NCBI RefSeq assembly: GCF_014196835.1
Contig: NZ_JACIEK010000001.1
Span: 186,001-250,000, forward strand
DNA length: 64,000 bases
Direction: 5' to 3'
DNA from: Aureimonas pseudogalii
GTDB taxonomy: Bacteria > Pseudomonadota > Alphaproteobacteria > Rhizobiales > Rhizobiaceae
Within the stretch, counting starts at the first letter, position 1. Each line of letters starts with the position of its first letter. The notes beneath the pieces are model-generated. The model was not told the origin of the DNA and made no database searches. It saw nothing but the letters and a program-made list of their open reading frames with translations. The position numbers and the translations under genes are program-made. Below, piece after piece: positions 1-64,000 of the stretch.

Positions 1-263
1 TCGAACGAATAGCCGAAATCCCCTGTCGCGAACCCGGTGACCCAGTCGACATACTGGGCAGGCAGCGAGCGGTCGAGCCCGTACATCTCGCGCAGGAACG
101 CCACCTTCTCCTCGACGTTCGTCTCGCCCTCGGCCTGAAGCTCCTCGATGTAGCTGGTGAGATAGTCGCCGGGCGGCAGCTGGATGATGGTGAAGACGAG
201 GACGCTGATGACGGCCAGCGTCGAGAGCATGGTGAGGAGCCGGACGGCGAGGTAGCGCAGCAT
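1..263 (-). CDS. Peptide-type ABC transporter permease, N-terminal part (YejB/DppB-like)
   Basis: Inner-membrane permease subunit that would form the translocation pore for short peptides. The 87 visible residues start MLRYLAVRLL, followed by one hydrophobic membrane segment (about residues 8-30) and the PPGDY motif typical of the first periplasmic region of DppB/YejB permeases. The C-terminal part lies beyond the left edge of the window. The ATG is 5 bp downstream of the stop of the binding-protein gene, so the two are one operon with the fused ATPase gene further upstream. The order ATPase, binding protein, permease and the long first periplasmic loop favour the Yej type. The exact substrate cannot be read from the sequence. 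Confidence 0.85.
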   Translation of the reverse strand, partial: MLRYLAVRLLTMLSTLAVISVLVFTIIQLPPGDYLTSYIEELQAEGETNVEEKVAFLREMYGLDRSLPAQYVDWVTGFATGDFGYSF

Positions 264-268
264 GTCGG

Positions 269-2227
269 TCAGTTCGGCTCCACGAGGGCCTGCCGGTCTT
301 CCTCGAAGAAGAACGTGTCGGGCCGGTACATGCCGAACAGCGCGCCGGGCTCCCAGTTGTAGACGCCCTCGCGTGGCAGGTTGCGCAGGCGTCGCGAGGC
401 GACGACGATCTGGTCGACGCCCGCCACGAGGCCGATGCGGGGCGTCTCGTCGGCGTTGATCGTGAGCATCCGCCCCCAGATCGCCGTGCGCTCGCCCTCG
501 TCCAGCGTGGCGCGCCAGCGGCGGTTGAGGTCGAGGAGTTCTCGGGCGAAGGGCAGCGTCGGCTCGGCGCCGAGCTTGCCGCCGCTCTCCACATGCAGGC
601 CCCAGGCCGGCCAGGAGGCCTGCGCGGAATCGGTCGGCGCCAGCTCGGCAGGGCTGTCGGCGGGGCGCGCGATGCCATTTTCGAGGCCGGGCGCCACCGA
701 CATCAGCGTCGAGCCGGCGGCGAGGCGCGAGCCGAGCGTGTCCTTCTCCACCGTCTTCAGCACGAGGCCGATGCCGACGCGGCGCCAGTCCTCGGCGACG
801 AGCTGCAGCACGTCCACCTGCTCGCCCTCCTCGCCGCCGACCTCCACCACGATGTTGGCGGCGCGCCCGTCCGGCAGCAGGCGGATGCCGCCGGAATCGC
901 GCTTCTGCAGGCCGAGCCCGTCGAGCAGCGCGCCGGCGGCGGCGGGATCGTAGGTCGCCCAGCGCTGCGCGAGCTCTGGCGTCCAGAGCGGCGAGGCCGG
1001 CAGCACCGTGTCGTTGGTCGGCCGCGCGAGCCCGTAGTAGATGGCCTGGTTGATGTCCTCGCGGTTGATCGCCATCGACAGGGCGCGTCGGAAGTCGGCG
1101 GTCTGGAACAGCGCGCGCCACACCTCGTCGCGGGCGTTGAGGTCGGGATAGAGCACCACCCGGTTGCCGCGCCCGCTCTTCCAGCGCAGCACGTCGTAGT
1201 TCCAGCGGTCCGCCGCACGCTTCACGAAGGCGTAGTTGCCGAAGGTCATGTAGTTGGCCTGCAGATCGGCGGCGCCGGCACCCACCATCGCGGGAATGAG
1301 ACCGGGGCTGGCGATCGCCATCGCCACCTCGTCGATATAGGGAAGCTGGCGGCCCGCCTCATCGACCCGGTGGAAATAGGGGTTGCGGCGGAAGACGAAG
1401 CGGTCGGCCGGCGGCGCGGTCGCGAGCACCCAGGGCTGGAGCGACGGCAGCTCGACGCTCGTGTTCTTGTAGGACTGGTCCATCTTAAAGTGCAGCGCCA
1501 CCCAGTTGCGCTGCCCTTCCGCTGCGACGCGCGCTTCGAGTGCGGCGGGGTCGGCGTATTTCTGGTGGAACTGCTTGAGGTAGTGGGCGGGACGAAAGAT
1601 CTCGAGCGCCAGCGAACGGGCCATGGCCGGCAGGAAGAACGGGTTGGGCTTCGCCCATTCGTAGCGGATCGTCACCTCGTCGGGAAAGGTGACGGTCGGC
1701 CCCTCCCCGTCCACGAGAAGCTCGCGCGGCAGGCCGTTCTTGCCGAGCTTCGGATCGTTGACGACGTCTTCCCAATAGTAGCGGAAATCCTCGGCCGTGA
1801 AGGGCGCGCCGTCCGACCATTTGTGGCCGCGGCGGAGATGAATGGTGAAGATGCGGCCGTCCTCGACGTCGACGGCGCGGGCGAGATCGGGCTCGATGCG
1901 CCCGCCCGGCGTGGTGCCGACGAGCCGGGCATATCCGAACACGACCATGCGGCGGGTGTCGCGCGCCTGCGCCTCGATCACCCGCAGCGAGCCGCCGTAG
2001 CGGCCGGGCACGCGGCCGGTGGCGGGCATGTTCACCACCAGCGGCTCGGCCGGCAGGCGCTCGGCCATGGGCGCCAGCTTGCCGGCCGCGACGTCGGCCG
2101 CCAGCGCCGGCGGCTCGTCCACGGCAAAGGCGGCACCCGAGCCGGCGAGCGCGACGAGGAGAGCGACCATCGCCCGGACGCACCAGCGGACGGCAAAGTC
2201 TCGGGCGAAGCGGCGGATCGACGGCAT
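269..2227 (-). CDS. Extracellular solute-binding protein family 5 (peptide ABC transporter)
   Basis: Periplasmic peptide-binding protein of about 652 residues that would deliver ligand to the adjacent permease. The chosen ATG (MPSIRRF) gives a Tat- or Sec-like signal sequence with two arginines, then a hydrophobic stretch ending near AFA. The open frame extends further upstream, but that part lies over the ATPase gene and has no protein-like features. Family 5 (DppA/OppA/YejA) features include WSDGAPFTAEDF near residue 130 and a C-terminal domain with FRRALSMAINRE. At about 650 residues it is longer than DppA (about 535) and close to YejA (about 600). It is followed after 5 bp by the permease gene. 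Confidence 0.88.
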   Translation of the reverse strand: MPSIRRFARDFAVRWCVRAMVALLVALAGSGAAFAVDEPPALAADVAAGKLAPMAERLPAEPLVVNMPATGRVPGRYGGSLRVIEAQARDTRRMVVFGYARLVGTTPGGRIEPDLARAVDVEDGRIFTIHLRRGHKWSDGAPFTAEDFRYYWEDVVNDPKLGKNGLPRELLVDGEGPTVTFPDEVTIRYEWAKPNPFFLPAMARSLALEIFRPAHYLKQFHQKYADPAALEARVAAEGQRNWVALHFKMDQSYKNTSVELPSLQPWVLATAPPADRFVFRRNPYFHRVDEAGRQLPYIDEVAMAIASPGLIPAMVGAGAADLQANYMTFGNYAFVKRAADRWNYDVLRWKSGRGNRVVLYPDLNARDEVWRALFQTADFRRALSMAINREDINQAIYYGLARPTNDTVLPASPLWTPELAQRWATYDPAAAGALLDGLGLQKRDSGGIRLLPDGRAANIVVEVGGEEGEQVDVLQLVAEDWRRVGIGLVLKTVEKDTLGSRLAAGSTLMSVAPGLENGIARPADSPAELAPTDSAQASWPAWGLHVESGGKLGAEPTLPFARELLDLNRRWRATLDEGERTAIWGRMLTINADETPRIGLVAGVDQIVVASRRLRNLPREGVYNWEPGALFGMYRPDTFFFEEDRQALVEPN

Positions 2228-2352
2228 CGGGCACTCCGGGGCACGGACTGGCGCTGAGGTGGCCTCGGCAAACATCTGTTTCTGCACGCCGTTCGCCCCT
2301 GACAAACGCTCGCACGCGCGGCCTGAACTGGCAACCGGAGCGAGGTGCGACG

Positions 2353-4257
2353 TCACGCCCGCAACTCGGACGCGGCGCTCGCGAAGGCACGAACGTGATG
2401 GCCGCCGCCGAGATCCAGGAGGTGCGGCTCGTGCCCTTCGGGCTGCGACGCCCGGTCGGACGCGGCCGAAAACGGCCAGCCCCAACTCGCGGGATCGCGC
2501 GAGCGGCCTGGCCCGAACAGCGAGAAGTCGATGGGCCGGTCGGGATCGGGCTCGGGCACCGAGGCGATGAGCTTCTTCGTGTAGGGATGCACCGGCGCGC
2601 GGAACAGCGTGTCGCGCGGCGCGACCTCCACCAGCCGCCCCGCCGCCATCACCGCGATGCGGTCGGCGAGATAGTCGACCACCGCGAGATTGTGGGAGAC
2701 GAAGAGATAGGTCAGCCCCAACTCGCGCCGGAGATCGCGCAGGAGGTTGAGGATCTGCGCCTGCACCGACACGTCGAGCGCCGAGACCGGCTCGTCGAAG
2801 AGGATGAGGTCGGGCTCCAGCGCTAGCGCGCGCGCGATGCCGATGCGCTGGCGCTGGCCACCGGAGAAGCTGTGGGGAAAGCGCCCGAGATGGGCCTCCT
2901 GCAGCCCCACCAACGCCAGAAGATCGCGGATGCGGGCGCGGCGCGTCGCGGCATTGCCGATGCCGTGGATGACCAGCGGCTCGGCGAGGATCTGCTCCAC
3001 GGTCATGCGCGGGTTGAGCGCGAGATAGGGGTTCTGGAACACGTATTGCACGCGCCGTCGCCAGCCGCGCAGCGCATCGCCCTCCAGCGCCATCACGTCC
3101 TGCCAGCCGTCCGGCCCCGCCATCTCGACGGTTCCGGCATCCGGCGTCTCGGAGCGCGCGAGGATGCGCGACAGCGTGGTCTTGCCGCAGCCGCTCTCGC
3201 CGACGAGGCCGAGGCACTCGCCGCGCCGGATGTCGAGATCGACGTCGGCCACCGCCGGCGCGGCATCCGCCGGCGCCGGCCCGAAGGAGAAGGCGCGGCG
3301 CTCCGCATAGGTCTTGCGAATGCCGCGAAGCCGCACGAGCGGCTCGCCCATGCCGTGCCCGCTCTTGTCGGCGCGCGCCGCCGCCCAGCGCGCCACCGTG
3401 TCGCCCACCTCGATCTCGCGCAGCGGCTTCAGGCGTTCGCCCGGCGCCATGTCGAGGCGGGGCACCGAGCCCATCAGCGCCTTGAGATAGGCGTGCCGCG
3501 GCCGGGCGAAGAGCTCGCGCGCCGGCCCGCGCTCCATCGTGTCGCCGTGGTGGACGACGATCATGTCGTCGGCCATGTTGGCGACGACGCCGAGATCATG
3601 CGCGATCAGAAGGATCGCCGTGCCGTCGCTCTCCTGCAGGTCACGCAGCAGCTTGAGGATTTCGGCCTGCACGGTGACGTCGAGCGCCGTGGTCGGCTCG
3701 TCGGCGATGATGAGCGCGGGACGGCAGATCATCGCGATTGCGATCATCGCGCGCTGGCAGAGGCCGCCCGAGAGCTGAAAGGAGTAAGCGTCGACGGCTT
3801 TTTCGGGCTTGGCGAAGCCGACGCGGCCGAGCATCTCGATGGCCTGCGCCCGCGCCGCCGGCCCGTCGGTGCCGCGATGGCGCCGCAGCACCTCGCCGAT
3901 CTGGTCGCCCACCGTGTGGAGCGGCGAGAGCGCCGCGGTCGGCTCCTGGAAGATCATCGCGATCCGGTCGCCCCGGATCGCCTGAAACACCTCGCCCGTT
4001 CGCGGCAGCGCCGCCAGATCGACCGGCGCGCCGCCGCGATCGCGAAACAGGATGCGCCCACCCAGCTGAAACGCCACCGGCGGCAGCAGGCCGAGGATCG
4101 CCTGCGCCGTCACCGACTTGCCCGAGCCGGACTCGCCGATCACCGCGAGCGTGCGCCCCGGATGCACCTCGAAGGACAGTTCGTTCACGGCGCGGAAACG
4201 CCCTTCGAGCGTGCGGAACTCGACGGACAGGTCTTCGACGCTGAGAAGAGGCGGCAT
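2353..4257 (-). CDS. Dual-domain ABC transporter ATP-binding protein (DppD-DppF/YejF-type fusion)
   Basis: A 634-residue protein with two complete nucleotide-binding domains in tandem, powering peptide import. The first domain has Walker A GESGSGKS at residues 41-48 and signature LSGGLCQRA. The second has Walker A GESGCGKT near residues 353-360, signature FSGGQRQRI and the Walker B ILFDEPVSALD. The VHPYTKK segment near the C terminus is the typical oligopeptide-binding C-terminal region of this family. It is the first gene of the minus-strand operon and is followed, after a 125-bp gap, by the binding protein. The first signature has GL rather than GQ (LSGGLCQ), a small departure from consensus. 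Function is confident; the peptide specificity is unknown. Confidence 0.92.
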   Translation of the reverse strand: MPPLLSVEDLSVEFRTLEGRFRAVNELSFEVHPGRTLAVIGESGSGKSVTAQAILGLLPPVAFQLGGRILFRDRGGAPVDLAALPRTGEVFQAIRGDRIAMIFQEPTAALSPLHTVGDQIGEVLRRHRGTDGPAARAQAIEMLGRVGFAKPEKAVDAYSFQLSGGLCQRAMIAIAMICRPALIIADEPTTALDVTVQAEILKLLRDLQESDGTAILLIAHDLGVVANMADDMIVVHHGDTMERGPARELFARPRHAYLKALMGSVPRLDMAPGERLKPLREIEVGDTVARWAAARADKSGHGMGEPLVRLRGIRKTYAERRAFSFGPAPADAAPAVADVDLDIRRGECLGLVGESGCGKTTLSRILARSETPDAGTVEMAGPDGWQDVMALEGDALRGWRRRVQYVFQNPYLALNPRMTVEQILAEPLVIHGIGNAATRRARIRDLLALVGLQEAHLGRFPHSFSGGQRQRIGIARALALEPDLILFDEPVSALDVSVQAQILNLLRDLRRELGLTYLFVSHNLAVVDYLADRIAVMAAGRLVEVAPRDTLFRAPVHPYTKKLIASVPEPDPDRPIDFSLFGPGRSRDPASWGWPFSAASDRASQPEGHEPHLLDLGGGHHVRAFASAASELRA

Positions 4258-4317
4258 GGAGGCTTCCGGTCGGGCGCGGCGCGCGGCCCGCCGCGATCAT
4301 GGCAGAGACGATGCCCG

Positions 4318-5181
4318 TCAGGGAAGCTTCAAGTCGAGAAGCAGTGTCTCGGCATAGAGATGATCCACATCTGCGACCGGAACGTCGGGCGTGCGCACCC
4401 AGCGCGGCAGCGCGATCTCCTCCCGTTCGCCCTCCATGAAGTTCGCCGGCAGGAACCGCGAATCGACGGCGAGGATTTCCGAGACGTCGCGGCAGAGCGT
4501 CTGCGCGAGCGCGCCGGCCTCGGCGGCGAGAAAGCCGCGGTCGGAGCAGAACAGCAGTTCGCGGTAGAGAATGTCGGCGCCCTTTCGCTTGGACTGGAAC
4601 ACGAAGAGCACCGGCGACGCCGGATCGCCGGCCGTTCTCATCTCGACGTTCAGCCTGCGGTGATCGCGCACGATCCGGCGCGAGCGCGCGTCCAGACGAG
4701 CCTCGTCCAGACGAGCCTCGTCCACCGGGCGAAGCGCCAGACCGGGGCGGCCGGCCTCCGCTCGAAAGATCCGACGCGTGGCGTCGAGCACGGTGAAGCC
4801 GAGCGCGCGGATGCGCCGGCCGGTGGCGCGGCGGGCCGTCATCGTGGCGTAGGTGACGCCAAGCTGCGCCATGCCGGCGCGCAGCAGCTCGTCGCCGATG
4901 CCGGTGCCGCGATAGTCGCGTTCGAGATACCAGGCGCCGAGATCGCAGAAGCGGCGCAGGCCGACGCTCGTCTCGCGGTCGGAATAGATGGTCGCCATGA
5001 ACCCGACCACGGCGCCGGCATCCTCGACCAGCCAGCCGCGCTCCGCTTCCGGTGGCCGCCAGGGATAGTCGAGCACGCGGCGCCAGCGCTCGCGCGGGAT
5101 CTTCGGGTTCATCAGGCGATGGAGGAGATCGGCCACCGGTTCGATGTCGGCATCGACCGCCGGGCGGACGCGGGCGCTCAC
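4318..5181 (-). CDS. GNAT-family N-acetyltransferase
   Basis: A 287-residue cytoplasmic protein whose first half is a GNAT fold. The acetyl-CoA pyrophosphate-binding region is visible as ERDYRGTGIGDELL (about residues 90-103). The second half is an extension with no family I recognise. The GTG start overlaps the stop of the upstream deacetylase-like gene by 4 bp (GTGA), so the two are translationally coupled. An oddity is a short in-frame tandem duplication giving LDEARLDEARLDA near residue 155. The pairing with a polysaccharide-deacetylase-like enzyme suggests modification of a sugar or cell-surface glycan, but the substrate is not visible and this is only an inference. Confidence 0.8.
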   Translation of the reverse strand: MSARVRPAVDADIEPVADLLHRLMNPKIPRERWRRVLDYPWRPPEAERGWLVEDAGAVVGFMATIYSDRETSVGLRRFCDLGAWYLERDYRGTGIGDELLRAGMAQLGVTYATMTARRATGRRIRALGFTVLDATRRIFRAEAGRPGLALRPVDEARLDEARLDARSRRIVRDHRRLNVEMRTAGDPASPVLFVFQSKRKGADILYRELLFCSDRGFLAAEAGALAQTLCRDVSEILAVDSRFLPANFMEGEREEIALPRWVRTPDVPVADVDHLYAETLLLDLKLP

Positions 5182-5948
5182 GCGTCGTCTCCGGGCGGGA
5201 TCAGCGACGCCACGTCGCACCAACGGACGGCGGGGTGAGCCGCAAGCTGCGGCACGAAGTGGTCGAGGAAGGCCCAGGTGTCCTCGTCGTGCGAGAGATG
5301 GTGGGTGAGGAGACCGAAGGGCCGGTCGATCCCGCCTTCGCGGCGCGCCGCCAGCGCCTCGCGCATCGTGCGCTCCAGCTTCTGCGCGCCGGCAAAGCGC
5401 GCGCCGCCCTTCCAGCGCAGCACGTCGAGATCGGCGTTGATCTCGTTCGGCACGCCGGGACCGAAGGCCGGCGGGCCGAAACCGGACAGCGCACGATAGC
5501 CCTCGCCGGGCAACCGCTCCGCGACGGCTCGCTCGATCCGGTTCCAGGGGGGAACCATGACGGGGTGGAACCGCGCCGCGAACAGCGCCGCCAACCGCTC
5601 GCGGCCGAGGCGGAATTCGGCGAGAACCGCCTCGACCGGGCGATCGCCGCCGCACTCCACCGCTCGACCGCCCAGCCGTGCATGATTGGCGTGGCGCCAG
5701 CCATGCTGGAGCACCGCGGCGCGCGTACCTCGAAGGCGCCGCACCAGCGCCGGCGTCGCGGTGGCCGGCACGACGGCGAGCGCCACCGGCAGATCGTATC
5801 GCCCGGACAGCGCCAGCAGGCGGTCCAGCGCTGACGTCTCGTCGCACGCGTCGTCGTCGCGCCACCAGAGGTCGAGGGTGCGGCCGGCGTCCGCCCAGCG
5901 GTCGAGTTCCGCCCAAAGCCCTTCGGCGTCGTCGGGTTGGGTGGTCAT
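5178..5948 (-). CDS. Polysaccharide deacetylase-like (NodB/CE4 superfamily) protein
   Basis: A 256-residue protein resembling the rhizobial polysaccharide deacetylase-like family. Visible features are WWRDDDA near residue 27, providing the candidate metal-binding and catalytic aspartates, and QHGWRHANH near residue 80, which fits the second (HxxxH) metal motif. VPPWNR near residue 130 fits motif 3. There is no clear signal peptide when translation starts at the ATG of MTTQPDD; the open frame upstream of that is arginine- and proline-rich and not convincing. It is the first gene of a two-gene operon with the GNAT acetyltransferase. It may deacetylate an intracellular glycan precursor, but a non-enzymatic role cannot be excluded. 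Confidence 0.75.
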   Translation of the reverse strand: MTTQPDDAEGLWAELDRWADAGRTLDLWWRDDDACDETSALDRLLALSGRYDLPVALAVVPATATPALVRRLRGTRAAVLQHGWRHANHARLGGRAVECGGDRPVEAVLAEFRLGRERLAALFAARFHPVMVPPWNRIERAVAERLPGEGYRALSGFGPPAFGPGVPNEINADLDVLRWKGGARFAGAQKLERTMREALAARREGGIDRPFGLLTHHLSHDEDTWAFLDHFVPQLAAHPAVRWCDVASLIPPGDDA

Positions 5949-6180
5949 GAAAGGGCGGGCGGATGGACGAGCATCGCCGGTCTTAACGCCGCGCCGGCCC
6001 GGCGGACAAGCTGGCGCGAGCGGGAAGCCGGTTCGACGTCGAGGAACTTGTCGTCCCGGTTTGTCGCGCACCAACCGTTTAGCCAGGCGAGCATTCTATT
6101 GCGGGCTTGTCTGGGTTCGATCGGAACGATGGGGATGGGCGAGTCTTCCTCCCTCAATCAATGGACAAGGAGATCCCCCG

Positions 6181-7317
6181 ATGATCCGCAACACGCTTCG
6201 CAATGCGACTATCCTCGCCGGTATGGCGGGCGCGCTGGCGCTCGGTGTGCCCGCCGCTTCGGCCCAGACCGCGACGCCGGCCCCCGCCGCCGCCGCATCG
6301 CAGCCGATGGCTCAGCCGGCCCCGGAGATGAAGTCCGTGCTCGACGAGCTGACGGCGCTCGGCGCCAAGCCCATCGGCACGCTCTCGGTGAAGGAGACGC
6401 GCACCCAGCCGTCGCCCGCCGACGCCGTGATGGCGATCATGAAGGACCAGAACATCGAGCCGCCCGCCGCCGTGCAGGCGGTGAAGTCGCGCGACATTCA
6501 GATCCCCGGCGGCGCCGGCGAGATCGCGGCGCGTGTCTACACGCCGCAGGGGGAAGGCCCGTTCCCGCTCGTGGTCTACTACCATGGCGGCGGCTGGGTG
6601 ATCGCCGATCTCGACACCTACGACGCCTCGCCCCGCGCACTCAGCGCCGGTGCCAAGGCCGTGGTGGTCTCCGTCGACTATCGCCATGCGCCCGAGCAGA
6701 AGTTCCCCGCCGCGCATGAGGACGCCTTCGCGGCCTACAAGTGGATCGTCGAGAACTCCGGCTCGCTCAACGCCGACGCGACGCGCATCGCGGTGGCCGG
6801 CGAGAGCGCAGGCGGCAACCTCGCCGCCAATGTCGCGATCATGGCGCGCGACGCCAAGATCACCCAGCCGATCCACCAGCTTCTCGTCTATCCCGTGGCC
6901 GGCAACGACATGAACACGCCGTCCTACATCGAGAACGCCGAGGCGCAGCCGCTCTCGAAGCAGGGCATGATGTGGTTCGTGGAAAACGTCTTCGCCTCGA
7001 AAGATCAGACCAGCGATCCGCGCCTCAACCTCGTCGGCCGCGACGACCTGCAGGGCCTGCCGGCCGCAACGGTGATCAACGCGCAGATCGATCCGCTGCG
7101 CTCGGAAGGCGAAGCCTTAGCGGCCAACCTGAAGTCGGCGGGCGTTGCCGTCGAACAGAAGACGTATTCCGGGGTGACCCACGAGTTCTTCGGCATGGGC
7201 ACGGTGGTGCCGCAGGCGAAGGAAGCCATGGACATGGCAGGCCAGCGCCTCGCGGCAGCCTTCGCGGAAGCGGGTACGTCGGGCGAGAGCACCAGCTCGA
7301 CCAAGCCGGCCAACTAA
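6181..7317 (+). CDS. Exported alpha/beta hydrolase, hormone-sensitive-lipase family
   Basis: A 378-residue esterase or lipase of the HSL (family IV) type. A Sec signal peptide covers roughly residues 1-28 (cleavage near ASA-Q), followed by an alanine/proline-rich linker. The oxyanion-hole motif HGGG starts at His135. The nucleophile is Ser209 in GESAGG, with Asp304 (IDPL) and His334 (THEFF) completing the triad, so the catalytic machinery is intact. The ATG is well placed behind an AAGGAG ribosome-binding site at about 6170. It is a single-gene unit, ended by a strong terminator. The natural substrate is unknown; short-chain esters are usual for this family. Confidence 0.9.
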   Translation: MIRNTLRNATILAGMAGALALGVPAASAQTATPAPAAAASQPMAQPAPEMKSVLDELTALGAKPIGTLSVKETRTQPSPADAVMAIMKDQNIEPPAAVQAVKSRDIQIPGGAGEIAARVYTPQGEGPFPLVVYYHGGGWVIADLDTYDASPRALSAGAKAVVVSVDYRHAPEQKFPAAHEDAFAAYKWIVENSGSLNADATRIAVAGESAGGNLAANVAIMARDAKITQPIHQLLVYPVAGNDMNTPSYIENAEAQPLSKQGMMWFVENVFASKDQTSDPRLNLVGRDDLQGLPAATVINAQIDPLRSEGEALAANLKSAGVAVEQKTYSGVTHEFFGMGTVVPQAKEAMDMAGQRLAAAFAEAGTSGESTSSTKPAN

Positions 7318-7367
7318 AGTTCGAAGAAGCCGAAGAGCGGCCCGATGTCGTCGGGCCGTTCCGATGA

Positions 7368-7399
7368 GAGGGCGATCCATCCGGATCGCCCTCTTTCTT
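7368..7399 (+). terminator. Rho-independent terminator of the hydrolase gene
   Basis: A perfect 11-bp stem (7368-7378 with 7383-7393) with a 4-nt loop is followed by TTTCTT. It lies 51 bp after the hydrolase stop codon. On the other strand it sits just past the end of the convergent hydantoinase-like gene and may stop both transcripts. Confidence 0.9.
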
Positions 7400-7402
7400 G
7401 CT

Positions 7403-8824
7403 TCACATGCCGAGGCGGGTCAGCGAGGACAACGCGCGCGGGCGATAGCGCCCCTCCCCCCGGGCGCCGACGAGTTCGCCGTCGCGCACCATCACGGCAC
7501 CGCCGAGAACGACGTCGGTCGGCCAGCCCTGCACCTCGATACCCTCGTAGGGGCTGTAGTCGGCGCCGTCGTGCAGGTCGGCATGGCGGATGGTGCGCCG
7601 GATCTTGGGATCCCAGATCGCGATGTCGGCGTCGAGTCCCACCGCGATCGAACCCTTCGACTCCAGCCCGTAGAGCCGCGCGTGGTTGGTCGACGAGAGC
7701 GCCACGAAGCGCCGAAGATCGATGCGCCCCGTCATCACCCCTTCCGAGAACAGGATCGGCAGGCGCGTCTCGACGCCGGGAATGCCGTTGGGGATGTGCC
7801 GGAAGCTGGTGCGGCCCTTGGCGTTGCGTTTGCCGGCCGGGTCGTCGTAGCGGAACGGACAATGATCGGACGAGAAGAGGTCGAAGGTGCCGTTCTCCAG
7901 TCCGCGCCAGCAGGCGTCCTGCGAGGCCGCGTCGCGCGGCGGCGGCGAGCAGACGAACTTGGCGCCCTCCCAGTCCATGCCGTCGAGATCGTCGGCGGTC
8001 AGCATCAGGTATTGCGGGCAGGTCTCGCCCACCACCTTGCGCCCACGGGCGCGCGCCGCGCGGATCTCGTCGATCGCCGGCCCGTTCGAGACGTGGACGA
8101 TGACGACCGGCACGTCCACGATCTCGGCGAGCGACAGGGCGCGATGCGTCGCCTCGCGCTCCACGGCGATCGGGCGGGTGGTGGCGTGGGCACGCGGCGC
8201 GACGTCGCCCTGCGCCTCGTGGCGGCCGATGAGATAACGGATCGCGTCCTCGTTCTCGCAATGCACCATCACCAGCGCGCCGGTGCGCCGCGCGGTGTCC
8301 ATCGTGGCGAGGATCTCGGCATCGTTCAGCCGCAGCCCCTCGTAGGTCATGAAGACCTTGAACGAGGTGTAGCCGTCGGCGACCAGCGCCGGCAGTTCCT
8401 GGCCGAGCACCGCCTCGGTGGGATCGGAGACGATGAGGTGGAAGGAGATGTCGGTGTAGCAGTTGCCCTCGGCGAGCGCATGGTAGCCCTTCAGGGCTTC
8501 CCGCAATGTCTGCCCCTTCGCCTGCAGGCAGAAGGGCAGCACGCAGGTGTTGCCGCCGAAGAGGGCCGAGCGCGTGCCGCTCTCGAACCCGTCGGTCATG
8601 ACGATGCCGTCGCCGGAGGGCTGGGCCAGATGCACGTGGCTGTCGATGCCGCCGGGCAGCACGTATTTGCCGAGCGCGTCCACCCGCTCGCGTCCGCCCT
8701 CCAGTCCCCGGCCGATCTGCGCGATCTGTCCGTCGCGAATGCCGATGTCGGCGACGAAGACGTCGGAGGCGGTCGCGACCGTGCCGCTGTGGATGACGAG
8801 GTCGAACTCGGCGACAGCGCTCAC
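7403..8824 (-). CDS. Hydantoinase/dihydropyrimidinase-like cyclic amidohydrolase
   Basis: A 473-residue amidohydrolase that would open a cyclic amide or ureide ring. The binuclear metal centre is intact: His63 and His65 (DSHVH), carboxylated Lys156 (SFKVF), His188, His244 and Asp320 (SSDHCPF). The GTG start overlaps the stop of the aminotransferase gene by 4 bp (GTGA), so it is the last gene of the transporter operon. It is clearly distinct from the second dihydropyrimidinase near the right end of the window, which sits in a pyrimidine operon. Hydantoinase, dihydropyrimidinase and allantoinase activities cannot be separated from sequence alone. The neighbours argue against a role in canonical pyrimidine breakdown. 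Confidence 0.85.
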   Translation of the reverse strand: MSAVAEFDLVIHSGTVATASDVFVADIGIRDGQIAQIGRGLEGGRERVDALGKYVLPGGIDSHVHLAQPSGDGIVMTDGFESGTRSALFGGNTCVLPFCLQAKGQTLREALKGYHALAEGNCYTDISFHLIVSDPTEAVLGQELPALVADGYTSFKVFMTYEGLRLNDAEILATMDTARRTGALVMVHCENEDAIRYLIGRHEAQGDVAPRAHATTRPIAVEREATHRALSLAEIVDVPVVIVHVSNGPAIDEIRAARARGRKVVGETCPQYLMLTADDLDGMDWEGAKFVCSPPPRDAASQDACWRGLENGTFDLFSSDHCPFRYDDPAGKRNAKGRTSFRHIPNGIPGVETRLPILFSEGVMTGRIDLRRFVALSSTNHARLYGLESKGSIAVGLDADIAIWDPKIRRTIRHADLHDGADYSPYEGIEVQGWPTDVVLGGAVMVRDGELVGARGEGRYRPRALSSLTRLGM

Positions 8825-10050
8825 AGCGCCGGTTCCAGCGCGCGGATGAGGCGATCGACCTCGTCCGCCGTGTTGTAGTGGATCATCGAGACGCGCACGA
8901 CGCCGTCGGTCGCCGTCAGACCGTGCTCCTCGACGATGCGCTTGGCGTAGAAGTCGCCGAACCGGATGCCGACCTTCGCGGCATCCACGGTCTCGACGAC
9001 GCGCTTGGAGCTCTCGTCGCCGACCGTGAAGCTGATCGTGGAGACGCGATCCTCGATCGCGCTCGACGCACGGCCGACGAGACGGACGGAATTGCGACTG
9101 CCGAGAAAGTCGAGAAGCCGCGCGCTGATGGCCCGCTCCTGCTCGGCGATGGCGGCGAAGCCCGCCTCGATCGCCGGACGCCCGTCGCTCGCTCCATTGC
9201 CCCCTTTGGCGGCACGGCCGAGCTCCTCGACGTAGTCGACGGCGCCGATCGAGCCCCACGCGCATTCGTAGTTGATGTTGCCGGGCTCCAGCTTGTGTGG
9301 CACGCGGCTCTTGTCGAAGAAGTAATGGTAGATGTTGTCGAGTTCCAGCAGCTTGTCGCGCTTGCCGAACATCACCGCGTGGTGCGGCCCAAACACCTTG
9401 TAGACGCTGAAGACGTAGTAGTCGGCATCCAGCGCCGCCATGTCGAGCGCCCGGTGCGGCGCGTAGGCGACGCCGTCGACGCAGAGTTCCGCGCCCCCGG
9501 CATGGGCGATGTCGGCGATGGCGCGGATCGGGTTGATCGTGCCGAGAATGTTGGAGGCGTGCGTGACGCAGACGAGCTTCGTGCGCTCGTTCATCAGCCC
9601 CTTGAGGTCGGCGAGGTCGAGCTCGAACGTCTCGGGGCCGCAGCGCCACCAGCGAATGACGACGCCGCGGGCCTCGTGCTTCAGCCACGGGCCGATATTG
9701 GCCTCGTGGTCGGTGTTGGTGAGGATGATCTCGTCGCCGGGTTGCAGCCGCCCCGTCATCGCCTCCGACAGGAATCGGAGGAGGATCGTGGTCGAGGCGC
9801 CCATGACGATCTCGCCGGGATCGCAGTTCATGAAGCGCGCGAAGGCCTCGCGCGACTCGGCAACGCGGCGCATCGACACCTGGCTCGGCTCGTAGCTGGC
9901 GCCCGTCTGCACGTTGGTCGTGAGCAGGTAGTCGGACACCCGGTCGGCGACGCGTCGCAGAACCTGGCTGCCGCCGGCATTGTCCATGAAGGCCCAGGGG
10001 CCGTCGAGCGCCGGAAACTGCGCGCGGACGAAGTCGAGATCGAGGGTCAT
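8821..10050 (-). CDS. Class V aminotransferase, cysteine desulfurase-like (VC1184-type)
   Basis: A 409-residue PLP-dependent fold-type I enzyme. Cofactor contacts are visible: Asp192 (LCVDGVAYAPH) and the Schiff-base Lys218 (FSVYKVFGPHH). The N terminus (QFPAL, then FMDNAGGSQV) matches the cysteine-desulfurase-like subfamily typified by Vibrio VC1184 rather than IscS or SufS, and I see no Cys loop in the SufS position. The ATG at MTLDLDF was preferred because the upstream frame overlaps the ATPase gene. It lies 49 bp after the ABC ATPase and is coupled to the hydantoinase-like gene. Together they suggest breakdown of an imported amino-acid-like compound; the substrate is unknown. Confidence 0.8.
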   Translation of the reverse strand: MTLDLDFVRAQFPALDGPWAFMDNAGGSQVLRRVADRVSDYLLTTNVQTGASYEPSQVSMRRVAESREAFARFMNCDPGEIVMGASTTILLRFLSEAMTGRLQPGDEIILTNTDHEANIGPWLKHEARGVVIRWWRCGPETFELDLADLKGLMNERTKLVCVTHASNILGTINPIRAIADIAHAGGAELCVDGVAYAPHRALDMAALDADYYVFSVYKVFGPHHAVMFGKRDKLLELDNIYHYFFDKSRVPHKLEPGNINYECAWGSIGAVDYVEELGRAAKGGNGASDGRPAIEAGFAAIAEQERAISARLLDFLGSRNSVRLVGRASSAIEDRVSTISFTVGDESSKRVVETVDAAKVGIRFGDFYAKRIVEEHGLTATDGVVRVSMIHYNTADEVDRLIRALEPAL

Positions 10051-10099
10051 GATGCGTGAGCCTTGTCCGGCGCGTCCACCCGCGCCGCCTTGCGGATGT

Positions 10100-10852
10100 C
10101 TAGTGATTGAGAACGGCGTCGAGAAAGGCGCGCGCGCGCTCGTTGCGGGTCGAGGTGAAGAAGACGTCCGGGGTCGAGACCTCCCGGATCTCCCCCTCCT
10201 CCATGAAGACGATGCGGTCGGCGACCTGACGGGCGAAGCCCATCTCGTGGGTGACGAGCACCAGCGTGACGCCGGAATGGGCGAGCCCCTTGATGACGTC
10301 GAGCACCTCGCCGACCATCTCGGGGTCGAGCGCCGAGGTCGGCTCGTCGAAGAGCAGGATGCGCGGCTCCATCGCCAGCGCACGGGCGATGCCGACGCGC
10401 TGCTGCTGGCCGCCGGAAAGCTGCGTCGGGAACTTCGCGGCCTGCGCGCCGATGCCGACGCGATCGAGCAGCGCCTGCGCCCGGCGGCGGCTGTCCTCCC
10501 ACGGCAGCTTCTTCACGCGCACCGGACCGAGCGCGACGTTGTCGAGCACCGAGAGGTTCGGAAACAGGTTGAAGGCCTGGAAGACCATGCCGGTCTGCTG
10601 GCGGACCTTCAAGAGGTTGCGTCCGCGCTCGACGCGCACGCCGCCGACGAAGACGTCGCCGGTGTCGTACGCCTCCAGAAGGTTGATGCAGCGGATGAAC
10701 GTCGACTTGCCGGAGCCCGAGGGGCCGAGCAGCACCACGACCTCGCCGGCGGCGACATCGAGATCGACCGAGCGCAGCGCCTCGAACGTGCCGTAGCGCT
10801 TGCCGACGCCGCGCATGCGGATGATCGGCTCGGATGCGGGCTCGGAGGTCAT
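10100..10852 (-). CDS. Polar amino acid ABC transporter ATP-binding protein
   Basis: A 250-residue ATPase of the GlnQ/HisP type. It has Walker A GPSGSGKS near residues 43-50, signature LSGGQQQRV, Walker B ILLFDEPTSALD and the switch histidine in VTHEMGF. The start ATG overlaps the permease stop by one base (TGATG), so translation is coupled. It belongs to a binding-protein/permease/ATPase set with only one permease gene, which implies a permease homodimer. The substrate is an amino acid or close analogue by family; the attached enzymes hint at an unusual cyclic or sulfur-containing one. Confidence 0.92.
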   Translation of the reverse strand: MTSEPASEPIIRMRGVGKRYGTFEALRSVDLDVAAGEVVVLLGPSGSGKSTFIRCINLLEAYDTGDVFVGGVRVERGRNLLKVRQQTGMVFQAFNLFPNLSVLDNVALGPVRVKKLPWEDSRRRAQALLDRVGIGAQAAKFPTQLSGGQQQRVGIARALAMEPRILLFDEPTSALDPEMVGEVLDVIKGLAHSGVTLVLVTHEMGFARQVADRIVFMEEGEIREVSTPDVFFTSTRNERARAFLDAVLNH

Positions 10853-11526
10853 CAGCGGGCCTCCCGCGCGGAATAGCGCTTCTCGAAGCGGGCGACGAGG
10901 CGCACCAGCGGCAACAGGAGAATGAGATAGAGGAGCGCCGCGCCGATCAGCGGCGTCGGGTTGGCGGCGAGCGCCTGGGCCTGCGTCGCCTGCTTCAGGA
11001 GATCGGGCAGCGCCACCACGGAGGCGAGCGCGGTGTCCTTCATCACGTTGATCGAGTTGTTGGTGAGCGGCGGAATGACGATGCGCACGGCCTGCGGCAG
11101 CACCACGTCGCGCATCACGTCGAAGGCGTTGAGGCCGATCGACTGCGCCGCCTCGAACTGGCCGCGCGCGATGGCCTCGATGCCGGCCCGGTAGATCTCG
11201 GCCGTGTAGGCCGAGGAGACCGTGGTGAGCGCCAGACAGGCGGAGGCGAAGGGCGAGAGGCGGATGCCGATGAAGGGAAAGGCGTAGTAGACGATGACCA
11301 GCCAGACCAGCACCGGCAGGGCCCGGAAGACGTCGATATAGGCGATGGCGATCCAGCGCAGCGCCCGCGGCGCATAGAGCCGGACCAGCGCCAGCGCGAG
11401 GCCGCCGACGAGGCCGAGCACGATCGACAGTCCGCCGAGCAGCACCGTGCGCCAGAGGCCCTGCAGAAGCTGGGGCATCGAGCGCCACAGCACGTCGAGG
11501 TTGAAGAAGGTGTTGACGAGGTTCAT
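10852..11526 (-). CDS. Polar amino acid ABC transporter permease (HisM/GlnP type)
   Basis: A 224-residue inner-membrane protein with about five hydrophobic segments. The ATPase-docking loop is visible as AAQSIGLNAFDVMRDVVLPQA (EAA-type motif) at about residues 126-146. The length matches single-domain HisM/GlnP permeases. It lies 72 bp after the binding-protein gene, and that gap holds a stable stem-loop. Its stop overlaps the ATPase start by one base. No second permease is encoded nearby. Confidence 0.92.
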   Translation of the reverse strand: MNLVNTFFNLDVLWRSMPQLLQGLWRTVLLGGLSIVLGLVGGLALALVRLYAPRALRWIAIAYIDVFRALPVLVWLVIVYYAFPFIGIRLSPFASACLALTTVSSAYTAEIYRAGIEAIARGQFEAAQSIGLNAFDVMRDVVLPQAVRIVIPPLTNNSINVMKDTALASVVALPDLLKQATQAQALAANPTPLIGAALLYLILLLPLVRLVARFEKRYSAREAR

Positions 11527-11550
11527 GCGCGGTCCTGCAGGCGGATCGAG

Positions 11551-11574
11551 GCGCGGGAGCCGGAGCCCCCGCGC
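11551..11574 (-). other. Intercistronic stem-loop between binding protein and permease genes
   Basis: A 7-bp GC stem (11551-11557 with 11568-11574) lies 25-48 nt after the binding-protein stop. It has no T-run, so it is not a convincing terminator. Such stem-loops usually protect the upstream mRNA and raise binding protein over permease; that role is inferred here. Confidence 0.55.
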
Positions 11575-11598
11575 GAGCCGGCGAAGCGGCGAAAGGGA

Positions 11599-12384
11599 TC
11601 AGGGCTTCGGCGCGTCGGCGACCGTGACGGTCGAGGTGGAGGCGTCCGGCGCCGTGCCGAACCACTTCTCGTGCAGATTGGCGAGGAAACCGTCCTGCTT
11701 CAGGGCGGTGAGCGCCGTGGTCGCCTGCGCGACGAGCGGCGAGTCCTTGGCGAACATCACCGAATACTGCTCACCGGTCTTGATGCGCTCGACCACCGCG
11801 TAGTCCGGCTTGTCCTTGATGTAGTAGGCGACGGCGGGGATGTCGGAGATGTAGCCGTCGATGCGCCCGGCCGCGAGGTCGAGCATGGCCGGAGACAGGC
11901 CTTCGAAACGGCGGATCTCGGAGAGGCCGAGTTCCTTCTCGTGCTCGGTGGCGTAGATGTCGCCGGTGGAGCCGGTGTCGACGCCGACGACCTTGCCCTT
12001 GAGGCCCGAGAGCCCTTCGATGCCCGAGGCCTTCAGTACCGAGAGCGACTGGTCGCTGTCGTAGTAGGGTTGCGCGAAGGACACCGATTCCAGACGCTTC
12101 TTGGTGATGGTGATCGAGGAGATCGCCGCGTCGATGCGGCCCGACTGCACGGCCGAGAACAGGCCGTTGAAGGGAATGTTCTCGATCGCGACGTCGTCGT
12201 AGCCCATGCGCTTGGCGACTTCCTTCACGAGCTCGACCTCGAAGCCGACGACCTCGGAATTGGCGTCCTGGAACTCCCAGGGCACGTTGCCGACATTGGC
12301 GCCGACGGTGAGGCTCTTGGCCTCTACGGGTACGGCGAAGGCGAGCGCCGCCATGGCGAGCGCGGCGAGCGGAAGGCGGATCAT
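11599..12384 (-). CDS. Polar amino acid ABC transporter substrate-binding protein (family 3)
   Basis: A 261-residue periplasmic binding protein. The signal peptide (MIRLPLAALAMAALAFAVPVEA) is followed by the family 3 pattern: WEFQD, VGFEVEL(VKEVAKRM), then SSITITKKR and GVDTGSTGDIY. It captures the ligand for the neighbouring permease and ATPase and is first in the operon. The region upstream is shared with the divergent NTF2-like gene. It contains the 13-bp motif that also occurs in front of the GntR regulator gene, so expression is probably controlled by that regulator. The ligand is unknown. Confidence 0.9.
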   Translation of the reverse strand: MIRLPLAALAMAALAFAVPVEAKSLTVGANVGNVPWEFQDANSEVVGFEVELVKEVAKRMGYDDVAIENIPFNGLFSAVQSGRIDAAISSITITKKRLESVSFAQPYYDSDQSLSVLKASGIEGLSGLKGKVVGVDTGSTGDIYATEHEKELGLSEIRRFEGLSPAMLDLAAGRIDGYISDIPAVAYYIKDKPDYAVVERIKTGEQYSVMFAKDSPLVAQATTALTALKQDGFLANLHEKWFGTAPDASTSTVTVADAPKP

Positions 12385-12469
12385 GTCGGCTCCTGGGTGA
12401 CCGAGGGAAAGAGGCCTGCAAGGCGGACCTGCCCGTTTCGAAAGCAGGATAGCCTAGGAATTGCGCACT

Positions 12470-12482
12470 CGAACTGCATGCA
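12470..12482. promoter_or_regulatory. Candidate GntR operator in divergent promoter (copy 1)
   Basis: CGAACTGCATGCA lies between the divergent binding-protein and NTF2-like genes. It has the palindromic core TGCATGCA and is the exact reverse complement of a site at 13865-13877 in front of the GntR gene. Confidence 0.6.
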
Positions 12483-12535
12483 TTTCTAGGGTCAACGTGT
12501 ATGATGCGAACAGAGTGTTGTGAAGGGGAAATCGT

Positions 12536-12946
12536 ATGGACACCGTGGGCAAACAAAACGAAAGCGATCCCACAACGATCGTGCGCGACTATCTGGAAGC
12601 TTCGATGGTGCCCGATCCCGACCGGGCGGCGACCTTCATGGCGCAGGGTTGCACCATCACCTTCACGGGCGGGCGCGAGTTCGATCATCCGAGCGGCCCG
12701 ACGAGCATCAACGCCACGCGCTACCGCTGGGTGAAGAAGCGGATGGAACGCTTCGACGTGGCGCCTGCCGCCGACCGGACGGTCGTCTATTCCATCGGGA
12801 CGCTCTACGGCGAATGGCCGGACGGCACGCCCTTCGCGGGCAATCGCTACGTCGATCGGTTCGAGGTCGTCGAAGGGGCGATCACCAAGATGGACGTCTG
12901 GAACGACAGCGCCGAATGGATCCTCGACCCCGCGCTTCGACGCTGA
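12536..12946 (+). CDS. NTF2-like (SnoaL-type) fold protein
   Basis: A 136-residue cytoplasmic protein with the pattern of the NTF2/SnoaL superfamily. An N-terminal helix (TIVRDYLEASM) is followed by the cone-shaped sheet region ending in YVDRFEVVEGAITKMDVW. The ATG follows an AAGGGG ribosome-binding site. It is transcribed divergently from the amino-acid transporter operon and convergently with the GntR regulator, so it sits between them. Members of this superfamily are isomerases, dehydratases or ligand-binding proteins. Nothing here identifies the reaction, but co-regulation with the transporter and hydantoinase-like genes suggests a shared substrate. Confidence 0.75.
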   Translation: MDTVGKQNESDPTTIVRDYLEASMVPDPDRAATFMAQGCTITFTGGREFDHPSGPTSINATRYRWVKKRMERFDVAPAADRTVVYSIGTLYGEWPDGTPFAGNRYVDRFEVVEGAITKMDVWNDSAEWILDPALRR

Positions 12947-12992
12947 CGCACGGGCCGCCGAACGCCGCGGTGTTCGGCCGACCGCGAATCGC

Positions 12993-13742
12993 TCAGCGCG
13001 GTGCCGCGCCCACTCGTTTTCGCTGCGGCGTCGCCGCCTCGACGTAAGGGGCGAGAATGTCCATCAGGTCGCCGCGGGGTTCGGGCGCCTGCAGCAGAGC
13101 GCGCCGGGCGACCCGGTCGAGGTGATCCGCCATCATCGCCCGCGCCGCCTCGGCGTCGCCGCGCTCCAGCGCCGAGATCAGCTCGCGATGCTCGGAAATG
13201 GCGCACTCGGCCGAGTGCGGCCGCCCAAAGGTCGAAAGCGACAGGCAGGAGCGATAGGCGATCTCGCGGACGTAACGGACGAGCGTCGGCTTGGCCGTCA
13301 TCTCGGCCAGCATGACGTGAAACTCGGTGGCGAGGCGGATGGCGGTCGCGGGGTTGGCGCCCTCCTCCTCCTCTTCCTGGCGCACGATGTCGCGCAGCCC
13401 GTCGAGCTGCCCGGGCGTCAGACGTCCGGCCAGCGTGCGAACGACCAGACCTTCCAGCTCGATGCGAATGTCGAACTCGTCGCGCGCCTCCTCGAGCGAA
13501 GGGGTCGCCACCACGGCGATCCGGTTGCGCCGCAGTTCCACCAGCCCCTCGCCTGCCAGTTGCCCGAGCGCGTGACGGGCGATGGTACGGCTCACCCCGA
13601 AACGCTCGCCGAGGGCGTCCTCCGGCAGCTTGTCGCCGGGCGACAGGGCGCGCTCCAGAATGGCGCGCCGGATCGCACGGCAGATCATGGAAACGCGGTC
13701 GTTCTCCTTGTCGCCCGCCGCCTCGTCCGAACGCCGCGTCAT
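12993..13742 (-). CDS. GntR-family (FCD) transcriptional regulator
   Basis: A 249-residue repressor or activator. The N-terminal winged helix-turn-helix is seen at LPEDALGERFGVSRTIARHA (about residues 39-58). The C-terminal helical FCD effector domain follows, with the metal-binding histidines of this family at EFHVMLAE and EHRELISAL. The start was placed at MTRRSDEA; a longer frame upstream is only basic residues. It probably controls the neighbouring transporter and amidohydrolase operon, the NTF2-like gene and itself, because an identical 13-bp motif is present in both promoter regions. The effector is likely the imported compound or a metabolite of it. Confidence 0.88.
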   Translation of the reverse strand: MTRRSDEAAGDKENDRVSMICRAIRRAILERALSPGDKLPEDALGERFGVSRTIARHALGQLAGEGLVELRRNRIAVVATPSLEEARDEFDIRIELEGLVVRTLAGRLTPGQLDGLRDIVRQEEEEEGANPATAIRLATEFHVMLAEMTAKPTLVRYVREIAYRSCLSLSTFGRPHSAECAISEHRELISALERGDAEAARAMMADHLDRVARRALLQAPEPRGDLMDILAPYVEAATPQRKRVGAAPR

Positions 13743-13864
13743 CCTGCCCGTCTCCGTCCTCGATCGCCGTGATCTACGACGAGGGTCGGCCGAGAGCAAT
13801 GGCACGAGGTGGAACGCGAGGCGCCGTCCTCAATGCCGGGCGGTATGCGATATCGCGCAGAGAT

Positions 13865-13877
13865 TGCATGCAGTTCG
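13865..13877. promoter_or_regulatory. Candidate GntR operator upstream of the GntR gene (copy 2)
   Basis: TGCATGCAGTTCG begins 123 bp upstream of the GntR start codon and ends one base before the stop codon of the Crp/Fnr gene. It is an exact inverted match to the site at 12470-12482. Confidence 0.6.
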
Positions 13878-13878
13878 C

Positions 13879-14658
13879 TCAGACCGAAGACAGATTCCTG
13901 GCTTCTTCGCGGGCGACGCGGTCGCCGCGTCGCTGCGGCGGCTTCTCGTCGAGATGCAGGTAATTGTCGGTGAAGCCGCTGAACGCCTTGAGGCGCTCGA
14001 CGTCGCGCACGACGATCTGCTTACCCTCCAGCGCGATCATGCCCTGGTTGCGCAGGTTGCGGATCATGCGGTTGACGCTCACCACGGTGAGCCCGAGCGT
14101 GTCGGCGAGTTCGGTCTGCGTCACCGGCAACAGGAAGCGGTTCTCGGAATCGACGAGCCCGACGCTGCGAAGGCGGGTCATCAACTCGCAGAACAGATGC
14201 GCGATCCGCTCTTCCGCCGAGCGGCGCCCGACATTGACCAGCCATTCGCGCAGGATCGACTGATCCACCAGCGTCGACCACCAGAGCGCCTTGGCGATGG
14301 CCGGCCGCTCGCAAAGGATCGCGATGTCGTCGCTGTCGAGTTGGGCCACCGTGCAGGGCGTCAGGGTGGAAATGGCGTGATCCATCTCGCGCAGGATGAA
14401 GACGTGCAGATCGCAGAAGTCGCCGGGCACGAGGTAGGCGACGATCTGGCGATCCCCGTCCTCGAGGATCTTCTGGCGGCTGGCGAAGCCCGAGACGATC
14501 AGATGGACATATTGCGGATCCTGCCCTTCGGAGGCGATCTCGCGCTTGGCAGGCATCTGTACGGTTCGTCGCGTGTGATGTTTGAGAAGCGCCCGTTCGT
14601 CGTCGGAGAAGCTGACGAACCGTTCGAGCTTGCGAAGGAACAAACTGTCTTCGCTCAT
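13879..14658 (-). CDS. Crp/Fnr-family transcriptional regulator
   Basis: A 259-residue regulator. Residues about 15-130 form a cyclic-nucleotide-binding-like beta-roll (VSGFASRQKILEDGDRQIV, then PGDFCDLHVF). A C-terminal winged helix (TQTELADTLGLTVVSVNRMI, about residues 175-194) resembles the HTH_Crp_2 type common in rhizobia. There is no N-terminal cysteine cluster of the Fnr iron-sulfur kind. The start at MSEDSLF was chosen over an upstream frame that lacks typical residues. It lies just upstream of the GntR gene on the same strand, 136 bp apart. Its regulon and ligand cannot be inferred. Confidence 0.87.
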   Translation of the reverse strand: MSEDSLFLRKLERFVSFSDDERALLKHHTRRTVQMPAKREIASEGQDPQYVHLIVSGFASRQKILEDGDRQIVAYLVPGDFCDLHVFILREMDHAISTLTPCTVAQLDSDDIAILCERPAIAKALWWSTLVDQSILREWLVNVGRRSAEERIAHLFCELMTRLRSVGLVDSENRFLLPVTQTELADTLGLTVVSVNRMIRNLRNQGMIALEGKQIVVRDVERLKAFSGFTDNYLHLDEKPPQRRGDRVAREEARNLSSV

Positions 14659-14838
14659 GGAATGCGGCCTCCAGGACGAGGTAGGGTGGACCGGCATCGG
14701 CCCGCGCCCTCCTCATAGGTCGCATGCGGTTTCATTCCAACAAGGGCAAGCGCCAAATATCGTTAGCCCTCTCAGGCCCGGGCGCCTTCCCGCCCCTGCC
14801 GCATCTGCGCACCGTCCGGCAGGGACAGTGCCTTGCCG

Positions 14839-15027
14839 TCAGTCGGCGTTCCGTTCGGGTCGCGCACCGGGGCTCGGACTCGCGTCATCGTCGCCAGCGT
14901 CGGCGGGCTTTGCCTTCTCCGCTCCCGTATGCCCGATCTGGGGTTCGCCGCCGGTGTCGTCGCCGAGCACCGCCAGAGCGGTTGCGAGCGTTTCGTCGTC
15001 GAGACGGGTCTTGCGATCCGGTGTCAT
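14839..15027 (-). CDS. Small acidic hypothetical protein (62 aa)
   Basis: A 62-residue predicted cytoplasmic protein, MTPDRKTRLDDETLATAL at its start and rich in D, E, P and G towards the C terminus. Support comes from a strong GGAGGAGAAG ribosome-binding site ending about 5 nt before the ATG and from its placement in a gap with no competing gene. It has no membrane segment and no family I recognise. It lies between the Crp/Fnr gene and the DUF1217 flagellar gene, both on the same strand. It may be disordered. Confidence 0.55.
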   Translation of the reverse strand: MTPDRKTRLDDETLATALAVLGDDTGGEPQIGHTGAEKAKPADAGDDDASPSPGARPERNAD

Positions 15028-15101
15028 CGGTCTTCTCCTCCATATCCGCTCTAGGAAAAGTCCGTGCGGCCGCGCGAGTTCCCGCCGCGGGGCCGGGGCG
15101 A

Positions 15102-17369
15102 TCAGAACAGCGAGAGGAGACCGCTGCCCGACGAGGAGCCCGTAAACAGCGAGAGGATCGACGACGACGAGGCGTCGGCGTTGTTGAGGTCGTACATGGC
15201 GGCGAAGCGGCCGATGAACTTGTCGAGCTTCTTCGGGTCGGCGAAGTCCTTGAAGTCGATGCGGCTGTCGAGGATCTTCGCCTGCGCGGCGACGTCCATG
15301 TTGGACATGCCGGCCGGCAGCGCGAAGGCCGTCTGCACCACCTGATAGAGCGCCTTGTCGGCCAGGATGCCGTAGGCGGTTGTGACGTTGGGTGCGTTGC
15401 GCAGGAAGTAGAGCGCCAGGCGCGTGCCCTCGCTCGTTTCGCCGGCCTGCTCTTCCAAGGACTGCAGCAGGTAGAGATTGTCGGTGGTGCGCTTGGCCGC
15501 GTTCGACTGAAGGCCCGAGCCGGCATCCGCCACGCTGCCGTCGGTCTCGAAGTTGAAGGCCGCGGCGAACTTGGCGACCGCGGGATCGGCGCTGGCGTTG
15601 GCGAAGCTCTTGGGGTCCGACAGGTCGCTCGTCAGGATCTTGCGCAGATCGGCCTTCGAGAGGTTCTTGTTCTCGACGCCGTAGGCCTTCAGCGCATACT
15701 GGACCGCCTTCGTCTCCGCCAGGAACCCGTCGATCGAATAGATCCCGTTGATCGTTTCGAGATAGGCCTTGGTGTCGGCGCTCGCCAGGCTCTTGGTGGC
15801 GGCCGACTGGTTGGTTCCGAAGGTGGCGCTGTAGAGCGTGGCCATCTTGGTCTGGCTGTCGGTCGACTGGATCACCCGCTGGCCCTGCACCGCGCCGTCG
15901 GACCCGAAGTTGAAGGCGGCGGCCAGTTTCGAGTAGCGCTCGTCCTTCAGGCGCGAGACGTAGCTGGCGGGGTCCGAGGGATCGCTCGTCAGGGCAGCGC
16001 GGATCTTCGACAGGCTCTCGGTCTTGGGATCGAGGTCGAACGCCTTGAGCACGAAGTCTAGCGTCGTGCGCTTCGTGTTCGCGACGCCGGTCACGGGATC
16101 GTAGGTCAATCCAGTCAGCGGGTTCTTGTCGTTCAGAAGGAGATCGCTGACCGTCTTCACCTTCGCGATCGTGGCCGAGAACGCCGCCGTCGCGTTGCTG
16201 TCCTGCTTCGTCTGAATCGCCTTATAATTCTTCAGGTAGCCAGAAAAGAACTGCTCGTACGCTTTCGGCGGAAGCGGCACGTTGTAGGTCTGATCGACGT
16301 TGTTGGCGTTTTTCTCGACCGACGTGGCCGCGGACCCATCGGCGTTGAACTTGAACATGCCGTTCAGAGCTTGAAGCTGCGCGCGGATGGTCGCCTGCGC
16401 GGGAAGAAAATTGCCGTTGTTGTCGTAGACCGCAACCCGGTTGGCCGCGGCCGTCGGCGAAACCAGAATGTCGTGGATGAAGTCGCTCGTATAGGTCGTG
16501 GTCATCCCGACCGCTGCCTGAAGCATCGTCACCAGCCGCGGGTCGTCGGTCAGCTGCGTGGCCGTGGGCGGCGGAGTCCGGGCAAGCGCGGTCTTGAAGT
16601 AGTCGACGTTCGCCTGCGCGGCCTGCGGGCTCGTCGCGTTGCCCGTGGCTTCGTTGTAGGCGTAGACGACGTTGCTGAGCCGATCGCTTCGCTGCGCAGC
16701 GGTCGCCGTGGCCATGCCGTCGAGATAGCCGCGCAACACCGCGGGCGGACCGGTCAGATTGGTCTGCGGTGTCGTGAGGAGGGATTTGACGTACGAGGAC
16801 TCGATCAAGGCCGGATCCGTGAAACCGGCCGCACGCAGTGCCACGTTCAGAACGCCGCGGTCGCCGACGATGGCGTCGATCGCCCCAGCTTCCGAGGTGG
16901 CCGACGCGAGGATCGACGTGATCTCCGTCTCGAAATAGCCGGTCTGTCTCGCGGCATCGGGCGCCGAGCGGCTGACGCGCTCGGTATAGGCCTCGACGAT
17001 GCGCTCGGTCTGCGACGCGCTCTGGGCGGCGGGCTTGGTGTCGGCGGCCGAGAAGTTGAAGGCGGCGGCGAACTCGCGGTAGCGCTTGTCGACGAGCTTG
17101 TTGGCGAAGCTCGCGCTGTCGCTGAGGTCGCTCTCGAGAACCTTGCGCATCAGCCCCTTGGAGCCGATCTGGTCGGAGAGGCCGTAGGCCGTCATCGCGT
17201 AGGTGTAGAGCTTGTAGTCGGCGAGGAAGTCGTCGACGCTCGTCACCTTGTCGATGTTGGCGGCGTAGTAGTCGGCGTTCTTGGCCACGAGCGGCTGCGC
17301 AGCGACACGATCCAGCGTCTGCGGCAGGTTCTTGGCGTAGAGCTTGTAGTTCAGAAGGGTCGAAACCAC
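15102..17369 (-). CDS. DUF1217 flagellar-cluster protein
   Basis: A 755-residue protein of the DUF1217 family, which occurs in alphaproteobacterial flagellar clusters and whose exact role is unknown. The GTG start gives V/M-V-S-T-LLNYKLYAKNLP, a family-typical beginning, and has a GGAG ribosome-binding site 9 nt upstream. Three internal copies of a module are visible: a LSD/PSD-P-SF/Y stretch followed about 20 residues later by AAAFNF (near residues 110, 475 and 615). The C terminus is rich in serine and glycine and ends LLSLF. There is no signal peptide, which fits a flagellar export substrate, though this is inference. The gene runs downstream of flagellar genes on the same strand. The middle third (about 16040-16560) has visibly lower G+C than the ends. 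Confidence 0.82.
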   Translation of the reverse strand: MVSTLLNYKLYAKNLPQTLDRVAAQPLVAKNADYYAANIDKVTSVDDFLADYKLYTYAMTAYGLSDQIGSKGLMRKVLESDLSDSASFANKLVDKRYREFAAAFNFSAADTKPAAQSASQTERIVEAYTERVSRSAPDAARQTGYFETEITSILASATSEAGAIDAIVGDRGVLNVALRAAGFTDPALIESSYVKSLLTTPQTNLTGPPAVLRGYLDGMATATAAQRSDRLSNVVYAYNEATGNATSPQAAQANVDYFKTALARTPPPTATQLTDDPRLVTMLQAAVGMTTTYTSDFIHDILVSPTAAANRVAVYDNNGNFLPAQATIRAQLQALNGMFKFNADGSAATSVEKNANNVDQTYNVPLPPKAYEQFFSGYLKNYKAIQTKQDSNATAAFSATIAKVKTVSDLLLNDKNPLTGLTYDPVTGVANTKRTTLDFVLKAFDLDPKTESLSKIRAALTSDPSDPASYVSRLKDERYSKLAAAFNFGSDGAVQGQRVIQSTDSQTKMATLYSATFGTNQSAATKSLASADTKAYLETINGIYSIDGFLAETKAVQYALKAYGVENKNLSKADLRKILTSDLSDPKSFANASADPAVAKFAAAFNFETDGSVADAGSGLQSNAAKRTTDNLYLLQSLEEQAGETSEGTRLALYFLRNAPNVTTAYGILADKALYQVVQTAFALPAGMSNMDVAAQAKILDSRIDFKDFADPKKLDKFIGRFAAMYDLNNADASSSSILSLFTGSSSGSGLLSLF

Positions 17370-17503
17370 GATTGCCGTCTCCGATCGATCGAGGACCCCC
17401 TTCGCGAGGCCACGCAACGCGCCAAGATCTAAACGAACATCCTTTCCCGATCCTGAATCGGGATGCCGTTCGGCAGGCGCCATCGGCGCCTGCCGTCCGC
17501 CTG

Positions 17504-18004
17504 TCATTCGGGAACGGTGATCTTCTTCACGTCCGCCGTCTTGTAGATCTCGCCGCCGAGCTGGTTCTTGGGCATGAAGTCGAACTGGTCGACCATCACA
17601 TCCTCGACGACCTTCTGCCCGTAGCGCTTGTTCACGGACTCCTTGATGGAGCCGAGAAGCGCCTGCAGATCGTAGCGCTCGGGATTGCGGAAGTCGAAGC
17701 CCGACACCGAGTAGACGGCGCGGAACGCCTCGTCGAGAATGATCGGATCGGGCGGCACGGCGAGCTTGGCCGCCGTCTCCCCGTCGATCGTGTAGACGAA
17801 GCGGGCGAGGACGTAGCCCTGGATGGCGTTCTCGGCGATCAGCGGCACGGCGATGCCGTCGGTCTTGCGGTAGTCGAGACCTTCGAAATAGTCGGCCTCC
17901 TTGGGCGCCGCGGTGGTCTCCGACGAGCGCATTGTGGCGACGGCGTAGCTCGTGCCGAGGGCGACGACGCAGACCCAGATGCCGATGCCCAGGATCTTGA
18001 TCAT
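17504..18004 (-). CDS. Membrane-anchored conserved hypothetical protein (possible FliL-like)
   Basis: A 166-residue protein with an N-terminal signal-anchor (MIKILGIGIWVCVVALGTSYAV) and a periplasmic domain. The C-terminal half (LLGSIKESVNKRYGQKVVEDV, then QFDFM) has the helix-strand pattern seen at the end of FliL proteins, though similarity is weak and a canonical fliL is present elsewhere in the window. Its ATG overlaps the stop of the upstream FlgN-like gene by 4 bp. It probably acts at the basal body or stator, by context only. Confidence 0.7.
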   Translation of the reverse strand: MIKILGIGIWVCVVALGTSYAVATMRSSETTAAPKEADYFEGLDYRKTDGIAVPLIAENAIQGYVLARFVYTIDGETAAKLAVPPDPIILDEAFRAVYSVSGFDFRNPERYDLQALLGSIKESVNKRYGQKVVEDVMVDQFDFMPKNQLGGEIYKTADVKKITVPE

Positions 18005-18354
18005 CGGACGGGACGGGCCCCCTGGTGCGTGGCGGCGTAGGTGCCGTCCGACTCCGCGTCGGCGATGGCCTGGGTGATCAGGCTCGCGACCTCGGCGGTG
18101 GCTTCCATGTGAAGCTCGATCGTGCGTCGGTTGTCGGCGAGCCGCTCACGTAGGCCCGTCAGCCGGTCGCGCAGGCCTTCGCTCGCCTCTATCCCCTGGA
18201 AGCCGCGCGAAATGCGAGAGAGCTCCATCAGGCTCTGGTTCTTTCGGTTGCTGATGTCGCCGAGCCCGACATGCTGTCCCGATTGAAGCGCCAGCGTCTC
18301 GCCCGCCAGAACGGCTTCGAGACGATTGATGGCCTGAGTGAGTACAGCTTCCAA
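18001..18354 (-). CDS. FlgN-like flagellar chaperone candidate
   Basis: A 117-residue, mostly helical protein starting from TTG (LEAVLTQAINRLEAVLAGET). It carries the segment NRKNQSLMELSRI that resembles FlgN-type hook-associated protein chaperones. It is the only candidate for FlgN in the window, and FlgK and FlgL, the FlgN clients, are encoded here. Its 3' end overlaps the next gene by 4 bp (ATGA). An AAGGGCAGGA stretch upstream provides a ribosome-binding site. Assignment rests on size, helical pattern and context, so it stays tentative. Confidence 0.65.
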   Translation of the reverse strand: MEAVLTQAINRLEAVLAGETLALQSGQHVGLGDISNRKNQSLMELSRISRGFQGIEASEGLRDRLTGLRERLADNRRTIELHMEATAEVASLITQAIADAESDGTYAATHQGARPVR

Positions 18355-18446
18355 GATCCTGCCCTTTGATCGTCCGGCCGCAGCCGTTCCTGGTGTCGTG
18401 GTGACGGGAGGGGCCGCGGGCGCCCCCTCCCCCTGATGTTGCGAGA

Positions 18447-18902
18447 TCAGCGGCCCGAGGGACCGGACGTCTTCGCCGCGTCGGCCTCGCCGCCCTTGCC
18501 GGCCTTGCCGAGCATGTCGGCGATACCGATGCCGCCCGAAGCCGACATCTCATCGGCCATCCGCTCGGCGAGCATGGATTTCCAGATCTTGCCGGCGCTG
18601 CCCGTTCCGAAGAACGACGCCTCTTCGGTCGGCATCATGTTCTCGATGAAGGACCGGAGCACGAAGCTCTCGAACTGCTGCAGCGGCTTGAGCTCGCCGC
18701 TCTTGGAATGCTGGTAGACGGTGCGCCCGCTGTCGCTCGGCTCCGCCGCGCCGGGCGACGCGGCGCCGGTGCGCGCGGCGCTTTCCAGCGTGGCCGCGAA
18801 GCTCGGCTGCGAAGCGGAGGGGCCTGCGGACGTGCCGACGGGCGACGCGGCAGGCGCGGCGCGCTCGCCGGCAATGGTCGCGGTGACGGCGGAAACGGTC
18901 AT
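18447..18902 (-). CDS. flgJ: Rod-binding protein (FlgJ N-terminal domain only)
   Basis: A 151-residue protein with an alanine-rich N terminus and a C-terminal rod-binding domain. The key stretch is LQQFESFVLRSFIENMMP, followed by WKSMLAERMADEMSASGGIG and IADM (about residues 66-125). This corresponds to FlgJ residues that cap the growing rod. The muramidase domain found in enterobacterial FlgJ is absent, as usual in alphaproteobacteria. No separate lytic transglycosylase gene is present in the window. It acts in the periplasm after export through the flagellar system. Confidence 0.83.
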   Translation of the reverse strand: MTVSAVTATIAGERAAPAASPVGTSAGPSASQPSFAATLESAARTGAASPGAAEPSDSGRTVYQHSKSGELKPLQQFESFVLRSFIENMMPTEEASFFGTGSAGKIWKSMLAERMADEMSASGGIGIADMLGKAGKGGEADAAKTSGPSGR

Positions 18903-18982
18903 CGGTGGATCCCGGCGAAGGAGGGTTCGGCGGCGGCGCGAAGGGCGCACCGGTCTGTTGCGTCCGGTCTAGCAAACGCCAC

Positions 18983-19387
18983 TTATTTGAAGCTTGCGGC
19001 CTGTGCGACGAGATGCTCGTCCAGCGCTTCGAGAAGGCCGACGCGTTCGGCCGCCGAGCGGTCGGCGCGGGCGGCCGTCTCGGTCGCGCGCTCGATCCGC
19101 TTCTCGATGCGGCGGATCTCGGTCAGCGCGCCGCGCGCCGCCGCCTGCCGCTCCTGCGTCTCGCGCAGCGCCAGATCGTTGCGACGCAGCGCGGACACCT
19201 TGGCGTCGAGGAACAGCCCCTGCATCAGCGACTGGCGCCCGAGCGTGTCGAGAAGCTCGATCTCGGTGGCGCGCAGCGCCTCCTCCTCGCGCACCATCTC
19301 GGCGAGCTTCCACTCCGCCAGCTTGCGCTTCTGCTGCTGCACCGCGAGCACGCGCCCGAGGCGATCGGAGCGGCTGCCGCCCCTCAT
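18983..19387 (-). CDS. FliJ-like coiled-coil flagellar protein
   Basis: A 134-residue highly charged coiled-coil protein (heptad-like KRKLAEWKLAEMVREEEALR, then LRRNDLALRETQERQ). Size and coiled-coil content match FliJ, the central stalk of the export ATPase that contacts FlhA. The ATG overlaps the fliR stop by 4 bp (19384-19387). No other FliJ candidate is seen near fliI, which is elsewhere in the window. The assignment is by size, structure and context. Confidence 0.65.
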   Translation of the reverse strand: MRGGSRSDRLGRVLAVQQQKRKLAEWKLAEMVREEEALRATEIELLDTLGRQSLMQGLFLDAKVSALRRNDLALRETQERQAAARGALTEIRRIEKRIERATETAARADRSAAERVGLLEALDEHLVAQAASFK

Positions 19388-20139
19388 CCGAACAGCACCC
19401 AGGAGCGGAAGCCCTCGACGAAGAGCGTCAGGAAGTCGCCGACCGAGACGCCGAGCAGCACCAGCCCGCCCGCCAGCACGAAGGGCAGCGAGATGAAGTA
19501 GACGGGAATGGCCGGCGTCATCTTGTTGGCGAGGCCGATCGCGAAGTTGACGACCACGGCATAGACGACGAAGGGGCTGGCGATCCGCAGGCAGAGCTGG
19601 AACGTCTCGTCGAGATTGTCGACGAGCGAGGCCAGCCCCGAGCGGATGGAGAATCCGAGTTCCACGGGGATCGCGCGATACGACGAGATGAGCGCCGTGA
19701 CGATCTCGGCGTGGAGGTTCAGCGAGAAGATCATCACCGTCGCCGTCAGGGTGATGAGCGTGACGAGCGCGGGGTCGGCCTCGTGCCCCTCGATGGGAAC
19801 GCCGAGCGTCTGGCCCATGCCGATCGCGTTGGCGACGATCGAGCCGGAAAACTGGAGGCCGATCATGAAGACGCGGCCGAGCAGCCCGATCAGCATGCCG
19901 TTGAGGATCTCGCCGAACATCATGGCGATGCGCATGTCGTCGGCGGCCTGCGCGACGAGCGGCGTGATCTGCGGCAGCAGCCGGGGCGACACCGCCACCG
20001 CCACCGCGAAGGCGACGAAGAGGCGGATATGGGCGGGGATGCGCACGCTGGAATAGCCGGGCAGCAGCATCAGGCACGAGCCGATGCGGCAGAAGACGAG
20101 AAACACCGACAGGATGGTGATCTCGGTCTCGGCCGTCAC
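19384..20139 (-). CDS. fliR: Flagellar export gate protein FliR
   Basis: A 251-residue inner-membrane protein with about six hydrophobic segments, a core of the type III export gate with FliP and FliQ. Family features include [16 protein letters not shown] near the N terminus and [16 protein letters not shown] in the central loop. Translation starts at GTG within a 4-bp GTGA overlap with the flhA stop and ends in a 4-bp overlap with the FliJ-like gene, so flhA, fliR and the FliJ-like gene are coupled. Confidence 0.95.
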
Positions 20140-22226
20140 GAGATCGTGCCCAGCGCGCGGATGTCGACGCCGCGCGCGATCTCGAGATGCGACAGCACCG
20201 GCAGGTTCACGAAGATCCGCTCGATCATCATGCGCACGTAGGGGCGCGCGTCGGGCGAGGCGACGAGCACGAAGTTCTCGCCCTGGTCGGTCTTCTCGCG
20301 GATGACCTTCGAGGCTTCCGTCGCGAACTGCTCGACGAGGCGCGGATCGATGTCGAACTCGGTGACGTCGCCCTTGGCGTCGCGCTTGAGCGCCTGGTGG
20401 AAGGCCAGATCCCAGCGATTGCCGAGGCGCAGCACGCCGAGCTGGCCGTTGTGCAGGAGATCGCCGCAGATCTGCTGCGCCATGCGGGTGCGCACATGCT
20501 CCACGATCCGCTCGGAGCGGCGAACATGCGGCGCGATCTCGGCGATGGCCTCGAGGATGAGCGTCAGGTTGCGGATCGAGACGCGCTCGGCGAGCAGCAG
20601 CTTGAGCACCGCCTGGAGACCCGAATAGGACATGTGGGCGGGCACGATCTCGTCGATCAGGCGCTTGTATTCGGGCTCGAGGCGATCGAGCAGCGCACGC
20701 ATGTCCTTGTAGGAGAGGAGATGGGCAAGGTTGTTGCGCATCACCTCGGAGAGATGCGTCAGCACGATCGACAGCGTGTCGACGGGCTCGAAGCCGGCGC
20801 GGCGGGCCGCCGAGGCGAAGGTGTCGGAGATCCACGCGGCCTTCAGGCCGAAGGCCGGCTCCTTCGTCAGGTCGTGCGGAATGTCGGGCGCCGGGCTCTC
20901 GCCGAGCACGATGAGGAGATCGCCGAGCCGTAGCGGCTGGGTGGCGACCGTGGTGCCGTGCACCTTGATCGCATAGGACCGGGAATCGGTCGTGAGATCG
21001 TCGGAGAGCTTGATCTCGGGAATGACGAAGCCGTAGCGCGAGGCGAAGCGCCGACGCATCTTCTGGACGCGGCTGGCGAGCTCGTCGCGCGAGAACGACA
21101 GATGCGCGGCCACCTGCTTGCCGAGCACCAGCTCGACCTCGATGATGCGCAGGCTCTCCTTCACCGACTGCCGCTCCGCCTCGACCGAGCGCTCCTCCTC
21201 CTCGCGCTGGGCGGTGTAGTCGCGCTGGCGCTCCACGGCGCGGCGGCGGGGAATGAGGATACCGAGCGCCGCAAGGCCGGCGGCGACGATCGCGAAGGGC
21301 AGGAAGGGCAGGCCCGGCAGCAGCGCCAGGAGACCGATCAGCGCGGCGGCGACCATCAGCGCGCGCGGATAGTGCCCGAGCTGCGTCATGATGGCCTTTT
21401 CGGCCGCGCCCCGGGTTCCGCCCTTCGAGACGAGAAGGCCGGCGGCGAGCGAGACGACGAGCGCCGGGATCTGGGTCACCAGACCGTCGCCGACCGACAG
21501 CTTCACGAAGACGTCGGCGGCGTGGGAGGGATCCATGCCATGGCGCGTGACGCCGATGATGATGCCGCCGAAGATGTTGACCGCGGTGATGATGAGGCCG
21601 GCGATCGCGTCGCCGCGCACGAACTTGGAGGCACCGTCCATCGAGCCGAAGAAGGACGATTCCTCTTCGAGTTCCCGGCGGCGCGTCTGCGCCTGCTTCT
21701 CGTCGATGAGACCGGCCGAGAGATCGGCGTCGATCGCCATCTGCTTGCCGGGGATGGCGTCGAGGGTGAAGCGCGCACCGACCTCGGCGATACGCGTCGC
21801 GCCCTTGGTGATGACGAGGAAGTTGACGGTGATCAGGATGATGAAGACGACGATGCCGATGACGAAGTCGCCGCCCATCACGAACTGCGAGAACCCGCCG
21901 ATCACGTAGCCGGCGGCGTTGTGGCCCTCGTCCCCGTGGGAGAGGATGACGCGGGTCGTCGCGATGTTCAGCGACAGGCGCAGCATCGTGGCGAGCAGCA
22001 GCACGGTCGGGAAGGCCGAGAAGTCGAGCGGCTTCTCGATCCACAGCGAGACCATGAGGATGAGGATCGACAGGGCGATCGAGATCACCAGCCCGGCGTC
22101 GATGAGAAACGCGGGAATGGGAACGAAGAGCACCGCCAGCATCGCCACGATGGCGATGGCGAAGCCGATGTCGCGCGAGGACGACTTGGGCAGCGGGGGC
22201 GCGAGTTTCAGCGTGTCGACCGACAT
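20136..22226 (-). CDS. flhA: Flagellar export protein FlhA
   Basis: A 696-residue FlhA: eight hydrophobic segments in residues about 20-310, then a cytoplasmic domain that docks chaperone-substrate complexes. Recognisable stretches are [20 protein letters not shown] and the FHIPEP region [17 protein letters not shown] (about residues 150-168). It forms the nonameric ring of the export gate and uses the proton-motive force. The gene is preceded by a terminator-like hairpin that separates it from fliQ, so it may have its own promoter in 22227-22360. Length matches the family. Confidence 0.97.
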
Positions 22227-22360
22227 GCGGCGGGCTCCTCAGAAAGCTGCGAACGGGGCCAGACGCGGACGGCCCATTCGTTAACGCTTTATTGCCCACC
22301 GGACTGGTGCCGGGCTGATTGTCGTCCGCTCACCCCGTAGCGAGCCGATGCCGCAACGAC

Positions 22361-22396
22361 AAAGGCGCCCCGACCGGCCTTGCCGGTAGGGCGCCC
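22361..22396 (-). terminator. Terminator-like hairpin between fliQ and flhA
   Basis: Read on the minus strand, an interrupted GC-rich inverted repeat (GGGCGCC...GGCGCC with an inner CCGGC/GCCGG pair) is followed by TTTGT. It lies 28 nt past the fliQ stop. Confidence 0.7.
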
Positions 22397-22423
22397 TGCG
22401 ATGGCGGCGAAACGGAGGAGCGC

Positions 22424-22690
22424 TCAGTAGCCGTGCTCGATCCGGGAGTAGCTTTCCTGCGTGAAGGCGTAGACCTGCGCCCCGGTGAAGGAGGCCGTGA
22501 GGGCGATGATCACGAAGATCGCGAGGATCTTCGGCACGAAGGTGAGCGTCACCTCCTGGATCTGCGTCAGCGCCTGGAACAGCGCGATGAGGATGCCCAC
22601 CAGCATGGCGCCGCCGACGGCGGGCCCGCAGGCGAGAACCACCGTCCAGATCGCGGACTGGACGATGTCGATGGCGTCGGCTTCGTTCAT
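22424..22690 (-). CDS. fliQ: Flagellar export gate protein FliQ
   Basis: An 88-residue protein with two membrane helices, typical length and pattern of FliQ: MLVGILIALFQALTQIQEVT in the first hairpin and FVPKILAIFVIIAL in the second. It packs four copies around the FliP-FliR core. It lies 2 bp after flgD and is the last gene of the flaF-flbT-flgD-fliQ run before a terminator-like hairpin. Confidence 0.95.
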   Translation of the reverse strand: MNEADAIDIVQSAIWTVVLACGPAVGGAMLVGILIALFQALTQIQEVTLTFVPKILAIFVIIALTASFTGAQVYAFTQESYSRIEHGY

Positions 22691-22692
22691 CG

Positions 22693-23100
22693 CTATTCGA
22701 CCCGCACGCCCGAGGCGAGCGTCACGGTCTTGCCGGAGGCGAGCGTCGCGACGGTGCCGTCGGTGGTCACCTGAACCGACTTCACGACGCCGCTGACCGT
22801 CTGGTCGCCGGAGGTGACGGTGCGCCCGATCAGGCTGTTGGCCTGCGTCAGCGAGCTCAGCGTCGTCATCGCCTCGAGCTTCTGGTTCAGCTTGATCGAC
22901 TGCTCGACATTCGAGAACGAGGCGAGCTGGCTCATCTGCTGCGTCGGGTCGGTCGGGTTGAGCGGATCCTGGTTCTTCATCTGCGCGACGAGAAGCTGCA
23001 GGAAGGCGTTGTAGTCGAGGCCGGTCTTGATGCCGGCGGTGTCGGCCTTGGCGACGGCGGCGGCGGCGGTGCCGCTGACGGGGGAAACGGCGGCGGCCAT
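22693..23100 (-). CDS. flgD: Hook cap/scaffold protein FlgD (short form)
   Basis: A 135-residue hook-capping protein needed for hook polymerisation. The N-terminal signature LDYNAFLQLLVAQMKNQDPL and NPTDPTQQMSQLASFSNVEQ is diagnostic. It has the short alphaproteobacterial form, which lacks the Tudor and FnIII domains of enterobacterial FlgD (about 230 residues). It is 2 bp after flbT and 2 bp before fliQ. Confidence 0.95.
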   Translation of the reverse strand: MAAAVSPVSGTAAAAVAKADTAGIKTGLDYNAFLQLLVAQMKNQDPLNPTDPTQQMSQLASFSNVEQSIKLNQKLEAMTTLSSLTQANSLIGRTVTSGDQTVSGVVKSVQVTTDGTVATLASGKTVTLASGVRVE

Positions 23101-23102
23101 GA

Positions 23103-23555
23103 TCAGCGCGCTCCTGCTGCGATCTGGACCCGCGCGGGGGCCTCGATCGGGGGAATGGGGCTAACAGTGCCGGCCAGGATCTCGTCCTCGAGCGGAATGA
23201 GAATGCGCAGGCGCTTCAGCGCGTCGAAATAGCGATCGCGCGCCACGAGATCGGCGACGTCCTGCAGGCCCGAGCGGACGGCGAAGGACGAGAAGGCGGC
23301 CAGGAGGGCGGGATAGCTGCGCTCGAAGCTGGCTCGAGAGTCGGCGGCGGTGGCCGGGTCGATCAGCATGAGCTGGACCACGAAGTAGAGCTGGCGGATC
23401 GGCGTGTTGGCGTCCGCTGCCTGCATCACGTGGCTTTCGAGCAGAAAGGTCACGTCGTTCATGAATTCCAGATGCGTCTTGCGGTCGACCCGCATGACCG
23501 CGCCGTTGACGAAGATGCGTTCACCGGCGCGCAGCGTGATGCGAAGCGTCGACAT
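23103..23555 (-). CDS. flbT: Flagellin mRNA regulator FlbT
   Basis: A 150-residue cytoplasmic protein of the FlbT family. FlbT in Caulobacter and Brucella acts post-transcriptionally on flagellin mRNA through its 5' leader. Family features are LRAGERIFVNGAVMRVDRKT at the N terminus and FLLESHVM. The gene lies between flaF and flgD with gaps of only a few bases. Its likely targets, the two flagellin leaders upstream of 38670 and 40758, carry conserved structure that could cover the ribosome-binding site. Confidence 0.95.
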   Translation of the reverse strand: MSTLRITLRAGERIFVNGAVMRVDRKTHLEFMNDVTFLLESHVMQAADANTPIRQLYFVVQLMLIDPATAADSRASFERSYPALLAAFSSFAVRSGLQDVADLVARDRYFDALKRLRILIPLEDEILAGTVSPIPPIEAPARVQIAAGAR

Positions 23556-23558
23556 CGA

Positions 23559-23909
23559 TCAGGACTCCAGTCCGTCGCGGATCATCTGCGTGATCTCGAT
23601 CATCGGCTGGAAGCTCTCGACGCGGCCGAGCCGGATGGATTCGGCCTCGCGCATGACCCAGAGACCGATGGAGATAAGGCTGGCACGCAGCTCTTCCGGC
23701 AGGGCGTTCTCCGCGCTCGCGAGGTCCTCCACGAGGATCGACCAGAGATTGCGCGTCACGTAGATGGCCTCGATCGCCTCGCGCGAGCGCGGACCGGCGG
23801 TCTCGGCCCGTTCGAGCGAGGCGATCATGTTGTCGAAGGCTTCGCGCTCGCGCTCGCGCGCGGTCGAGGAGCTTTCCTGTGCGACCTCTGCGTAGGAGAA
23901 CTGGTACAT
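23559..23909 (-). CDS. flaF: Flagellar biosynthesis regulator FlaF
   Basis: A 116-residue helical protein that works with FlbT to coordinate flagellin synthesis and secretion. The start MYQFSYAEV is family-typical. GAGG lies about 7 nt before this ATG but only 1-2 nt from an ATG two codons upstream, so 23909 was chosen. The conserved NLWSILVEDLASAENALP segment is in the middle. It is the first gene of flaF-flbT-flgD-fliQ, about 100 bp after flgL. Confidence 0.93.
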   Translation of the reverse strand: MYQFSYAEVAQESSSTAREREREAFDNMIASLERAETAGPRSREAIEAIYVTRNLWSILVEDLASAENALPEELRASLISIGLWVMREAESIRLGRVESFQPMIEITQMIRDGLES

Positions 23910-23977
23910 TCTCATTCCTCGGTACGTGGGAGCGTCATGTCCCAGATCAGAACGGTTTCGGTCGGCGGGAAGCCGTA

Positions 23978-24015
23978 AGTGCCGGCAGCGGCCGTCAGTG
24001 CCGGCAGCGGCCGTC
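23978..24015. repeat. Tandem 19-bp duplication at the flgL 3' end
   Basis: AGTGCCGGCAGCGGCCGTC occurs twice head to tail (23978-23996 and 23997-24015). The second copy runs into the flgL stop codon. A recent slippage or duplication is the simplest explanation. Confidence 0.85.
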
Positions 24016-25099
24016 AGAGATAGTTGAGGATCGAGAGACTCTGCATTCGCCCGGTGATGGCGTAGGTCTTGTCGAGCTGGGTCTGCAGATCCTTGACGAG
24101 GAGCAGCGCCTCGGTCTCGTCGACGCCTTCGAGGCGCATGTAGGCGGCCTGGACGATGTCCTTCTGCTTCGTCAGGGTCGTGTCGGCCGCCTCGATGCGG
24201 GCGAGGCGCGTTCCGACGTCGGCGTTGATCCGGGTGATGCCGTCGTTGCCGGCGACGAGCTTGGCCTGCGCGGCCTTCATCACCGTGGCGCGGGCGCCGT
24301 CTCCCATCGATTCCACGCCGAGCGCCGTGATCATCGCGTAGCCCGCCGCCATGTCGCGGAAGGCCTTGTCGTTGGCGCTCACCGTGGTGGTGATCGTCTC
24401 GGTCTTGGAGATCCGCGCCTCGCCGATCTCGTCGGAGGCGTTCGACCAGTTCTGGTCCCAGGTCGAGACGGTGGCGGGCGAGACGGGCGTGGTGGAGAAG
24501 GAGTCGCTGAACTTGTAGCTCTTGCCGTCGCTCGCGGGGTAGCCGGTCTCCGACAGGTAGGCGCCCATCTGCGCCTCCGTGACGTTGGCGCGCGTCACCG
24601 CGGTTCCGGTGGTCGCGCTGGCCGCGGCGAGGAAGGCGTTGAAAGCGGTGGTGACGGCGGCCGAACCGTCCTCCATCGGCTTCACGTCGGTCTGCGTGCC
24701 CGAGAAGTAGTACTGGCCGCCGGTGTTGTTGTTCACCGAACCAATGAGCTGCTGCATGTTCTGCTTGGCGGATGCGACGACCGTCGGCGTTCCCGTGGCG
24801 GTCGCGGTGCCGGTGATCAGCTGGCTCTGGAAGGCGACCGCGGTCTTCGACACGGCGTCGAGCGTGCCGGTGACGAGCTTCAGACGCCCGCTCACCAGCT
24901 TGTTGGACGCCAGCGTGCGGTCGATCGTCGTCTCGTCGGCGCGATAGGAGATGGCGGTGCCGGTGAGCCGGCCGAGCGTCAGCCCGACGTCGGCGTGGCG
25001 GCCGGTGAGGCCCTCTTGGGTGGAGTCCTTGATCTGGCCCTGGATCCGCAGGATCGAGGACCGCGCGAAGGTGCTGAGCGACAGGCTGGAAATGCTCAT
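24014..25099 (-). CDS. flgL: Hook-filament junction protein FlgL
   Basis: A 361-residue hook-associated protein that joins hook and filament. The N terminus (ISSLSLSTFARSSILRIQGQ) and the flagellin-like C terminus (VQAAYMRLEGVDETEALLL, ending LSILNYL) form the coiled-coil D0/D1 core. It follows flgK after 16 bp. The stop codon lies within a 19-bp tandem duplication. It is exported, so there is no signal peptide. Confidence 0.93.
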   Translation of the reverse strand: MSISSLSLSTFARSSILRIQGQIKDSTQEGLTGRHADVGLTLGRLTGTAISYRADETTIDRTLASNKLVSGRLKLVTGTLDAVSKTAVAFQSQLITGTATATGTPTVVASAKQNMQQLIGSVNNNTGGQYYFSGTQTDVKPMEDGSAAVTTAFNAFLAAASATTGTAVTRANVTEAQMGAYLSETGYPASDGKSYKFSDSFSTTPVSPATVSTWDQNWSNASDEIGEARISKTETITTTVSANDKAFRDMAAGYAMITALGVESMGDGARATVMKAAQAKLVAGNDGITRINADVGTRLARIEAADTTLTKQKDIVQAAYMRLEGVDETEALLLVKDLQTQLDKTYAITGRMQSLSILNYL

Positions 25100-25115
25100 G
25101 GACGTTCGGTCCTCG

Positions 25116-26588
25116 TCACACGGATTGCAGGAGGGCCGCCATCATCTGATCCACCGTGGAGATCAGCTTGGACGAGGCCTGGAAGGAGCGTTGCAGATCG
25201 AGCAGCATGGTCAGCTCGGTCTCGAGATTGATGCCCGTCTCGTTGGAGAGGGTCTCCTTCGTCTTGTCGACGAGGGTCTGCTTGTAGGTAGTCTCCGACG
25301 ACTTGGCGCTGCGCTGCGACTGGAGCCAGCTCATGGAATTGCTGGCGAAGTCGGCGAGAGTTCCCGTCGAGGTCAGGCTGTCCGTCGTCTGGGTCGACTT
25401 GGTTTCCAGCTTGCCGATGAGATCGTTGATGCGGCCGGTGAAGCCCGCCGCGCCCGTGGTGTTGGACTTGTAACCGTTGACGTTGGTCGCGATGGCGTCG
25501 TCGTCGTTGATGCCGCCGTCGCGCAGGAGGAACGGGTTCTTGACCGCCGCCGCCGAGACCGAGAGGCGACCCGCGAGGCCGGGAGACTTGTCGACGAGAC
25601 CGTTGACGCCGTTCGGCGCCGTGAACAGACCCGTCTTCGGCGTGTCGCCGCCCGGCGGCGTCACGACGAGCTTCTCCTCGAAGGCGCCGATCAGACCCTC
25701 GGCCGTCTTGTCGAGCTGCGACTGGAAGTCGACGGCGGTTTTGTCGCGCAGTTCCACGAGGCCGGCGATGCGGCCGTCGCGAACCGGCATGTAGGCGTTC
25801 GGCCCCGTCACCACGGTGCCGTCGATCTTCATCGCATTGCCGGCGACGCCGGCGGTCAGCGGCGAGGTCGCGGTGTACTCCACCGGCCGGGCGATCTTGT
25901 CGAAGAGGGTCACGCCGCTGTCGGTGTGGAGGACGAGATCGTTGTCGCCGCGGATCTGGGCGCTGACGCCGACATAGATCGAGAGTTCCGCGACCGCGTG
26001 GTCGCGCTGGTCGACGAAGTCGGTGACGTCGATGTTGCCGCGGGTGCCGGCGGTCACCTTCTCGTTGAGATCCTCGATCCGGGCGAGGATCTTGTTCATG
26101 TCCTCGGCAGCGAGGACGAGGTTGTCGTCGGCGTCACGACGAATCACGCCGACCGTCGTGGTCAGATCGTTCAGCGAATTCGCGAGGTTCTGCGCCGAGC
26201 TGACGGCGGCCGAGGCGAAGTTGACGTTGTTCGGCGAGACCGCCAAGTCCTTCAGCGCGTTCGTCATCTTGTTGACGAGCGCGGCGGGCGAGCCATTGCC
26301 GGCCGTGTCGCCGATCGTCTCGTTCAGGCGGTCGAGGCCGTTCAGCACCGCCGAGGAGGTGTTGAGCGCGGAAGTCGACTCCAGCATGTTGCGGAAGAGA
26401 ACCGAGTTCTGCGACTGCGCGACCGAGCGCACCTCGACGCGGCCGTCGGGTCCCGTCACCACGTTGGCGTATTTTCGCGTGGCGCCCGGGTCGTTGACGT
26501 TGGCGACGTTGCGCGAGACGAGCGCGGTCTGCGTCTGCGTCGCGATCAGGGACGACTTGGCGGTGTTCAGGGCAGACGAAAGGGTCAT
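25116..26588 (-). CDS. flgK: Hook-filament junction protein FlgK
   Basis: A 490-residue hook-associated protein. The N terminus MTLSSALNTAKSSL is followed by LVSRNVANVNDPGATRKYAN, and the C terminus has the family-typical INLETELTMLLDLQRSFQAS. The start was set at MTLSSA; the preceding open frame is proline-rich and lies over intergenic hairpins. flgK follows flgE after 168 bp that contain several GC-rich stem-loops, so its level may be set independently of flgE. Confidence 0.94.
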   Translation of the reverse strand: MTLSSALNTAKSSLIATQTQTALVSRNVANVNDPGATRKYANVVTGPDGRVEVRSVAQSQNSVLFRNMLESTSALNTSSAVLNGLDRLNETIGDTAGNGSPAALVNKMTNALKDLAVSPNNVNFASAAVSSAQNLANSLNDLTTTVGVIRRDADDNLVLAAEDMNKILARIEDLNEKVTAGTRGNIDVTDFVDQRDHAVAELSIYVGVSAQIRGDNDLVLHTDSGVTLFDKIARPVEYTATSPLTAGVAGNAMKIDGTVVTGPNAYMPVRDGRIAGLVELRDKTAVDFQSQLDKTAEGLIGAFEEKLVVTPPGGDTPKTGLFTAPNGVNGLVDKSPGLAGRLSVSAAAVKNPFLLRDGGINDDDAIATNVNGYKSNTTGAAGFTGRINDLIGKLETKSTQTTDSLTSTGTLADFASNSMSWLQSQRSAKSSETTYKQTLVDKTKETLSNETGINLETELTMLLDLQRSFQASSKLISTVDQMMAALLQSV

Positions 26589-26625
26589 GGGTCGCAGCGT
26601 CCGCATCGGGAGGTCGGGATGGCCC

Positions 26626-26685
26626 GTCGGCCCCGCGGGCGGGGCCGACGTTTGTCTGGCGAGGGCCAAGCCCCGCCTGCGGGGC
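26626..26685. other. Two GC-rich stem-loops in the flgE-flgK gap
   Basis: The first pairs 26626-26634 with 26641-26649 (9 bp, 6-nt loop). The second is GCCCCGC/GCGGGGC around 26670-26685. Neither has a T-run on the minus strand. They may affect mRNA stability or processing. Confidence 0.5.
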
Positions 26686-26720
26686 TGACGTCGGTGTTGG
26701 GGAAGGTCGGCGCGTAGAAC

Positions 26721-26749
26721 GGGGCCGCACGTCGTGCGACGACGGCCCC
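26721..26749 (-). terminator. Possible terminator after flgE
   Basis: GGGGCCG/CGGCCCC outer stem with an inner CGTCG/CGACG pair, starting 7 nt past the flgE stop. The tail on the minus strand is only GTTCT, so termination may be partial, allowing flgK read-through. Confidence 0.5.
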
Positions 26750-26756
26750 TGCCCGG

Positions 26757-28112
26757 TCAGCGCTTCAGGTTGACGAGGACGTCGAGGATTTCCGAGCCGG
26801 TCTGGAAGACCTTCGAGTTGGCGGTGTAGCCGCGCTGGGACTCGATCATCGTGGTGAGTTCGGAGGCGAGATCGACGGTCGATTCCTCGAGCGCACCGTG
26901 CACCAGCGTGCCGAGGCCGCTCTGGCCGGCGACGCCGACGAGGATGGTGCCCGAGGCGACGCCCGCCGAGTAGACGTTGCCCGACAGCGACTTGAGATTG
27001 TCGGGGCTTTCCACCATGGCGAGCGGGATCTTGAAGAGCGGCACGTCCTCGCCGGATGCGAAGGTCGCCGAGACGATGCCGTCGTCGGAGATCTTGATCT
27101 TGTCGACGTTGCCTGGCGGGTTGCCGTTCACCTTGGCCGAAAGGGTCTGGTAGGCGGTAGAGACCGACGAGCTTCCGGTCAGGTCCAACTTCATGGACTG
27201 ACCATTCGGAATGGGAATCGTCAACGAAGTCGGCCCCACCAGCTTACCGCTGGCGTCAAATGACACGTCGACCGCGGTCATGAGCTGTCCGCCAGTTGCG
27301 TAGGGGAATGGCGCGGTGGCACCGGTTGCTGCCTTGGAGCGATCGAAGACGGCATATTGCCAAGTCGCATTCGTTCCGGGAACGACTGGAGGACCCGCTT
27401 GGGCGGCCGTGCCATCGGCAGTCTTGGTCATGTAGATGTCGAGAATGACCTCCTTGCCCGCGTTGTCGTAGACGACCAGTGACTCCTTGGAGGTCGGTCT
27501 CGCAGTCGCGCCGTTGGCACCTGGAAGCGTTCCCTCCACCGAGGTGGGAGGCGTCGCAGGCGTACCTGTCGCGGTCTTCAAGGCTGCCTTGTCGAGGTTC
27601 ACGCGCAGCGTGCCGCTGTCGGTTGGCTTCAGCCGCAACTCGGAGGAGTTGAGGTTCACGTTCTGAAGGCCGGCAAAGCCGTTGGCGACGCCTTGAATGT
27701 CGTCCATCGGCAAGGGATAGCCCTTGAGAATGTAACCGGCGGCATTGACCAAGTCGCCATTTCCGTTCTTCACGAAAGCCCCGGCGCGGGTGAGGAAGTT
27801 GCCTCCGTCGCCGTCGCCGACCACGAAGAAGCCCTTGCCGTTCACGGCGAGGTCGACGGCCTGGCTGTTGTTGGCATTGCTGGTGTAGCCGAGGCCGCCC
27901 TGCTGGCTGACCAGCGTGCGGGTCTGCGACTCGACGACGCCCGAATTGTACTGACCGGGGCTGGAGTCCAGCACCATGGTCGAGAACTCGGTGGTCGACT
28001 TCTTGTAGCCGGTGGTGTTGGAATTGGCGATGTTGTCGGACACCGCGCCCAGGCGGTTCGCCTGTGCGTTCATGCCCGACACGCTGGTGCGCATCAATCC
28101 GCCGATGCTCAT
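26757..28112 (-). CDS. flgE: Flagellar hook protein FlgE
   Basis: A 451-residue hook subunit. The N terminus (MSIGGLMRTSVSGMNAQANR, then NIANSNTTGYKK) and C terminus (LTTMIESQRGYTANSKVFQT) are the conserved rod/hook-family D0 regions. The start ATG at MSIGG is family-typical; the longer frame is not. The variable central domain (about 27080-27620) has lower G+C and a different codon mix from the ends. Upstream lie a bidirectional terminator and a TTAACC direct repeat that is a good candidate for FtcR binding. The next gene upstream is ftcR. Confidence 0.95.
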   Translation of the reverse strand: MSIGGLMRTSVSGMNAQANRLGAVSDNIANSNTTGYKKSTTEFSTMVLDSSPGQYNSGVVESQTRTLVSQQGGLGYTSNANNSQAVDLAVNGKGFFVVGDGDGGNFLTRAGAFVKNGNGDLVNAAGYILKGYPLPMDDIQGVANGFAGLQNVNLNSSELRLKPTDSGTLRVNLDKAALKTATGTPATPPTSVEGTLPGANGATARPTSKESLVVYDNAGKEVILDIYMTKTADGTAAQAGPPVVPGTNATWQYAVFDRSKAATGATAPFPYATGGQLMTAVDVSFDASGKLVGPTSLTIPIPNGQSMKLDLTGSSSVSTAYQTLSAKVNGNPPGNVDKIKISDDGIVSATFASGEDVPLFKIPLAMVESPDNLKSLSGNVYSAGVASGTILVGVAGQSGLGTLVHGALEESTVDLASELTTMIESQRGYTANSKVFQTGSEILDVLVNLKR

Positions 28113-28201
28113 GTCCCGACCTCGTTCTCTTGGGTTCAAGGCAAACTACGCGATGAAGCTTGTCCGGGGCTGCCACGCTCTATTATTTAAAGAATAGGCT
28201 G

Positions 28202-28218
28202 TTAACCTTTACTTAACC
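28202..28218. promoter_or_regulatory. TTAACC direct repeat upstream of flgE (candidate FtcR/Rem site)
   Basis: TTAACC occurs at 28202-28207 and 28213-28218, exactly 11 bp apart. Spacing of about one helical turn between direct repeats is characteristic of OmpR-family regulators. It is about 90-105 bp upstream of the flgE start and matches the TTAA array in front of flgB. Confidence 0.55.
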
Positions 28219-28226
28219 AATACAAG

Positions 28227-28258
28227 AAACCCTCGGGCACGGAGTGCGCCGAGGGTTT
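28227..28258. terminator. Bidirectional-type terminator after ftcR
   Basis: A perfect 10-bp stem AAACCCTCGG/CCGAGGGTTT (28227-28236 with 28249-28258) with a 12-nt loop. On the minus strand it ends in TTTCTTGTATT, 38 nt after the ftcR stop. Confidence 0.85.
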
Positions 28259-28296
28259 GATGAAGTCTCAATACTGGAGGGGGCAGATGGGCGGGA

Positions 28297-28968
28297 TCAG
28301 ACCCCGATGCCGTAGCCGAGGTAGCGCTTCGAGGAGACCGGATCGTAGCCGAGGCGCATCTTCAGCTTCTTGCGCAGCTTCGAGATGTGGCTTTCGATGA
28401 CGTTCTCTTCGACGTTCTCGTCGAAGATGCCGTAGATCGCCGAGAACAGCTGCTGCTTGGAAACGCGGCGGCCCTTGTTGGCGACCAGATATTCGAGGAT
28501 GCGGCGCTCGCGGCGCGGCAGCACCATCGGCTCGCCGCCGACTTCCGCGTCGCGGCCGTCGGAGAAGACGCAGATCTCGTCGCTAGACGTGCGGTTGCGG
28601 TCGATCGCCACGTCGCGGCGGCGGATGGCGCCGACCCGGGCGAGGATTTCCTTCACGTGCACCGGCTTGGCGACGACGTCGTCGATGCCGGCGGCGAAGA
28701 GATCGAGGGTGGAATTCAGCGCCTTGGCTTCGGCCAGCGCGATCAGCGGGGCGACCGAGCGCGAGCGAACGAGGCGGGTGAACTGGGCGCGCTCGGGAAA
28801 GTCGCCCAGCAGGAAGGCTTCGACCGAGGAGATGTCGACGTCCGACGCGGTCTCGACCCAGTCGCGGAACTCGTCGACGCCGAAGCCCGCGGAGGAGACA
28901 CCTTCCGTCGAGAACAGGGACTTGTAACCGTTGGTCACGAGCTCTCTATTGTCCACAACTACGATCAT
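28297..28968 (-). CDS. ftcR: Flagellar OmpR-type response regulator FtcR/Rem
   Basis: A 223-residue two-domain regulator: an N-terminal receiver-like domain and a C-terminal winged-helix DNA-binding domain (RRILEYLVANKGRRVSKQQL, then ESHISKLRKKL and RYLGYGI). It is orthologous by position and sequence to Brucella FtcR and Sinorhizobium Rem, master regulators of late flagellar genes. The receiver looks degenerate: Asp6 is followed by Asn7, the usual phosphoacceptor position falls at about L54-G55 with D56 beside it, and only Lys101 of the signalling residues is clear. No partner histidine kinase is nearby. The start MIVVVDN is preceded by GGGG. It lies between fliK and flgE. Confidence 0.9.
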   Translation of the reverse strand: MIVVVDNRELVTNGYKSLFSTEGVSSAGFGVDEFRDWVETASDVDISSVEAFLLGDFPERAQFTRLVRSRSVAPLIALAEAKALNSTLDLFAAGIDDVVAKPVHVKEILARVGAIRRRDVAIDRNRTSSDEICVFSDGRDAEVGGEPMVLPRRERRILEYLVANKGRRVSKQQLFSAIYGIFDENVEENVIESHISKLRKKLKMRLGYDPVSSKRYLGYGIGV

Positions 28969-29094
28969 CTTGGCCCCGCCGCGTCTCTTGCGTTTCGTTA
29001 GGGAAAAGATAACCAAACCCGCCGAATCGGCCTATCCTGAAAAATCATTAGAGGGTTAACGCAACCTTTTCACGACCTGCTCTAAAGCTTGCGT

Positions 29095-29110
29095 TTTCAA
29101 CAGGTTGAAA
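29095..29110. promoter_or_regulatory. 16-bp palindrome upstream of ftcR
   Basis: TTTCAAC-AG-GTTGAAA is a perfect inverted repeat (7-bp arms) about 125-140 bp upstream of the ftcR start. It suits a dimeric activator. VisNR, which controls rem in Sinorhizobium, is one possibility but is not encoded in this window. Confidence 0.5.
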
Positions 29111-29186
29111 GGTCTTGTTAAGGACGATTAAAATTGTTCCGACGTCCAGTGTCCGATCTACCGATACCGGCTGGTGCGAAACTGAT

Positions 29187-29213
29187 GAGGCTGCAACCAA
29201 AAGCTGCAGCCTC
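29187..29213 (-). terminator. Hairpin downstream of fliK
   Basis: A 9-bp stem GAGGCTGCA/TGCAGCCTC (29187-29195 with 29205-29213) followed on the minus strand by ATCAGTTTC. A smaller TCCGGC/GCCGGA hairpin (29285-29300) lies directly after the fliK stop. Confidence 0.6.
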
Positions 29214-29306
29214 GCTTAGTATCAGGTTTCGGAAGTGATGGTGGCCTGAGCCGGCGAATGTCGGCGATCTCGGTCGAGAGACGATCCGGCTTTCGCCGGA
29301 CAGGCT

Positions 29307-30821
29307 CTAGAGATAGGTCGAACCGGCGCGCTGGGGTGCGGGCGCGGCATCGCGGCGCGGCGTCTCGGGGGCCGGCGCGGACCGGCGCTCGGGCGACTGG
29401 CGCGAGCCCTCGCCGGTGCCCGCGTCTCCGCCGCGCGACTGGCCGCCGGAGCTCGGCGAGCGGGAGTCCGAGCCGCCGCCGGAGGAGGTGCCGGCGTCGC
29501 TGCTGCGCGCCGCCGAGGCGACGGCATCGCGCGTCACCACGGTGATGGCGGCGTCGTCGACCGAGAACCCGGCATGCTCCAGCACCGCGCGAAGGGTGCC
29601 GCGATCGTCGGCCAGAAGCACCGCCGTGTCGGCCTGGCTGGCCGAGAGTTCGAGCGTCAGCTTGCCCTCGTTGAGGCGCATGGAGACCTCCAGCGTGCCG
29701 AGATGCTCGGGCTGGAGCTGGATCGTCAGCGTCTTCAGGGCTGCGCCGCCCGCCCGCATGCGAACATGCGCCTCGCCGGGCTGCGGTGCCGGAGCGCCGG
29801 AGCTCGGCACGGAGGTGCCGAGCGCTTCCAGAATGCGTCCGGCCACCTGACCGGCGAGATTGGCCTGCCCGCCGGCGAGGCTCGCGCCCGGGCCGGTGAG
29901 GCTCGACGCATCCGCCGTCCGCACGTCCGCACGCAGGTCGAGATCGGCAAGCGCCGTCTGCGCGGCATTCGATCCGTCGCGGCTGGACTGACCGGACCCG
30001 CCGGACCCGCTTCGCTCGCCCGCTCCCTGCCCGAGCTGCGCCAAGGCCTCGTCGAAACTCAACCGCGGGGCCTCGGCCCGGCCCTCGGTGGCCGACGCGG
30101 ACGAGGCGGCGTCCTTCGCCGCCGCGGCCTCCCGTCCGGAGGACCGGGCGGGGGCCGACAGCAGCGCCGCCAGCTCGTTGCCCGGCGTGGACGCAGCCGC
30201 GACCGCGAGGCCGCCCGGGGCCGACTCGGCGGCGAGCCCGGTCGCATCGGCCTTTCCGGCCGTGGTGACGAGAACCATGCCGTCCTGGTGCGGCTCGAAA
30301 TGGGTTTCCATGCGCAGCACGTCGAGACGCAGAGCCTTGACCTTTTCCGACGCGGCGTCGGCCGGCACGGAGACGGCCGCGTCCGCATCCGGCGTCGCCA
30401 CCGGCTTTTCCGTAGACGGCTCCTGCGGCGTCGCCGCGCCGGCCGGCGCGCTCGCCTGCGCGGGAAGCGTTGCCGCCAGACCGATCAGGCCGAGCAGCGA
30501 CTGAAGCGCGCGGATGTCGGCCGCAGCGGCGTCGGGCTGCGCCGTCGCCGTCCCGTCGGCGACGGGATCGGTCTCGCCGGCGCTGGCGGTGTCGTCCACA
30601 GCCGTGTCATCGGCGGCGGCGACATCCTTGGGCGAGGCGTCGGCAGCGGCGGCACGAGGTCCCGCGCCCTGCCCATCGGCCTTGGCGGGACGGGCCGCGG
30701 CGCCGCGAACGGCCTTGTCGAAGGCCTCGCCCTGCGTGTTGCGGGCGGACTCGTCGCGGCCGGACGACCGCGAGCCGACGGGATCCTTCTCGACGGCGAC
30801 GGGAGCAAGTTCGATTTTCAT
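29307..30821 (-). CDS. fliK: Hook-length control protein FliK
   Basis: A 504-residue protein. Residues 1-330 are low-complexity, rich in A, G, S, D and P, as expected of the molecular-ruler part. The conserved C-terminal substrate-switch domain is visible at about residues 360-425: LTIQLQPEHLGTLEVSMRL, then LRAVLEHAGFSVDDAAITV. The last 70 residues are again Ser/Gly/Pro-rich. It switches export from hook to filament subunits. Its ATG overlaps the motC stop by 4 bp, so it is coupled to motC. Confidence 0.9.
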   Translation of the reverse strand: MKIELAPVAVEKDPVGSRSSGRDESARNTQGEAFDKAVRGAAARPAKADGQGAGPRAAAADASPKDVAAADDTAVDDTASAGETDPVADGTATAQPDAAAADIRALQSLLGLIGLAATLPAQASAPAGAATPQEPSTEKPVATPDADAAVSVPADAASEKVKALRLDVLRMETHFEPHQDGMVLVTTAGKADATGLAAESAPGGLAVAAASTPGNELAALLSAPARSSGREAAAAKDAASSASATEGRAEAPRLSFDEALAQLGQGAGERSGSGGSGQSSRDGSNAAQTALADLDLRADVRTADASSLTGPGASLAGGQANLAGQVAGRILEALGTSVPSSGAPAPQPGEAHVRMRAGGAALKTLTIQLQPEHLGTLEVSMRLNEGKLTLELSASQADTAVLLADDRGTLRAVLEHAGFSVDDAAITVVTRDAVASAARSSDAGTSSGGGSDSRSPSSGGQSRGGDAGTGEGSRQSPERRSAPAPETPRRDAAPAPQRAGSTYL

Positions 30822-32149
30822 GGCTTGGACGCGATGAGATCCTGGGAAGCCTGCGCCAGGGCCTGCTCCGCGCGGGAGAGGACGGACGGGGCTTCGGGCG
30901 TGGACGGGGCGGCGACCGGGTCGGCCGCGGCGACGAGCGGATGGGCGTCGATCGAGTCGAGCACGCCGAAGGCGGCGTCGAGCAGCTTGGCGTCCTCGGG
31001 ATGGAGCTGCGCGGCGTCGATCGCTTCGAGTTCGCTTCGCGCGCCCGCCGGGTCGGTGGTTCCGAGCCGCGAGGCCACCTCGTAGAGCCGGCCGCGAACC
31101 CGGTCGGCCTCGGCGACGCCTTCGAGGCTCAAACCCTTTTGAGCGGCGTCGTTGGCGAACTTCAAGTTGCCTTCGACGAGCGAGCGTCGCGACGCCGACA
31201 GGAAGAGCCGGGCCTGCCGCGGATCGGGAAGGCCCGCCAGAACGTCGGCCATCGCCGCCATCGCAGCGCCCGGATCGGTCTTGGCGCGCCCGACATAGAT
31301 CGCGGCGAACCGCGCCTCGAAATTCCCCGCATAGGACGAGTCGGCGTAGCGGTCGAAATATTGCCGAGCCAGCCGATCAGCGAACGTCCGTTCGCCCTGC
31401 GCCTCGACGAGCGTCGCCTCGAGCCGCAGCGCCGCCTCCTCGATCAGGGTTCCCGGCGCCAGCAGCCGTGCCCGGTCGAGATGGGGCAGCGCGTCGGCGG
31501 GATGATCGATCTGCAGGATCTGGCCGAGCACCAGGCTGAGCTGCGCCGCGAGCACCGGCTCGAGGCTCGCGAGATCGACTTCGAGAAGCCGCTTGGCCGC
31601 GGTTTCGAGATCGTTGCGCACATAGGCACTGGCCCCCTGGACGAGAGCGGTCTGCGTTTCGTCGAGAAGGCTCTCGCCCGCCAGCCGGTCGATGACCTCG
31701 GACGAGCCGCCGCTCAGCGTGAACAGGATGACCGCCCGCACGTTGCGCGGATCCTTCCAGACCACCGGATCGGCTTCGAGGAAGGTGGGGCCGAAGCGCC
31801 TCAGCAGCAGGGCCTGCACGCGGATCGCCCGGTCGTTGCCGCGCGCCACCTGATCCTGCAGGAACTGCACCGATCGCATCACGTCGAACGGCATCGGCGT
31901 GCGGCTGGTCTTCCAGCTGGGGTCGAAGGGCGCGGTCGCCAAGGCGGCCCCCGTCGCCGCCGCTTGGCCGTGCGCGGCACCGGTCGCCGGCGCCTCGCCT
32001 TCGGCCGCGCCCGGCGCTGCCGCCGCACCGTGGTCCGCGCTCGACGCCGCCGTCTCGGCTTCGGCCGCTTCGGCAAGCGCCGGCACGGGCAGCGCGAGCG
32101 CCTGCCCGAGCATCAGCACCCCGAGCGTCCATCCGGCCGCCCGTCTCAC
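30818..32149 (-). CDS. motC: Periplasmic motility protein MotC
   Basis: A 443-residue exported protein specific to rhizobia and relatives; it interacts with MotB in the periplasm and is needed for motor function. A signal peptide (MRRAAGWTLGVLMLGQALALPVPALA) precedes a long Ala/Gly-rich linker and a helical-repeat domain (DRARLLAPGTLIEEAALRLE is typical). Translation starts at GTG in a 4-bp overlap with motB and ends in a 4-bp overlap with fliK, so motB-motC-fliK are coupled. Its chaperone MotE is encoded at 43283-43882. Confidence 0.9.
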   Translation of the reverse strand: MRRAAGWTLGVLMLGQALALPVPALAEAAEAETAASSADHGAAAAPGAAEGEAPATGAAHGQAAATGAALATAPFDPSWKTSRTPMPFDVMRSVQFLQDQVARGNDRAIRVQALLLRRFGPTFLEADPVVWKDPRNVRAVILFTLSGGSSEVIDRLAGESLLDETQTALVQGASAYVRNDLETAAKRLLEVDLASLEPVLAAQLSLVLGQILQIDHPADALPHLDRARLLAPGTLIEEAALRLEATLVEAQGERTFADRLARQYFDRYADSSYAGNFEARFAAIYVGRAKTDPGAAMAAMADVLAGLPDPRQARLFLSASRRSLVEGNLKFANDAAQKGLSLEGVAEADRVRGRLYEVASRLGTTDPAGARSELEAIDAAQLHPEDAKLLDAAFGVLDSIDAHPLVAAADPVAAPSTPEAPSVLSRAEQALAQASQDLIASKP

Positions 32150-33288
32150 GCCTTGGGCTCTTTCAGCAGGATCTCGATCCGCCGGTTGCTGGCGGCCTCG
32201 GGATCGCGGACGTTGCTCGGCTGGCGGTCCGCGACGCCCTCGATGGCCTCGACGCGGCGATCGTCGAGCCCGCCTCTCATCAGCATGTAGTAGGCCATGT
32301 GCGCACGCGAGGTTGAGAGCCGCCAGTTGTCGGTCTCGCCGCTGCCGCCCGCGAAGGGCCGGGCGTCGGTGTGACCACGGATGACGATCGTACCCGGACG
32401 ATCCTTAACGATGGCCGCGATCTTCTCCATGAGACGGATCGCGTCGGCGGTCGGCTTGGCGGAGCCGATCTGGAACATGCCGGTGTCCAGCGTGTCGGCG
32501 AGCGAGATCGTCACCGTTCCCGTGCCGGGGTCGCCGGCCGTGACCTTCACGTCCGCGACGTCGGCGGCGGGATCGTTGGCGCGGATCTCGCTCTGCAGCT
32601 TGGCGGCGTCGGCCGCCTGCTCGCTCGCCGGCTTCACGTCGGACGTCGCAGCCGAGGCCGGCAGGGCGATTGCAGGCGTCGCCACCGTGGCGAAGCTGTC
32701 GGCCACGGGCGGCGCGCCGGCGGGCGCGTCGGCCGCGGCCAGCATGTTGGGCTGCAGCTGCCAGGAGGTGGGGTCGAAGGGGTCGCGATAGGCGTCGCCG
32801 CCGTTGAGGCCCGGCAGGCCGGTTCCGTTCGGCTTGCCCTTGGCCATGCCGTTCTGCACCGCCGGGCCGGCATCGGCCACGATCTCGGCGAGCACCGCGT
32901 AGGGGTCGCGGAACAGCGCCTGGTCCTCGCCGCCTTCGGCGGTGCCGCCCACGGGCTTGCCGCCGGGCTGCCCGGGCTGCGATTCCGGACCGGTCGACTT
33001 CTCGGCCGGCGAAGCCTGCGCGGACGGCGCCGAATCGGTTTCCGTCAGCCCTTCCGACGGCGGCTTGTCGCTGTTGAGCTCGATCGGGTTGAAATATTGC
33101 GCGATCTGCTTCTTCGTCGCGTCGTCCGACACCGAGGTCAGCCACATCACGAGGAAGAACGCCATCATCGCCGTCATGAAGTCGGCGAAGGCGATCTTCC
33201 AGGCGCCGCCATGATGGCCCTCGTCGAGCTCGCCCGAGCGGCGGACGATGATGATCTGCTGCTCGTGCAGTCTGTCGGTGGTGCTCAC
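32146..33288 (-). CDS. motB: Stator protein MotB
   Basis: A 380-residue stator subunit. One transmembrane helix follows WKIAFADFM, with the proton-binding aspartate at Asp36. A long Pro/Ala/Gly-rich linker (about residues 70-230) leads to a C-terminal OmpA-like peptidoglycan-binding domain (VIRGHTDARPF, then STSRAHMAYYML and NRRIEIL). Absence of sodium-type residues cannot be judged, but the MotA/MotB naming fits proton coupling. GTG start in a GTGA overlap with the preceding gene. motA is about 19 kb away on the same strand. Confidence 0.95.
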   Translation of the reverse strand: MSTTDRLHEQQIIIVRRSGELDEGHHGGAWKIAFADFMTAMMAFFLVMWLTSVSDDATKKQIAQYFNPIELNSDKPPSEGLTETDSAPSAQASPAEKSTGPESQPGQPGGKPVGGTAEGGEDQALFRDPYAVLAEIVADAGPAVQNGMAKGKPNGTGLPGLNGGDAYRDPFDPTSWQLQPNMLAAADAPAGAPPVADSFATVATPAIALPASAATSDVKPASEQAADAAKLQSEIRANDPAADVADVKVTAGDPGTGTVTISLADTLDTGMFQIGSAKPTADAIRLMEKIAAIVKDRPGTIVIRGHTDARPFAGGSGETDNWRLSTSRAHMAYYMLMRGGLDDRRVEAIEGVADRQPSNVRDPEAASNRRIEILLKEPKA

Positions 33289-34175
33289 GAAAGAGCCTCC
33301 TCCACCGCCTTGAGCCAGGCGGCGAGACGCGTCTCGATCACCGTCTGGTTGGCGTCGATGCGCACGTCGGTGTGGCTCTCGTCGGCGTCGAACGAGACGT
33401 GGCGGGCGTGGTCGCCGAGCTTGGTCTCGAGCGCGTCGAGGAGATCGCGCGGGCCCGAGGCCGCGATCTTCACGGTCTGCCCGTCGAAGGCGATCGTCTT
33501 CACCGCGCCGGCGAGGTCGTCCACCGTCTGGCGCTTGCGGGCGTCGAGCACCAGCGGGCGCAGCAGGCCGTTCAGCGTCGTCTTCAGCGCGTCCTCGAAC
33601 ACCGCCATCTGCAGGATCACGAGATCGGCCAGACGGTCGCCCTCGGCGTCCACCCAGAGCCGGCGCGTCTCGGCGAGCGCCGCGCTCTGCTGGACGGCGA
33701 GCTCCTGGCGCAGCTCGTCGAGGCGGGCCTGCGTGACGCGTTCGAGATCCTGGCGCACGGCCTCGACCTCGGCCTCGGCCTCGCGGCGGGCTTCGCCGAC
33801 GGCGGCGTCGAGCTGTTCCTGGAAGGCTTCACGGTCTTCTGCCCGCGCCTGACGCTCGGCCTCGAGTTCGCGCAAGGGCACGCGGGGCTCGGTGACGGGC
33901 CGCAGCGGTGCAGGGGCCGCGCGCACCGGCAAGGCGGCCGACGCCAGCGGCCGGGACGGAACGGTAAGCGGAGCGGCGGGTCGGGGCTGGCCGGAGAAGG
34001 CGGAGGCCGGCGAGGTGATCGCCTTGCGCGGCATCGCGGTTTCCGCGGGAACGCGCGGCAGCCCGGTCTCGAAGGCGCGGATGGGGGCGCTCGCGGGCCG
34101 GCGCGCGCCTTGCGGGCGCAGCGGCACGAATTCGTCGTCGGAGGGGTCGGCGAGAAGCTGGGACAGGGGGATCAT
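33285..34175 (-). CDS. FliH-like export ATPase regulator candidate
   Basis: A 296-residue protein with a disordered Pro/Ala/Arg-rich N terminus (about residues 1-95), a long charged coiled coil (RELEAERQARAEDREAFQEQ to about residue 165) and a compact C-terminal domain. This is the architecture of FliH, which forms the peripheral stalk of the FliI ATPase. It lies directly after fliF (gap 3 bp) and overlaps motB by 4 bp. The usual neighbours fliG and fliI are elsewhere in the window. No other FliH candidate is present, which supports the call. Confidence 0.7.
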   Translation of the reverse strand: MIPLSQLLADPSDDEFVPLRPQGARRPASAPIRAFETGLPRVPAETAMPRKAITSPASAFSGQPRPAAPLTVPSRPLASAALPVRAAPAPLRPVTEPRVPLRELEAERQARAEDREAFQEQLDAAVGEARREAEAEVEAVRQDLERVTQARLDELRQELAVQQSAALAETRRLWVDAEGDRLADLVILQMAVFEDALKTTLNGLLRPLVLDARKRQTVDDLAGAVKTIAFDGQTVKIAASGPRDLLDALETKLGDHARHVSFDADESHTDVRIDANQTVIETRLAAWLKAVEEALS

Positions 34176-34178
34176 GGC

Positions 34179-35882
34179 TTAGGCCGCCTCTTTCTGGTGA
34201 ATCCACTGCTTGAGGATGGCCGCCGCTTGGGCTTCGTCGAAATCGACGAGCTTTTCGAGGCGGACCTTCGGCGAGTTGGCTCGGTTGCGGGTCAGTTCGT
34301 CGAGGAGGTCGTCGGAATTGGCGGGATCGCCGTATCCGAGCGAGGCTGCGAGATCCTCGGAGAAGTTCATGGCGCCGGGGATGCCGGTGAACTCCGGCGT
34401 ATCGAGCATCGGGTTGCGCAGCTCGATCGGGTCGCCGCCGGCCAGCTCCATCTGGCTGTCTCCACCGGCGGGGCCGGCGATGGCGCGGATGGCGGGCTTC
34501 AGGCCGAACCAGATGACGAGCACGGCGACGACGAGGATCGTCAGCGCGTTCACCATCGTGCCGGACTGCTTCATGACCATTTCCATGTAGCTCGGCGCGG
34601 GCACCGGCTCGAGCTGCTGGCCGTTCGAGACGAAGTCGACGGCGGTGACCTCGAGCTGGTCGCCGCGGGTCTCGCTGATGCCGGCGGCCGACGAGACGAG
34701 CGTCTTCACCTCGGCCAGCGCCGTGGCGATCTGCTCGGGCGTCGGGTTCTCGCCGAGCGTCGCGGCGAGGCGCGTGCGGTTCACCACCACGGCCACCGAG
34801 AGCTTCTTGACGTCGTAGCCGTCGGAGACGGTCTGCGTCGTCGTCTCGTTGATCTCGTAGTTCGTCAGCTCCTCGCGCCGGTCCTTGGCCTCGGAGGAGG
34901 AGTTGCCCGGCGTCTGCGTGGCGGGCTGGGCCTGCGGTACGTTCTGGGCGGCGGTGGTGGCGTCGGCGTTGTTGGCGCTGTCGTTGGACTGGCCGGTCTC
35001 GCGGATCGTGCGGGTGGAGCGCTCGACGCGGCCTTCGGGGTCGAAGGTGCGCGCGCTCGTCTGCTTGCGGTCGGTGTCGAGCCGGGCGATGACGCTAGAC
35101 TGGAAGTTGCCGACGCCGAGATAGGGCGAGAGCGTGCGGCGGATCGAATCCTCGATCGAGTTGGAGACGATGCCCTCCATGCCGAGTTGCTTGGTGGTGG
35201 CGCCGGAGGCCGCGTCGTCGCCGGAGGCGAGCAGCGTGCCGTCGGTGTTGAGCACCGTCACCTGATCCACCTTCATGCCGGGAATGGCGGCGGCGACGAG
35301 ATGGCGAATGGCCTGCGCGTTGGCGAAGTCCTCGGTGCGCTCGGTGCGGATGACCACCGAGGCGGAGGGCGGCTGCTGCTCGCGGCGGAACGAGCCCTGC
35401 TCGGGCAGCACGATGTGGACGCGGGCGGCGCGCACGTCCTTCAGGGTCTGGATGGTGCGGGCGAGCTCGCCTTCGAGGGCGCGCACCCGCGTCACCTCCT
35501 GCATGAAGGTGGTGAGGCCCATCGAGCCCATCGTGTCGAAGAGCTCGTAGCCGGCATTGTCGGAGCGCGGCAGGCCCTTCTCGGCGAGCAGCATGCGCGC
35601 GGGCGCGGTCTGCGAGAAGGCGGTGGAGACGGTGTCGCCGGCGGCGTTCACGTCGAAGGGAATGCCGGCCTCGGTCAGCGCCGCGCCGATGCGCGTCACG
35701 TCCTGCCGGTCGAGCCCGGAATAGAGCACGTCCATCGTGGGCTTCGACAGCGTGTAGGCGGCGAGGCCGATCAGCGCGGCGACGACGACGCCGACCAGCG
35801 CCAGCGCGCCGAGCTTGCGACCGCCGAGCGCCTGGAGGTTGGAGAAGAGTTTTTGGGCCTCGGCCCTTGCGACCATCGCCAT
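34179..35882 (-). CDS. fliF: MS-ring protein FliF
   Basis: A protein of about 567 residues forming the MS ring. Two membrane helices flank the ring-building motifs (first near residues 22-42; second near TILVVAVLVIWFGLKPAIRA). The YscJ/FliF pattern is seen in KPTMDVLYSGLDRQDVTRIG and PEQGSFRREQQPPSASVV. The C-terminal acidic FliG-binding tail ends ILKQWIHQKEAA. The start is uncertain: ATGs lie at 35882 and 35876, and an upstream one at 35900 lacks a ribosome-binding site. It heads the operon fliF-fliH-like-motB-motC-fliK, and a 14-bp palindrome lies just upstream. Confidence 0.93.
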   Translation of the reverse strand: MAMVARAEAQKLFSNLQALGGRKLGALALVGVVVAALIGLAAYTLSKPTMDVLYSGLDRQDVTRIGAALTEAGIPFDVNAAGDTVSTAFSQTAPARMLLAEKGLPRSDNAGYELFDTMGSMGLTTFMQEVTRVRALEGELARTIQTLKDVRAARVHIVLPEQGSFRREQQPPSASVVIRTERTEDFANAQAIRHLVAAAIPGMKVDQVTVLNTDGTLLASGDDAASGATTKQLGMEGIVSNSIEDSIRRTLSPYLGVGNFQSSVIARLDTDRKQTSARTFDPEGRVERSTRTIRETGQSNDSANNADATTAAQNVPQAQPATQTPGNSSSEAKDRREELTNYEINETTTQTVSDGYDVKKLSVAVVVNRTRLAATLGENPTPEQIATALAEVKTLVSSAAGISETRGDQLEVTAVDFVSNGQQLEPVPAPSYMEMVMKQSGTMVNALTILVVAVLVIWFGLKPAIRAIAGPAGGDSQMELAGGDPIELRNPMLDTPEFTGIPGAMNFSEDLAASLGYGDPANSDDLLDELTRNRANSPKVRLEKLVDFDEAQAAAILKQWIHQKEAA

Positions 35883-35925
35883 GCTTAAAGCTGCCTTCAT
35901 GGAGCGGGATGAGCGCACCATGGGG

Positions 35926-35939
35926 GCACAAGCTTGTGC
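35926..35939. promoter_or_regulatory. 14-bp palindrome upstream of fliF
   Basis: GCACAAGCTTGTGC is a perfect palindrome centred about 50 bp upstream of the fliF start. It could be an operator. In Brucella FtcR acts at the fliF promoter, but this site does not resemble the TTAA repeats seen elsewhere in the window. Confidence 0.45.
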
Positions 35940-36043
35940 GGACGTGATGGGGTTACCAAAGCATGAAGGTTGGAGGAGCGGCGGGCCGCCGATGCGCCAC
36001 GCGTGCCGCCTCCCCCGGTCCGGAGGGTCTCCCCGAACGACGA

Positions 36044-36073
36044 CACCCTCCGGACCGCGAGGTCCGAAGGGTG
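36044..36073 (-). terminator. Terminator-like hairpin after the 845-aa flagellin gene
   Basis: A 13-bp stem with one mismatch (36044-36056 with 36061-36073) and a 4-nt GCGA loop, 60 nt past the flagellin stop. The T-rich tail is weak. Confidence 0.6.
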
Positions 36074-36132
36074 CCGATCGAAGTGGGGGTTCCGCCGGCC
36101 GGAGCCGGCAGAGTGTCGCCTCGCCGGTCCGA

Positions 36133-38670
36133 TTAACGGAAGAGCGACAGGATGTTCTGCGACGACTGGTTGGCGATCGAGAGCGCCTGCACGCCGAGCT
36201 GCTGCTTCGTCTGCAGAGCCTGAAGGCGGGTCGACTCTTCCGACATGTCGGCGTCGATGAGGTTGCCGACGCCCTTGTCGATCGTGTCCATCAGCGTGTT
36301 CACGAAGGACTTCTGCATGTCGATACGCGAGGCAACGGCACCGAGGTTCGACGCGGCCGTGGTGACGGAGTTGATCGCGTTGTTGACGACCGTAATGTAG
36401 GCCGACAGCACCTTCGAGATGTCGGCGCCCGACGTCGCGCGCGCTGCCGTCAGGCCGGCGTCGGAGATATCAATCTTATCGACCGAGATCTGGTTCGCAC
36501 CCTGCGACGCCTGCACGCTAGTGATCGCGACGGAGGAACCCGCTCCGATCTTCGTGCTGGTCAGCACCAGCTTGTTGAGATCGACGCCCGTACCGACCTT
36601 CGCCGTAACGCCCGTCACCTTGGCTGCAGTCAGCGCTTCCGACATCACGCTCGCGAACTGCGTCGCATTCGTGATCTTGCCGTCCGTCACAGGCACGGTC
36701 GGCGTGGAAAGCACCTTATTCACGAGCGCCTGATCGATCGTCACGAGCTTCGAAGTCGTGGCACCATCCACCGCGATGTTGAAGTAAAGGTTGTCGTTGG
36801 CGTCAAGGGTGATGCCGGCAACCGGGAACACGGCTCCGGTGGTTGCCGTGCCGACCGTCGCCACGTTCCGGAAGTTCGTCCCGGTCTTGTTGAGAACGGC
36901 ACCCGTCGAGTCTTTGAACAGAACTGAGTCGACGGTAACGGCGGAGGTAGCACCGCTGGTCTTGGACGTGATGAGCAGGTTGTTCGATGAGTCGACCGAG
37001 GCGAAAGCCTTCGCAGTGAAGGCGACATCGCCATTAAGGACGCCCACGAACGCCGAAAGCGAACCGCCTGCTGCAAGGGCACCGGTCTTGATGACCGTGC
37101 CGTCCACCGTCAGACCCATCGTGATCGTGTCGGTGGCGGTGAAGTTCGTCGTCCAGGCCGTCTGCACGTCACCCGTCAACGCCGTTCCGGCGTGAGACTC
37201 AGTAAACCCACTGACGATATCGGAGTTCTTGATGCGACCCGCTGCATCGTTGACGACGACATCCGAGAGCTCGAAGCTACCACCAGTGGCAGAAGATGCG
37301 AACGAGAGCTTAGTTCCGCCTGTGCCACCAACCTGTGTAACCGTTCCGCTCGTAAGGGTGGCCGTCGCGAGCTTTTCTGCAAGCTTGGCATCGCTGACGA
37401 GGTCGGCACCGCTCAAGGTCAGAGTCACTGGGGTACGGATCGTGCCGGCCGTCTTGTAGGAGAACGTCACCGTATCGCCCGCGACGAGACCCGTGCGAGA
37501 TACGGCACCGGTCACGACGCGGCCTTCAGTGGCGATGGTACCGGTCAAGGCCGAACCGTTAACGATGTCACCGGTGCGTGCGACTGCAGTCGAGTTCGTC
37601 CAAGCGCTCAGAGCGATACTAGACGTCGCGCCCGTGTTGCCGGTGGTCGACAGGAACTTGATGGTCGTGCCGGACGAAACATCGACCTTCACCTTGCCGG
37701 CCAGAGCACTTGCGTCGATCGTGGTCTGGAGCAGCGCTCCCATGTCCGCGAGCGAGGCGCTGGCCAAGCCGGCCGGAACGACCGCGTTCGTGTCGAGAGC
37801 AACGCCAACGCCATCGACCGTGAGGGTGAACGTGAAGTCGTTACCCGTCTGAACCTGCGTAGCGCCGGACGTCGCGAAGGTCGCCGTCTCGAACTGGGCA
37901 CGGTTACCACCGGTGTTCGCAGCCGCGACAGCGGCATTGGCTGCGCCGACCGAGCCCGCAGTCGTCTCGATGGTATTGCCGTCGAGCTTGCCCGTGGTGC
38001 CCGCCGCGGTTAGACCAGCATCGAGATTGTTGCCCGAGGCGCTCGGAGTGCCGCCGATCGTCAGATCCTTGCCAGTGACCGATTCCTTGAGGTTCTGCAA
38101 GTTGTCGAGGATGCCGTTCTTGCCGACGACCGTCGAACTGTCGAACAGCGCGACGCCGCCGATGGCGACGTCCACCGTGCCGATGGCGACGGAGTTGTTG
38201 GCGTCACGGGCGAAGGAGGCGACGATCTTCTTCGTGGCGTCGTAGTCGACCGCTTCGGAATTGACCGAGAGCCAGTTTTCGCCGGAGAACACCGACGAGC
38301 CGGCGATCGAGAGGAGCTGCTTCTGGAGTTCGCCGATCTCAGACTGGATGACGTTCTTATCGACGCCCGGCTGCGTGGCGGCGGTGAGCTTGGCCTTGAT
38401 CTCGTCGAGAACGTCCTTGGCCTTGTTGAGGCCCTGGTAGGCGACGTCGACGGTGGCCGAGCCGAGGCCCAGCGCGTCCTTGACGGTGCCGAGCGACTTG
38501 TTGTCGGACTTCAGGGTCGTGGAGATCGCCCAGTAGGCCGCGTTGTCCTTGGCTTCGCCGATCTTGAGACCGGTCGAGATGCGGCCCTGCGTCGCGTCGA
38601 GCTGGTTGTTGGTCTGCTGGAGAGTGCGGAGCGCCGTGATGGCTGCGACGTTGGTGTTCACGCTAGTCAT
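36133..38670 (-). CDS. Large flagellin (845 aa)
   Basis: Filament subunit with typical flagellin ends: residues 1-140 (MTSVNTNVAAITALRTLQQT start) and the last 100 (RIDMQKSFVNTLMDTIDKGV, ending SSQNILSLFR) form the D0/D1 core. The 600-residue middle is Thr/Ser/Ala/Val-rich and domain-like, making this more than twice the usual rhizobial flagellin length (320-400). The middle (about 36400-38000) has visibly lower G+C and different codon use than the conserved ends. The ends are nearly identical to those of the flagellin encoded next to it. The leader carries the TGTCCC/GGGACA pairing. It is likely to build a thick or decorated filament. Confidence 0.95.
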   Translation of the reverse strand: MTSVNTNVAAITALRTLQQTNNQLDATQGRISTGLKIGEAKDNAAYWAISTTLKSDNKSLGTVKDALGLGSATVDVAYQGLNKAKDVLDEIKAKLTAATQPGVDKNVIQSEIGELQKQLLSIAGSSVFSGENWLSVNSEAVDYDATKKIVASFARDANNSVAIGTVDVAIGGVALFDSSTVVGKNGILDNLQNLKESVTGKDLTIGGTPSASGNNLDAGLTAAGTTGKLDGNTIETTAGSVGAANAAVAAANTGGNRAQFETATFATSGATQVQTGNDFTFTLTVDGVGVALDTNAVVPAGLASASLADMGALLQTTIDASALAGKVKVDVSSGTTIKFLSTTGNTGATSSIALSAWTNSTAVARTGDIVNGSALTGTIATEGRVVTGAVSRTGLVAGDTVTFSYKTAGTIRTPVTLTLSGADLVSDAKLAEKLATATLTSGTVTQVGGTGGTKLSFASSATGGSFELSDVVVNDAAGRIKNSDIVSGFTESHAGTALTGDVQTAWTTNFTATDTITMGLTVDGTVIKTGALAAGGSLSAFVGVLNGDVAFTAKAFASVDSSNNLLITSKTSGATSAVTVDSVLFKDSTGAVLNKTGTNFRNVATVGTATTGAVFPVAGITLDANDNLYFNIAVDGATTSKLVTIDQALVNKVLSTPTVPVTDGKITNATQFASVMSEALTAAKVTGVTAKVGTGVDLNKLVLTSTKIGAGSSVAITSVQASQGANQISVDKIDISDAGLTAARATSGADISKVLSAYITVVNNAINSVTTAASNLGAVASRIDMQKSFVNTLMDTIDKGVGNLIDADMSEESTRLQALQTKQQLGVQALSIANQSSQNILSLFR

Positions 38671-38678
38671 TGGATGGG

Positions 38679-38706
38679 TGTCCCATAAACTGTCCGAAAA
38701 GGGACA
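38679..38706 (-). promoter_or_regulatory. Ribosome-site-sequestering hairpin, large flagellin leader
   Basis: On the mRNA strand TGTCCC (38706-38701) can pair with GGGACA (38684-38679), 16 nt apart. GGGACA is the only Shine-Dalgarno-like element and lies 8 nt before the ATG. The same arrangement occurs in the second flagellin gene. Confidence 0.55.
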
Positions 38707-38745
38707 TTCTGGATCGAGCCAGCATAACGGCGCGGCATCATGCCT
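38701..38745 (-). promoter_or_regulatory. Conserved flagellin leader element (copy 1)
   Basis: A 45-nt stretch that matches 40 of 45 positions, without gaps, in the leader of the other flagellin gene (40786-40830). It includes CTGG-N6-CCAG. It is a candidate target of FlbT/FlaF control. Confidence 0.65.
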
Positions 38746-38778
38746 TCGATCGGCTCCGTCTCTTGGAAGAGGATCGAT

Positions 38779-38812
38779 CCGCTATGACCTCAATCTAGAG
38801 GACACCCTTTAA
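38779..38812 (-). promoter_or_regulatory. Candidate flagellin promoter (large flagellin)
   Basis: TTAAAG-N20-CATAGCGG on the minus strand, about 110-140 nt before the start codon. The same two blocks occur before the other flagellin gene with N21. The sigma factor is not identified. Confidence 0.5.
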
Positions 38813-38889
38813 CGGGCCGTGAAAGCGTCAGTCTCGGAACAGATTTCGTCGCGTTCGGCTTAGCATTTCGTCGCGAGGCCCGGACATGC

Positions 38890-38922
38890 GAAAGCCCCGG
38901 CGCCTGTCGGCACCGGGGCTTG
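38890..38922 (-). terminator. Terminator of the 603-aa flagellin gene
   Basis: A 9-bp stem AAGCCCCGG/CCGGGGCTT (38892-38900 with 38913-38921), followed on the minus strand by TTTCG. It lies 26 nt past the flagellin stop. Confidence 0.85.
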
Positions 38923-38946
38923 GGATGTCTCCGACAGCCTGTCGTC

Positions 38947-40758
38947 TTACTGCTGGAAGAGCTGCAGGATGTTCTGCGAGGACTGGTTGGCGATGGAGAG
39001 CGCCTGCACGCCGAGCTGCTGCTTGACCTGCAGGGCCTGGAGCTTGGTCGATTCCTCCGACATGTCGGCGTCGATCAGGCCGCCGACACCCTTCTCGATC
39101 GTGTCCATCAGCGTGTTGACGAAGGACTTCTGCATGTCGATGCGGGCCGCCACGGCGCCGAGGTTGGAGGCCGCCGTCGTCACCTTGTTGATCGCGGCGT
39201 TGACGATCGCCGTGTAGGCCTTGAGCACCGTCAGGATCTTGTCGCCGGTGTCGGCGCCCGAGGCGGTCATCGCGCTCGTCGAGATGTCGATGTCGATCAC
39301 GGAGACCTGCCGCCCGCCACCGCTGGCGCTCATGTTGGAGATCGCCAGCGCCGCTTTGGCGCCTGCGACGTTGGAGGTGGAGATGACGAGGTTGGGGCCG
39401 ACCATCTTGACGTCGGCATTCGTGATGTTCGCCGCCTTCACCGCGGCGGCCAGCACCTTCTGGTAGTCGTTGATCGTTGCGATCGAACCGTTGGTGACGG
39501 GCGTCGTCGGGGTCGACAGCGTCTTGTTGACGAGCGCCTGATCGATGCGGACGGTCTTGGCGCCGGTCTCGTCGTTGATCTGGAGGTCGAAGACGATCGT
39601 GTCGTCCTTGTCGAGGACGAGCGGCTGGAAGGCGCCCGACGCGACGGTGATCTCGGCGGGTTCGCTGGTCACGAAGTCCGCGCCCGCAGCCGCGGTGCCC
39701 GACCCGGCGAACAGACCGACCGTCGTCTTGGCGGCGCCGGAGGACGTGGCGAGCGAAACGGCCATGATGCGCACGGTCGAAGGCGTCGTCGAACTGCCTG
39801 TCACGGCACTTGTGAAGATCAGCGTTGCGCCGCTATCGCTTACGGCGACGGCCGGGTTGGCGTTGTCGAGCGCCGCGGCCAGCGTCGGCATATCCTTGAA
39901 CTCGTTGACGGAGGGGGTGCCGCCTGCGACGCGCGTCATCGTTCGCGTGTAGCTCGTTCCCTGAACCTCGTAGCGGATCGTCAGCTTGTCGCCATCGGCG
40001 ATCTTCGAAAGATCCACGTTGGTGGTCGTCACCGCGGCCTGCGCAGCATTGCTGGACACGAGCGTTCCCGCGCTGCCCGCCACCGTCGCAGCCGTCGCCG
40101 GCAAACCACCCGTCAGCGTGTTGCCGGACGCCGTGGACGTACCGCCATAGGCGATGTCGCGGCCCGTGGCGTCCTTGAGGCTGGCGTGGGAGTCGAGAAT
40201 GGCGTCCTTGCCCGCGACCGTGGAACTGTCGAACAGCGCGAGATTGCCGATCGAGACGTCCACGGTGCCGATGGCGACCGCATTGTTGCCGTCGCGCGAG
40301 AACGAGGCGACGATCTTCTTCGTGCCGTTGTAATCCGTGGCGTTGCTGTCGACGGAGAGCCAGTTTTCGCCGGAGAACACCGAGGAGCCGGCGATCGAGA
40401 CGAGCTGCTTCTGAAGTTCGGCGATTTCCGACTGGATCACGTCGCGATCGACGCCGGGCTGCGTCGCCGCGGTGAGCTTGGCCTTGATCTCGTCGAGCAC
40501 GTCCTTGGTCTTGTTCAGACCCTGGTAGGCGACGTCGACGGTGGCGGTGCCGAGGCCGAGCGCGTCCTTCACGGTGGCGAGCGACTTGTTGTCGGACTTC
40601 AAGGTCACCGAGATCGCCCAATAGGCGGCGTTGTCCTTGGCCTCGCCGATCCTCAGGCCCGTCGAGATGCGGGCCTGGGTCTGGTCGAGGGCGGTGTTCG
40701 TCTGCTGCAGGGTGCGCAGAGCGGTGATCGCGGCTGCATTGGTGTTGACGCTTGCCAT
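38947..40758 (-). CDS. Flagellin (603 aa)
   Basis: Second filament subunit. N-terminal residues 1-140 (MASVNTNAAAITALRTLQQT) and C-terminal 100 residues (ending SSQNILQLFQQ) are almost the same as in the 845-residue flagellin downstream, while the middle about 360 residues differ, so the two genes arose by duplication and then exchange or drift of the surface domains. At 603 residues it is also larger than most rhizobial flagellins. It is monocistronic, ended by a good terminator, and has the same promoter-like blocks and leader hairpin as the large flagellin. Confidence 0.96.
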   Translation of the reverse strand: MASVNTNAAAITALRTLQQTNTALDQTQARISTGLRIGEAKDNAAYWAISVTLKSDNKSLATVKDALGLGTATVDVAYQGLNKTKDVLDEIKAKLTAATQPGVDRDVIQSEIAELQKQLVSIAGSSVFSGENWLSVDSNATDYNGTKKIVASFSRDGNNAVAIGTVDVSIGNLALFDSSTVAGKDAILDSHASLKDATGRDIAYGGTSTASGNTLTGGLPATAATVAGSAGTLVSSNAAQAAVTTTNVDLSKIADGDKLTIRYEVQGTSYTRTMTRVAGGTPSVNEFKDMPTLAAALDNANPAVAVSDSGATLIFTSAVTGSSTTPSTVRIMAVSLATSSGAAKTTVGLFAGSGTAAAGADFVTSEPAEITVASGAFQPLVLDKDDTIVFDLQINDETGAKTVRIDQALVNKTLSTPTTPVTNGSIATINDYQKVLAAAVKAANITNADVKMVGPNLVISTSNVAGAKAALAISNMSASGGGRQVSVIDIDISTSAMTASGADTGDKILTVLKAYTAIVNAAINKVTTAASNLGAVAARIDMQKSFVNTLMDTIEKGVGGLIDADMSEESTKLQALQVKQQLGVQALSIANQSSQNILQLFQQ

Positions 40759-40764
40759 AGGGGC

Positions 40765-40791
40765 TGTCCCGGAAAGAAACGAATGGGGACA
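40765..40791 (-). promoter_or_regulatory. Ribosome-site-sequestering hairpin, second flagellin leader
   Basis: TGTCCC (40791-40786) can pair with GGGACA (40770-40765), 15 nt apart, as in the large flagellin. GGGACA ends about 7 nt before the ATG. The loop sequences differ between the two genes. Confidence 0.55.
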
Positions 40792-40830
40792 TTCTGGGTC
40801 GAACCAGCACAGCGGCGCGGCGTCATGCCT
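40786..40830 (-). promoter_or_regulatory. Conserved flagellin leader element (copy 2)
   Basis: Matches 38701-38745 at 40 of 45 positions, ungapped. Confidence 0.65.
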
Positions 40831-40854
40831 TTGATCACCATTCAGATGATCAAC

Positions 40855-40889
40855 CCGCTATGCACACATATTTACTTGATCGTCTTTAA
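40855..40889 (-). promoter_or_regulatory. Candidate flagellin promoter (603-aa flagellin)
   Basis: TTAAAG-N21-CATAGCGG on the minus strand, matching the blocks before the large flagellin. The surrounding sequence is A+T-rich for this genome. Confidence 0.5.
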
Positions 40890-41005
40890 GAGAAAGTAAA
40901 TGCCGCTGCCGTCGCCGGATCAGTCCTTAATCTCTGCTTACCGTCCGTGGTTTTTCCCCGCTCCTGTGCGGTCGGCCCCATGCAAATCGTCGAGCCTGGG
41001 CATCG

Positions 41006-41812
41006 CTAGAGGAACGAGCGCACCAGGCTCCCGGTCAGCATGTTCCAGCCATCGATCAGCACGAAGAAGAGGATCTTGAACGGCAGCGAGATGATCGTCG
41101 GGGGCAGCATCATCATGCCCATCGACATGGTCAGCGTCGCCACGATGAGGTCGATCACGAGGAAGGGCAGAACGATGAGGAAGCCGATCTCGAAGCCACG
41201 GCGCAGTTCCGAGATCATGAAGGCCGGCACGAGGATGCGGAAGTCGACGACCTGCCCCTCGCCCGATCCCTGCTCGACCTCCGGCAGGCGGTCGCGGATC
41301 GAGGCTTCGTTGATGTTGTTGAACAGCGCCAGATCCTGCTCGCGCACCTGATCGAGCATGAAGCCGCGGAACGGCTCGGCGATGCGCGGCAGCGCCTCGG
41401 CCTCGGTGATCTCGGCCCGCATCAGCGGCTGCAGCCCGTCGCGCCAGGCCTGGTCGAAGGTCGGCATCATCACGAAGAAGGTGATGAAGAGCGAGAGCGA
41501 GATGAGGATGAGGTTGGCCGGCGTCGACTGGAGACCGAGGCCGGTGCGCAGGATCGAGAGCGCGATGACGACGCGGGTGAAGGCGGTGACCATCACCAGA
41601 AGTCCCGGCGCGATCGAGAGCACGGTGACGATGCCGAAGAGCTGGACGATGCGGCCCGACACGGCGCCGTCGCCGGCCGGAATGAGCGAGGCGAGATCGC
41701 CCGCCGCGCTCGACAGCGCGTCGGGGGCGCCGGGCGCCTGCGCGAAGGCCGGCAGCGCGAGCGACACCAGCGCCAGCGCGCCGGCCGCGAAAGCCAAGGC
41801 GGAGCGCTTCAC
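41006..41812 (-). CDS. fliP: Flagellar export gate protein FliP
   Basis: A 268-residue export-gate core protein. A cleavable signal sequence (MKRSALAFAAGALALVSLAL) is followed by four membrane segments and family motifs TAFTRVVIALSILRTGLGLQ and LTMSMGMMMLPPTIISLPFK. GTG start in a 4-bp GTGA overlap with fliL. It is the last gene of the fliL-fliP pair and is separated from the flagellin gene by its own 3' gap. No fliO is present, which is common in this group. Confidence 0.96.
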   Translation of the reverse strand: MKRSALAFAAGALALVSLALPAFAQAPGAPDALSSAAGDLASLIPAGDGAVSGRIVQLFGIVTVLSIAPGLLVMVTAFTRVVIALSILRTGLGLQSTPANLILISLSLFITFFVMMPTFDQAWRDGLQPLMRAEITEAEALPRIAEPFRGFMLDQVREQDLALFNNINEASIRDRLPEVEQGSGEGQVVDFRILVPAFMISELRRGFEIGFLIVLPFLVIDLIVATLTMSMGMMMLPPTIISLPFKILFFVLIDGWNMLTGSLVRSFL

Positions 41813-42342
41813 TTGACGACCAGCGAACGGACCATCAGGTCGATCACTGCCGGCGAGCGCAGCCTGGCGCGCTCGAGGAGATCCTCCTTCAGGTGGAGAA
41901 GGCCCCGCGCGCCCTCGATCTGGGCGAGTTCCAAGGTGCGCACGAAGACGATCATGTCGGCCTGGACCTGCGCGGCGAGAACGGCCTGGTCGGCGACGCC
42001 TTCGGGCGAGACGATGAGGCTGGCTTGCATGCGCAGCTGCGTTCCCGGCGGCGACGCGATGTCGGTGAGCACCGGCTCGAGAGCGAGCACGACGTCGGCG
42101 GGGGCCGCCGGATCGGCCTTGGCGGCGAGCGGCGCATCCGCGGCCGGCGTCGAGGACTCGGGCGCGGCGGCGACGGGCGCCGGCTGCGGCTTGCCGAGGA
42201 GGAAGCCGAGCGCCGTGCCGCCGCCGGCGGCGACGAGCGTCAGGCCGAGCACGATCGCGATGGTCTGCAGCTTGCCGCCCTTCTTCGGACCGGCGTCGCC
42301 GCCGGCCAGGATGGCAAGGGCCTCGGGGGTGAGCTCGGTCAT
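41809..42342 (-). CDS. fliL: Basal body-associated protein FliL
   Basis: A 177-residue protein with one membrane helix (about residues 26-48, IAIVLGLTLVAAGGGTALGF), a Pro/Ala-rich linker and a periplasmic SPFH-like domain ending LRSPAVIDLMVRSLVVK. FliL surrounds stator units and supports torque. The stop overlaps the fliP start by 4 bp. It lies 239 bp after flgH, so it may have its own promoter. Confidence 0.93.
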   Translation of the reverse strand: MTELTPEALAILAGGDAGPKKGGKLQTIAIVLGLTLVAAGGGTALGFLLGKPQPAPVAAAPESSTPAADAPLAAKADPAAPADVVLALEPVLTDIASPPGTQLRMQASLIVSPEGVADQAVLAAQVQADMIVFVRTLELAQIEGARGLLHLKEDLLERARLRSPAVIDLMVRSLVVK

Positions 42343-42581
42343 GGGGCGGCGCTCCGGGCGGCTTTCGGGACAGCGGACGGTCCCAGTGCACGGCGCGACG
42401 AAGGCGCCGGATGGGGCCGGACGCCGAAGTGTTAAGAAATCGTGCTGTCGCGAGCCTTGCGCTGCGGCAGACCCATGCCCCGGAGGGCCCCAGCCCTCCC
42501 CCTATCAGCCAGGACGGCCGACCACCGCGGCGCCCGTCGTCCCGGGCTCTGCGGCGGTCCGCCGTCCTCGCGCCGTCGCCT

Positions 42582-43286
42582 CTAGTAAGGCAGCGCGCTG
42601 TCGAGCACCTGCTGGCCCCAGCCGGGCTGCTGCACCTCCGAGAGCCGGCCGCGTCCGCCGTAGGAGATGCGCGCCTCGGCGATCTTCTCGTAGGAGATCG
42701 TGTTGTTGGGCAGGATGTCGCCGGGCCGGATGATGCCGGCGATGGAGAGGACGCGAACCTCGAAGTTGACGCGGATCTCCTGCTGTCCGGCGATGTAGAG
42801 ATTGCCGTTCGGCAGCACCTGCGTCACCACGCCGGCGACCGAAACGTCGATCTCCTCCTGGCGATCGACCGTGCCCTTCCCGCTGGTCTTCGAGCCGTTC
42901 TTCAGGCCGAGCGTCACGCCGAGCGTTCCCAGCGAGAAGTCGCTGACGGCACCCTTGAAGTCCGCGCCGACATCGACGCCGGCATCGCGCGAGCGCTTGG
43001 TGTTGTTGTCGAGCTTGGCCTTGTCGTCGATCTTGATCTTGACGGTGACGATGTCGCCGACGTTCAGAGCGCGCGTGTCGCGGAAGAAGTCGGCGTTGCG
43101 CCCGGTCCACAGCGAGTTGACGTGGCGCACCGGCTCCTCGGCGTAGGTCGCCGGCTGCACGATCGGCGCGTTCTGCGTCAGGCCGGTGCCGACCGGGCTG
43201 AGGATCGGCTCCTTCATGAGCTCCTGGCGCGTGGTGGAGCAGCCCGCCAGAAGGGCCACCGAGAGCAGCGAGACGGCGATCTTCAC
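42582..43286 (-). CDS. flgH: L-ring lipoprotein FlgH
   Basis: A 234-residue outer-membrane lipoprotein. The lipobox LLAGC places the lipid-modified residue at Cys16. The family region SLWTGRNADFFRDTRALNVG and IVTVKIKIDDKA is clear, as is GIIRPGDILPNNTI. It forms the L ring with the FlgI P ring. GTG start overlaps the motE stop by 4 bp. The 239-bp gap after it ends the flgB-to-flgH run. Confidence 0.95.
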   Translation of the reverse strand: MKIAVSLLSVALLAGCSTTRQELMKEPILSPVGTGLTQNAPIVQPATYAEEPVRHVNSLWTGRNADFFRDTRALNVGDIVTVKIKIDDKAKLDNNTKRSRDAGVDVGADFKGAVSDFSLGTLGVTLGLKNGSKTSGKGTVDRQEEIDVSVAGVVTQVLPNGNLYIAGQQEIRVNFEVRVLSIAGIIRPGDILPNNTISYEKIAEARISYGGRGRLSEVQQPGWGQQVLDSALPY

Positions 43287-43882
43287 AACGATTGTCCCTT
43301 CGGGGCGGCGCCCGCGAGCGACGCGCGGTCCGTCTTCTCGATGATGACGCGGCTGATCTCGGCGGCGATGGGCGCCGGCATCTCGGCGAGGATGGCGCTG
43401 GCCTGGCGCGACTTCAGCCGGGCGAGGAGCGCCGCGGCCACCGGCCGGTCGAGACCGGCGAGCTGCGAGGCGGCCGCATCGGGCTTCATGCCGGAATAGA
43501 TGGCGATCATGATGTCGGAGGTCGAATCCATGAAGGCCTTGCGGTCGGCGAGCCAGGATTGCACCTCCTGCCGCTTGGCCTCGAGCTCGTCGATCTTGGC
43601 GGAGACCTGGCCCTCGGCGTCCTTCAGCTTGGCGAGCTGCAGCGCGTTGCGCTGGTCGAGCGCGGGGTCGGCGATGTTCGAGCAGTAGTTCTGCACGTCG
43701 CTGCGCGGCGCGACCTCGGCGGAGGATTGCTTGCCGTCCGGCCCGACGACGCGCAGCTTGGCGGGTCCGGCCGGCACGCCCGCGGCGATCTCGGCCGAGC
43801 TCTCCTCGGCCTGCGAGGGAGAGGCGCCGAGCATCAGCGCGAGCGCGGCACCGGCGAGGATGAGGGAACGCTTCGTCGTCAT
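43283..43882 (-). CDS. motE: MotE-like periplasmic chaperone (MgtE N-like domain)
   Basis: A 199-residue exported protein: signal peptide (MTTKRSLILAGAALALMLGA, cleavage near SQA), a coiled coil (LAKLKDAEGQVSAKIDELEA) and a C-terminal MgtE N-like domain (LDRPVAAALLARLKSRQASA). In Sinorhizobium MotE is the chaperone that folds MotC, and it lies at the same place between flgI and flgH. An alternative GTG start at 43894 would overlap the flgI stop by 4 bp, in keeping with neighbouring genes. I kept the ATG; either gives the same mature protein. It overlaps flgH by 4 bp. Confidence 0.88.
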   Translation of the reverse strand: MTTKRSLILAGAALALMLGASPSQAEESSAEIAAGVPAGPAKLRVVGPDGKQSSAEVAPRSDVQNYCSNIADPALDQRNALQLAKLKDAEGQVSAKIDELEAKRQEVQSWLADRKAFMDSTSDIMIAIYSGMKPDAAASQLAGLDRPVAAALLARLKSRQASAILAEMPAPIAAEISRVIIEKTDRASLAGAAPKGQSL

Positions 43883-43890
43883 GATCGGTC

Positions 43891-45096
43891 TCACTGCACC
43901 ACGAGGTCGGCCTGGAGGGCGCCGGCGGTCTTGATGGCCTGAAGGATGGCGATGATGCCGGTGGGCTTGAGGCCGAGGCGGTTGAGGCCGCGCACCACCG
44001 AGTCGAGATTGGCGCCCTGCACGATGGCGAGATTGCCGCCGCCCTGCTCGGCGCTGACCGTCGTGTCCTTCGTCACCACGGTCTGGCCCTCGCTGAACGG
44101 GGCGGGCTGCGAGACGTTCGGAATGTCGGTGATGCGCACCGTCAGCGAGCCGTGCGTCACCGCCACCGTCGAGATCTGCACGTCCTGGCCGATCACCACC
44201 GTGCCGGTGCGCTCGTCGATCACCACCTTCGCCGCCTGGTCGGGCGTGATCTGGAGGTCGCCGACATCGGCGAGGAAGCGGGTGGAGGAGATCTTCGTCG
44301 GTCGCGTCAGCGTGATGTTGCGGAAGTCCTGCTCGCGGGCCACGGGCTTGCCCCAGGTCTGCACCGCGAAGGAGTTGATGGCGTCGACGACGCGGATCGC
44401 CGTGCGGTAGTCGGGATTGCGCAGCTCCATCGTGATCGTCGGCGTGTCCACGGTGGCGCGCGGCACCTCGCGCTCGATCAGTGCGCCGCTGGCGATGCGG
44501 CCGGTGGTGGGGGTGCCCTGCGTCAGGCTTTCGTTCGTGCCCTCGGAGGAGAAGCCGGAGACCGCGAGAGCCCCCTGCCCCACCGCGTAGATCTCGCCGT
44601 CCGGCCCGTAGAGCGGCGTCATCACCAGCGTGCCGCCCATCAGCGAGGAGGCGTCGCCGAGCGAGGAGACCGAGATGTCGATGCGCGAGCCGATGCCGGC
44701 GAAGGCCGGCAGGTCGGCGGTGACGACGACCGCCGCGACGTTGCGGGTGCGCGGGTTGGCCGAGCGCACGTTGACGCCCATGCGGTCGAGCATCGACTGC
44801 AGCGACTGCTCGGTGAAGGGCGAGTTGCGCAAAGAGTCGCCCGTGCCCTGCAGGCCGATCACCAGACCGTAGCCGACGAGTTGGTTGTCGCGCACGCCCT
44901 TCACGGTGGTGACGTCCTTGATGCGCACTCCGCCGGAGGGCCGCACGCGCGGCACCACGGTGTTGAAGCTCTCGCGGGCGCCGATGCCGGCCTGCCCGTA
45001 GGAGGCACCGCCATAGCCGAGGTCGGCGGCGCCGGCGGGCACGAGCGAGCCGGTGAGGACGGCGGCGGAGAGAACGAGGGCAAGGAGGCGGTTCAT
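43891..45096 (-). CDS. flgI: P-ring protein FlgI
   Basis: A 401-residue periplasmic P-ring subunit with a Sec signal peptide (about residues 1-24). Family stretches are RIKDVTTVKGVRDNQLVGYG and LVIGLQGTGDSL, then GGTLVMTPLYGPDGEIYAVG. The C terminus (VVRGLNRLGLKPTGIIAILQ) is also typical. It overlaps flgA by 4 bp (ATGA). FlgA encoded just upstream assists its assembly. Confidence 0.97.
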   Translation of the reverse strand: MNRLLALVLSAAVLTGSLVPAGAADLGYGGASYGQAGIGARESFNTVVPRVRPSGGVRIKDVTTVKGVRDNQLVGYGLVIGLQGTGDSLRNSPFTEQSLQSMLDRMGVNVRSANPRTRNVAAVVVTADLPAFAGIGSRIDISVSSLGDASSLMGGTLVMTPLYGPDGEIYAVGQGALAVSGFSSEGTNESLTQGTPTTGRIASGALIEREVPRATVDTPTITMELRNPDYRTAIRVVDAINSFAVQTWGKPVAREQDFRNITLTRPTKISSTRFLADVGDLQITPDQAAKVVIDERTGTVVIGQDVQISTVAVTHGSLTVRITDIPNVSQPAPFSEGQTVVTKDTTVSAEQGGGNLAIVQGANLDSVVRGLNRLGLKPTGIIAILQAIKTAGALQADLVVQ

Positions 45097-45587
45097 CGCG
45101 ACGAGACCTCGATCGTTCCGTCCTCGGAGGCGACGCCGCTGATGGTGACGCCGCTATCGACGTTGCGCACGCGCACCGCCTCGCCCGCGCCCGCGGACTG
45201 AAGCGGCGTACCGAGACCGGTGATGAGCAGCCCGTCCTCGCGATAGATAAGCGTCGTCGGCACGCCGACGGTGACCGCGTTCGGCGACTTCAGGTCGGAC
45301 AGGAGGATCGGCTGGTTGGGCAGGAGCGTGCGGCGGGCGAGCCGGTCCTTCAGCATGCCCTCCTCCACGACATAGGCCGAGAGGCGGTCGCCCGGCACGG
45401 TGAAGCGCATGGGCATGACGCCGCGGTCGAGAACGACCTGGCCGGGATAGACGACCGAGGTCGGCACCGGCAGATCGAGATCGGCCGCCGCGGCGGCGAC
45501 CGGGAGAAGACCGCCGGCAAGCGCCAGGGCGAGACCCGCCGCGCGCGATGACACGCGGGTCGTGGAGCGACGGGAAAGGCGGTTCAT
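45093..45587 (-). CDS. flgA: P-ring assembly chaperone FlgA
   Basis: A 164-residue periplasmic chaperone with an N-terminal signal peptide and the SAF-type domain. LDRGVMPMRFTVPGDRLSAY and NQPILLSDLK are visible, with the C-terminal GVTISGVASEDGTIEV. It is shorter than enterobacterial FlgA (about 219), as usual in rhizobia. It lies 3 bp after flgG and overlaps flgI by 4 bp. Confidence 0.92.
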   Translation of the reverse strand: MNRLSRRSTTRVSSRAAGLALALAGGLLPVAAAAADLDLPVPTSVVYPGQVVLDRGVMPMRFTVPGDRLSAYVVEEGMLKDRLARRTLLPNQPILLSDLKSPNAVTVGVPTTLIYREDGLLITGLGTPLQSAGAGEAVRVRNVDSGVTISGVASEDGTIEVSSR

Positions 45588-45590
45588 GGC

Positions 45591-46373
45591 TTAGCGGATG
45601 CCCTTGGAGACGACGCCCGACATCTCGTCGGCGGCCTGGATGACCTTCGAGTTCATCTCGTAGGCGCGCTGCGCGGAGATGAGCTCCGAGATTTCCTTCA
45701 CCGGATCGACGTTGGAATTCTCGAGATAGGCCTGCTTGATGACGCCGTAGCCGGCATCGCCCGGAACGCCGGCGATCGGCGCGCCGGAGGCGAGCGTCTC
45801 GCGGAAGAGGTTGTTGCCCTCGGCGTGGAGGCCGGGCTCGTTGGCGAAGTTGACGAGCGTCAGCTGGCCGACGAGCTGGTCGGCGCCGTCCACGGTGGCG
45901 TAGACCTCGCCGGTCTCGTTCACGGTCACCTGCGTGGCGTTCTGCGGGATGGTGAGGCCGGGATCGACGGTGAACCCGTCGAGCGTCACGATCTGCCCGG
46001 TGTCGTTCTTGTTGAAGGCGCCGTCGCGGGTATAGAGCGTCTCGCCGCCGGGACCGGTGATCTGGAAGTAGCCCTGGCCGTTCACGGCGAGGTCGAGATC
46101 GTTGCCGGTCTGCTCGAGCGCGCCCTGCAGGTGCACCGAGCGGATCGCGGCGGTGCGCACGCCGAGGCCGATCTGCGCGCCTTCGGGAACCACGTTCTCG
46201 CCGCCGCGCGCCGGCACGCCGCCGGCCCGCTCGACCTGGTAGAGAAGGTCGGTGAACTCGGCGCGCGAGCGCTTGAAGCCGGTGGTGTTGATGTTGGCGA
46301 TGTTGTTGGCGATGACCTCGACGTTGGTCTGCTGGGCGTTCATGCCGGTCGCGGCGATCGCAAGGGCGCGCAT
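45591..46373 (-). CDS. flgG: Distal rod protein FlgG
   Basis: A 260-residue distal rod subunit. [20 protein letters not shown], then [20 protein letters not shown], is highly conserved; the C terminus [20 protein letters not shown] is the D0 helix. Length matches FlgG exactly, separating it from the related FlgF at 53425-54150. It follows fliE after 13 bp. Confidence 0.97.
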
Positions 46374-46386
46374 GGGTTCAGTTCCT

Positions 46387-46716
46387 TCAGATCGACATGC
46401 GGGAAAGTTCGAGATAGGCGGAGACGACCTTGTCGCGCACGGCGATGGCGGTCTGCAGCGTGCGCTCGGCGCCCATCACGGCGTCGACCACGGTCTGCGT
46501 CGAGGCCTGGCCGTTGATGCCCTGGATCGAGGCGGTCTCGGCGCCCTTCAGGGACTGCGCGGCGTCGCGGGCCACGTCCGCCATGGCGGCGGCGAAGCTC
46601 TGGCCACCGCCGGCCGCGGCCGAGGACGAGGTGGCGAGCGAGCCGCCGAGAGGAGAGGCGCCGTCGAGGCGGAGCGTGTCGAGGCGCGGGAGGGCGCTGC
46701 CGAGAGCGGGGATCAT
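46387..46716 (-). CDS. fliE: Rod-MS ring junction protein FliE
   Basis: A 109-residue protein joining the MS ring and rod. The C-terminal half ([20 protein letters not shown], then [13 protein letters not shown]) is family-typical. It lies in the canonical flgB-flgC-fliE-flgG order, 5 bp after flgC. Confidence 0.93.
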
Positions 46717-46721
46717 GGGCG

Positions 46722-47138
46722 TCAGCCTCTCATGAGATCGATGGTGAGATTGATCAGTTCGCGCGCCTGCTTGATGACCTGCAGGTTGGCCTCGTAGGAG
46801 CGGTTGGCCTCGCGCATGTCGGCCATCTCGACGAGCGAGTTGACGTTCGGCATCTTCACGTAGCCGTCGGCGTCGGCCGCCGGATTGCCGGGATCGTGCT
46901 CGATCTTGAAGGCGGCGCGATCGACGCCGACATTCTTCACGCTCACCATCTCGGCGCCGGTCAGCCGGTCGATCTCGCTGGTGAAGGACACCGTCTTGCG
47001 TCGGTAGGGATCGGCGCCCGGCGTGTCGCCCGTGGAGCGCGCGTTGGCGACGTTCTCGGAGACGACCCGCAGGCGCGTGGACTGCGCTTCGAGGCCGCTG
47101 GCGGCGATCTTGAGGGCGGAGGAGATCGGATCGAGCAA
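46722..47138 (-). CDS. flgC: Proximal rod protein FlgC
   Basis: A 138-residue proximal rod subunit: [20 protein letters not shown] with NVANARSTG at the N terminus, and [20 protein letters not shown] with a terminal helix. The best start is TTG (L/M-L-D-P-I), with an AAGGGC ribosome-binding site 8-9 nt upstream; no ATG or GTG fits in frame. It lies 4 bp after flgB. Confidence 0.95.
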
Positions 47139-47142
47139 CGGA

Positions 47143-47523
47143 TCAGCCCTTCAGCGTCGAGAGATACATGCGGTGGAAGGCCTTGGCGATCGAGGTGTCG
47201 AGGGAGAAGTCGCGCGACACCTCGCCGGCCTTCAGCATTTCCTGCTCGAGGCTGACCGAGTTGCCGGAATGGGTGACGTCCCAGGGCGTCTGGCGCCCCT
47301 CCTCGACCCCGAAATCGCGGCCGGCGGAGGCGACGAGATGCTGGGCGCTGGTGCCGCTCATCTGCAGGCTGGTGGTGTCGAGAACGCTTTCGAAGGGCGA
47401 GACGTCCTTGGCGAGGTAGCCGGGGGTGTTGGCGTTGGCGACGTTCTCGGCGACGATCGCCTGACGCTGCGACAGCCATTCGGCGCGCTGGGAGCTGAGA
47501 CCGAAGAGATAGAGCTGGCTCAC
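47143..47523 (-). CDS. flgB: Proximal rod protein FlgB
   Basis: A 126-residue rod subunit. GTG start gives [19 protein letters not shown], which matches rhizobial FlgB, followed by [17 protein letters not shown]. The C terminus is [14 protein letters not shown]. It is the first gene of the run to flgH (flgB-flgC-fliE-flgG-flgA-flgI-motE-flgH). A phased TTAA array lies 90-126 bp upstream of the start, so it is a good candidate for direct control by FtcR. Confidence 0.95.
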
Positions 47524-47613
47524 GGGTGGGGGTCCTCGAGAGGTATTCCTCGTTGACCAACTCTTAAGGGGAGGCACTTGTCCGAAACTGACTGAAAGAT
47601 GAATATCAAAGTA

Positions 47614-47649
47614 TTAACAGGTCGTTAATACTGATTAACGAAGTGTTAA
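47614..47649. promoter_or_regulatory. Phased TTAA array upstream of flgB (candidate FtcR/Rem site)
   Basis: Four TTAA half-sites start at 47614, 47625, 47635 and 47646, spaced 11, 10 and 11 bp, all on the same DNA face. Another TTAA lies at 47564. The spacing fits an OmpR-type regulator binding as consecutive subunits. Confidence 0.6.
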
Positions 47650-47668
47650 TCGATGCGAGCAAACGAAA

Positions 47669-47693
47669 AAGGGCCCCGCCATGCGGAGCCCTT
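47669..47693 (-). terminator. Terminator of the 149-aa gene upstream of flgB
   Basis: An 11-bp stem with one mismatch (47669-47679 with 47683-47693), 3-nt loop, followed on the minus strand by TTTTTCG. It lies 30 nt past the stop. Confidence 0.9.
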
Positions 47694-47722
47694 GGTCGAT
47701 CGTCGGAGTGTGCGAACCGCGC

Positions 47723-48172
47723 TCAGGCGCGGGGTGCGTGCCGCAGCCGGGCGCCTTCGATCGCGGCGAGGAGGCGCGCCGTGTTCACGTCGGGGTCGGT
47801 GTCGGGTTCGGCGAAGGCGATGTAGTTGATGTGGACGGCCGCCGTGGTGGCCGAGAGGCCGAGGCGGAAATGCACGGTGACCTCGGGAACGCGGAACTCC
47901 ATGTCGAGATCGATCGTCGGCGTGGTGCCCCAGCCCAGATGCACGTCGCCCCCGTCGGCAAAGCGCAGCGTGCCGGCGCGCAGGTAGAGCTGCGCCGAGG
48001 ATTCCACGAGATCGGCGATGTTGCCGAGCGCATCCATGCGCAGGAACGCCACGTAGTCGGCGACCTCGACGAGGCGCAGTTCCGCGACGACCTCCTTGAT
48101 GCCGTTCGCCAGGGCCTTCTCCCGGTCTGCTGCGTGGCCGTTGCGAACGTTGAGCATGACGTGGGAGCCCAT
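47723..48172 (-). CDS. Conserved hypothetical protein of the flagellar cluster (149 aa)
   Basis: A 149-residue soluble protein, starting MGSHVMLNVRNG, with AAG(G) 6 nt before the ATG. It has an alpha-beta composition, with strands such as IDLDMEFRVPEVTVHFRLGL, and no signal peptide or membrane segment. I do not recognise the family. It lies between flhB (75 bp upstream) and the flgB operon, and ends in its own strong terminator. Location suggests a motility role, but nothing else does. Confidence 0.7.
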   Translation of the reverse strand: MGSHVMLNVRNGHAADREKALANGIKEVVAELRLVEVADYVAFLRMDALGNIADLVESSAQLYLRAGTLRFADGGDVHLGWGTTPTIDLDMEFRVPEVTVHFRLGLSATTAAVHINYIAFAEPDTDPDVNTARLLAAIEGARLRHAPRA

Positions 48173-48247
48173 GGAGAACCTTTACGCAGGAATGAGCCGA
48201 GCGAACCCGGACATGGAATGCACGACGCCGAGCCCGAGGCGTCGGGA

Positions 48248-49336
48248 TCAGGCCGCCCCGATCTCCGCCCGCGAACCGTTGCGGGAGTGGAGATAGTAGA
48301 TGAGTTCCGCCACGGCCTTGAAGAATTGCGGCGGGATCATCTGGTCGACGTCGACATGATCGTACATCGACCTTGCCAAGAGCTTGTCTTCCACGATGGG
48401 GATGTCGTGGGCCTCTCCAATTTCGCGAATCTTGAGCGCGATGAGATCGACGCCCTTGGCGACCACGAGCGGCGCGCCGCCCTCCTCGCGCACGTAACGC
48501 AGCGCGATGGCGTAGTGGGTGGGGTTGGCGATGATGACGGTGGCTTTCGGCACGGCGGCCATCATGCGCTTGCGGTTGCGCTCGCGCGCGATCTGGCGCT
48601 GGCGCGCCTTGATCGCGGGATCGCCCTCGCTCTGCTTCATCTCGTCCTTGATCTCCTGCTTCGACATGCGCAGATCCCGGCGCCACAGAATGCGCGAGAA
48701 CAGCAGGTCGGCCGCCACGAGCACGATCGTCGCGATCGAGACCGCCGCGAGCAGTCGCATCGACAGGTCGAGAATGGTTTCCGGCAGGAGCAGCGGATCG
48801 GAGAACATCGTCTTCAACAAAAGAGGCAGGTCGCTGGAAAGGATCCAGCCGACGATGATCGTAACAGCAGAGAACTTGAACAAGGATTTACCGAACTCGG
48901 TCCAGCCTCGTTTGCCGAACATTCGGCCCCACCCCTGCGTCGGCGAGACGTTCGAGAATTTCGGGCGGATGCGCTCGAGATTGATCTGCGGCGGGTTCTG
49001 CAGCAGCGAGGCCAGAACGCCGGCGATGAGGAAGAGGCCGGTGGCGGGCAGCACGAACCGGGCGCTCTGCACCGTGACGACGTGGAGAAACTGGAGGGCG
49101 TCGATCGAATTGCCGATCGACCACTGGGTCGGATTCTCGAAGGTGACCTTGAGATTGCCCGCGAGTTCGGCGGCGTTCTCTCGCGCCTGGAAGGCGACGA
49201 CGCCCATCGCGGCGAGAAGCGAGGCGAGGATCGGCGCTTCACGAGAGGTGGGGAGATTTCCCTTCTCGATCGTGTCGGCGATCTTCTTCTCTGTCGGTTC
49301 CTCGGTTTGGGACTCCTTGTCCGCACCTTCCGACAT
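48248..49336 (-). CDS. flhB: Flagellar export switch protein FlhB
   Basis: A 362-residue export-gate protein. Four membrane segments (about residues 30-210) precede a cytoplasmic domain with the autocleavage motif NPTH (in VIIANPTHYAIALRY, about residue 270). Self-cleavage there allows the switch to filament export under FliK control. N-terminal EEPTEKKIADTIEKG is typical. Same strand as fliG, 131 bp downstream of it. Confidence 0.97.
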   Translation of the reverse strand: MSEGADKESQTEEPTEKKIADTIEKGNLPTSREAPILASLLAAMGVVAFQARENAAELAGNLKVTFENPTQWSIGNSIDALQFLHVVTVQSARFVLPATGLFLIAGVLASLLQNPPQINLERIRPKFSNVSPTQGWGRMFGKRGWTEFGKSLFKFSAVTIIVGWILSSDLPLLLKTMFSDPLLLPETILDLSMRLLAAVSIATIVLVAADLLFSRILWRRDLRMSKQEIKDEMKQSEGDPAIKARQRQIARERNRKRMMAAVPKATVIIANPTHYAIALRYVREEGGAPLVVAKGVDLIALKIREIGEAHDIPIVEDKLLARSMYDHVDVDQMIPPQFFKAVAELIYYLHSRNGSRAEIGAA

Positions 49337-49467
49337 CCACCCGTTCCCCGCTGATTCCGCACCCGCTCCGCGGGCGAGCTCCGATCCGGGCCACGAAGGC
49401 GGCCGGGCCGGCGTCCATCATGGACCTTTCGCACGCCGGCGCCGCAGGGACGCCGACGCTTCGTGCC

Positions 49468-50496
49468 TCAGGCCTCGTCGCGCTCGCTGAGATCGAGCCG
49501 GCCCTCGGCCGAGAGGCGGAGCGCGGCGGCCGCGATCGACCGGCGGGCCGTCGTCACCGCGTCGGCGGCGATGGCGTCGCCCCGTGCCAGCTCGGCTTCG
49601 ACCATGCGCCGCGAGCGGGCGCCGAGTGCGGCCAGGACCGCTTCCTTCAGCTCGTCCGATGCCCCGGACAGCGACTGCGTCACCGTCTCCGTCGGGATCG
49701 CGTCGAAGAGCAGCAGGCGCGACTTGCGCGGCAGCGCGGTGATGTCGTCGAAGGCGAAGAGCAACTTGCGAAGCGCCTCGGCCTCCTCGGGCTCGCTCTG
49801 CTCGATCGACTGGAGGAGGTCGTCCGTCTGGCGCTTCTCCATCCGGTTGACGATCTCGGCGAGCGTGGCGTGGCGCGCCTTGCGCTCGGCCCCGTTGGAG
49901 CCGGCCACGAAGGTCTCGCGCAGGCGCCCCTCGATCATCCGCGCCATCTGGTCGCTCGGCGGCTTGGCCGAGAGCATGCGGCGCACGACGTCGTTGCGCA
50001 GCGGCCCCTCGAAGCTGGCGACCACGGCGGCCGCGACCTCGGCCTTCAGCCGCTGCAGCGTGTAGGCGATGACCTGTGGATGCTCCTTGAGGAGGAGCGC
50101 CGTCAGCGGCTGGGCGCCGAGCTGCTCGATCTCGTACCACACCGGCAGGGCGTCGGCGTCTTCGGGCGCGTCCTCGCCCTCGAAAACCCTCGCGATCTCT
50201 TCCGACGACAGCGAGATGCGCAGGAGCTTGTTGAGTTCGCCGTCGAGGCCCGCGAGCCCCGGACCGGCCCGGAACGCCTCCTGAAACTCGGCGACGATCT
50301 CGTCGAGTTCGAGCGCGGTGACCGGCTGCTGGAGCGCCGCCCCCTGGCGGAGCGTCTTGATCTCCTCGGCGCTGAAATGTTTGAGGAGCTTGGCCGCTCC
50401 GTCCCCGCCCATGGCGAGGAGCAGGATCGCCGCGCGGGCAGCGCCCGACTTCGGCGGCCCTTCGAGCTCCAGCGTCGTGTAGGATCCCAGCATCAT
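49468..50496 (-). CDS. fliG: Motor switch protein FliG
   Basis: A 342-residue rotor protein that contacts FliF, FliM and MotA. ARAAILLLAMGGDGAAKLLK marks the N-terminal domain. The EHPQVIAYTL motif (about residue 138), a FliG hallmark, is present. The C-terminal torque domain contains the charged helix SRLLLFDAIPTETVTQSL. ATG follows MM; either start is possible. It follows fliN after 7 bp. Confidence 0.95.
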   Translation of the reverse strand: MMLGSYTTLELEGPPKSGAARAAILLLAMGGDGAAKLLKHFSAEEIKTLRQGAALQQPVTALELDEIVAEFQEAFRAGPGLAGLDGELNKLLRISLSSEEIARVFEGEDAPEDADALPVWYEIEQLGAQPLTALLLKEHPQVIAYTLQRLKAEVAAAVVASFEGPLRNDVVRRMLSAKPPSDQMARMIEGRLRETFVAGSNGAERKARHATLAEIVNRMEKRQTDDLLQSIEQSEPEEAEALRKLLFAFDDITALPRKSRLLLFDAIPTETVTQSLSGASDELKEAVLAALGARSRRMVEAELARGDAIAADAVTTARRSIAAAALRLSAEGRLDLSERDEA

Positions 50497-50503
50497 CGGG
50501 GGA

Positions 50504-50914
50504 TCAGTTGGCCGAGGTCTTCGAACGAGGCTGGCGGGCCGTCGGCGAGACGATCTCGGTGAGCGTGATGCCGAAGCGCTGCTCCTCGTTCTCGAGCACG
50601 ACCACTTCGCCGCGCGCCACGATACGGCCGTTGACGATGAGATCGACGGGGTCGGTGATGTTGGTGTCGAGCTTCACCACGGCGCCGCGTCCGAGCTTCA
50701 TCAGGTTGGCCACCGGCATCACCGTCGAGCCCAGCACGACCTGCATGGTCACGGGGATGTTCATGATGACGTCGAGATTGGGCGTTACTTCGGCGGCGGG
50801 CACCATCGGCTCGTCGGCGAAGGTGGGCATCGCCTCCTCGGCGAAATCGGTTTCCATCGTGCCGAAGTCGGTCGCGAAGGTCTCCGTCTCGAGTTCCATC
50901 GTTTCGTTTTCCAT
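50504..50914 (-). CDS. fliN: Motor switch protein FliN
   Basis: A 136-residue C-ring protein. An acidic N-terminal region (METETxxx-type, many E and D) precedes the SpoA domain: VTMQVVLGSTVMPVANLMKL, GRGAVVKLDTNITDPVDLIV and NGRIVARGEVVVLENEEQRF. The ATG at 50914 was chosen because GAGGA lies 8-9 nt upstream. It lies between the 116-aa gene and fliG. Confidence 0.95.
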   Translation of the reverse strand: MENETMELETETFATDFGTMETDFAEEAMPTFADEPMVPAAEVTPNLDVIMNIPVTMQVVLGSTVMPVANLMKLGRGAVVKLDTNITDPVDLIVNGRIVARGEVVVLENEEQRFGITLTEIVSPTARQPRSKTSAN

Positions 50915-50992
50915 GCGAGCAGTCCTCAAGAAGTCCGTGAGATCCGGGGAGAGCCGGCCGCTCCGGGGAGCGAGGGCGGCCGATCCTGTTCG

Positions 50993-51343
50993 TTAACGAA
51001 TAGCGACCGAGACTGACGCGAGGCGGGAGTTCTCGTTGTCGACGGCGATCGGCAGGGTGCGCCGGCGCTCGTAGCTGTCGAGCAGGATCTCCAGCCGCTC
51101 GCCGAGCTCGCGTGCCTCGCCGGTGCGCTCTTCGAGAGCCTGCAGCGTGCGCACGCCCTCGCTCTTCAGAAGGATCACCGCATGGGCGGCACGGTTGATC
51201 GAGGCGTCGGCCTCCTGCAACACCGCACGAAGCGAGGATTCGTCGGAGCGCAGCTTGCGAAGCTCGCGGTACATCGCTCCGGTGCGCCAGCTGGTGAAGG
51301 CGAGCGCGCCGACGAGAACGGCGTCAATCAGCCAGGATGTCAT
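50993..51343 (-). CDS. Membrane-anchored conserved flagellar-cluster protein (DUF6468-like)
   Basis: A 116-residue protein with one N-terminal membrane helix (WLIDAVLVGALAFTSW) and a coiled coil (LRKLRSDESSLRAVLQEADA onward). It resembles the small protein next to fliM in many alphaproteobacteria (DUF6468), of unknown function. It overlaps the 3' end of fliM by 20 bp, so the two are coupled. It may tune switch or stator assembly, by context only. Confidence 0.72.
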   Translation of the reverse strand: MTSWLIDAVLVGALAFTSWRTGAMYRELRKLRSDESSLRAVLQEADASINRAAHAVILLKSEGVRTLQALEERTGEARELGERLEILLDSYERRRTLPIAVDNENSRLASVSVAIR

Positions 51344-52268
51344 CGATGAACTCCTCGGTCGGGTCGACGTTTTCTTCGATGCGGATCATGTAGCTGTCGC
51401 GCGAGCGGCCCATGTGGCCGCGGAACAGGCGCTGGCCCTCGCACTCGATGAGGACGAGGCTTTCCATCGTCGCGTCGAGCGCGATGGTCTGCCCGATCTG
51501 CAGCGTCGCCAGGGCGCCGAGCGTCATCGGTTGTTCGGCGAGGATCGCGCTCACCCTCATGTCGGCCTTCTGGAAGCCGGCCTCGAGGTCGCGCGCCCAG
51601 CCCTCGTCGACGATCGAGGGCGCCTCGTCCGGCACGACGCTGAACACGCGCTTGTGTGGCGCCAGCACCGCCTCGGGAATGGCGATCCGCAAGGCGGCCT
51701 CGCAACGCCCGATCGCGACGCGGAAGCGGAACTCAACGAAGTTGCGCGCCTCGTCGGGCAGCATCGCATCGAGCACCGCGCCGACGTTCTCGGCCACCAG
51801 CCGGTCGGTCGTCATCATTAGCGGCAGGATGTCGGCGAAGGCGGCGTTGCCGGTCTCGACGAAGGCACGCATGGCGTTGTCGGCGAAGAACTTGGAGACG
51901 CTGGTCAGCGCCCGGTTCGCCTCGATCCGGTCGCGCCCGTCGCCGCCGAAGGCCGCTTCGGACACGGTGTCGGCGAAGCGCGCGTCGGTGGTCACGAGAA
52001 CGGTCTCGCGGAACTTCGGCGAGCGCACCGTCAGCGCGAGCTGGGTCTCGGAGGCCTCCAACGCGGCGACCGAGAAAGCGAAGGACGACAAGGCGGTGAA
52101 TTCGACGCGCACCGGCGAGGCGTAGGTCGCGTTCAGCTTGGCGGTGGCCGCCTCCGCCCAGCGCGCGGCGATGAGGCCGAGGCGGGGGAACCGGTGCGGG
52201 TCCATCCGGGCGACGGCGCGAAGGCGCTCGCCGACATTGCCGAGTTTGGGATCGCTCAACGTATCCAT
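51324..52268 (-). CDS. fliM: Motor switch protein FliM (divergent)
   Basis: A 314-residue C-ring protein. The C-terminal SpoA domain (RVSAILAEQPMTLGALATLQ, then IGQTIALDATMESLVLIECE) is clear. The middle domain is weakly conserved. The N terminus (MDTLSDPKLGNVGERLRAVA) lacks the LSQxEIDALL peptide that binds CheY-P in most bacteria, in keeping with divergent rhizobial FliM. It lies 10 bp after motA and overlaps the next gene by 20 bp. Confidence 0.9.
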   Translation of the reverse strand: MDTLSDPKLGNVGERLRAVARMDPHRFPRLGLIAARWAEAATAKLNATYASPVRVEFTALSSFAFSVAALEASETQLALTVRSPKFRETVLVTTDARFADTVSEAAFGGDGRDRIEANRALTSVSKFFADNAMRAFVETGNAAFADILPLMMTTDRLVAENVGAVLDAMLPDEARNFVEFRFRVAIGRCEAALRIAIPEAVLAPHKRVFSVVPDEAPSIVDEGWARDLEAGFQKADMRVSAILAEQPMTLGALATLQIGQTIALDATMESLVLIECEGQRLFRGHMGRSRDSYMIRIEENVDPTEEFIDDILAD

Positions 52269-52278
52269 CCCGTCCTCC

Positions 52279-53148
52279 TTATGCCGCTGCCGGGGCCGGG
52301 CCGCCGATGGTCTCGGCCTCGACCTGGTCGATCGTCGGGCGGTCGTAGGCGGAGATCGCCTTGCGGCCGTATTCGAGCGCCACCTGCGGCAGGGCGCCGT
52401 TCATGTAGGCGATGAGCGTCTGCTTCATGATGATGTACATGCGCATCTTCTTCTCGCGCACCGTCTTCACCTTGGCTGCCAGCGGCGCGAAGATGCCGTA
52501 GGAGAAGAAGATGCCGGCGAAGGTGCCCACGAGCGCGGCGCCGATGAGATGGCCCAGCACTTCCGGCGACTGGTCGAGCGCGCCCATGGCGTGGACGATG
52601 CCGAGCACCGCCGCGATGATGCCGAGAGCGGGCAGGCCGTCGGCGACCTCCTGGAGCGCGTGCTTGGGCTTCAACTGGTCGCGAGCCACCGTTTGGATCT
52701 CTTCTTCCATCAGCGCCTCGATCTCGTGCGGACGGGCGTTGCCGATGATGATGAGGCGGCAGTAGTCGCAGATGAAGTTGGTCATCGGCTGGTTCTTCAG
52801 GATGCTCGGGAAGGCGCTGAAGATCGGCGATTCGGCGGGGTTGTCGACATGCGCCTCGACCTCGGAGCGCGACTTGGAACGCATCTCGCGCATCAGCGAA
52901 TGCAGGAGGCTGAGCAGGTCGAGATAGTCGCGCTGCTTGGGAACGGCGTTGGTGAAGGCCTCCTTGAGCGCCTTTCCGGTGTCCTTCACGACCTTCATGT
53001 TGTTGGCCATGAGGAAGGCGCCGAGCGCGGCACCGAGAATGATCACCAGCTCGTAGGGCTGCCACAGCACGTACATGTGGCCGCCCGAGGCGACGTAGCC
53101 GCCGAGCACGCAGCCGATGGTCACCACGAGGCCGAGAAGAATACCCAT
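52279..53148 (-). CDS. motA: Stator protein MotA
   Basis: A 289-residue stator subunit with four membrane helices (about residues 2-22, 33-52, 173-193 and 205-225). Family features are [19 protein letters not shown] and the [20 protein letters not shown] stretch between helices 2 and 3. The large cytoplasmic loop bears charged residues for FliG contact. It heads motA-fliM-(116 aa)-fliN-fliG-flhB on the minus strand, divergent from flgF. Confidence 0.97.
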
Positions 53149-53349
53149 CGGAAGTCCCTATCAGTTCGGAAGTCGGGTCGATGATTAGGAGGGCCGACTT
53201 GCGCGAGACTGTGCGCTGCACGAAGGCTCGGGAACCATTCCGCCTCGTCAGCTTCGGTCCATTTGCGTCCGGCAGAATGGCCGGGAACGAAGCCCCTTCG
53301 CGGGCGGCTCGTCCTTGGTGGGGCGCTCCCGCCGGGCGTCGCCCGCCTG

Positions 53350-53398
53350 CCCCCCTCCGCCCCCGCTTCCCTGCCCCGCCCATCCCTGCCCCCGCCCC
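53350..53398 (-). other. G-tract cluster between motA and flgF (possible G-quadruplex)
   Basis: The minus strand has eight runs of three or more G within 49 nt (lengths about 4, 5, 3, 3, 4, 3, 5 and 6), separated by 1-5 nt. It lies just before the flgF start and about 200 bp upstream of motA. This density is enough for intramolecular G-quadruplexes. Confidence 0.6.
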
Positions 53399-53424
53399 TC
53401 TGCGACGACCGAGAGCCGCATCCC

Positions 53425-54150
53425 ATGCAGACATCCCTTCCCGTCGCCCTCTCCGCGCAGCTCGCGATGGAGAAGCGGCTCGACACGATCGCCAACAATC
53501 TCGCCAACACGCGCACCGCCGGCTTTCGCTCCGAGGAGGTGAAGTTCGACACCTATCTCTCGAAAGCCGCGGCGCGCCCGGTCGCCTTCGTGTCGGAAGG
53601 GCAGTCCTACATCTCGACCCGTGCCGGCGAGCTCACGCAGACCGGCAACGGCATGGACATCGCGGTGGCCGGCGAGGCCTTCTTCGCCATCCAGGGCAAG
53701 GGCGGCACCGTCTACACCCGCGACGGGCGCCTGCAGATGCGCGACACCGGCGAGTTGCAGACCCTCAACGGCGAGGCCGTGCTCGACGTCGGCGGCGCGC
53801 CCATCCAGCTCGATCCCAACGGCGGACCGATCTCGGTCGCCCATGACGGCATGATCACCCAGAACGGCGGTCAGCTCGGCGCCATCGGCCTCTTCGCCAT
53901 GGCGCCCGGCAGCAACCTGACGCGGGCGGGCACCTCGGGCGTGGTGCCCGACAAACCGGCGGTGCCCGTGGTCGAGTTCGGCAGCACCCATATCGCGCAG
54001 GGCTACGTCGAGGGCTCCAACGTCAACCCGATCCTCGAGATGACGCGGCTCATCTCGGTGCAGCGCGCCTTCGAACAGGCCGCCAACCTGACGCAGACCA
54101 CAGAATCCTCGCTCTCCTCCGCCATCAGCATGCTGGGTGGCCAGAAATGA
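53425..54150 (+). CDS. flgF: Proximal rod protein FlgF
   Basis: A 241-residue rod subunit. MQTSLPVALSAQLAMEKRLD, then NNLANTRTAGFRSEEV, and the C-terminal helix ILEMTRLISVQRAFEQAANL define it. The N-terminal part of the open frame (before MQTSL) is proline-rich and was rejected. Its ribosome-binding site is weak. The stop overlaps the fliI start by 4 bp (ATGA), so the pair is coupled. It is divergent from motA. Confidence 0.95.
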   Translation: MQTSLPVALSAQLAMEKRLDTIANNLANTRTAGFRSEEVKFDTYLSKAAARPVAFVSEGQSYISTRAGELTQTGNGMDIAVAGEAFFAIQGKGGTVYTRDGRLQMRDTGELQTLNGEAVLDVGGAPIQLDPNGGPISVAHDGMITQNGGQLGAIGLFAMAPGSNLTRAGTSGVVPDKPAVPVVEFGSTHIAQGYVEGSNVNPILEMTRLISVQRAFEQAANLTQTTESSLSSAISMLGGQK

Positions 54151-55478
54151 TCGCACCGGCCCGGAAGGCCGTCGATCTCGCAGCCCTGTCGCAGCCGCGC
54201 ATCCGCGTCAGCGGCCATGTCGTCGACGTCTCGCCGCAGTCCTTCCGCGTGGCGGGCCTCAGTCCCTTCGTGCGCCTCGGCGACTGCATCGTCTGCGACG
54301 GGCCCGACGGCGAGGAGCTCGGCGAGGTCGTGCGCGTCGAGGAGCAGGCCGCGACCGTGAAGCCGTTCGCCGTACGCTTCCAGAGTGGCGTTCGCACGCT
54401 CGCCTGGAAGACCGGGCCGATCACCGTCTCGCCGGCGCAGAGTTGGAAGGGCCGCACGATCGACGCGTTCGGGCGCCCCTGCGACGATCTCGGCCCGGTC
54501 GAGCCCGGCCCCGTCGCCTACCTCACCGACACGCTTCCCGATGCCGCGATGCGCCGCGGGCGCATCAAGGACGCGGTCGCCACGCAGGTGAAGGCGATCG
54601 ACATCTTCACCCCCCTCGTGCGCGGCCAGCGCATGGGCATCTTCGCGGGATCGGGCGTCGGCAAGTCGACGCTGATGGGCATGCTGGCGCGCGCGCCCGG
54701 CTTCGACACCGTGGTGGTGGCGCTCGTCGGCGAGCGCGGACGCGAGGTGCGCGAGTTCCTCGAAGAGACGATGCGCGGCGAGCTCGGCCGCGTCGTCACG
54801 GTGGTCGCCACCGGCGACGAGAGCGCCATGATGCGGCGCCTCGCGCCCAAGACCGCGATGACCGTCGCCGAATATTTCCGCGACCAGGGCGAGCACGTGC
54901 TGCTCATCGTCGATTCCGTCACGCGCCTCGCCCATGCCGCGCGCGACGTGGCGCTCGCCGCCGGCGAGCCGCCGGTGGCCCGCGGCTATCCGCCGTCGGT
55001 CTTTTCCGAACTGCCGCGCCTTCTGGAACGCGCCGGCCCCGGCGCGGAGGGATCGGGCACGATCACCGGGCTCTTCGCGGTGCTCGTCGACGGCGACGAC
55101 CACAACGAGCCGATCGCCGACGCCATCCGCGGCACGCTCGACGGGCATATCGTGCTCGACCGCGCGATCGCCGAGGAGGGCCGCTTCCCCGCGATCGACG
55201 TGTTGAAGTCGATCTCTCGTCTCGCCGACCTCGCCTGGTCGGGCGAGGAGCGCGAGCTCGTCTCGCGCCTGCGCGCGATGATCGCGCGCTACGAGGACAC
55301 GCGGGACCTCCGCCTTCTCGGCGGCTACCAGCGCGGCGCCGACGCCACGCTCGACCAGGCCATCGACCTCGTGCCGCATGTCTACGGCAACCTGATGCAA
55401 CATCCCGGCGACGCGACGGTGACGAAACCCTTCGAGGAGCTGTCGATGCGTCTGAAGGCCGGGATGACCGGGGGCTGA
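54147..55478 (+). CDS. fliI: Flagellar export ATPase FliI
   Basis: A 443-residue F1-beta-like ATPase that unloads export substrates. Walker A AGSGVGKST lies at about residues 167-175, and Walker B LLIVDSVTRLAHA near residue 253. The sensor region RGYPPSVFSELPRLLERAG is typical. It is coupled to flgF and ends 143 bp before the convergent pyrimidine-operon binding protein. Confidence 0.97.
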   Translation: MIAPARKAVDLAALSQPRIRVSGHVVDVSPQSFRVAGLSPFVRLGDCIVCDGPDGEELGEVVRVEEQAATVKPFAVRFQSGVRTLAWKTGPITVSPAQSWKGRTIDAFGRPCDDLGPVEPGPVAYLTDTLPDAAMRRGRIKDAVATQVKAIDIFTPLVRGQRMGIFAGSGVGKSTLMGMLARAPGFDTVVVALVGERGREVREFLEETMRGELGRVVTVVATGDESAMMRRLAPKTAMTVAEYFRDQGEHVLLIVDSVTRLAHAARDVALAAGEPPVARGYPPSVFSELPRLLERAGPGAEGSGTITGLFAVLVDGDDHNEPIADAIRGTLDGHIVLDRAIAEEGRFPAIDVLKSISRLADLAWSGEERELVSRLRAMIARYEDTRDLRLLGGYQRGADATLDQAIDLVPHVYGNLMQHPGDATVTKPFEELSMRLKAGMTGG

Positions 55479-55543
55479 CCGGCGAGAGGACCGCGGGCAC
55501 CGGGCGAAGACCGCCGGCTCTCCCATCGCCTCCTCGGCGTCGT

Positions 55544-55565
55544 CGTCCCGGCGCGAGCCGGGACG
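55544..55565. terminator. Hairpin between convergent fliI and the NMT1-like gene
   Basis: A perfect 9-bp stem CGTCCCGGC/GCCGGGACG with a 4-nt GCGA loop. There is no T-run, so it may act as a weak or Rho-assisted terminator for either gene. Confidence 0.55.
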
Positions 55566-55621
55566 ATCACAGGCCGGCAGAGCAAGCGTGCGACGCGCCG
55601 CCGCCCCGCCTCTCGCCTGCC

Positions 55622-56617
55622 TTACGGCAGCGTCTTCATCTTGTCGGTCACCACGCTCGTCCAGGCACCGGCCGGCTGCTTCGTGATCACGGGATCGGAG
55701 CCGCCGCCCATCAGCACCGCCACGGTGCTCTCGGCCGCCTTCGTGTCGAGCGTCCCGTCCGAGTCGCCGACCAGCTTCACGACCTCGCCCACCATGCGCT
55801 TCTGGTGCTCCTCGGTCTGGGCACCCGTCGTGTCGTTGTCGAGGACGATGGTCGCCGCCTCGTCCGGGTTGGCGGCGGCGTACTGCCAGCCCTTCATCGA
55901 AGCCTTCACGAAGCGGGCGAGCTTGTCCACGGTCGCGGGGTCGGCGAGTTTCGCCTCGGTCGTGTAGAGCCCGTCCTCCAGCGTCGCGACGCCCTGGTCC
56001 TCGTATTTGAAGACCGTCAGCTGGTCGGCGGGGAGCCCCGCGTCGATCACCTGCCAATATTCGTTGTATGTCATGGTCGAGATGCAGTCGGCCTGCTTCT
56101 GGATCAGCGGATCGACGTTGAAGCCCTGCTTGATGACGGTGACGCCGTCCGCCCCGCCCTGCGTGGAAAGCTTCAGCTTCGACATCCACGAGAGGAACGG
56201 ATACTCGTTGCCCGAGAACCAGACGCCGAGCGTCTTGCCCTTGAAGTCCGCGGGCGCGGCGATGCCCGTCTCCTTGCGGCAGGTCAGTTCCATGCCCGAG
56301 GCCTTGAACGGCTGGGCGATGTTGACGAGCGGCAGCCCCTTCTCGCGCGCCGCGAGCGCGGCGGGCATCCAGTCGACGATGACATCGGCCCCGCCGCCCG
56401 CGATCACCTGTTCGGGCGCGACGTCCGGGCCGCCCGGCTTGATGGTCACGTCGAGGTTCGCCTCGTCGTAATAGCCCTTTTCCTTGGCCACGTAGTAGCC
56501 GGCGAACTGGCCCTGGGTCACCCATTTCAGCTGCAGCGTCAGCGCATCCGCGGCGCCGGAGATGCCGGTCGAGGCGCCGAGCGCGATGAGGGCGCCGGCG
56601 AGGATGGAGGTCTTCAT
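55622..56617 (-). CDS. NMT1/THI5-like ABC transporter substrate-binding protein
   Basis: A 331-residue periplasmic binding protein of the NMT1/THI5 superfamily, whose members bind pyrimidine-related compounds, riboflavin precursors or sulfonates. A signal peptide (residues about 1-22) precedes LQLKWVTQGQFAGYYVAKEK, GYYDEANLDV and the PGGPDVAPEQVIAGGGAD ligand region. It is the last gene of the pyrimidine operon, 36 bp after its permease gene. Context suggests that the ligand is a pyrimidine base or its breakdown product. Confidence 0.9.
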   Translation of the reverse strand: MKTSILAGALIALGASTGISGAADALTLQLKWVTQGQFAGYYVAKEKGYYDEANLDVTIKPGGPDVAPEQVIAGGGADVIVDWMPAALAAREKGLPLVNIAQPFKASGMELTCRKETGIAAPADFKGKTLGVWFSGNEYPFLSWMSKLKLSTQGGADGVTVIKQGFNVDPLIQKQADCISTMTYNEYWQVIDAGLPADQLTVFKYEDQGVATLEDGLYTTEAKLADPATVDKLARFVKASMKGWQYAAANPDEAATIVLDNDTTGAQTEEHQKRMVGEVVKLVGDSDGTLDTKAAESTVAVLMGGGSDPVITKQPAGAWTSVVTDKMKTLP

Positions 56618-56653
56618 GCGCTTCGGTCTCCTGCTGCGGTGGGTGATGAGGGT

Positions 56654-57631
56654 TCAGGCGCCCCGCATCGAGGGGTGCCAGAAGGTGACGAGCCGCTCGA
56701 TCGCGCTCACGCCGGCATAGAACAGCGAACCGGCGATCGCGGCGACCACGATCTCGGCCCAGACCATGTCGGTGTTCAGCCGGCCGATCTCGGCCGAGAT
56801 GCGAAAGCCCATGCCGACGATCGGCGTGCCGAAGAACTCCGCCACGATGGCCCCGATCAGCGCCAGCGTCGAGTTGATCTTGAGCGCATTGAAGACGAAG
56901 GGCATGGCGGCGGGCAGCCGCAGCTTCAGCAGCGTCGCGCGCGGCGAGGCGCCGTAGGTGCGCATGAGGTCGCGCTCCATCGCGCCGGCCGCCGCAAGTC
57001 CTGCCACGGTGTTCACCAGCATCGGGAAGAAGGTCATGACCACGACCACGGCCGCCTTGGACGGCCAGTCGAAGCCGAACCACATCACCATGATCGGCGC
57101 GACGCCGATGATCGGCAGCGCCGAGACGAGATTGCCGATCGGCAACAGACCGCGCCGGAGGAAGGGCGATCGGTCGATGAGGATGGCCGCGAGGAAGCCC
57201 GCGCCGCAGCCCATCGCGTAGCCGGCGATCACGGCTTTCAAAAAGGTCTGGCGAAAGTCGGCCCAGAGGATCGGCAGCGAGGCGGCGAACCGCTCGGCGA
57301 TCATCGAGGGCGCCGGCAGCAGCACGACGGGCACGTTCAGCCCGCGCACGGCGAGTTCCCAGAGCGCCAGCAGCGTCAGTCCGAACAGCGCGGGAACGAC
57401 GATCCCAAGCGCGCGGCGGGCCACCACCCCGGCGGGATCGAGCGCGGCGAGCGTGGCGGTGAGCCGCCATGCGGCCAGCCAGAAGAGGAACGCTGCGAGC
57501 GCGACGAGAAGACCGGACGCTCCTGCACCGATCAGGGCGAAGGCGGTGGCCAGGGCGACCAGAGCCACGCCGGTGGTGACCACGATCCTCGATCCGGCCG
57601 GCTGGTTCAGGAGCGATGCGACGCGGCTCAT
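56654..57631 (-). CDS. ABC transporter permease (pyrimidine-type, second)
   Basis: A 325-residue inner-membrane permease of the SsuC/TauC type. It has two to three extra hydrophobic segments at the N terminus (about residues 17-55) before the core. The ATPase-docking loop is DLMRTYGASPRATLLKLRLP. GLTLLALWELAVRGLNVPVV and SALPIIGVAPIMVMWFG are typical. ATG overlaps the preceding permease stop by 4 bp. The two different permeases would form a heterodimer. Confidence 0.9.
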   Translation of the reverse strand: MSRVASLLNQPAGSRIVVTTGVALVALATAFALIGAGASGLLVALAAFLFWLAAWRLTATLAALDPAGVVARRALGIVVPALFGLTLLALWELAVRGLNVPVVLLPAPSMIAERFAASLPILWADFRQTFLKAVIAGYAMGCGAGFLAAILIDRSPFLRRGLLPIGNLVSALPIIGVAPIMVMWFGFDWPSKAAVVVVMTFFPMLVNTVAGLAAAGAMERDLMRTYGASPRATLLKLRLPAAMPFVFNALKINSTLALIGAIVAEFFGTPIVGMGFRISAEIGRLNTDMVWAEIVVAAIAGSLFYAGVSAIERLVTFWHPSMRGA

Positions 57632-58569
57632 GGCCGCTCTCCCATGCGACGGCGCGCCGCGGTTTCGGCGAGGCCGATCAGCGCCACGAGGATCGCCGCC
57701 AGCGCCGAAGCCGTGACCAGCGCCGACCAGATCTGGATCGTCTGTCCGTAATAGGAGCCGGCGAGAAGGCGCGCGCCGAGGCCGGCCACCGCGCCGGTCG
57801 GCAGCTCGCCGACGATGGCGCCGACGAGCGCCGCGGCGACCGCGATCTTCATCGAGGCGAAGAGGAAGGGCAGCGACGCCGGAAACCGCAGCTTGGCGAG
57901 CACTTGGCTCCGCGTCGCGCCGTAGGTGCGCATGAGGTCGAGATGCATCCGGTCGGGCGAGCGCAGGCCCTTCACCATGCCGACCGCGACGGGGAAGAAC
58001 GAGAGATAGGTCGCGATGATCGCCTTCGGCACCAGCCCGGCGACGCCGACCGCGTTGAGGACGACGATGATCATCGGCGCGACCGCGAGGATCGGGATGG
58101 TCTGCGAGGCGATGATCCAGGGCATCAGCGAGCGGTCGAGCGTGCGCGAATGCAGGATGCCGACCGCCAGCGCGACCCCGAGCAGCGATCCCATCGCGAA
58201 GCCGAGCAGCGTCGAGGCGAGCGTCACCTGCGCGTGGAAGATCAGCGAGCGCGGCGAGGTCGGCCTCACCCCGACCGTCGTCTTCCAGATCTCGGCCACG
58301 ATCTGGTGCGGCGCCGGCAGGATCGGCCGCTCCGCGCTCCAGGTCGCGGCGACGTGCTGCGCGGCGTCGAAGGGCTGGCCGGCGCGGGCCAGCCTGTCGC
58401 CCTCGGTCTGCCAGTTCATGACGACGGCGCCGGCATACCAGAGCGCGAGGATGGCGAGGACGACGGCGAGGACCGGCACGCCGCGGGCCTGCAGGACGCG
58501 CGCCCGAAGACCAACGGGCGTAGAAAGGCCGATGCCGGCGCCGGGCTCGGCCAGCGGCGCGGCGCTCAC
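57628..58569 (-). CDS. ABC transporter permease (pyrimidine-type, first)
   Basis: A 313-residue permease of the same family as its neighbour. The docking loop is DLMRTYGATRSQVLAKLRFP, and MPWIIASQTIPILAVAPMIIV lies before it. A long N-terminal region with one membrane segment (about residues 28-48) precedes a periplasmic loop. GTG start (V/M-SAAPLAEPG). It lies 177 bp after the ATPase gene; the gap holds two hairpins. Confidence 0.9.
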   Translation of the reverse strand: MSAAPLAEPGAGIGLSTPVGLRARVLQARGVPVLAVVLAILALWYAGAVVMNWQTEGDRLARAGQPFDAAQHVAATWSAERPILPAPHQIVAEIWKTTVGVRPTSPRSLIFHAQVTLASTLLGFAMGSLLGVALAVGILHSRTLDRSLMPWIIASQTIPILAVAPMIIVVLNAVGVAGLVPKAIIATYLSFFPVAVGMVKGLRSPDRMHLDLMRTYGATRSQVLAKLRFPASLPFLFASMKIAVAAALVGAIVGELPTGAVAGLGARLLAGSYYGQTIQIWSALVTASALAAILVALIGLAETAARRRMGERP

Positions 58570-58670
58570 GGATGCCCCCTCGGCCGCCCGTTCAGGGCAT
58601 CGTCTCCCTTGATGGACGAAGTGCGGCGTGGGCTCGGCGATCGAAAGCCCGTCTCCCTGGCAGGCACCGA

Positions 58671-58721
58671 CGCTCCCCCGCGCCCCTCCGGGGAACGAGG
58701 GAGCGCGAGCATGAGCTCGCG
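58671..58721 (-). other. Intercistronic stem-loops between ATPase and permease genes
   Basis: CGCTCCC/GGGAGCG (58671-58677 with 58699-58705) and CGCGAGC/GCTCGCG (58704-58710 with 58715-58721). There is no T-run. They may reduce expression of the downstream permeases or stabilise the upstream mRNA. Confidence 0.5.
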
Positions 58722-58746
58722 GACGGGCGAGGGTTTCGCAGCCATT

Positions 58747-59529
58747 TCAATCATACGAATGCCCCGCCTTCAGCCCCTCACGCACCCGGTGAGCGATCTC
58801 GAGGAAGCGCGGCGTCTCGCGGATCTCCAGCGGGCGGTCGGGGCCGAGATCGCAGTCGACGATGTCGTGGATGCGGCCGGGACGCGGGCTCATCACCACG
58901 ATGCGCGTCGACAGGAACACCGCTTCGGGAATGGAATGGGTGACGAAGACCACGGTCTTGCGGGTCTTCGCCCAGAGCTTCAGAAGCTCCTCGTTCAACC
59001 GGTCGCGCACGATCTCGTCGAGCGCTCCGAAGGGCTCGTCCATCAGCAAGAGGTCGGGATCGAAGGACAGCGCCCGCGCGATCGAGGCGCGCTGCTGCAT
59101 GCCGCCCGAGAGCTGCCAAGGAAACTTGCGCCCGAACCCGGTGAGCCCGACGAGGTCGAGATTGCGGGCGACCCGCTCCCCCCGTTCGGCCTTGGGCACG
59201 TCCATCACCTCGAGCGGCAGCGCGACGTTCTTCTCGATCGTGCGCCAGGGATAGAGCGCGGCGGCCTGGAACACGTAGCCATAGGAGCGGGCGAGACGCG
59301 CCGCCTCCGGCGTCAGCCCGTTGACGGTGATCGACCCCGCCGTCGGCCGTTCGAGATCGGCAATGACGCGCAGCAGCGTCGTCTTCCCGCAGCCGGACGG
59401 CCCGATGAACGAGACGAACTCGCCGCGCGCGATCGTCAGGTCGATGCCCTTCAACGCATGGACAGGCCCGTCGCCGGTCTCGAAGGTCAGCGAGAGATCG
59501 CGCGCGGCGACCACTTGATCGACGCTCAT
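58747..59529 (-). CDS. ABC transporter ATP-binding protein (SsuB/TauB/ThiZ type)
   Basis: A 260-residue ATPase: Walker A GPSGCGKTT (about residues 42-50), Q-loop near YGYVFQAAALYPW, signature QLSGGMQQRASI, Walker B LLLMDEPFGALDE and switch VTHSIPEA. This is the nitrate/sulfonate/pyrimidine family. ATG overlaps the stop of the preceding small exported protein by 4 bp; an ATG two codons upstream is also possible. It partners the two permeases and the NMT1-like protein. Confidence 0.93.
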   Translation of the reverse strand: MSVDQVVAARDLSLTFETGDGPVHALKGIDLTIARGEFVSFIGPSGCGKTTLLRVIADLERPTAGSITVNGLTPEAARLARSYGYVFQAAALYPWRTIEKNVALPLEVMDVPKAERGERVARNLDLVGLTGFGRKFPWQLSGGMQQRASIARALSFDPDLLLMDEPFGALDEIVRDRLNEELLKLWAKTRKTVVFVTHSIPEAVFLSTRIVVMSPRPGRIHDIVDCDLGPDRPLEIRETPRFLEIAHRVREGLKAGHSYD

Positions 59530-59888
59530 GGGCATCGCTTCGCCGGTCCGAAACTCGTTCCGTCCGAGAGGCGCACCGTCCAGGCACCGTTCTTCAGGGT
59601 GGCCGACGCAGCTTCTTCGCCGCCGGTTTCATCACCGCTCTCGCAGGCGAGCGTCAGCGTGGCGGCACGGGCACTGGTCATCACGACCTTCCTGATGTGG
59701 CAGACGGCGGTCGACGTCGTGATCGCCTCGCGATCGATCAGGAGGAAATCGTCGGCGCCGCTCGATTCGCCCGTCTTGGCATAGCGGCAACCGTCGCGCT
59801 GTCCGAACGTGCCGCCGGGAAACCCGTCCGCGGCTCCCGCGCCGGAACTTGGCATCGCAAGGATCGCCAGCAGGATGGGCCAACGCAT
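59526..59888 (-). CDS. Small exported protein with four cysteines (120 aa)
   Basis: A 120-residue protein with a signal peptide (MRWPILLAILAMPSSGAGA, cleavage near AGA-A). The mature part has four cysteines (in DGCRY, AVCHI, LACES and KRCP), which would allow two disulfides in the periplasm. The rest is polar and beta-rich. I do not recognise the family. It is coupled to the ABC ATPase gene (4-bp overlap) and starts 5 bp after the dihydropyrimidinase gene. It could be an accessory to binding or transport, but that is only context. Confidence 0.65.
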   Translation of the reverse strand: MRWPILLAILAMPSSGAGAADGFPGGTFGQRDGCRYAKTGESSGADDFLLIDREAITTSTAVCHIRKVVMTSARAATLTLACESGDETGGEEAASATLKNGAWTVRLSDGTSFGPAKRCP

Positions 59889-59893
59889 TCCCG

Positions 59894-61342
59894 TCAGACC
59901 CCCGCCGGAATGCCGGTGCGCTCGACGCGGCGCGGCGCCGTCAGTTCCTTCCATTCCGACAGGGCGCGCGCGACCGGCGGGTTCGCGGGGCGCTCGACGA
60001 AGCGGCCCTCGCCCGTGCCGGCGATCACTTCGCCGTCGCGATAGGCGACCACTCCGCGCGAAAGCGTGACGGCGGGAAGGCCCGTCACCTCGAAGCCTTC
60101 GAAGACGTTGTAGTCGATCGCCGACTTCTGGCCCCTCGCCGAGATCGTCTTGGTGGCAGCGGGATCCCAGACCACGAGATCGGCGTCGGCGCCGGGCAGG
60201 ATCGCGCCCTTGCGCGGATAGACGTTGAGGATCTTGGCGATGTTGGTCGAGGTCGCCGCCACGAACTCGTTCATCGTCAGGCGCCCGGTGCGAACGCCCT
60301 TCGTCCAGAGGACGGCGAGCCGGTCTTCGAGCCCCCCGGTGCCGTTGGGGATCTTGGTGAAGTCGCCGATCCCGGTGCGCTTCTGCTCCGTGGTGAAGGC
60401 GCAATGATCGGTCGCCACCACCTGCAGCGAGCCCGACTGAAGGCCGGCCCAGAGCGAGTCCTGATGCAGCCTGTTGCGGAAGGGCGGGCTCATGACGCGG
60501 CGCGCCGCATAGTCCCAGTCGGGGTTGAGATACTCGCCCTCGTCCAGCGTCAGGTGCTGGATCAGCGGCTCGCCGAAGACCCGCATCCCCTTGGCACGCG
60601 CCCGTCGGATGGCCTCGTGGCTCTGCTCGCACGAGACGTGCACGACATAGAGCGGCACGCCGGCCTGGTCGGCGATCATGATGGCGCGGTTCGTCGCTTC
60701 GCCCTCGACCTCCGGCGGGCGCGAATAGCCGTGCGCCTCCGGCCCGTTGTTGCCCTCGCCCATGAGCTTGGCTTGCAGAAACGCCACGACGTCGCCGTTC
60801 TCGGCGTGGACCAGCGGCATCGCGCCGATCTCGGCGCAGCGCGAGAACGAGGCGAACATCTCGTCGTCGTTCACCATCAGGGCCCCCTTGTAGGCCATGA
60901 AGTGCTTGAACGTGTTGATGCCCTCCGCCACCACCTTCGGCATTTCGGCGAAGACCCGCTCGCCCCACCAGGTGATCGCCATGTGGAAGGAATAGTCGCA
61001 ACGCGCCTTACCGGCCTTCTGGTGCCATTCCTGCAGCGCCTCGACCAGCCCCTGGTTCGGCGCCGGCAGGCAGAAATCCACGACCATGGTCGTGCCGCCG
61101 GCGAGCGCCGCGGCGGTGCCGGTGTCGAAATCGTCGGCCGAATGGGTGCCCATGAACGGCATTTCGAGATGAGTGTGCGGGTCGATGCCGCCAGGCATGA
61201 CGAAGGCGCCGGTGGCGTCGATCGTCTCGTCGCCGGACAAATTCGGCCCGATCTCTGCGATCCGGCCGCCGTCGATCAGGATGTCGGCCTTGTAGGTGAG
61301 ATCGGCGGTGACGATCGTGCCGCCCTTGATCGCGATGGTCAT
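59894..61342 (-). CDS. hydA: Dihydropyrimidinase (D-hydantoinase)
   Basis: A 482-residue cytoplasmic amidohydrolase that opens 5,6-dihydrouracil or dihydrothymine to the N-carbamoyl beta-amino acid. Metal ligands are complete: His56 and His58 (DPHTH), carboxylated Lys146 (TFKHF), His179, His235 and Asp312 (TDHCAF). RRVMSPPFRN and the pattern YVVHVSCEQSH match dihydropyrimidinases. It is flanked by the toxin-antitoxin pair and the small exported protein, and by the beta-ureidopropionase gene further upstream. Confidence 0.93.
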   Translation of the reverse strand: MTIAIKGGTIVTADLTYKADILIDGGRIAEIGPNLSGDETIDATGAFVMPGGIDPHTHLEMPFMGTHSADDFDTGTAAALAGGTTMVVDFCLPAPNQGLVEALQEWHQKAGKARCDYSFHMAITWWGERVFAEMPKVVAEGINTFKHFMAYKGALMVNDDEMFASFSRCAEIGAMPLVHAENGDVVAFLQAKLMGEGNNGPEAHGYSRPPEVEGEATNRAIMIADQAGVPLYVVHVSCEQSHEAIRRARAKGMRVFGEPLIQHLTLDEGEYLNPDWDYAARRVMSPPFRNRLHQDSLWAGLQSGSLQVVATDHCAFTTEQKRTGIGDFTKIPNGTGGLEDRLAVLWTKGVRTGRLTMNEFVAATSTNIAKILNVYPRKGAILPGADADLVVWDPAATKTISARGQKSAIDYNVFEGFEVTGLPAVTLSRGVVAYRDGEVIAGTGEGRFVERPANPPVARALSEWKELTAPRRVERTGIPAGV

Positions 61343-61355
61343 GCTCGTGCCTCCG

Positions 61356-61703
61356 TCATGTCTGTCCCGCCAGTCGATGCGCCAATCCCAGGAGGATCAT
61401 CATCGCCAGATCGATCTTGGTCATGTCCTCGTCGGAGAGAGTGCCGACGATCGTGCCCAGTTGCCCCGCCTCGGCGCTCGTCATTCGGTTCACCATCACC
61501 TGCGAGACCATCCGCAATCCATTCGTTTGAGTCGGCTCGATGGTCGGACGCGTCACCGCGTCGTCGAGGAGGACGCTCGTCAGAGGACAGACGAGGATGG
61601 GCTGACCGGGACGAAGCAATTCGCTGGCATGGACGATGACGCCCGGTCGCGGCTTGCCGGCGTTGCCGCGGAGCGACAACGAGAAGACATCTCCTCGTTT
61701 CAC
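61356..61703 (-). CDS. PemK/MazF-family toxin
   Basis: A 115-residue endoribonuclease-type toxin. GTG start gives V/M-KRGDVFSLSLRGN, with the family motifs RGDV and KPRPGVIVHA at the N terminus and the CPLTS stretch in the middle. It would cleave mRNA when free. The start overlaps the stop of the antitoxin gene by 4 bp (GTGA). The pair lies between the dihydropyrimidinase and carbamoyl-amidohydrolase genes on the same strand, 13 bp before dihydropyrimidinase. Confidence 0.88.
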   Translation of the reverse strand: MKRGDVFSLSLRGNAGKPRPGVIVHASELLRPGQPILVCPLTSVLLDDAVTRPTIEPTQTNGLRMVSQVMVNRMTSAEAGQLGTIVGTLSDEDMTKIDLAMMILLGLAHRLAGQT

Positions 61704-61921
61704 GCCCCGTCGCCGTCCCAGACATCGCCTCGAACCTGAACGACCCATTCGTCGATTCCGGGATCGCGAGCATCCGCCTCCGCGATGCGCCGGGCCTCGT
61801 CCTGCATCCGGGCCCGGAAGTCCGGATTGTTCCAGTCGGGAACCCAGACCTCGACGGGCACGAAGCCCTGCCGCAACAGGTCCTCGCGCTCGGCGTCACT
61901 CAGTTCCTTCGGCCGTCCCAT
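61700..61921 (-). CDS. MazE-like antitoxin (DUF3018 type)
   Basis: A 73-residue antitoxin. MGRPKELSDAEREDLLRQGF and VPVEVWVPDWNNPDF, followed by an acidic tail (DEARRIAEADARDP to WDGDGA), match DUF3018 antitoxin MazE-like proteins. The N-terminal part is expected to bind DNA and the C-terminal tail the toxin. It precedes the toxin gene in the usual antitoxin-toxin order and begins 31 bp after the amidohydrolase gene, so the pair may be co-transcribed with the pyrimidine genes. Confidence 0.85.
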   Translation of the reverse strand: MGRPKELSDAEREDLLRQGFVPVEVWVPDWNNPDFRARMQDEARRIAEADARDPGIDEWVVQVRGDVWDGDGA

Positions 61922-61952
61922 CGCTTGCCTCCCGCCTCCCGTCCGGCCGATC

Positions 61953-63200
61953 CTACGCCACCACTCCCGCCGTCTCCACCACCGCCTGCAGTAGCACGTC
62001 GGCGCCGGCCTTGGCCCAGTCCTTGGTGATCGCCTCGGCCTCGTTGTGCGAGAGGCCGCCCTCGCAGGGGCAGAAGATCATGGCGGTGGGCGCGACGCGG
62101 TTGATCCAGCAGGCGTCGTGGCCGGCGCCCGAGACGATGTCACGGTGCGAATAGCCCAAGCGCTCGGCGGCGCCCCGCACGGCCGAGACGCAGGTCTCGT
62201 CGAACGCGACGGGATCGAAATGGCCGACGACCTCGATCGCCGCCTCCAGCCCCGTGGCATGGGCGATCTCGGTGACGCCGGTCTCGATGCGCGCCTTCAT
62301 CCGGTCGAGCACCGCCTTGTCGGGCGAGCGGATGTCGATCGTGAAGACCACGCGGCCCGCGATGATGTTGCGCGAGTTCGGGGAGACCTCGACATGGCCG
62401 ATCGTGCCGACCGCGTTCGGCTGGTAGCCCATCGCGACCGTATGCACGAGCTCGGCGATGCGCCCGAGGCCGAGCACGCCGTCGCGGCGGCCCGGCATCG
62501 GCGTCGAGCCGGTGTGGCTCTCGCGGCCGGTCAGCGTCACCTCAAGCCAGTAGAGCCCTTGCCCGTGCGTGACGACACCGATCGTGGCCCCCTCGTTCTC
62601 GAGGATCGGCCCCTGCTCGATATGGAGCTCGAAAAAGGCCTTCATCGGCCGTCCGCCGACCGGCTCCTCGCCCTCCCAGCCGATGCGCTTCAGCTCGTCG
62701 CCGAACCGAAGCCCCTTCATGTCGAGCCGATCCTTCGCCCAGGCCTCGTCGAGGATGCCGGCGAAGACGCCGGAGGCGAGCATCGCCGGGGCGAAGCGGG
62801 CGCCCTCCTCGTTGGTCCAGTTGACGACGACGATCGGATGCTTCGTGTGAATCGCGAGATCGTTTAGCGTGCGCACCACCTCCAGCGCGCCGAGGACGCC
62901 GAGGACGCCGTCGTACTTGCCGCCCGTCGGCTGCGTGTCGAGATGCGAACCCATGTAGACCGGCGGCAAGTCCGGCTCGGTGCCCTCGCGCCGGAAGAAC
63001 ATCGTGCCCATCGTGTCGACCGACATCGTTGTGCCCGCTTCCTCCGCCCAGCGACGGAAGAGGTGACGTCCCTCCCCGTCGGCGTCGGTCAGGGTCTGCC
63101 GGTTGTTGCCGCCCGCGATGCCGGGGCCGATCTTCGCCATCTCCTCCAGCGCCTCCCAGAGCCGGTCGCCGTCGATCTGGAGATTGGACGAGAGGCTCAT
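61953..63200 (-). CDS. N-carbamoyl-beta-alanine amidohydrolase / Zn-dependent M20 hydrolase
   Basis: A 415-residue M20-family enzyme (beta-ureidopropionase or N-carbamoyl-L-amino-acid hydrolase) that would release beta-alanine, CO2 and ammonia from N-carbamoyl-beta-alanine. Metal-site stretches are GSHLDTQPTGGKYDG (about residue 88), NEEGARF, and HIEQGP. The dimerisation-domain substrate residues lie in SHTGSTPMPGRRDG, and GAGHDACWI is near the C terminus. Context with dihydropyrimidinase favours the beta-ureidopropionase role. It follows the aminotransferase gene after 49 bp. Confidence 0.9.
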   Translation of the reverse strand: MSLSSNLQIDGDRLWEALEEMAKIGPGIAGGNNRQTLTDADGEGRHLFRRWAEEAGTTMSVDTMGTMFFRREGTEPDLPPVYMGSHLDTQPTGGKYDGVLGVLGALEVVRTLNDLAIHTKHPIVVVNWTNEEGARFAPAMLASGVFAGILDEAWAKDRLDMKGLRFGDELKRIGWEGEEPVGGRPMKAFFELHIEQGPILENEGATIGVVTHGQGLYWLEVTLTGRESHTGSTPMPGRRDGVLGLGRIAELVHTVAMGYQPNAVGTIGHVEVSPNSRNIIAGRVVFTIDIRSPDKAVLDRMKARIETGVTEIAHATGLEAAIEVVGHFDPVAFDETCVSAVRGAAERLGYSHRDIVSGAGHDACWINRVAPTAMIFCPCEGGLSHNEAEAITKDWAKAGADVLLQAVVETAGVVA

Positions 63201-63249
63201 GCGATGCGGACCTTCGGCAGGAAGCGGTGAGTGGAGGCGGGAACGAACC

Positions 63250-64000
63250 TCAGGCGAGCCGGCGGATCACCGCCCGAAGCCCGTCGACGATCTCGCCGAT
63301 CTGGCTTTCGGAGACGATGAGCGGCGGCGACAGGGCGATGATGTCGCCGGTGGTGCGGATGAGCAGGTTGTGGTCGAAGGCGTCGAGGAAGGCGGCGAAG
63401 GCGCGCGCCGCCGGCTTGCCCGCGATCGGCTCCAGTTCCACCGCGCCGATCAGGCCGATGGTGCGGATGTCGATGACGTGCGGCTCGCCCTTCAGCGAAT
63501 GGAGCGCATCGGCGAAGACCGGCTCCAACGCCTTGGCGCGCTCGAACAGGCCCTCCTCCTTGTAGGTCTCCAGCGTCGCGAGGCCGGCGGCCGCGGCGAT
63601 CGGATTTCCCGAATAGGTGTAGCCGTGGGCGAACTCGATGAGGTTCTCGCCGCCGCCCATGAAGGCCTCGTAGATGGTGTCGCGCACGTAGACCGCGCCC
63701 ATCGGGATGACGCCGTTGGTCAGGCCCTTGGCGGTCACCATGATGTCGGGCGTCACGCCGAAATAGTCGGCGCCGAAGGCGGTGCCCATGCGCCCGTATC
63801 CGGTGATCACCTCGTCGAAGATGAGGAGGATGCCGTGCTGGTCGCAGATCTCGCGCAGCCGCTGCAGATAGCCCACCGGCGGCGGCAGCACGCCCGTCGA
63901 GCCCGACACCGGCTCGACGATCACGGCGGCGATCGTGGAAGGATCGTGCAGCGTGGCGATGCGCAGGAGATCGTCGGCGAGATCCGCGCCGTGCTCGATC
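63250..64000 (-). CDS. Class III aminotransferase, omega-amino acid:pyruvate type (partial)
   Basis: C-terminal 249 residues of a PLP enzyme; the N terminus lies beyond the right edge. GSTGVLPPPVGYLQRLREIC, IFDEVITGYGR (cofactor Asp) and the Schiff-base lysine in TAKGLTNG are visible. This subfamily converts beta-alanine to malonate semialdehyde, the last step of reductive pyrimidine breakdown. With the amidohydrolase and dihydropyrimidinase it completes three of the pathway steps. Other omega-amino acids are possible substrates. It is the most upstream gene of the operon in this window. Confidence 0.85.
   Translation of the reverse strand, partial: IEHGADLADDLLRIATLHDPSTIAAVIVEPVSGSTGVLPPPVGYLQRLREICDQHGILLIFDEVITGYGRMGTAFGADYFGVTPDIMVTAKGLTNGVIPMGAVYVRDTIYEAFMGGGENLIEFAHGYTYSGNPIAAAAGLATLETYKEEGLFERAKALEPVFADALHSLKGEPHVIDIRTIGLIGAVELEPIAGKPAARAFAAFLDAFDHNLLIRTTGDIIALSPPLIVSESQIGEIVDGLRAVIRRLA

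Follow-up and report, generated by a model that had tools for sequence, protein, structure and literature searches.

Both flagellin mRNAs encoded in the window (the whole 64 kb stretch of DNA that was analysed) probably begin with one and the same conserved cis-regulatory RNA of about 110–120 nt, folded into five helices of which the last, P5, lies over the ribosome-binding region. The leader RNA is real and conserved and, within the scope of Rfam and of our literature search, apparently undescribed so far; comparison of related sequences is best read as revealing a new cis-regulatory leader that would gate flagellin translation, with FlbT as the leading candidate for the factor that acts on it. 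The two genes and their leaders, located with a full model (R1) and a core model (R2) whose E-values are rough, are as follows.

36133..38670, minus strand: flagellin gene 1, an open reading frame of 845 aa with its ATG at 38670 (PF00669, 105.8 bits)
38668..38799, minus strand: structured leader of flagellin 1 (full model R1, 91.5 bits; training-set member)
38702–38801, minus strand: core of the flagellin 1 leader (core model R2, 74.1 bits; training-set member)
38947..40758, minus strand: flagellin gene 2, an open reading frame of 603 aa with its ATG at 40758 (PF00669, 105.8 bits)
40756..40875, minus strand: structured leader of flagellin 2 (full model R1, 94.0 bits; training-set member)
40787–40877, minus strand: core of the flagellin 2 leader (core model R2, 75.7 bits; training-set member)

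A search with the flagellin N-terminus provided 78 loci from the best 80 of 180 matches, mostly from Aurantimonadaceae and Rhizobiaceae, the closest relatives among those best 80 of 180 being Aureimonas. Comparison of the leaders establishes a predicted plan of helices P1–P5, common to these loci (best 80 of 180): P1, for example CAUAGCGAA...UUCGUUAUG among the relatives, closes a three-way junction with P2 and P3; P3, the hairpin GGC-AUGAN-GCC, hardly varies and is paired in all 62 core rows; P4, which takes the form CCGG-N-CCGG, CUGG-N-CCAG or GACGG-N-CCGUC, sits between the junction and P5; and P5 ends a few nucleotides ahead of the AUG in the relatives' leaders. In the two window leaders the elements are placed as listed here, the limits of the P1–P3 domains having been counted by hand from the alignment.

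38724..38785, minus strand: P1+P2+P3 domain, flagellin 1
38785–38779 with 38730–38724, minus strand: P1, flagellin 1, AUAGCGG with CCGUUAU, enclosing P2 and P3
38777–38772 with 38751–38746, minus strand: P2, flagellin 1, UCGAUC with GAUCGA
38744–38734, minus strand: P3, flagellin 1, GGC-AUGAU-GCC
38709..38722, minus strand: P4, flagellin 1, CUGG-CUCGAU-CCAG
38679..38706, minus strand: P5, flagellin 1, UGUCCC 38706–38701 with GGGACA 38684–38679, over the ribosome-binding region
40809..40861, minus strand: P1+P2+P3 domain, flagellin 2
40861–40855 with 40815–40809, minus strand: P1, flagellin 2, AUAGCGG with CCGCUGU, enclosing P2 and P3
40853–40848 with 40836–40831, minus strand: P2, flagellin 2, UUGAUC with GAUCAA
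40829–40819, minus strand: P3, flagellin 2, GGC-AUGAC-GCC
40794..40807, minus strand: P4, flagellin 2, CUGG-UUCGAC-CCAG
40765..40791, minus strand: P5, flagellin 2, UGUCCC 40791–40786 with GGGACA 40770–40765, over the ribosome-binding region

The plan was measured on two MAFFT alignments made from sequence only. In the first, of 45 full leaders chosen by eye for the motif (the two window leaders and those of 43 of the 78 loci), 85.2% of cells are paired, two-sided changes occur at 21 of 27 pairs, and covariation is 0.300, as against 0.159 after shuffling and at most 0.115 with slid partners. The second, of 62 cores, takes in many other families and eight chemoreceptor leaders; here 87.3% of cells are paired, two-sided changes occur at 18 of 20 pairs, and covariation reaches 0.389 (0.190 shuffled, at most 0.176 slid). 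When 125 distinct rows are selected and fitted by the model, which makes them lean towards the structure, 91.6% pair. Unaided, RNAalifold returned P1–P4 in three coherent groups (17, 13 and 21 leaders), together with P5 where it was included; on the whole mixed alignments it gave only P3 and P4, or P3, P4 and P5, and P1 and P2 were not recovered, probably because MAFFT shifts them by one base between clades. P3 (GGCATGATGCC) and P4 are palindromes at the DNA level too, as would be expected if the repeats were operator sites instead of RNA structure. We consider this extremely unlikely, since the arms of P1 vary among relatives but keep their complementarity around the P2 and P3 that they enclose, a nesting typical of RNA, and since the promoter-like boxes are found upstream of the block, which extends as far as the AUG.

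In P5, the preliminary description had recognised the same arms 15–16 nt apart with differing loops, and this is exactly what the leaders have: TGTCCC and GGGACA stand at −36/−14 relative to the ATG at 38670 (minus strand) and at −33/−12 relative to that at 40758 (minus strand), with identical arms and loops of 16 and 15 nt. The distance from GGGACA to the ATG, given there as 7–8 nt, is in fact 8 nt in gene 1 and 6 nt in gene 2, and the upstream block said to be identical at 40 of 45 positions has about the right figure (five differences in the last 46 nt, by hand count) but is not set apart, as it directly abuts TGTCCC. GGGACA is the only ribosome-binding-like element ahead of either flagellin AUG, and the pair TGTCCC-N3..30-GGGACA has no third site in the 64 kb. 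Some exact 6-nt inverted pair of the same geometry precedes 222 of the 1535 ATGs in the window (14%), and neither leader, folded as a single sequence, is clearly more stable than its shuffles (z −0.3 to −1.1), so that one leader alone would be unremarkable; it is the occurrence of the same arms with different loops in two leaders, and above all the conservation among relatives, that speaks against chance. In gene 1, the free fold (−38.4) and the fold with P5 forced (−37.8) are nearly balanced, the competitor being a local AUGGG-ACA-CCCAU hairpin that likewise hides the GGG, and in gene 2 (−43.6 free, −40.9 with P5 forced) another fold is preferred by 2.7 kcal/mol. Single-sequence folding, which is not significant and favours P5 in neither window gene, was set aside as evidence.

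Among the 78 leaders retrieved by protein alone (best 80 of 180 matches), where neither motif nor model guided the choice, 62 have a comparable P5, defined as five or more pairs with the 3′ arm no further than 22 nt from the AUG, and this is the fair figure; shuffled leaders gave a mean of 1.1 and a maximum of 5 over 200 rounds. Compensatory variants are UGUUCC/GGAACA in locus L116 and UGUCCU/AGGACA in loci L025 and L043, and several Rhizobium-type leaders have GGGGC where GGGACA stands elsewhere. In leaders of other families, a six-pair P5 is found in 29 of 29 (shuffled 1.3%), once as UGUUCC/GGAACA, a figure biased by the use of the best R1 matches, R1 itself including P5, and by locating the arm from its pyrimidine pattern. 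The 125 rows selected and aligned by R1, and hence also biased, keep the P5 pairs in 97.2% of cells, with few two-sided changes (3 of 6 pairs, 9 cells). By the same definition P5 is absent from 16 of the 78 leaders (best 80 of 180), some of which still match the core-containing R1, and the flagellin leaders L157 and L158 also have the core without P5; P5 is therefore frequent, not universal. Checked in relatives, then, the arms are kept and show some compensatory changes, and to this extent the interpretation in the preliminary description, with its putative RNA switch, is partly supported; P5 turns out to be merely the 3′ end of a five-helix leader. As in Shine-Dalgarno-sequestering leaders, the ribosome-binding element lies under a helix that is conserved and has compensatory changes; an alternative pairing conserved among the leaders was not noticed.

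A long-looped helix over the ribosome-binding region is also what one would look for in an RNA thermometer, in which P5 would melt with warmth. This we think very improbable: its six pairs, four of them G–C, are kept across very different genera, a thermometer would not need the large conserved core, the leaders match no Rfam family of any kind, and the findings include no pointer to temperature.

The structure is tightly placed with respect to the gene. R1 finds the queried flagellin leader in 70 of the 78 loci (E ≤ 0.1; best 80 of 180; hand count), 43 of which were in training, so that independent recovery is 27 of 35. At E ≤ 1e-5 there are 126 R1 matches, drawn from 100 hand-chosen sources with earlier-unmatched loci and near-duplicates left out, and in 121 of these a flagellin open reading frame, recognised with a profile built from window flagellin 2 and the reading frames of four of the tested loci, lies exactly at the last triplet of the model; of the other five, two stand before MCP genes and three are truncated where the locus ends, in two cases beyond a flagellin start. 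At the other end, 35 of the 62 rows have TTAA or CAAG at −33 to −21 upstream of P1, where shuffling gives 3.8 on average, and 37 have a TA-rich −10-like box, for which the shuffled average is 17.1; both patterns were chosen after inspection of the rows. The box in the flagellin 1 leader is:

38792..38798, minus strand: promoter-like box CTAGATT just upstream of P1, flagellin 1, putatively −10-like

As such boxes recur upstream of P1, the flagellin transcripts probably begin at or near P1. A transcription start downstream of TGTCCC was a concern in the preliminary description; as far as sequence allows, the promoter-like boxes precede the whole structure. That the structure starts right after them, and that several chemoreceptor and some flagellin leaders have the core without P5, would also suit a 5′-end element for mRNA stability or expression, in which P1 protects the start of the transcript, P5 is minor or a stand-by site, and there is no switch. 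We judge this reading unlikely, because 62 of 78 flagellin leaders (best 80 of 180), as against about one by chance, have P5 over the start region, and because the nearly invariant AUGAN loop would be superfluous in an element that only stabilised the mRNA.

Within the order, the core model R2 matches 86 of 297 genomes at E ≤ 1e-3 and 75 at E ≤ 1e-6, with 11 of the 86 dropped by the stricter count (hand count). Eight genomes match in a sample of 240 from the class; besides the organism's own, these are nine matches in seven genomes, all weak (E 2.7e-5 to 6.4e-4). The best match in each of the seven was inspected and judged spurious, and matches within the order are therefore trusted only at E ≤ 1e-6. 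Weak matches within the order also look spurious on inspection at L136, L137, L138, L140–L143 and L159–L161. Four others, L131, L132, L135 and L156, are classed neither as genuine nor as spurious. The organism's own genus has the core in 13 of 21 genomes, and its own genome has just the two flagellin copies at E ≤ 1e-3.

Flagellin genes are not the only ones preceded by the core. In two relatives' loci (L124, L125) the core and P5 together stand before chemoreceptor genes, with the ATG at the end of the model; in L126–L129 the core lacks P5 and the MCP reading frame opens about 185–255 nt past the core start; and genome G274 has the core before MCP genes in L130 and L134, with reading frames at 284 and 291 nt (MCP identity was assigned by Pfam in L124–L127, L130 and L134). 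A clear core also precedes a PAS-GGDEF-EAL gene in genome G293, the reading frame lying 190 nt past the core start, and this genome gave no FlbT match and no flagellin match. The chemoreceptor leaders without P5 indicate that the core need not act through P5, and together with the GGDEF-EAL case they argue for a broader role in motility, one that a factor other than FlbT might serve.

The preliminary description had placed both flbT and flaF in the window; flbT is borne out by its Pfam match, whereas flaF is recognised by gene order and by that description alone.

23103..23555, minus strand: flbT (PF07378, 138 bits), of the RNA-associated FlbT clade, candidate trans-acting factor
23559..23915, minus strand: putative flaF, a 118-aa open reading frame adjoining flbT, named from gene order and the preliminary description

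FlbT is encoded in 210 of the 297 genomes of the order, 128 of them without detected RNA, and in 82 of the 86 genomes with the RNA (73 of 75 by the strict count). Two flbT genes are present in 22 RNA genomes, of which 20 were analysed (G137, with a weak RNA, and G254, with its second copy unlisted, were left out), and in 19 of the 20 the RNA lies 9–28 kb from exactly one FlbT copy; in the exception, G290, the RNA and both copies are all on different contigs. When 20 RNA-linked FlbTs were placed in a tree with 20 others, both sets picked by hand, all of the linked proteins fell on one side of a branch supported at 100/100. This shows that the predicted leader RNA and one type of FlbT travel together, and since the RNA tracks one clade, FlbT is a plausible factor. 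The association may reflect merely a shared inherited gene cluster, and such joint travel does not tell FlbT apart from the rest of that cluster. Lateral and subpolar flagellar systems are described for the order in the available part of PMC6406911, and the RNA-linked FlbT may be the lateral type.

The core copies upstream of MCP genes, and the one before the PAS-GGDEF-EAL gene of G293, where neither FlbT nor flagellin gave a match, are what would be expected if some regulator other than FlbT recognised P1–P4. It could be another motility protein, a small RNA or a metabolite, for instance cyclic di-GMP, and its motility regulon would comprise the genes for flagellins, for chemoreceptors and for an enzyme of cyclic-di-GMP metabolism. 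We hold this to be possible but somewhat doubtful, as FlbT is present in 73 of 75 RNA genomes, the RNA tracks a single FlbT clade, and known riboswitch families give no match.

The closest known parallel is in Caulobacter, where, in the available part of PMC3930126, FlbT binds flagellin 5′ leaders and represses translation; according to that of PMC7591256, this repression works with the flagellin FljJ and ends upon FljJ export. In Brucella, FlbT has been proposed to be an activator, and the accessible sections of PMC4347634 call its mode of action unclear and list no binding motif. The FlbT-regulated leader of Caulobacter is that of fljK (Anderson and Gober 2000, as cited in the excerpts of PMC3930126, PMC4347634 and PMC7591256). 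Like it, the leaders described here are flagellin 5′ leaders, with FlbT and its neighbour in the same cluster and with translation as the likely controlled step. They differ in that the core has no accepted match outside the order in the 240-genome class sample, that the Caulobacter flagellins are called RpoN-dependent in the available part of the review PMC3930126, and that no five-helix structure is described for the Caulobacter leader in the accessible sections of PMC3930126, PMC4347634 and PMC7591256.

Within the order, the flg-Rhizobiales RNA (Rfam RF01736; Weinberg et al. 2010, PMC2864571, as far as available) is likewise a structured Rhizobiales RNA whose one match here is at a flagellar gene. 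That match, the only one in 41 genomes, is below the gathering score; it lies before a reading frame interpreted as flgF and extends into the coding sequence. The flagellin leaders end at the flagellin AUG, but a single match does not fix where the RF01736 family usually lies. At E ≤ 1, RF01736 matches neither window positions 38600–41000 nor any of 20 loci sampled from the 78 flagellin loci, and we conclude that it is a different element, not the identity of the leader. Rfam 15 as a whole gave no match at gathering score across the 64 kb window, and none to the leaders in 38600–41000 or in the 20 sampled loci. No description of a conserved flagellin leader structure in this order was recognised in the literature searched, a scope that leaves most subscription papers outside.

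Ribosomal-protein leaders and riboswitches can mask a Shine-Dalgarno element, and the flagellin leaders would be built likewise, with a recognition domain first and then, at the ribosome-binding site, an expression platform; what is new here is the recognition domain, the target genes and the candidate factor. In Bacillus and Campylobacter, CsrA and FliW control flagellin translation, also post-transcriptionally and at the leader, and the GGA within GGGACA, close to the start codon, would be a natural site for repression by CsrA. To this we give next to no credence and regard CsrA/FliW control as ruled out, barring an unrecognised CsrA: none of the 297 genomes of the order yielded a CsrA match (PF02599), as against 3 of 14 control genomes, and the several Rhizobium-type leaders with GGGGC at that place have no GGA there.

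As the last helix usually covers the ribosome start, the leader probably controls the timing of filament protein production. P1–P4 would be the recognition core and P5 the start-site gate on most flagellin mRNAs; we are fairly confident that P5 limits ribosome access and that P1–P4 are the platform on which a trans-acting factor sets the closure of P5 or the retention of the mRNA. For this factor we tentatively propose FlbT of the same flagellar system, by analogy with Caulobacter perhaps acting with flagellin and FlaF. In a Caulobacter-like scheme, repression would be relieved once the hook-basal body exports a partner flagellin, so that hook completion would be sensed only through FlbT/FlaF; given the activator role proposed in Brucella, the sign of FlbT could here be the opposite.

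A wider reading, which we offer as speculative though conceivable, makes P1–P4 an order-wide RNA family and a common 5′ “motility tag” carried by the flagellin and chemoreceptor genes and the cyclic-di-GMP genes of a single flagellar lineage; its reader would be the FlbT of that lineage or some other common factor, and the P5 present on most flagellin mRNAs would convert such binding into a translational gate. As only one of two flagellar systems in a cell would carry the tag, the two could be kept apart. The leader offers FlbT a defined candidate target, a nearly invariant hairpin together with a start-site gate. With a covariance model available to find the leader, the question becomes testable in laboratory rhizobia, and the finding points to a way in which a cell that has two flagellar systems could control each on its own.

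In some relatives, the P1–P4 core, the set of conserved helices found in the flagellin mRNA leaders, also lies upstream of chemoreceptor (MCP) genes, as it does for the flagellins. The loci in question, each from a relative, are:

L124, 301–433: core before an MCP gene, with P5 at the start codon
L125, 301–431: core before an MCP gene, with P5 at the start codon
L126, 1583–1701: core before an MCP gene, without P5 at the start codon
L127, 301–418: core before an MCP gene, without P5 at the start codon
L128, 301–396: core before an MCP gene, without P5 at the start codon
L129, 301–399: core before an MCP gene, without P5 at the start codon
L130, 301–421: core before an MCP gene, without P5 at the start codon
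L134, 1601–1711: core before an MCP gene, without P5 at the start codon

P5, the UGUCCC/GGGACA helix, is present at the start codon in only two of the eight core-bearing MCP loci (L124 and L125). Pfam domains were assigned to the core-preceded receptors of L124–L127, L130 and L134, and three of these carry a protoglobin domain. The core is likewise present, and P5 absent, at additional flagellin genes of two Rhizobium-like genomes (L157 and L158, in G061 and G317). A clear core also occurs in genome G293 (L152, 1983–2075), upstream of a PAS-GGDEF-EAL gene whose reading frame opens 190 nt downstream of the core's first nucleotide; a search of this genome found no match to FlbT and none to flagellin.

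One Rfam match below threshold, to flg-Rhizobiales, lies in a single relative (L093, 1501–1607; 34.4 bits, gathering threshold 55), upstream of a reading frame read as flgF. There are also sub-gathering matches to CC0196 and BjrC68 close to flagellin genes (L051, 1176–1235 and 2456–2522), which, at a guess, are perhaps G+C-rich terminators.

A search for CsrA (PF02599) across 297 genomes of the order turned up no copy. The window FlbT (23103–23555, minus strand) has a predicted fold of a four-helix bundle plus a small strand domain; by eye its N-terminus resembles CsrA, a likeness that none of the comparisons supported.

Both window flagellins have a large middle part and, at 845 aa (flagellin 1, 36133–38670, minus strand) and 603 aa (flagellin 2, 38947–40758, minus strand), are long compared with the 260–501 aa of translated flagellins from other-family relatives. 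The flagellin 1 leader (38671–38706) contains a second GGACA in its P5 loop as well as a local AUGGG-ACA-CCCAU hairpin, and therefore several near-equal folds compete there.
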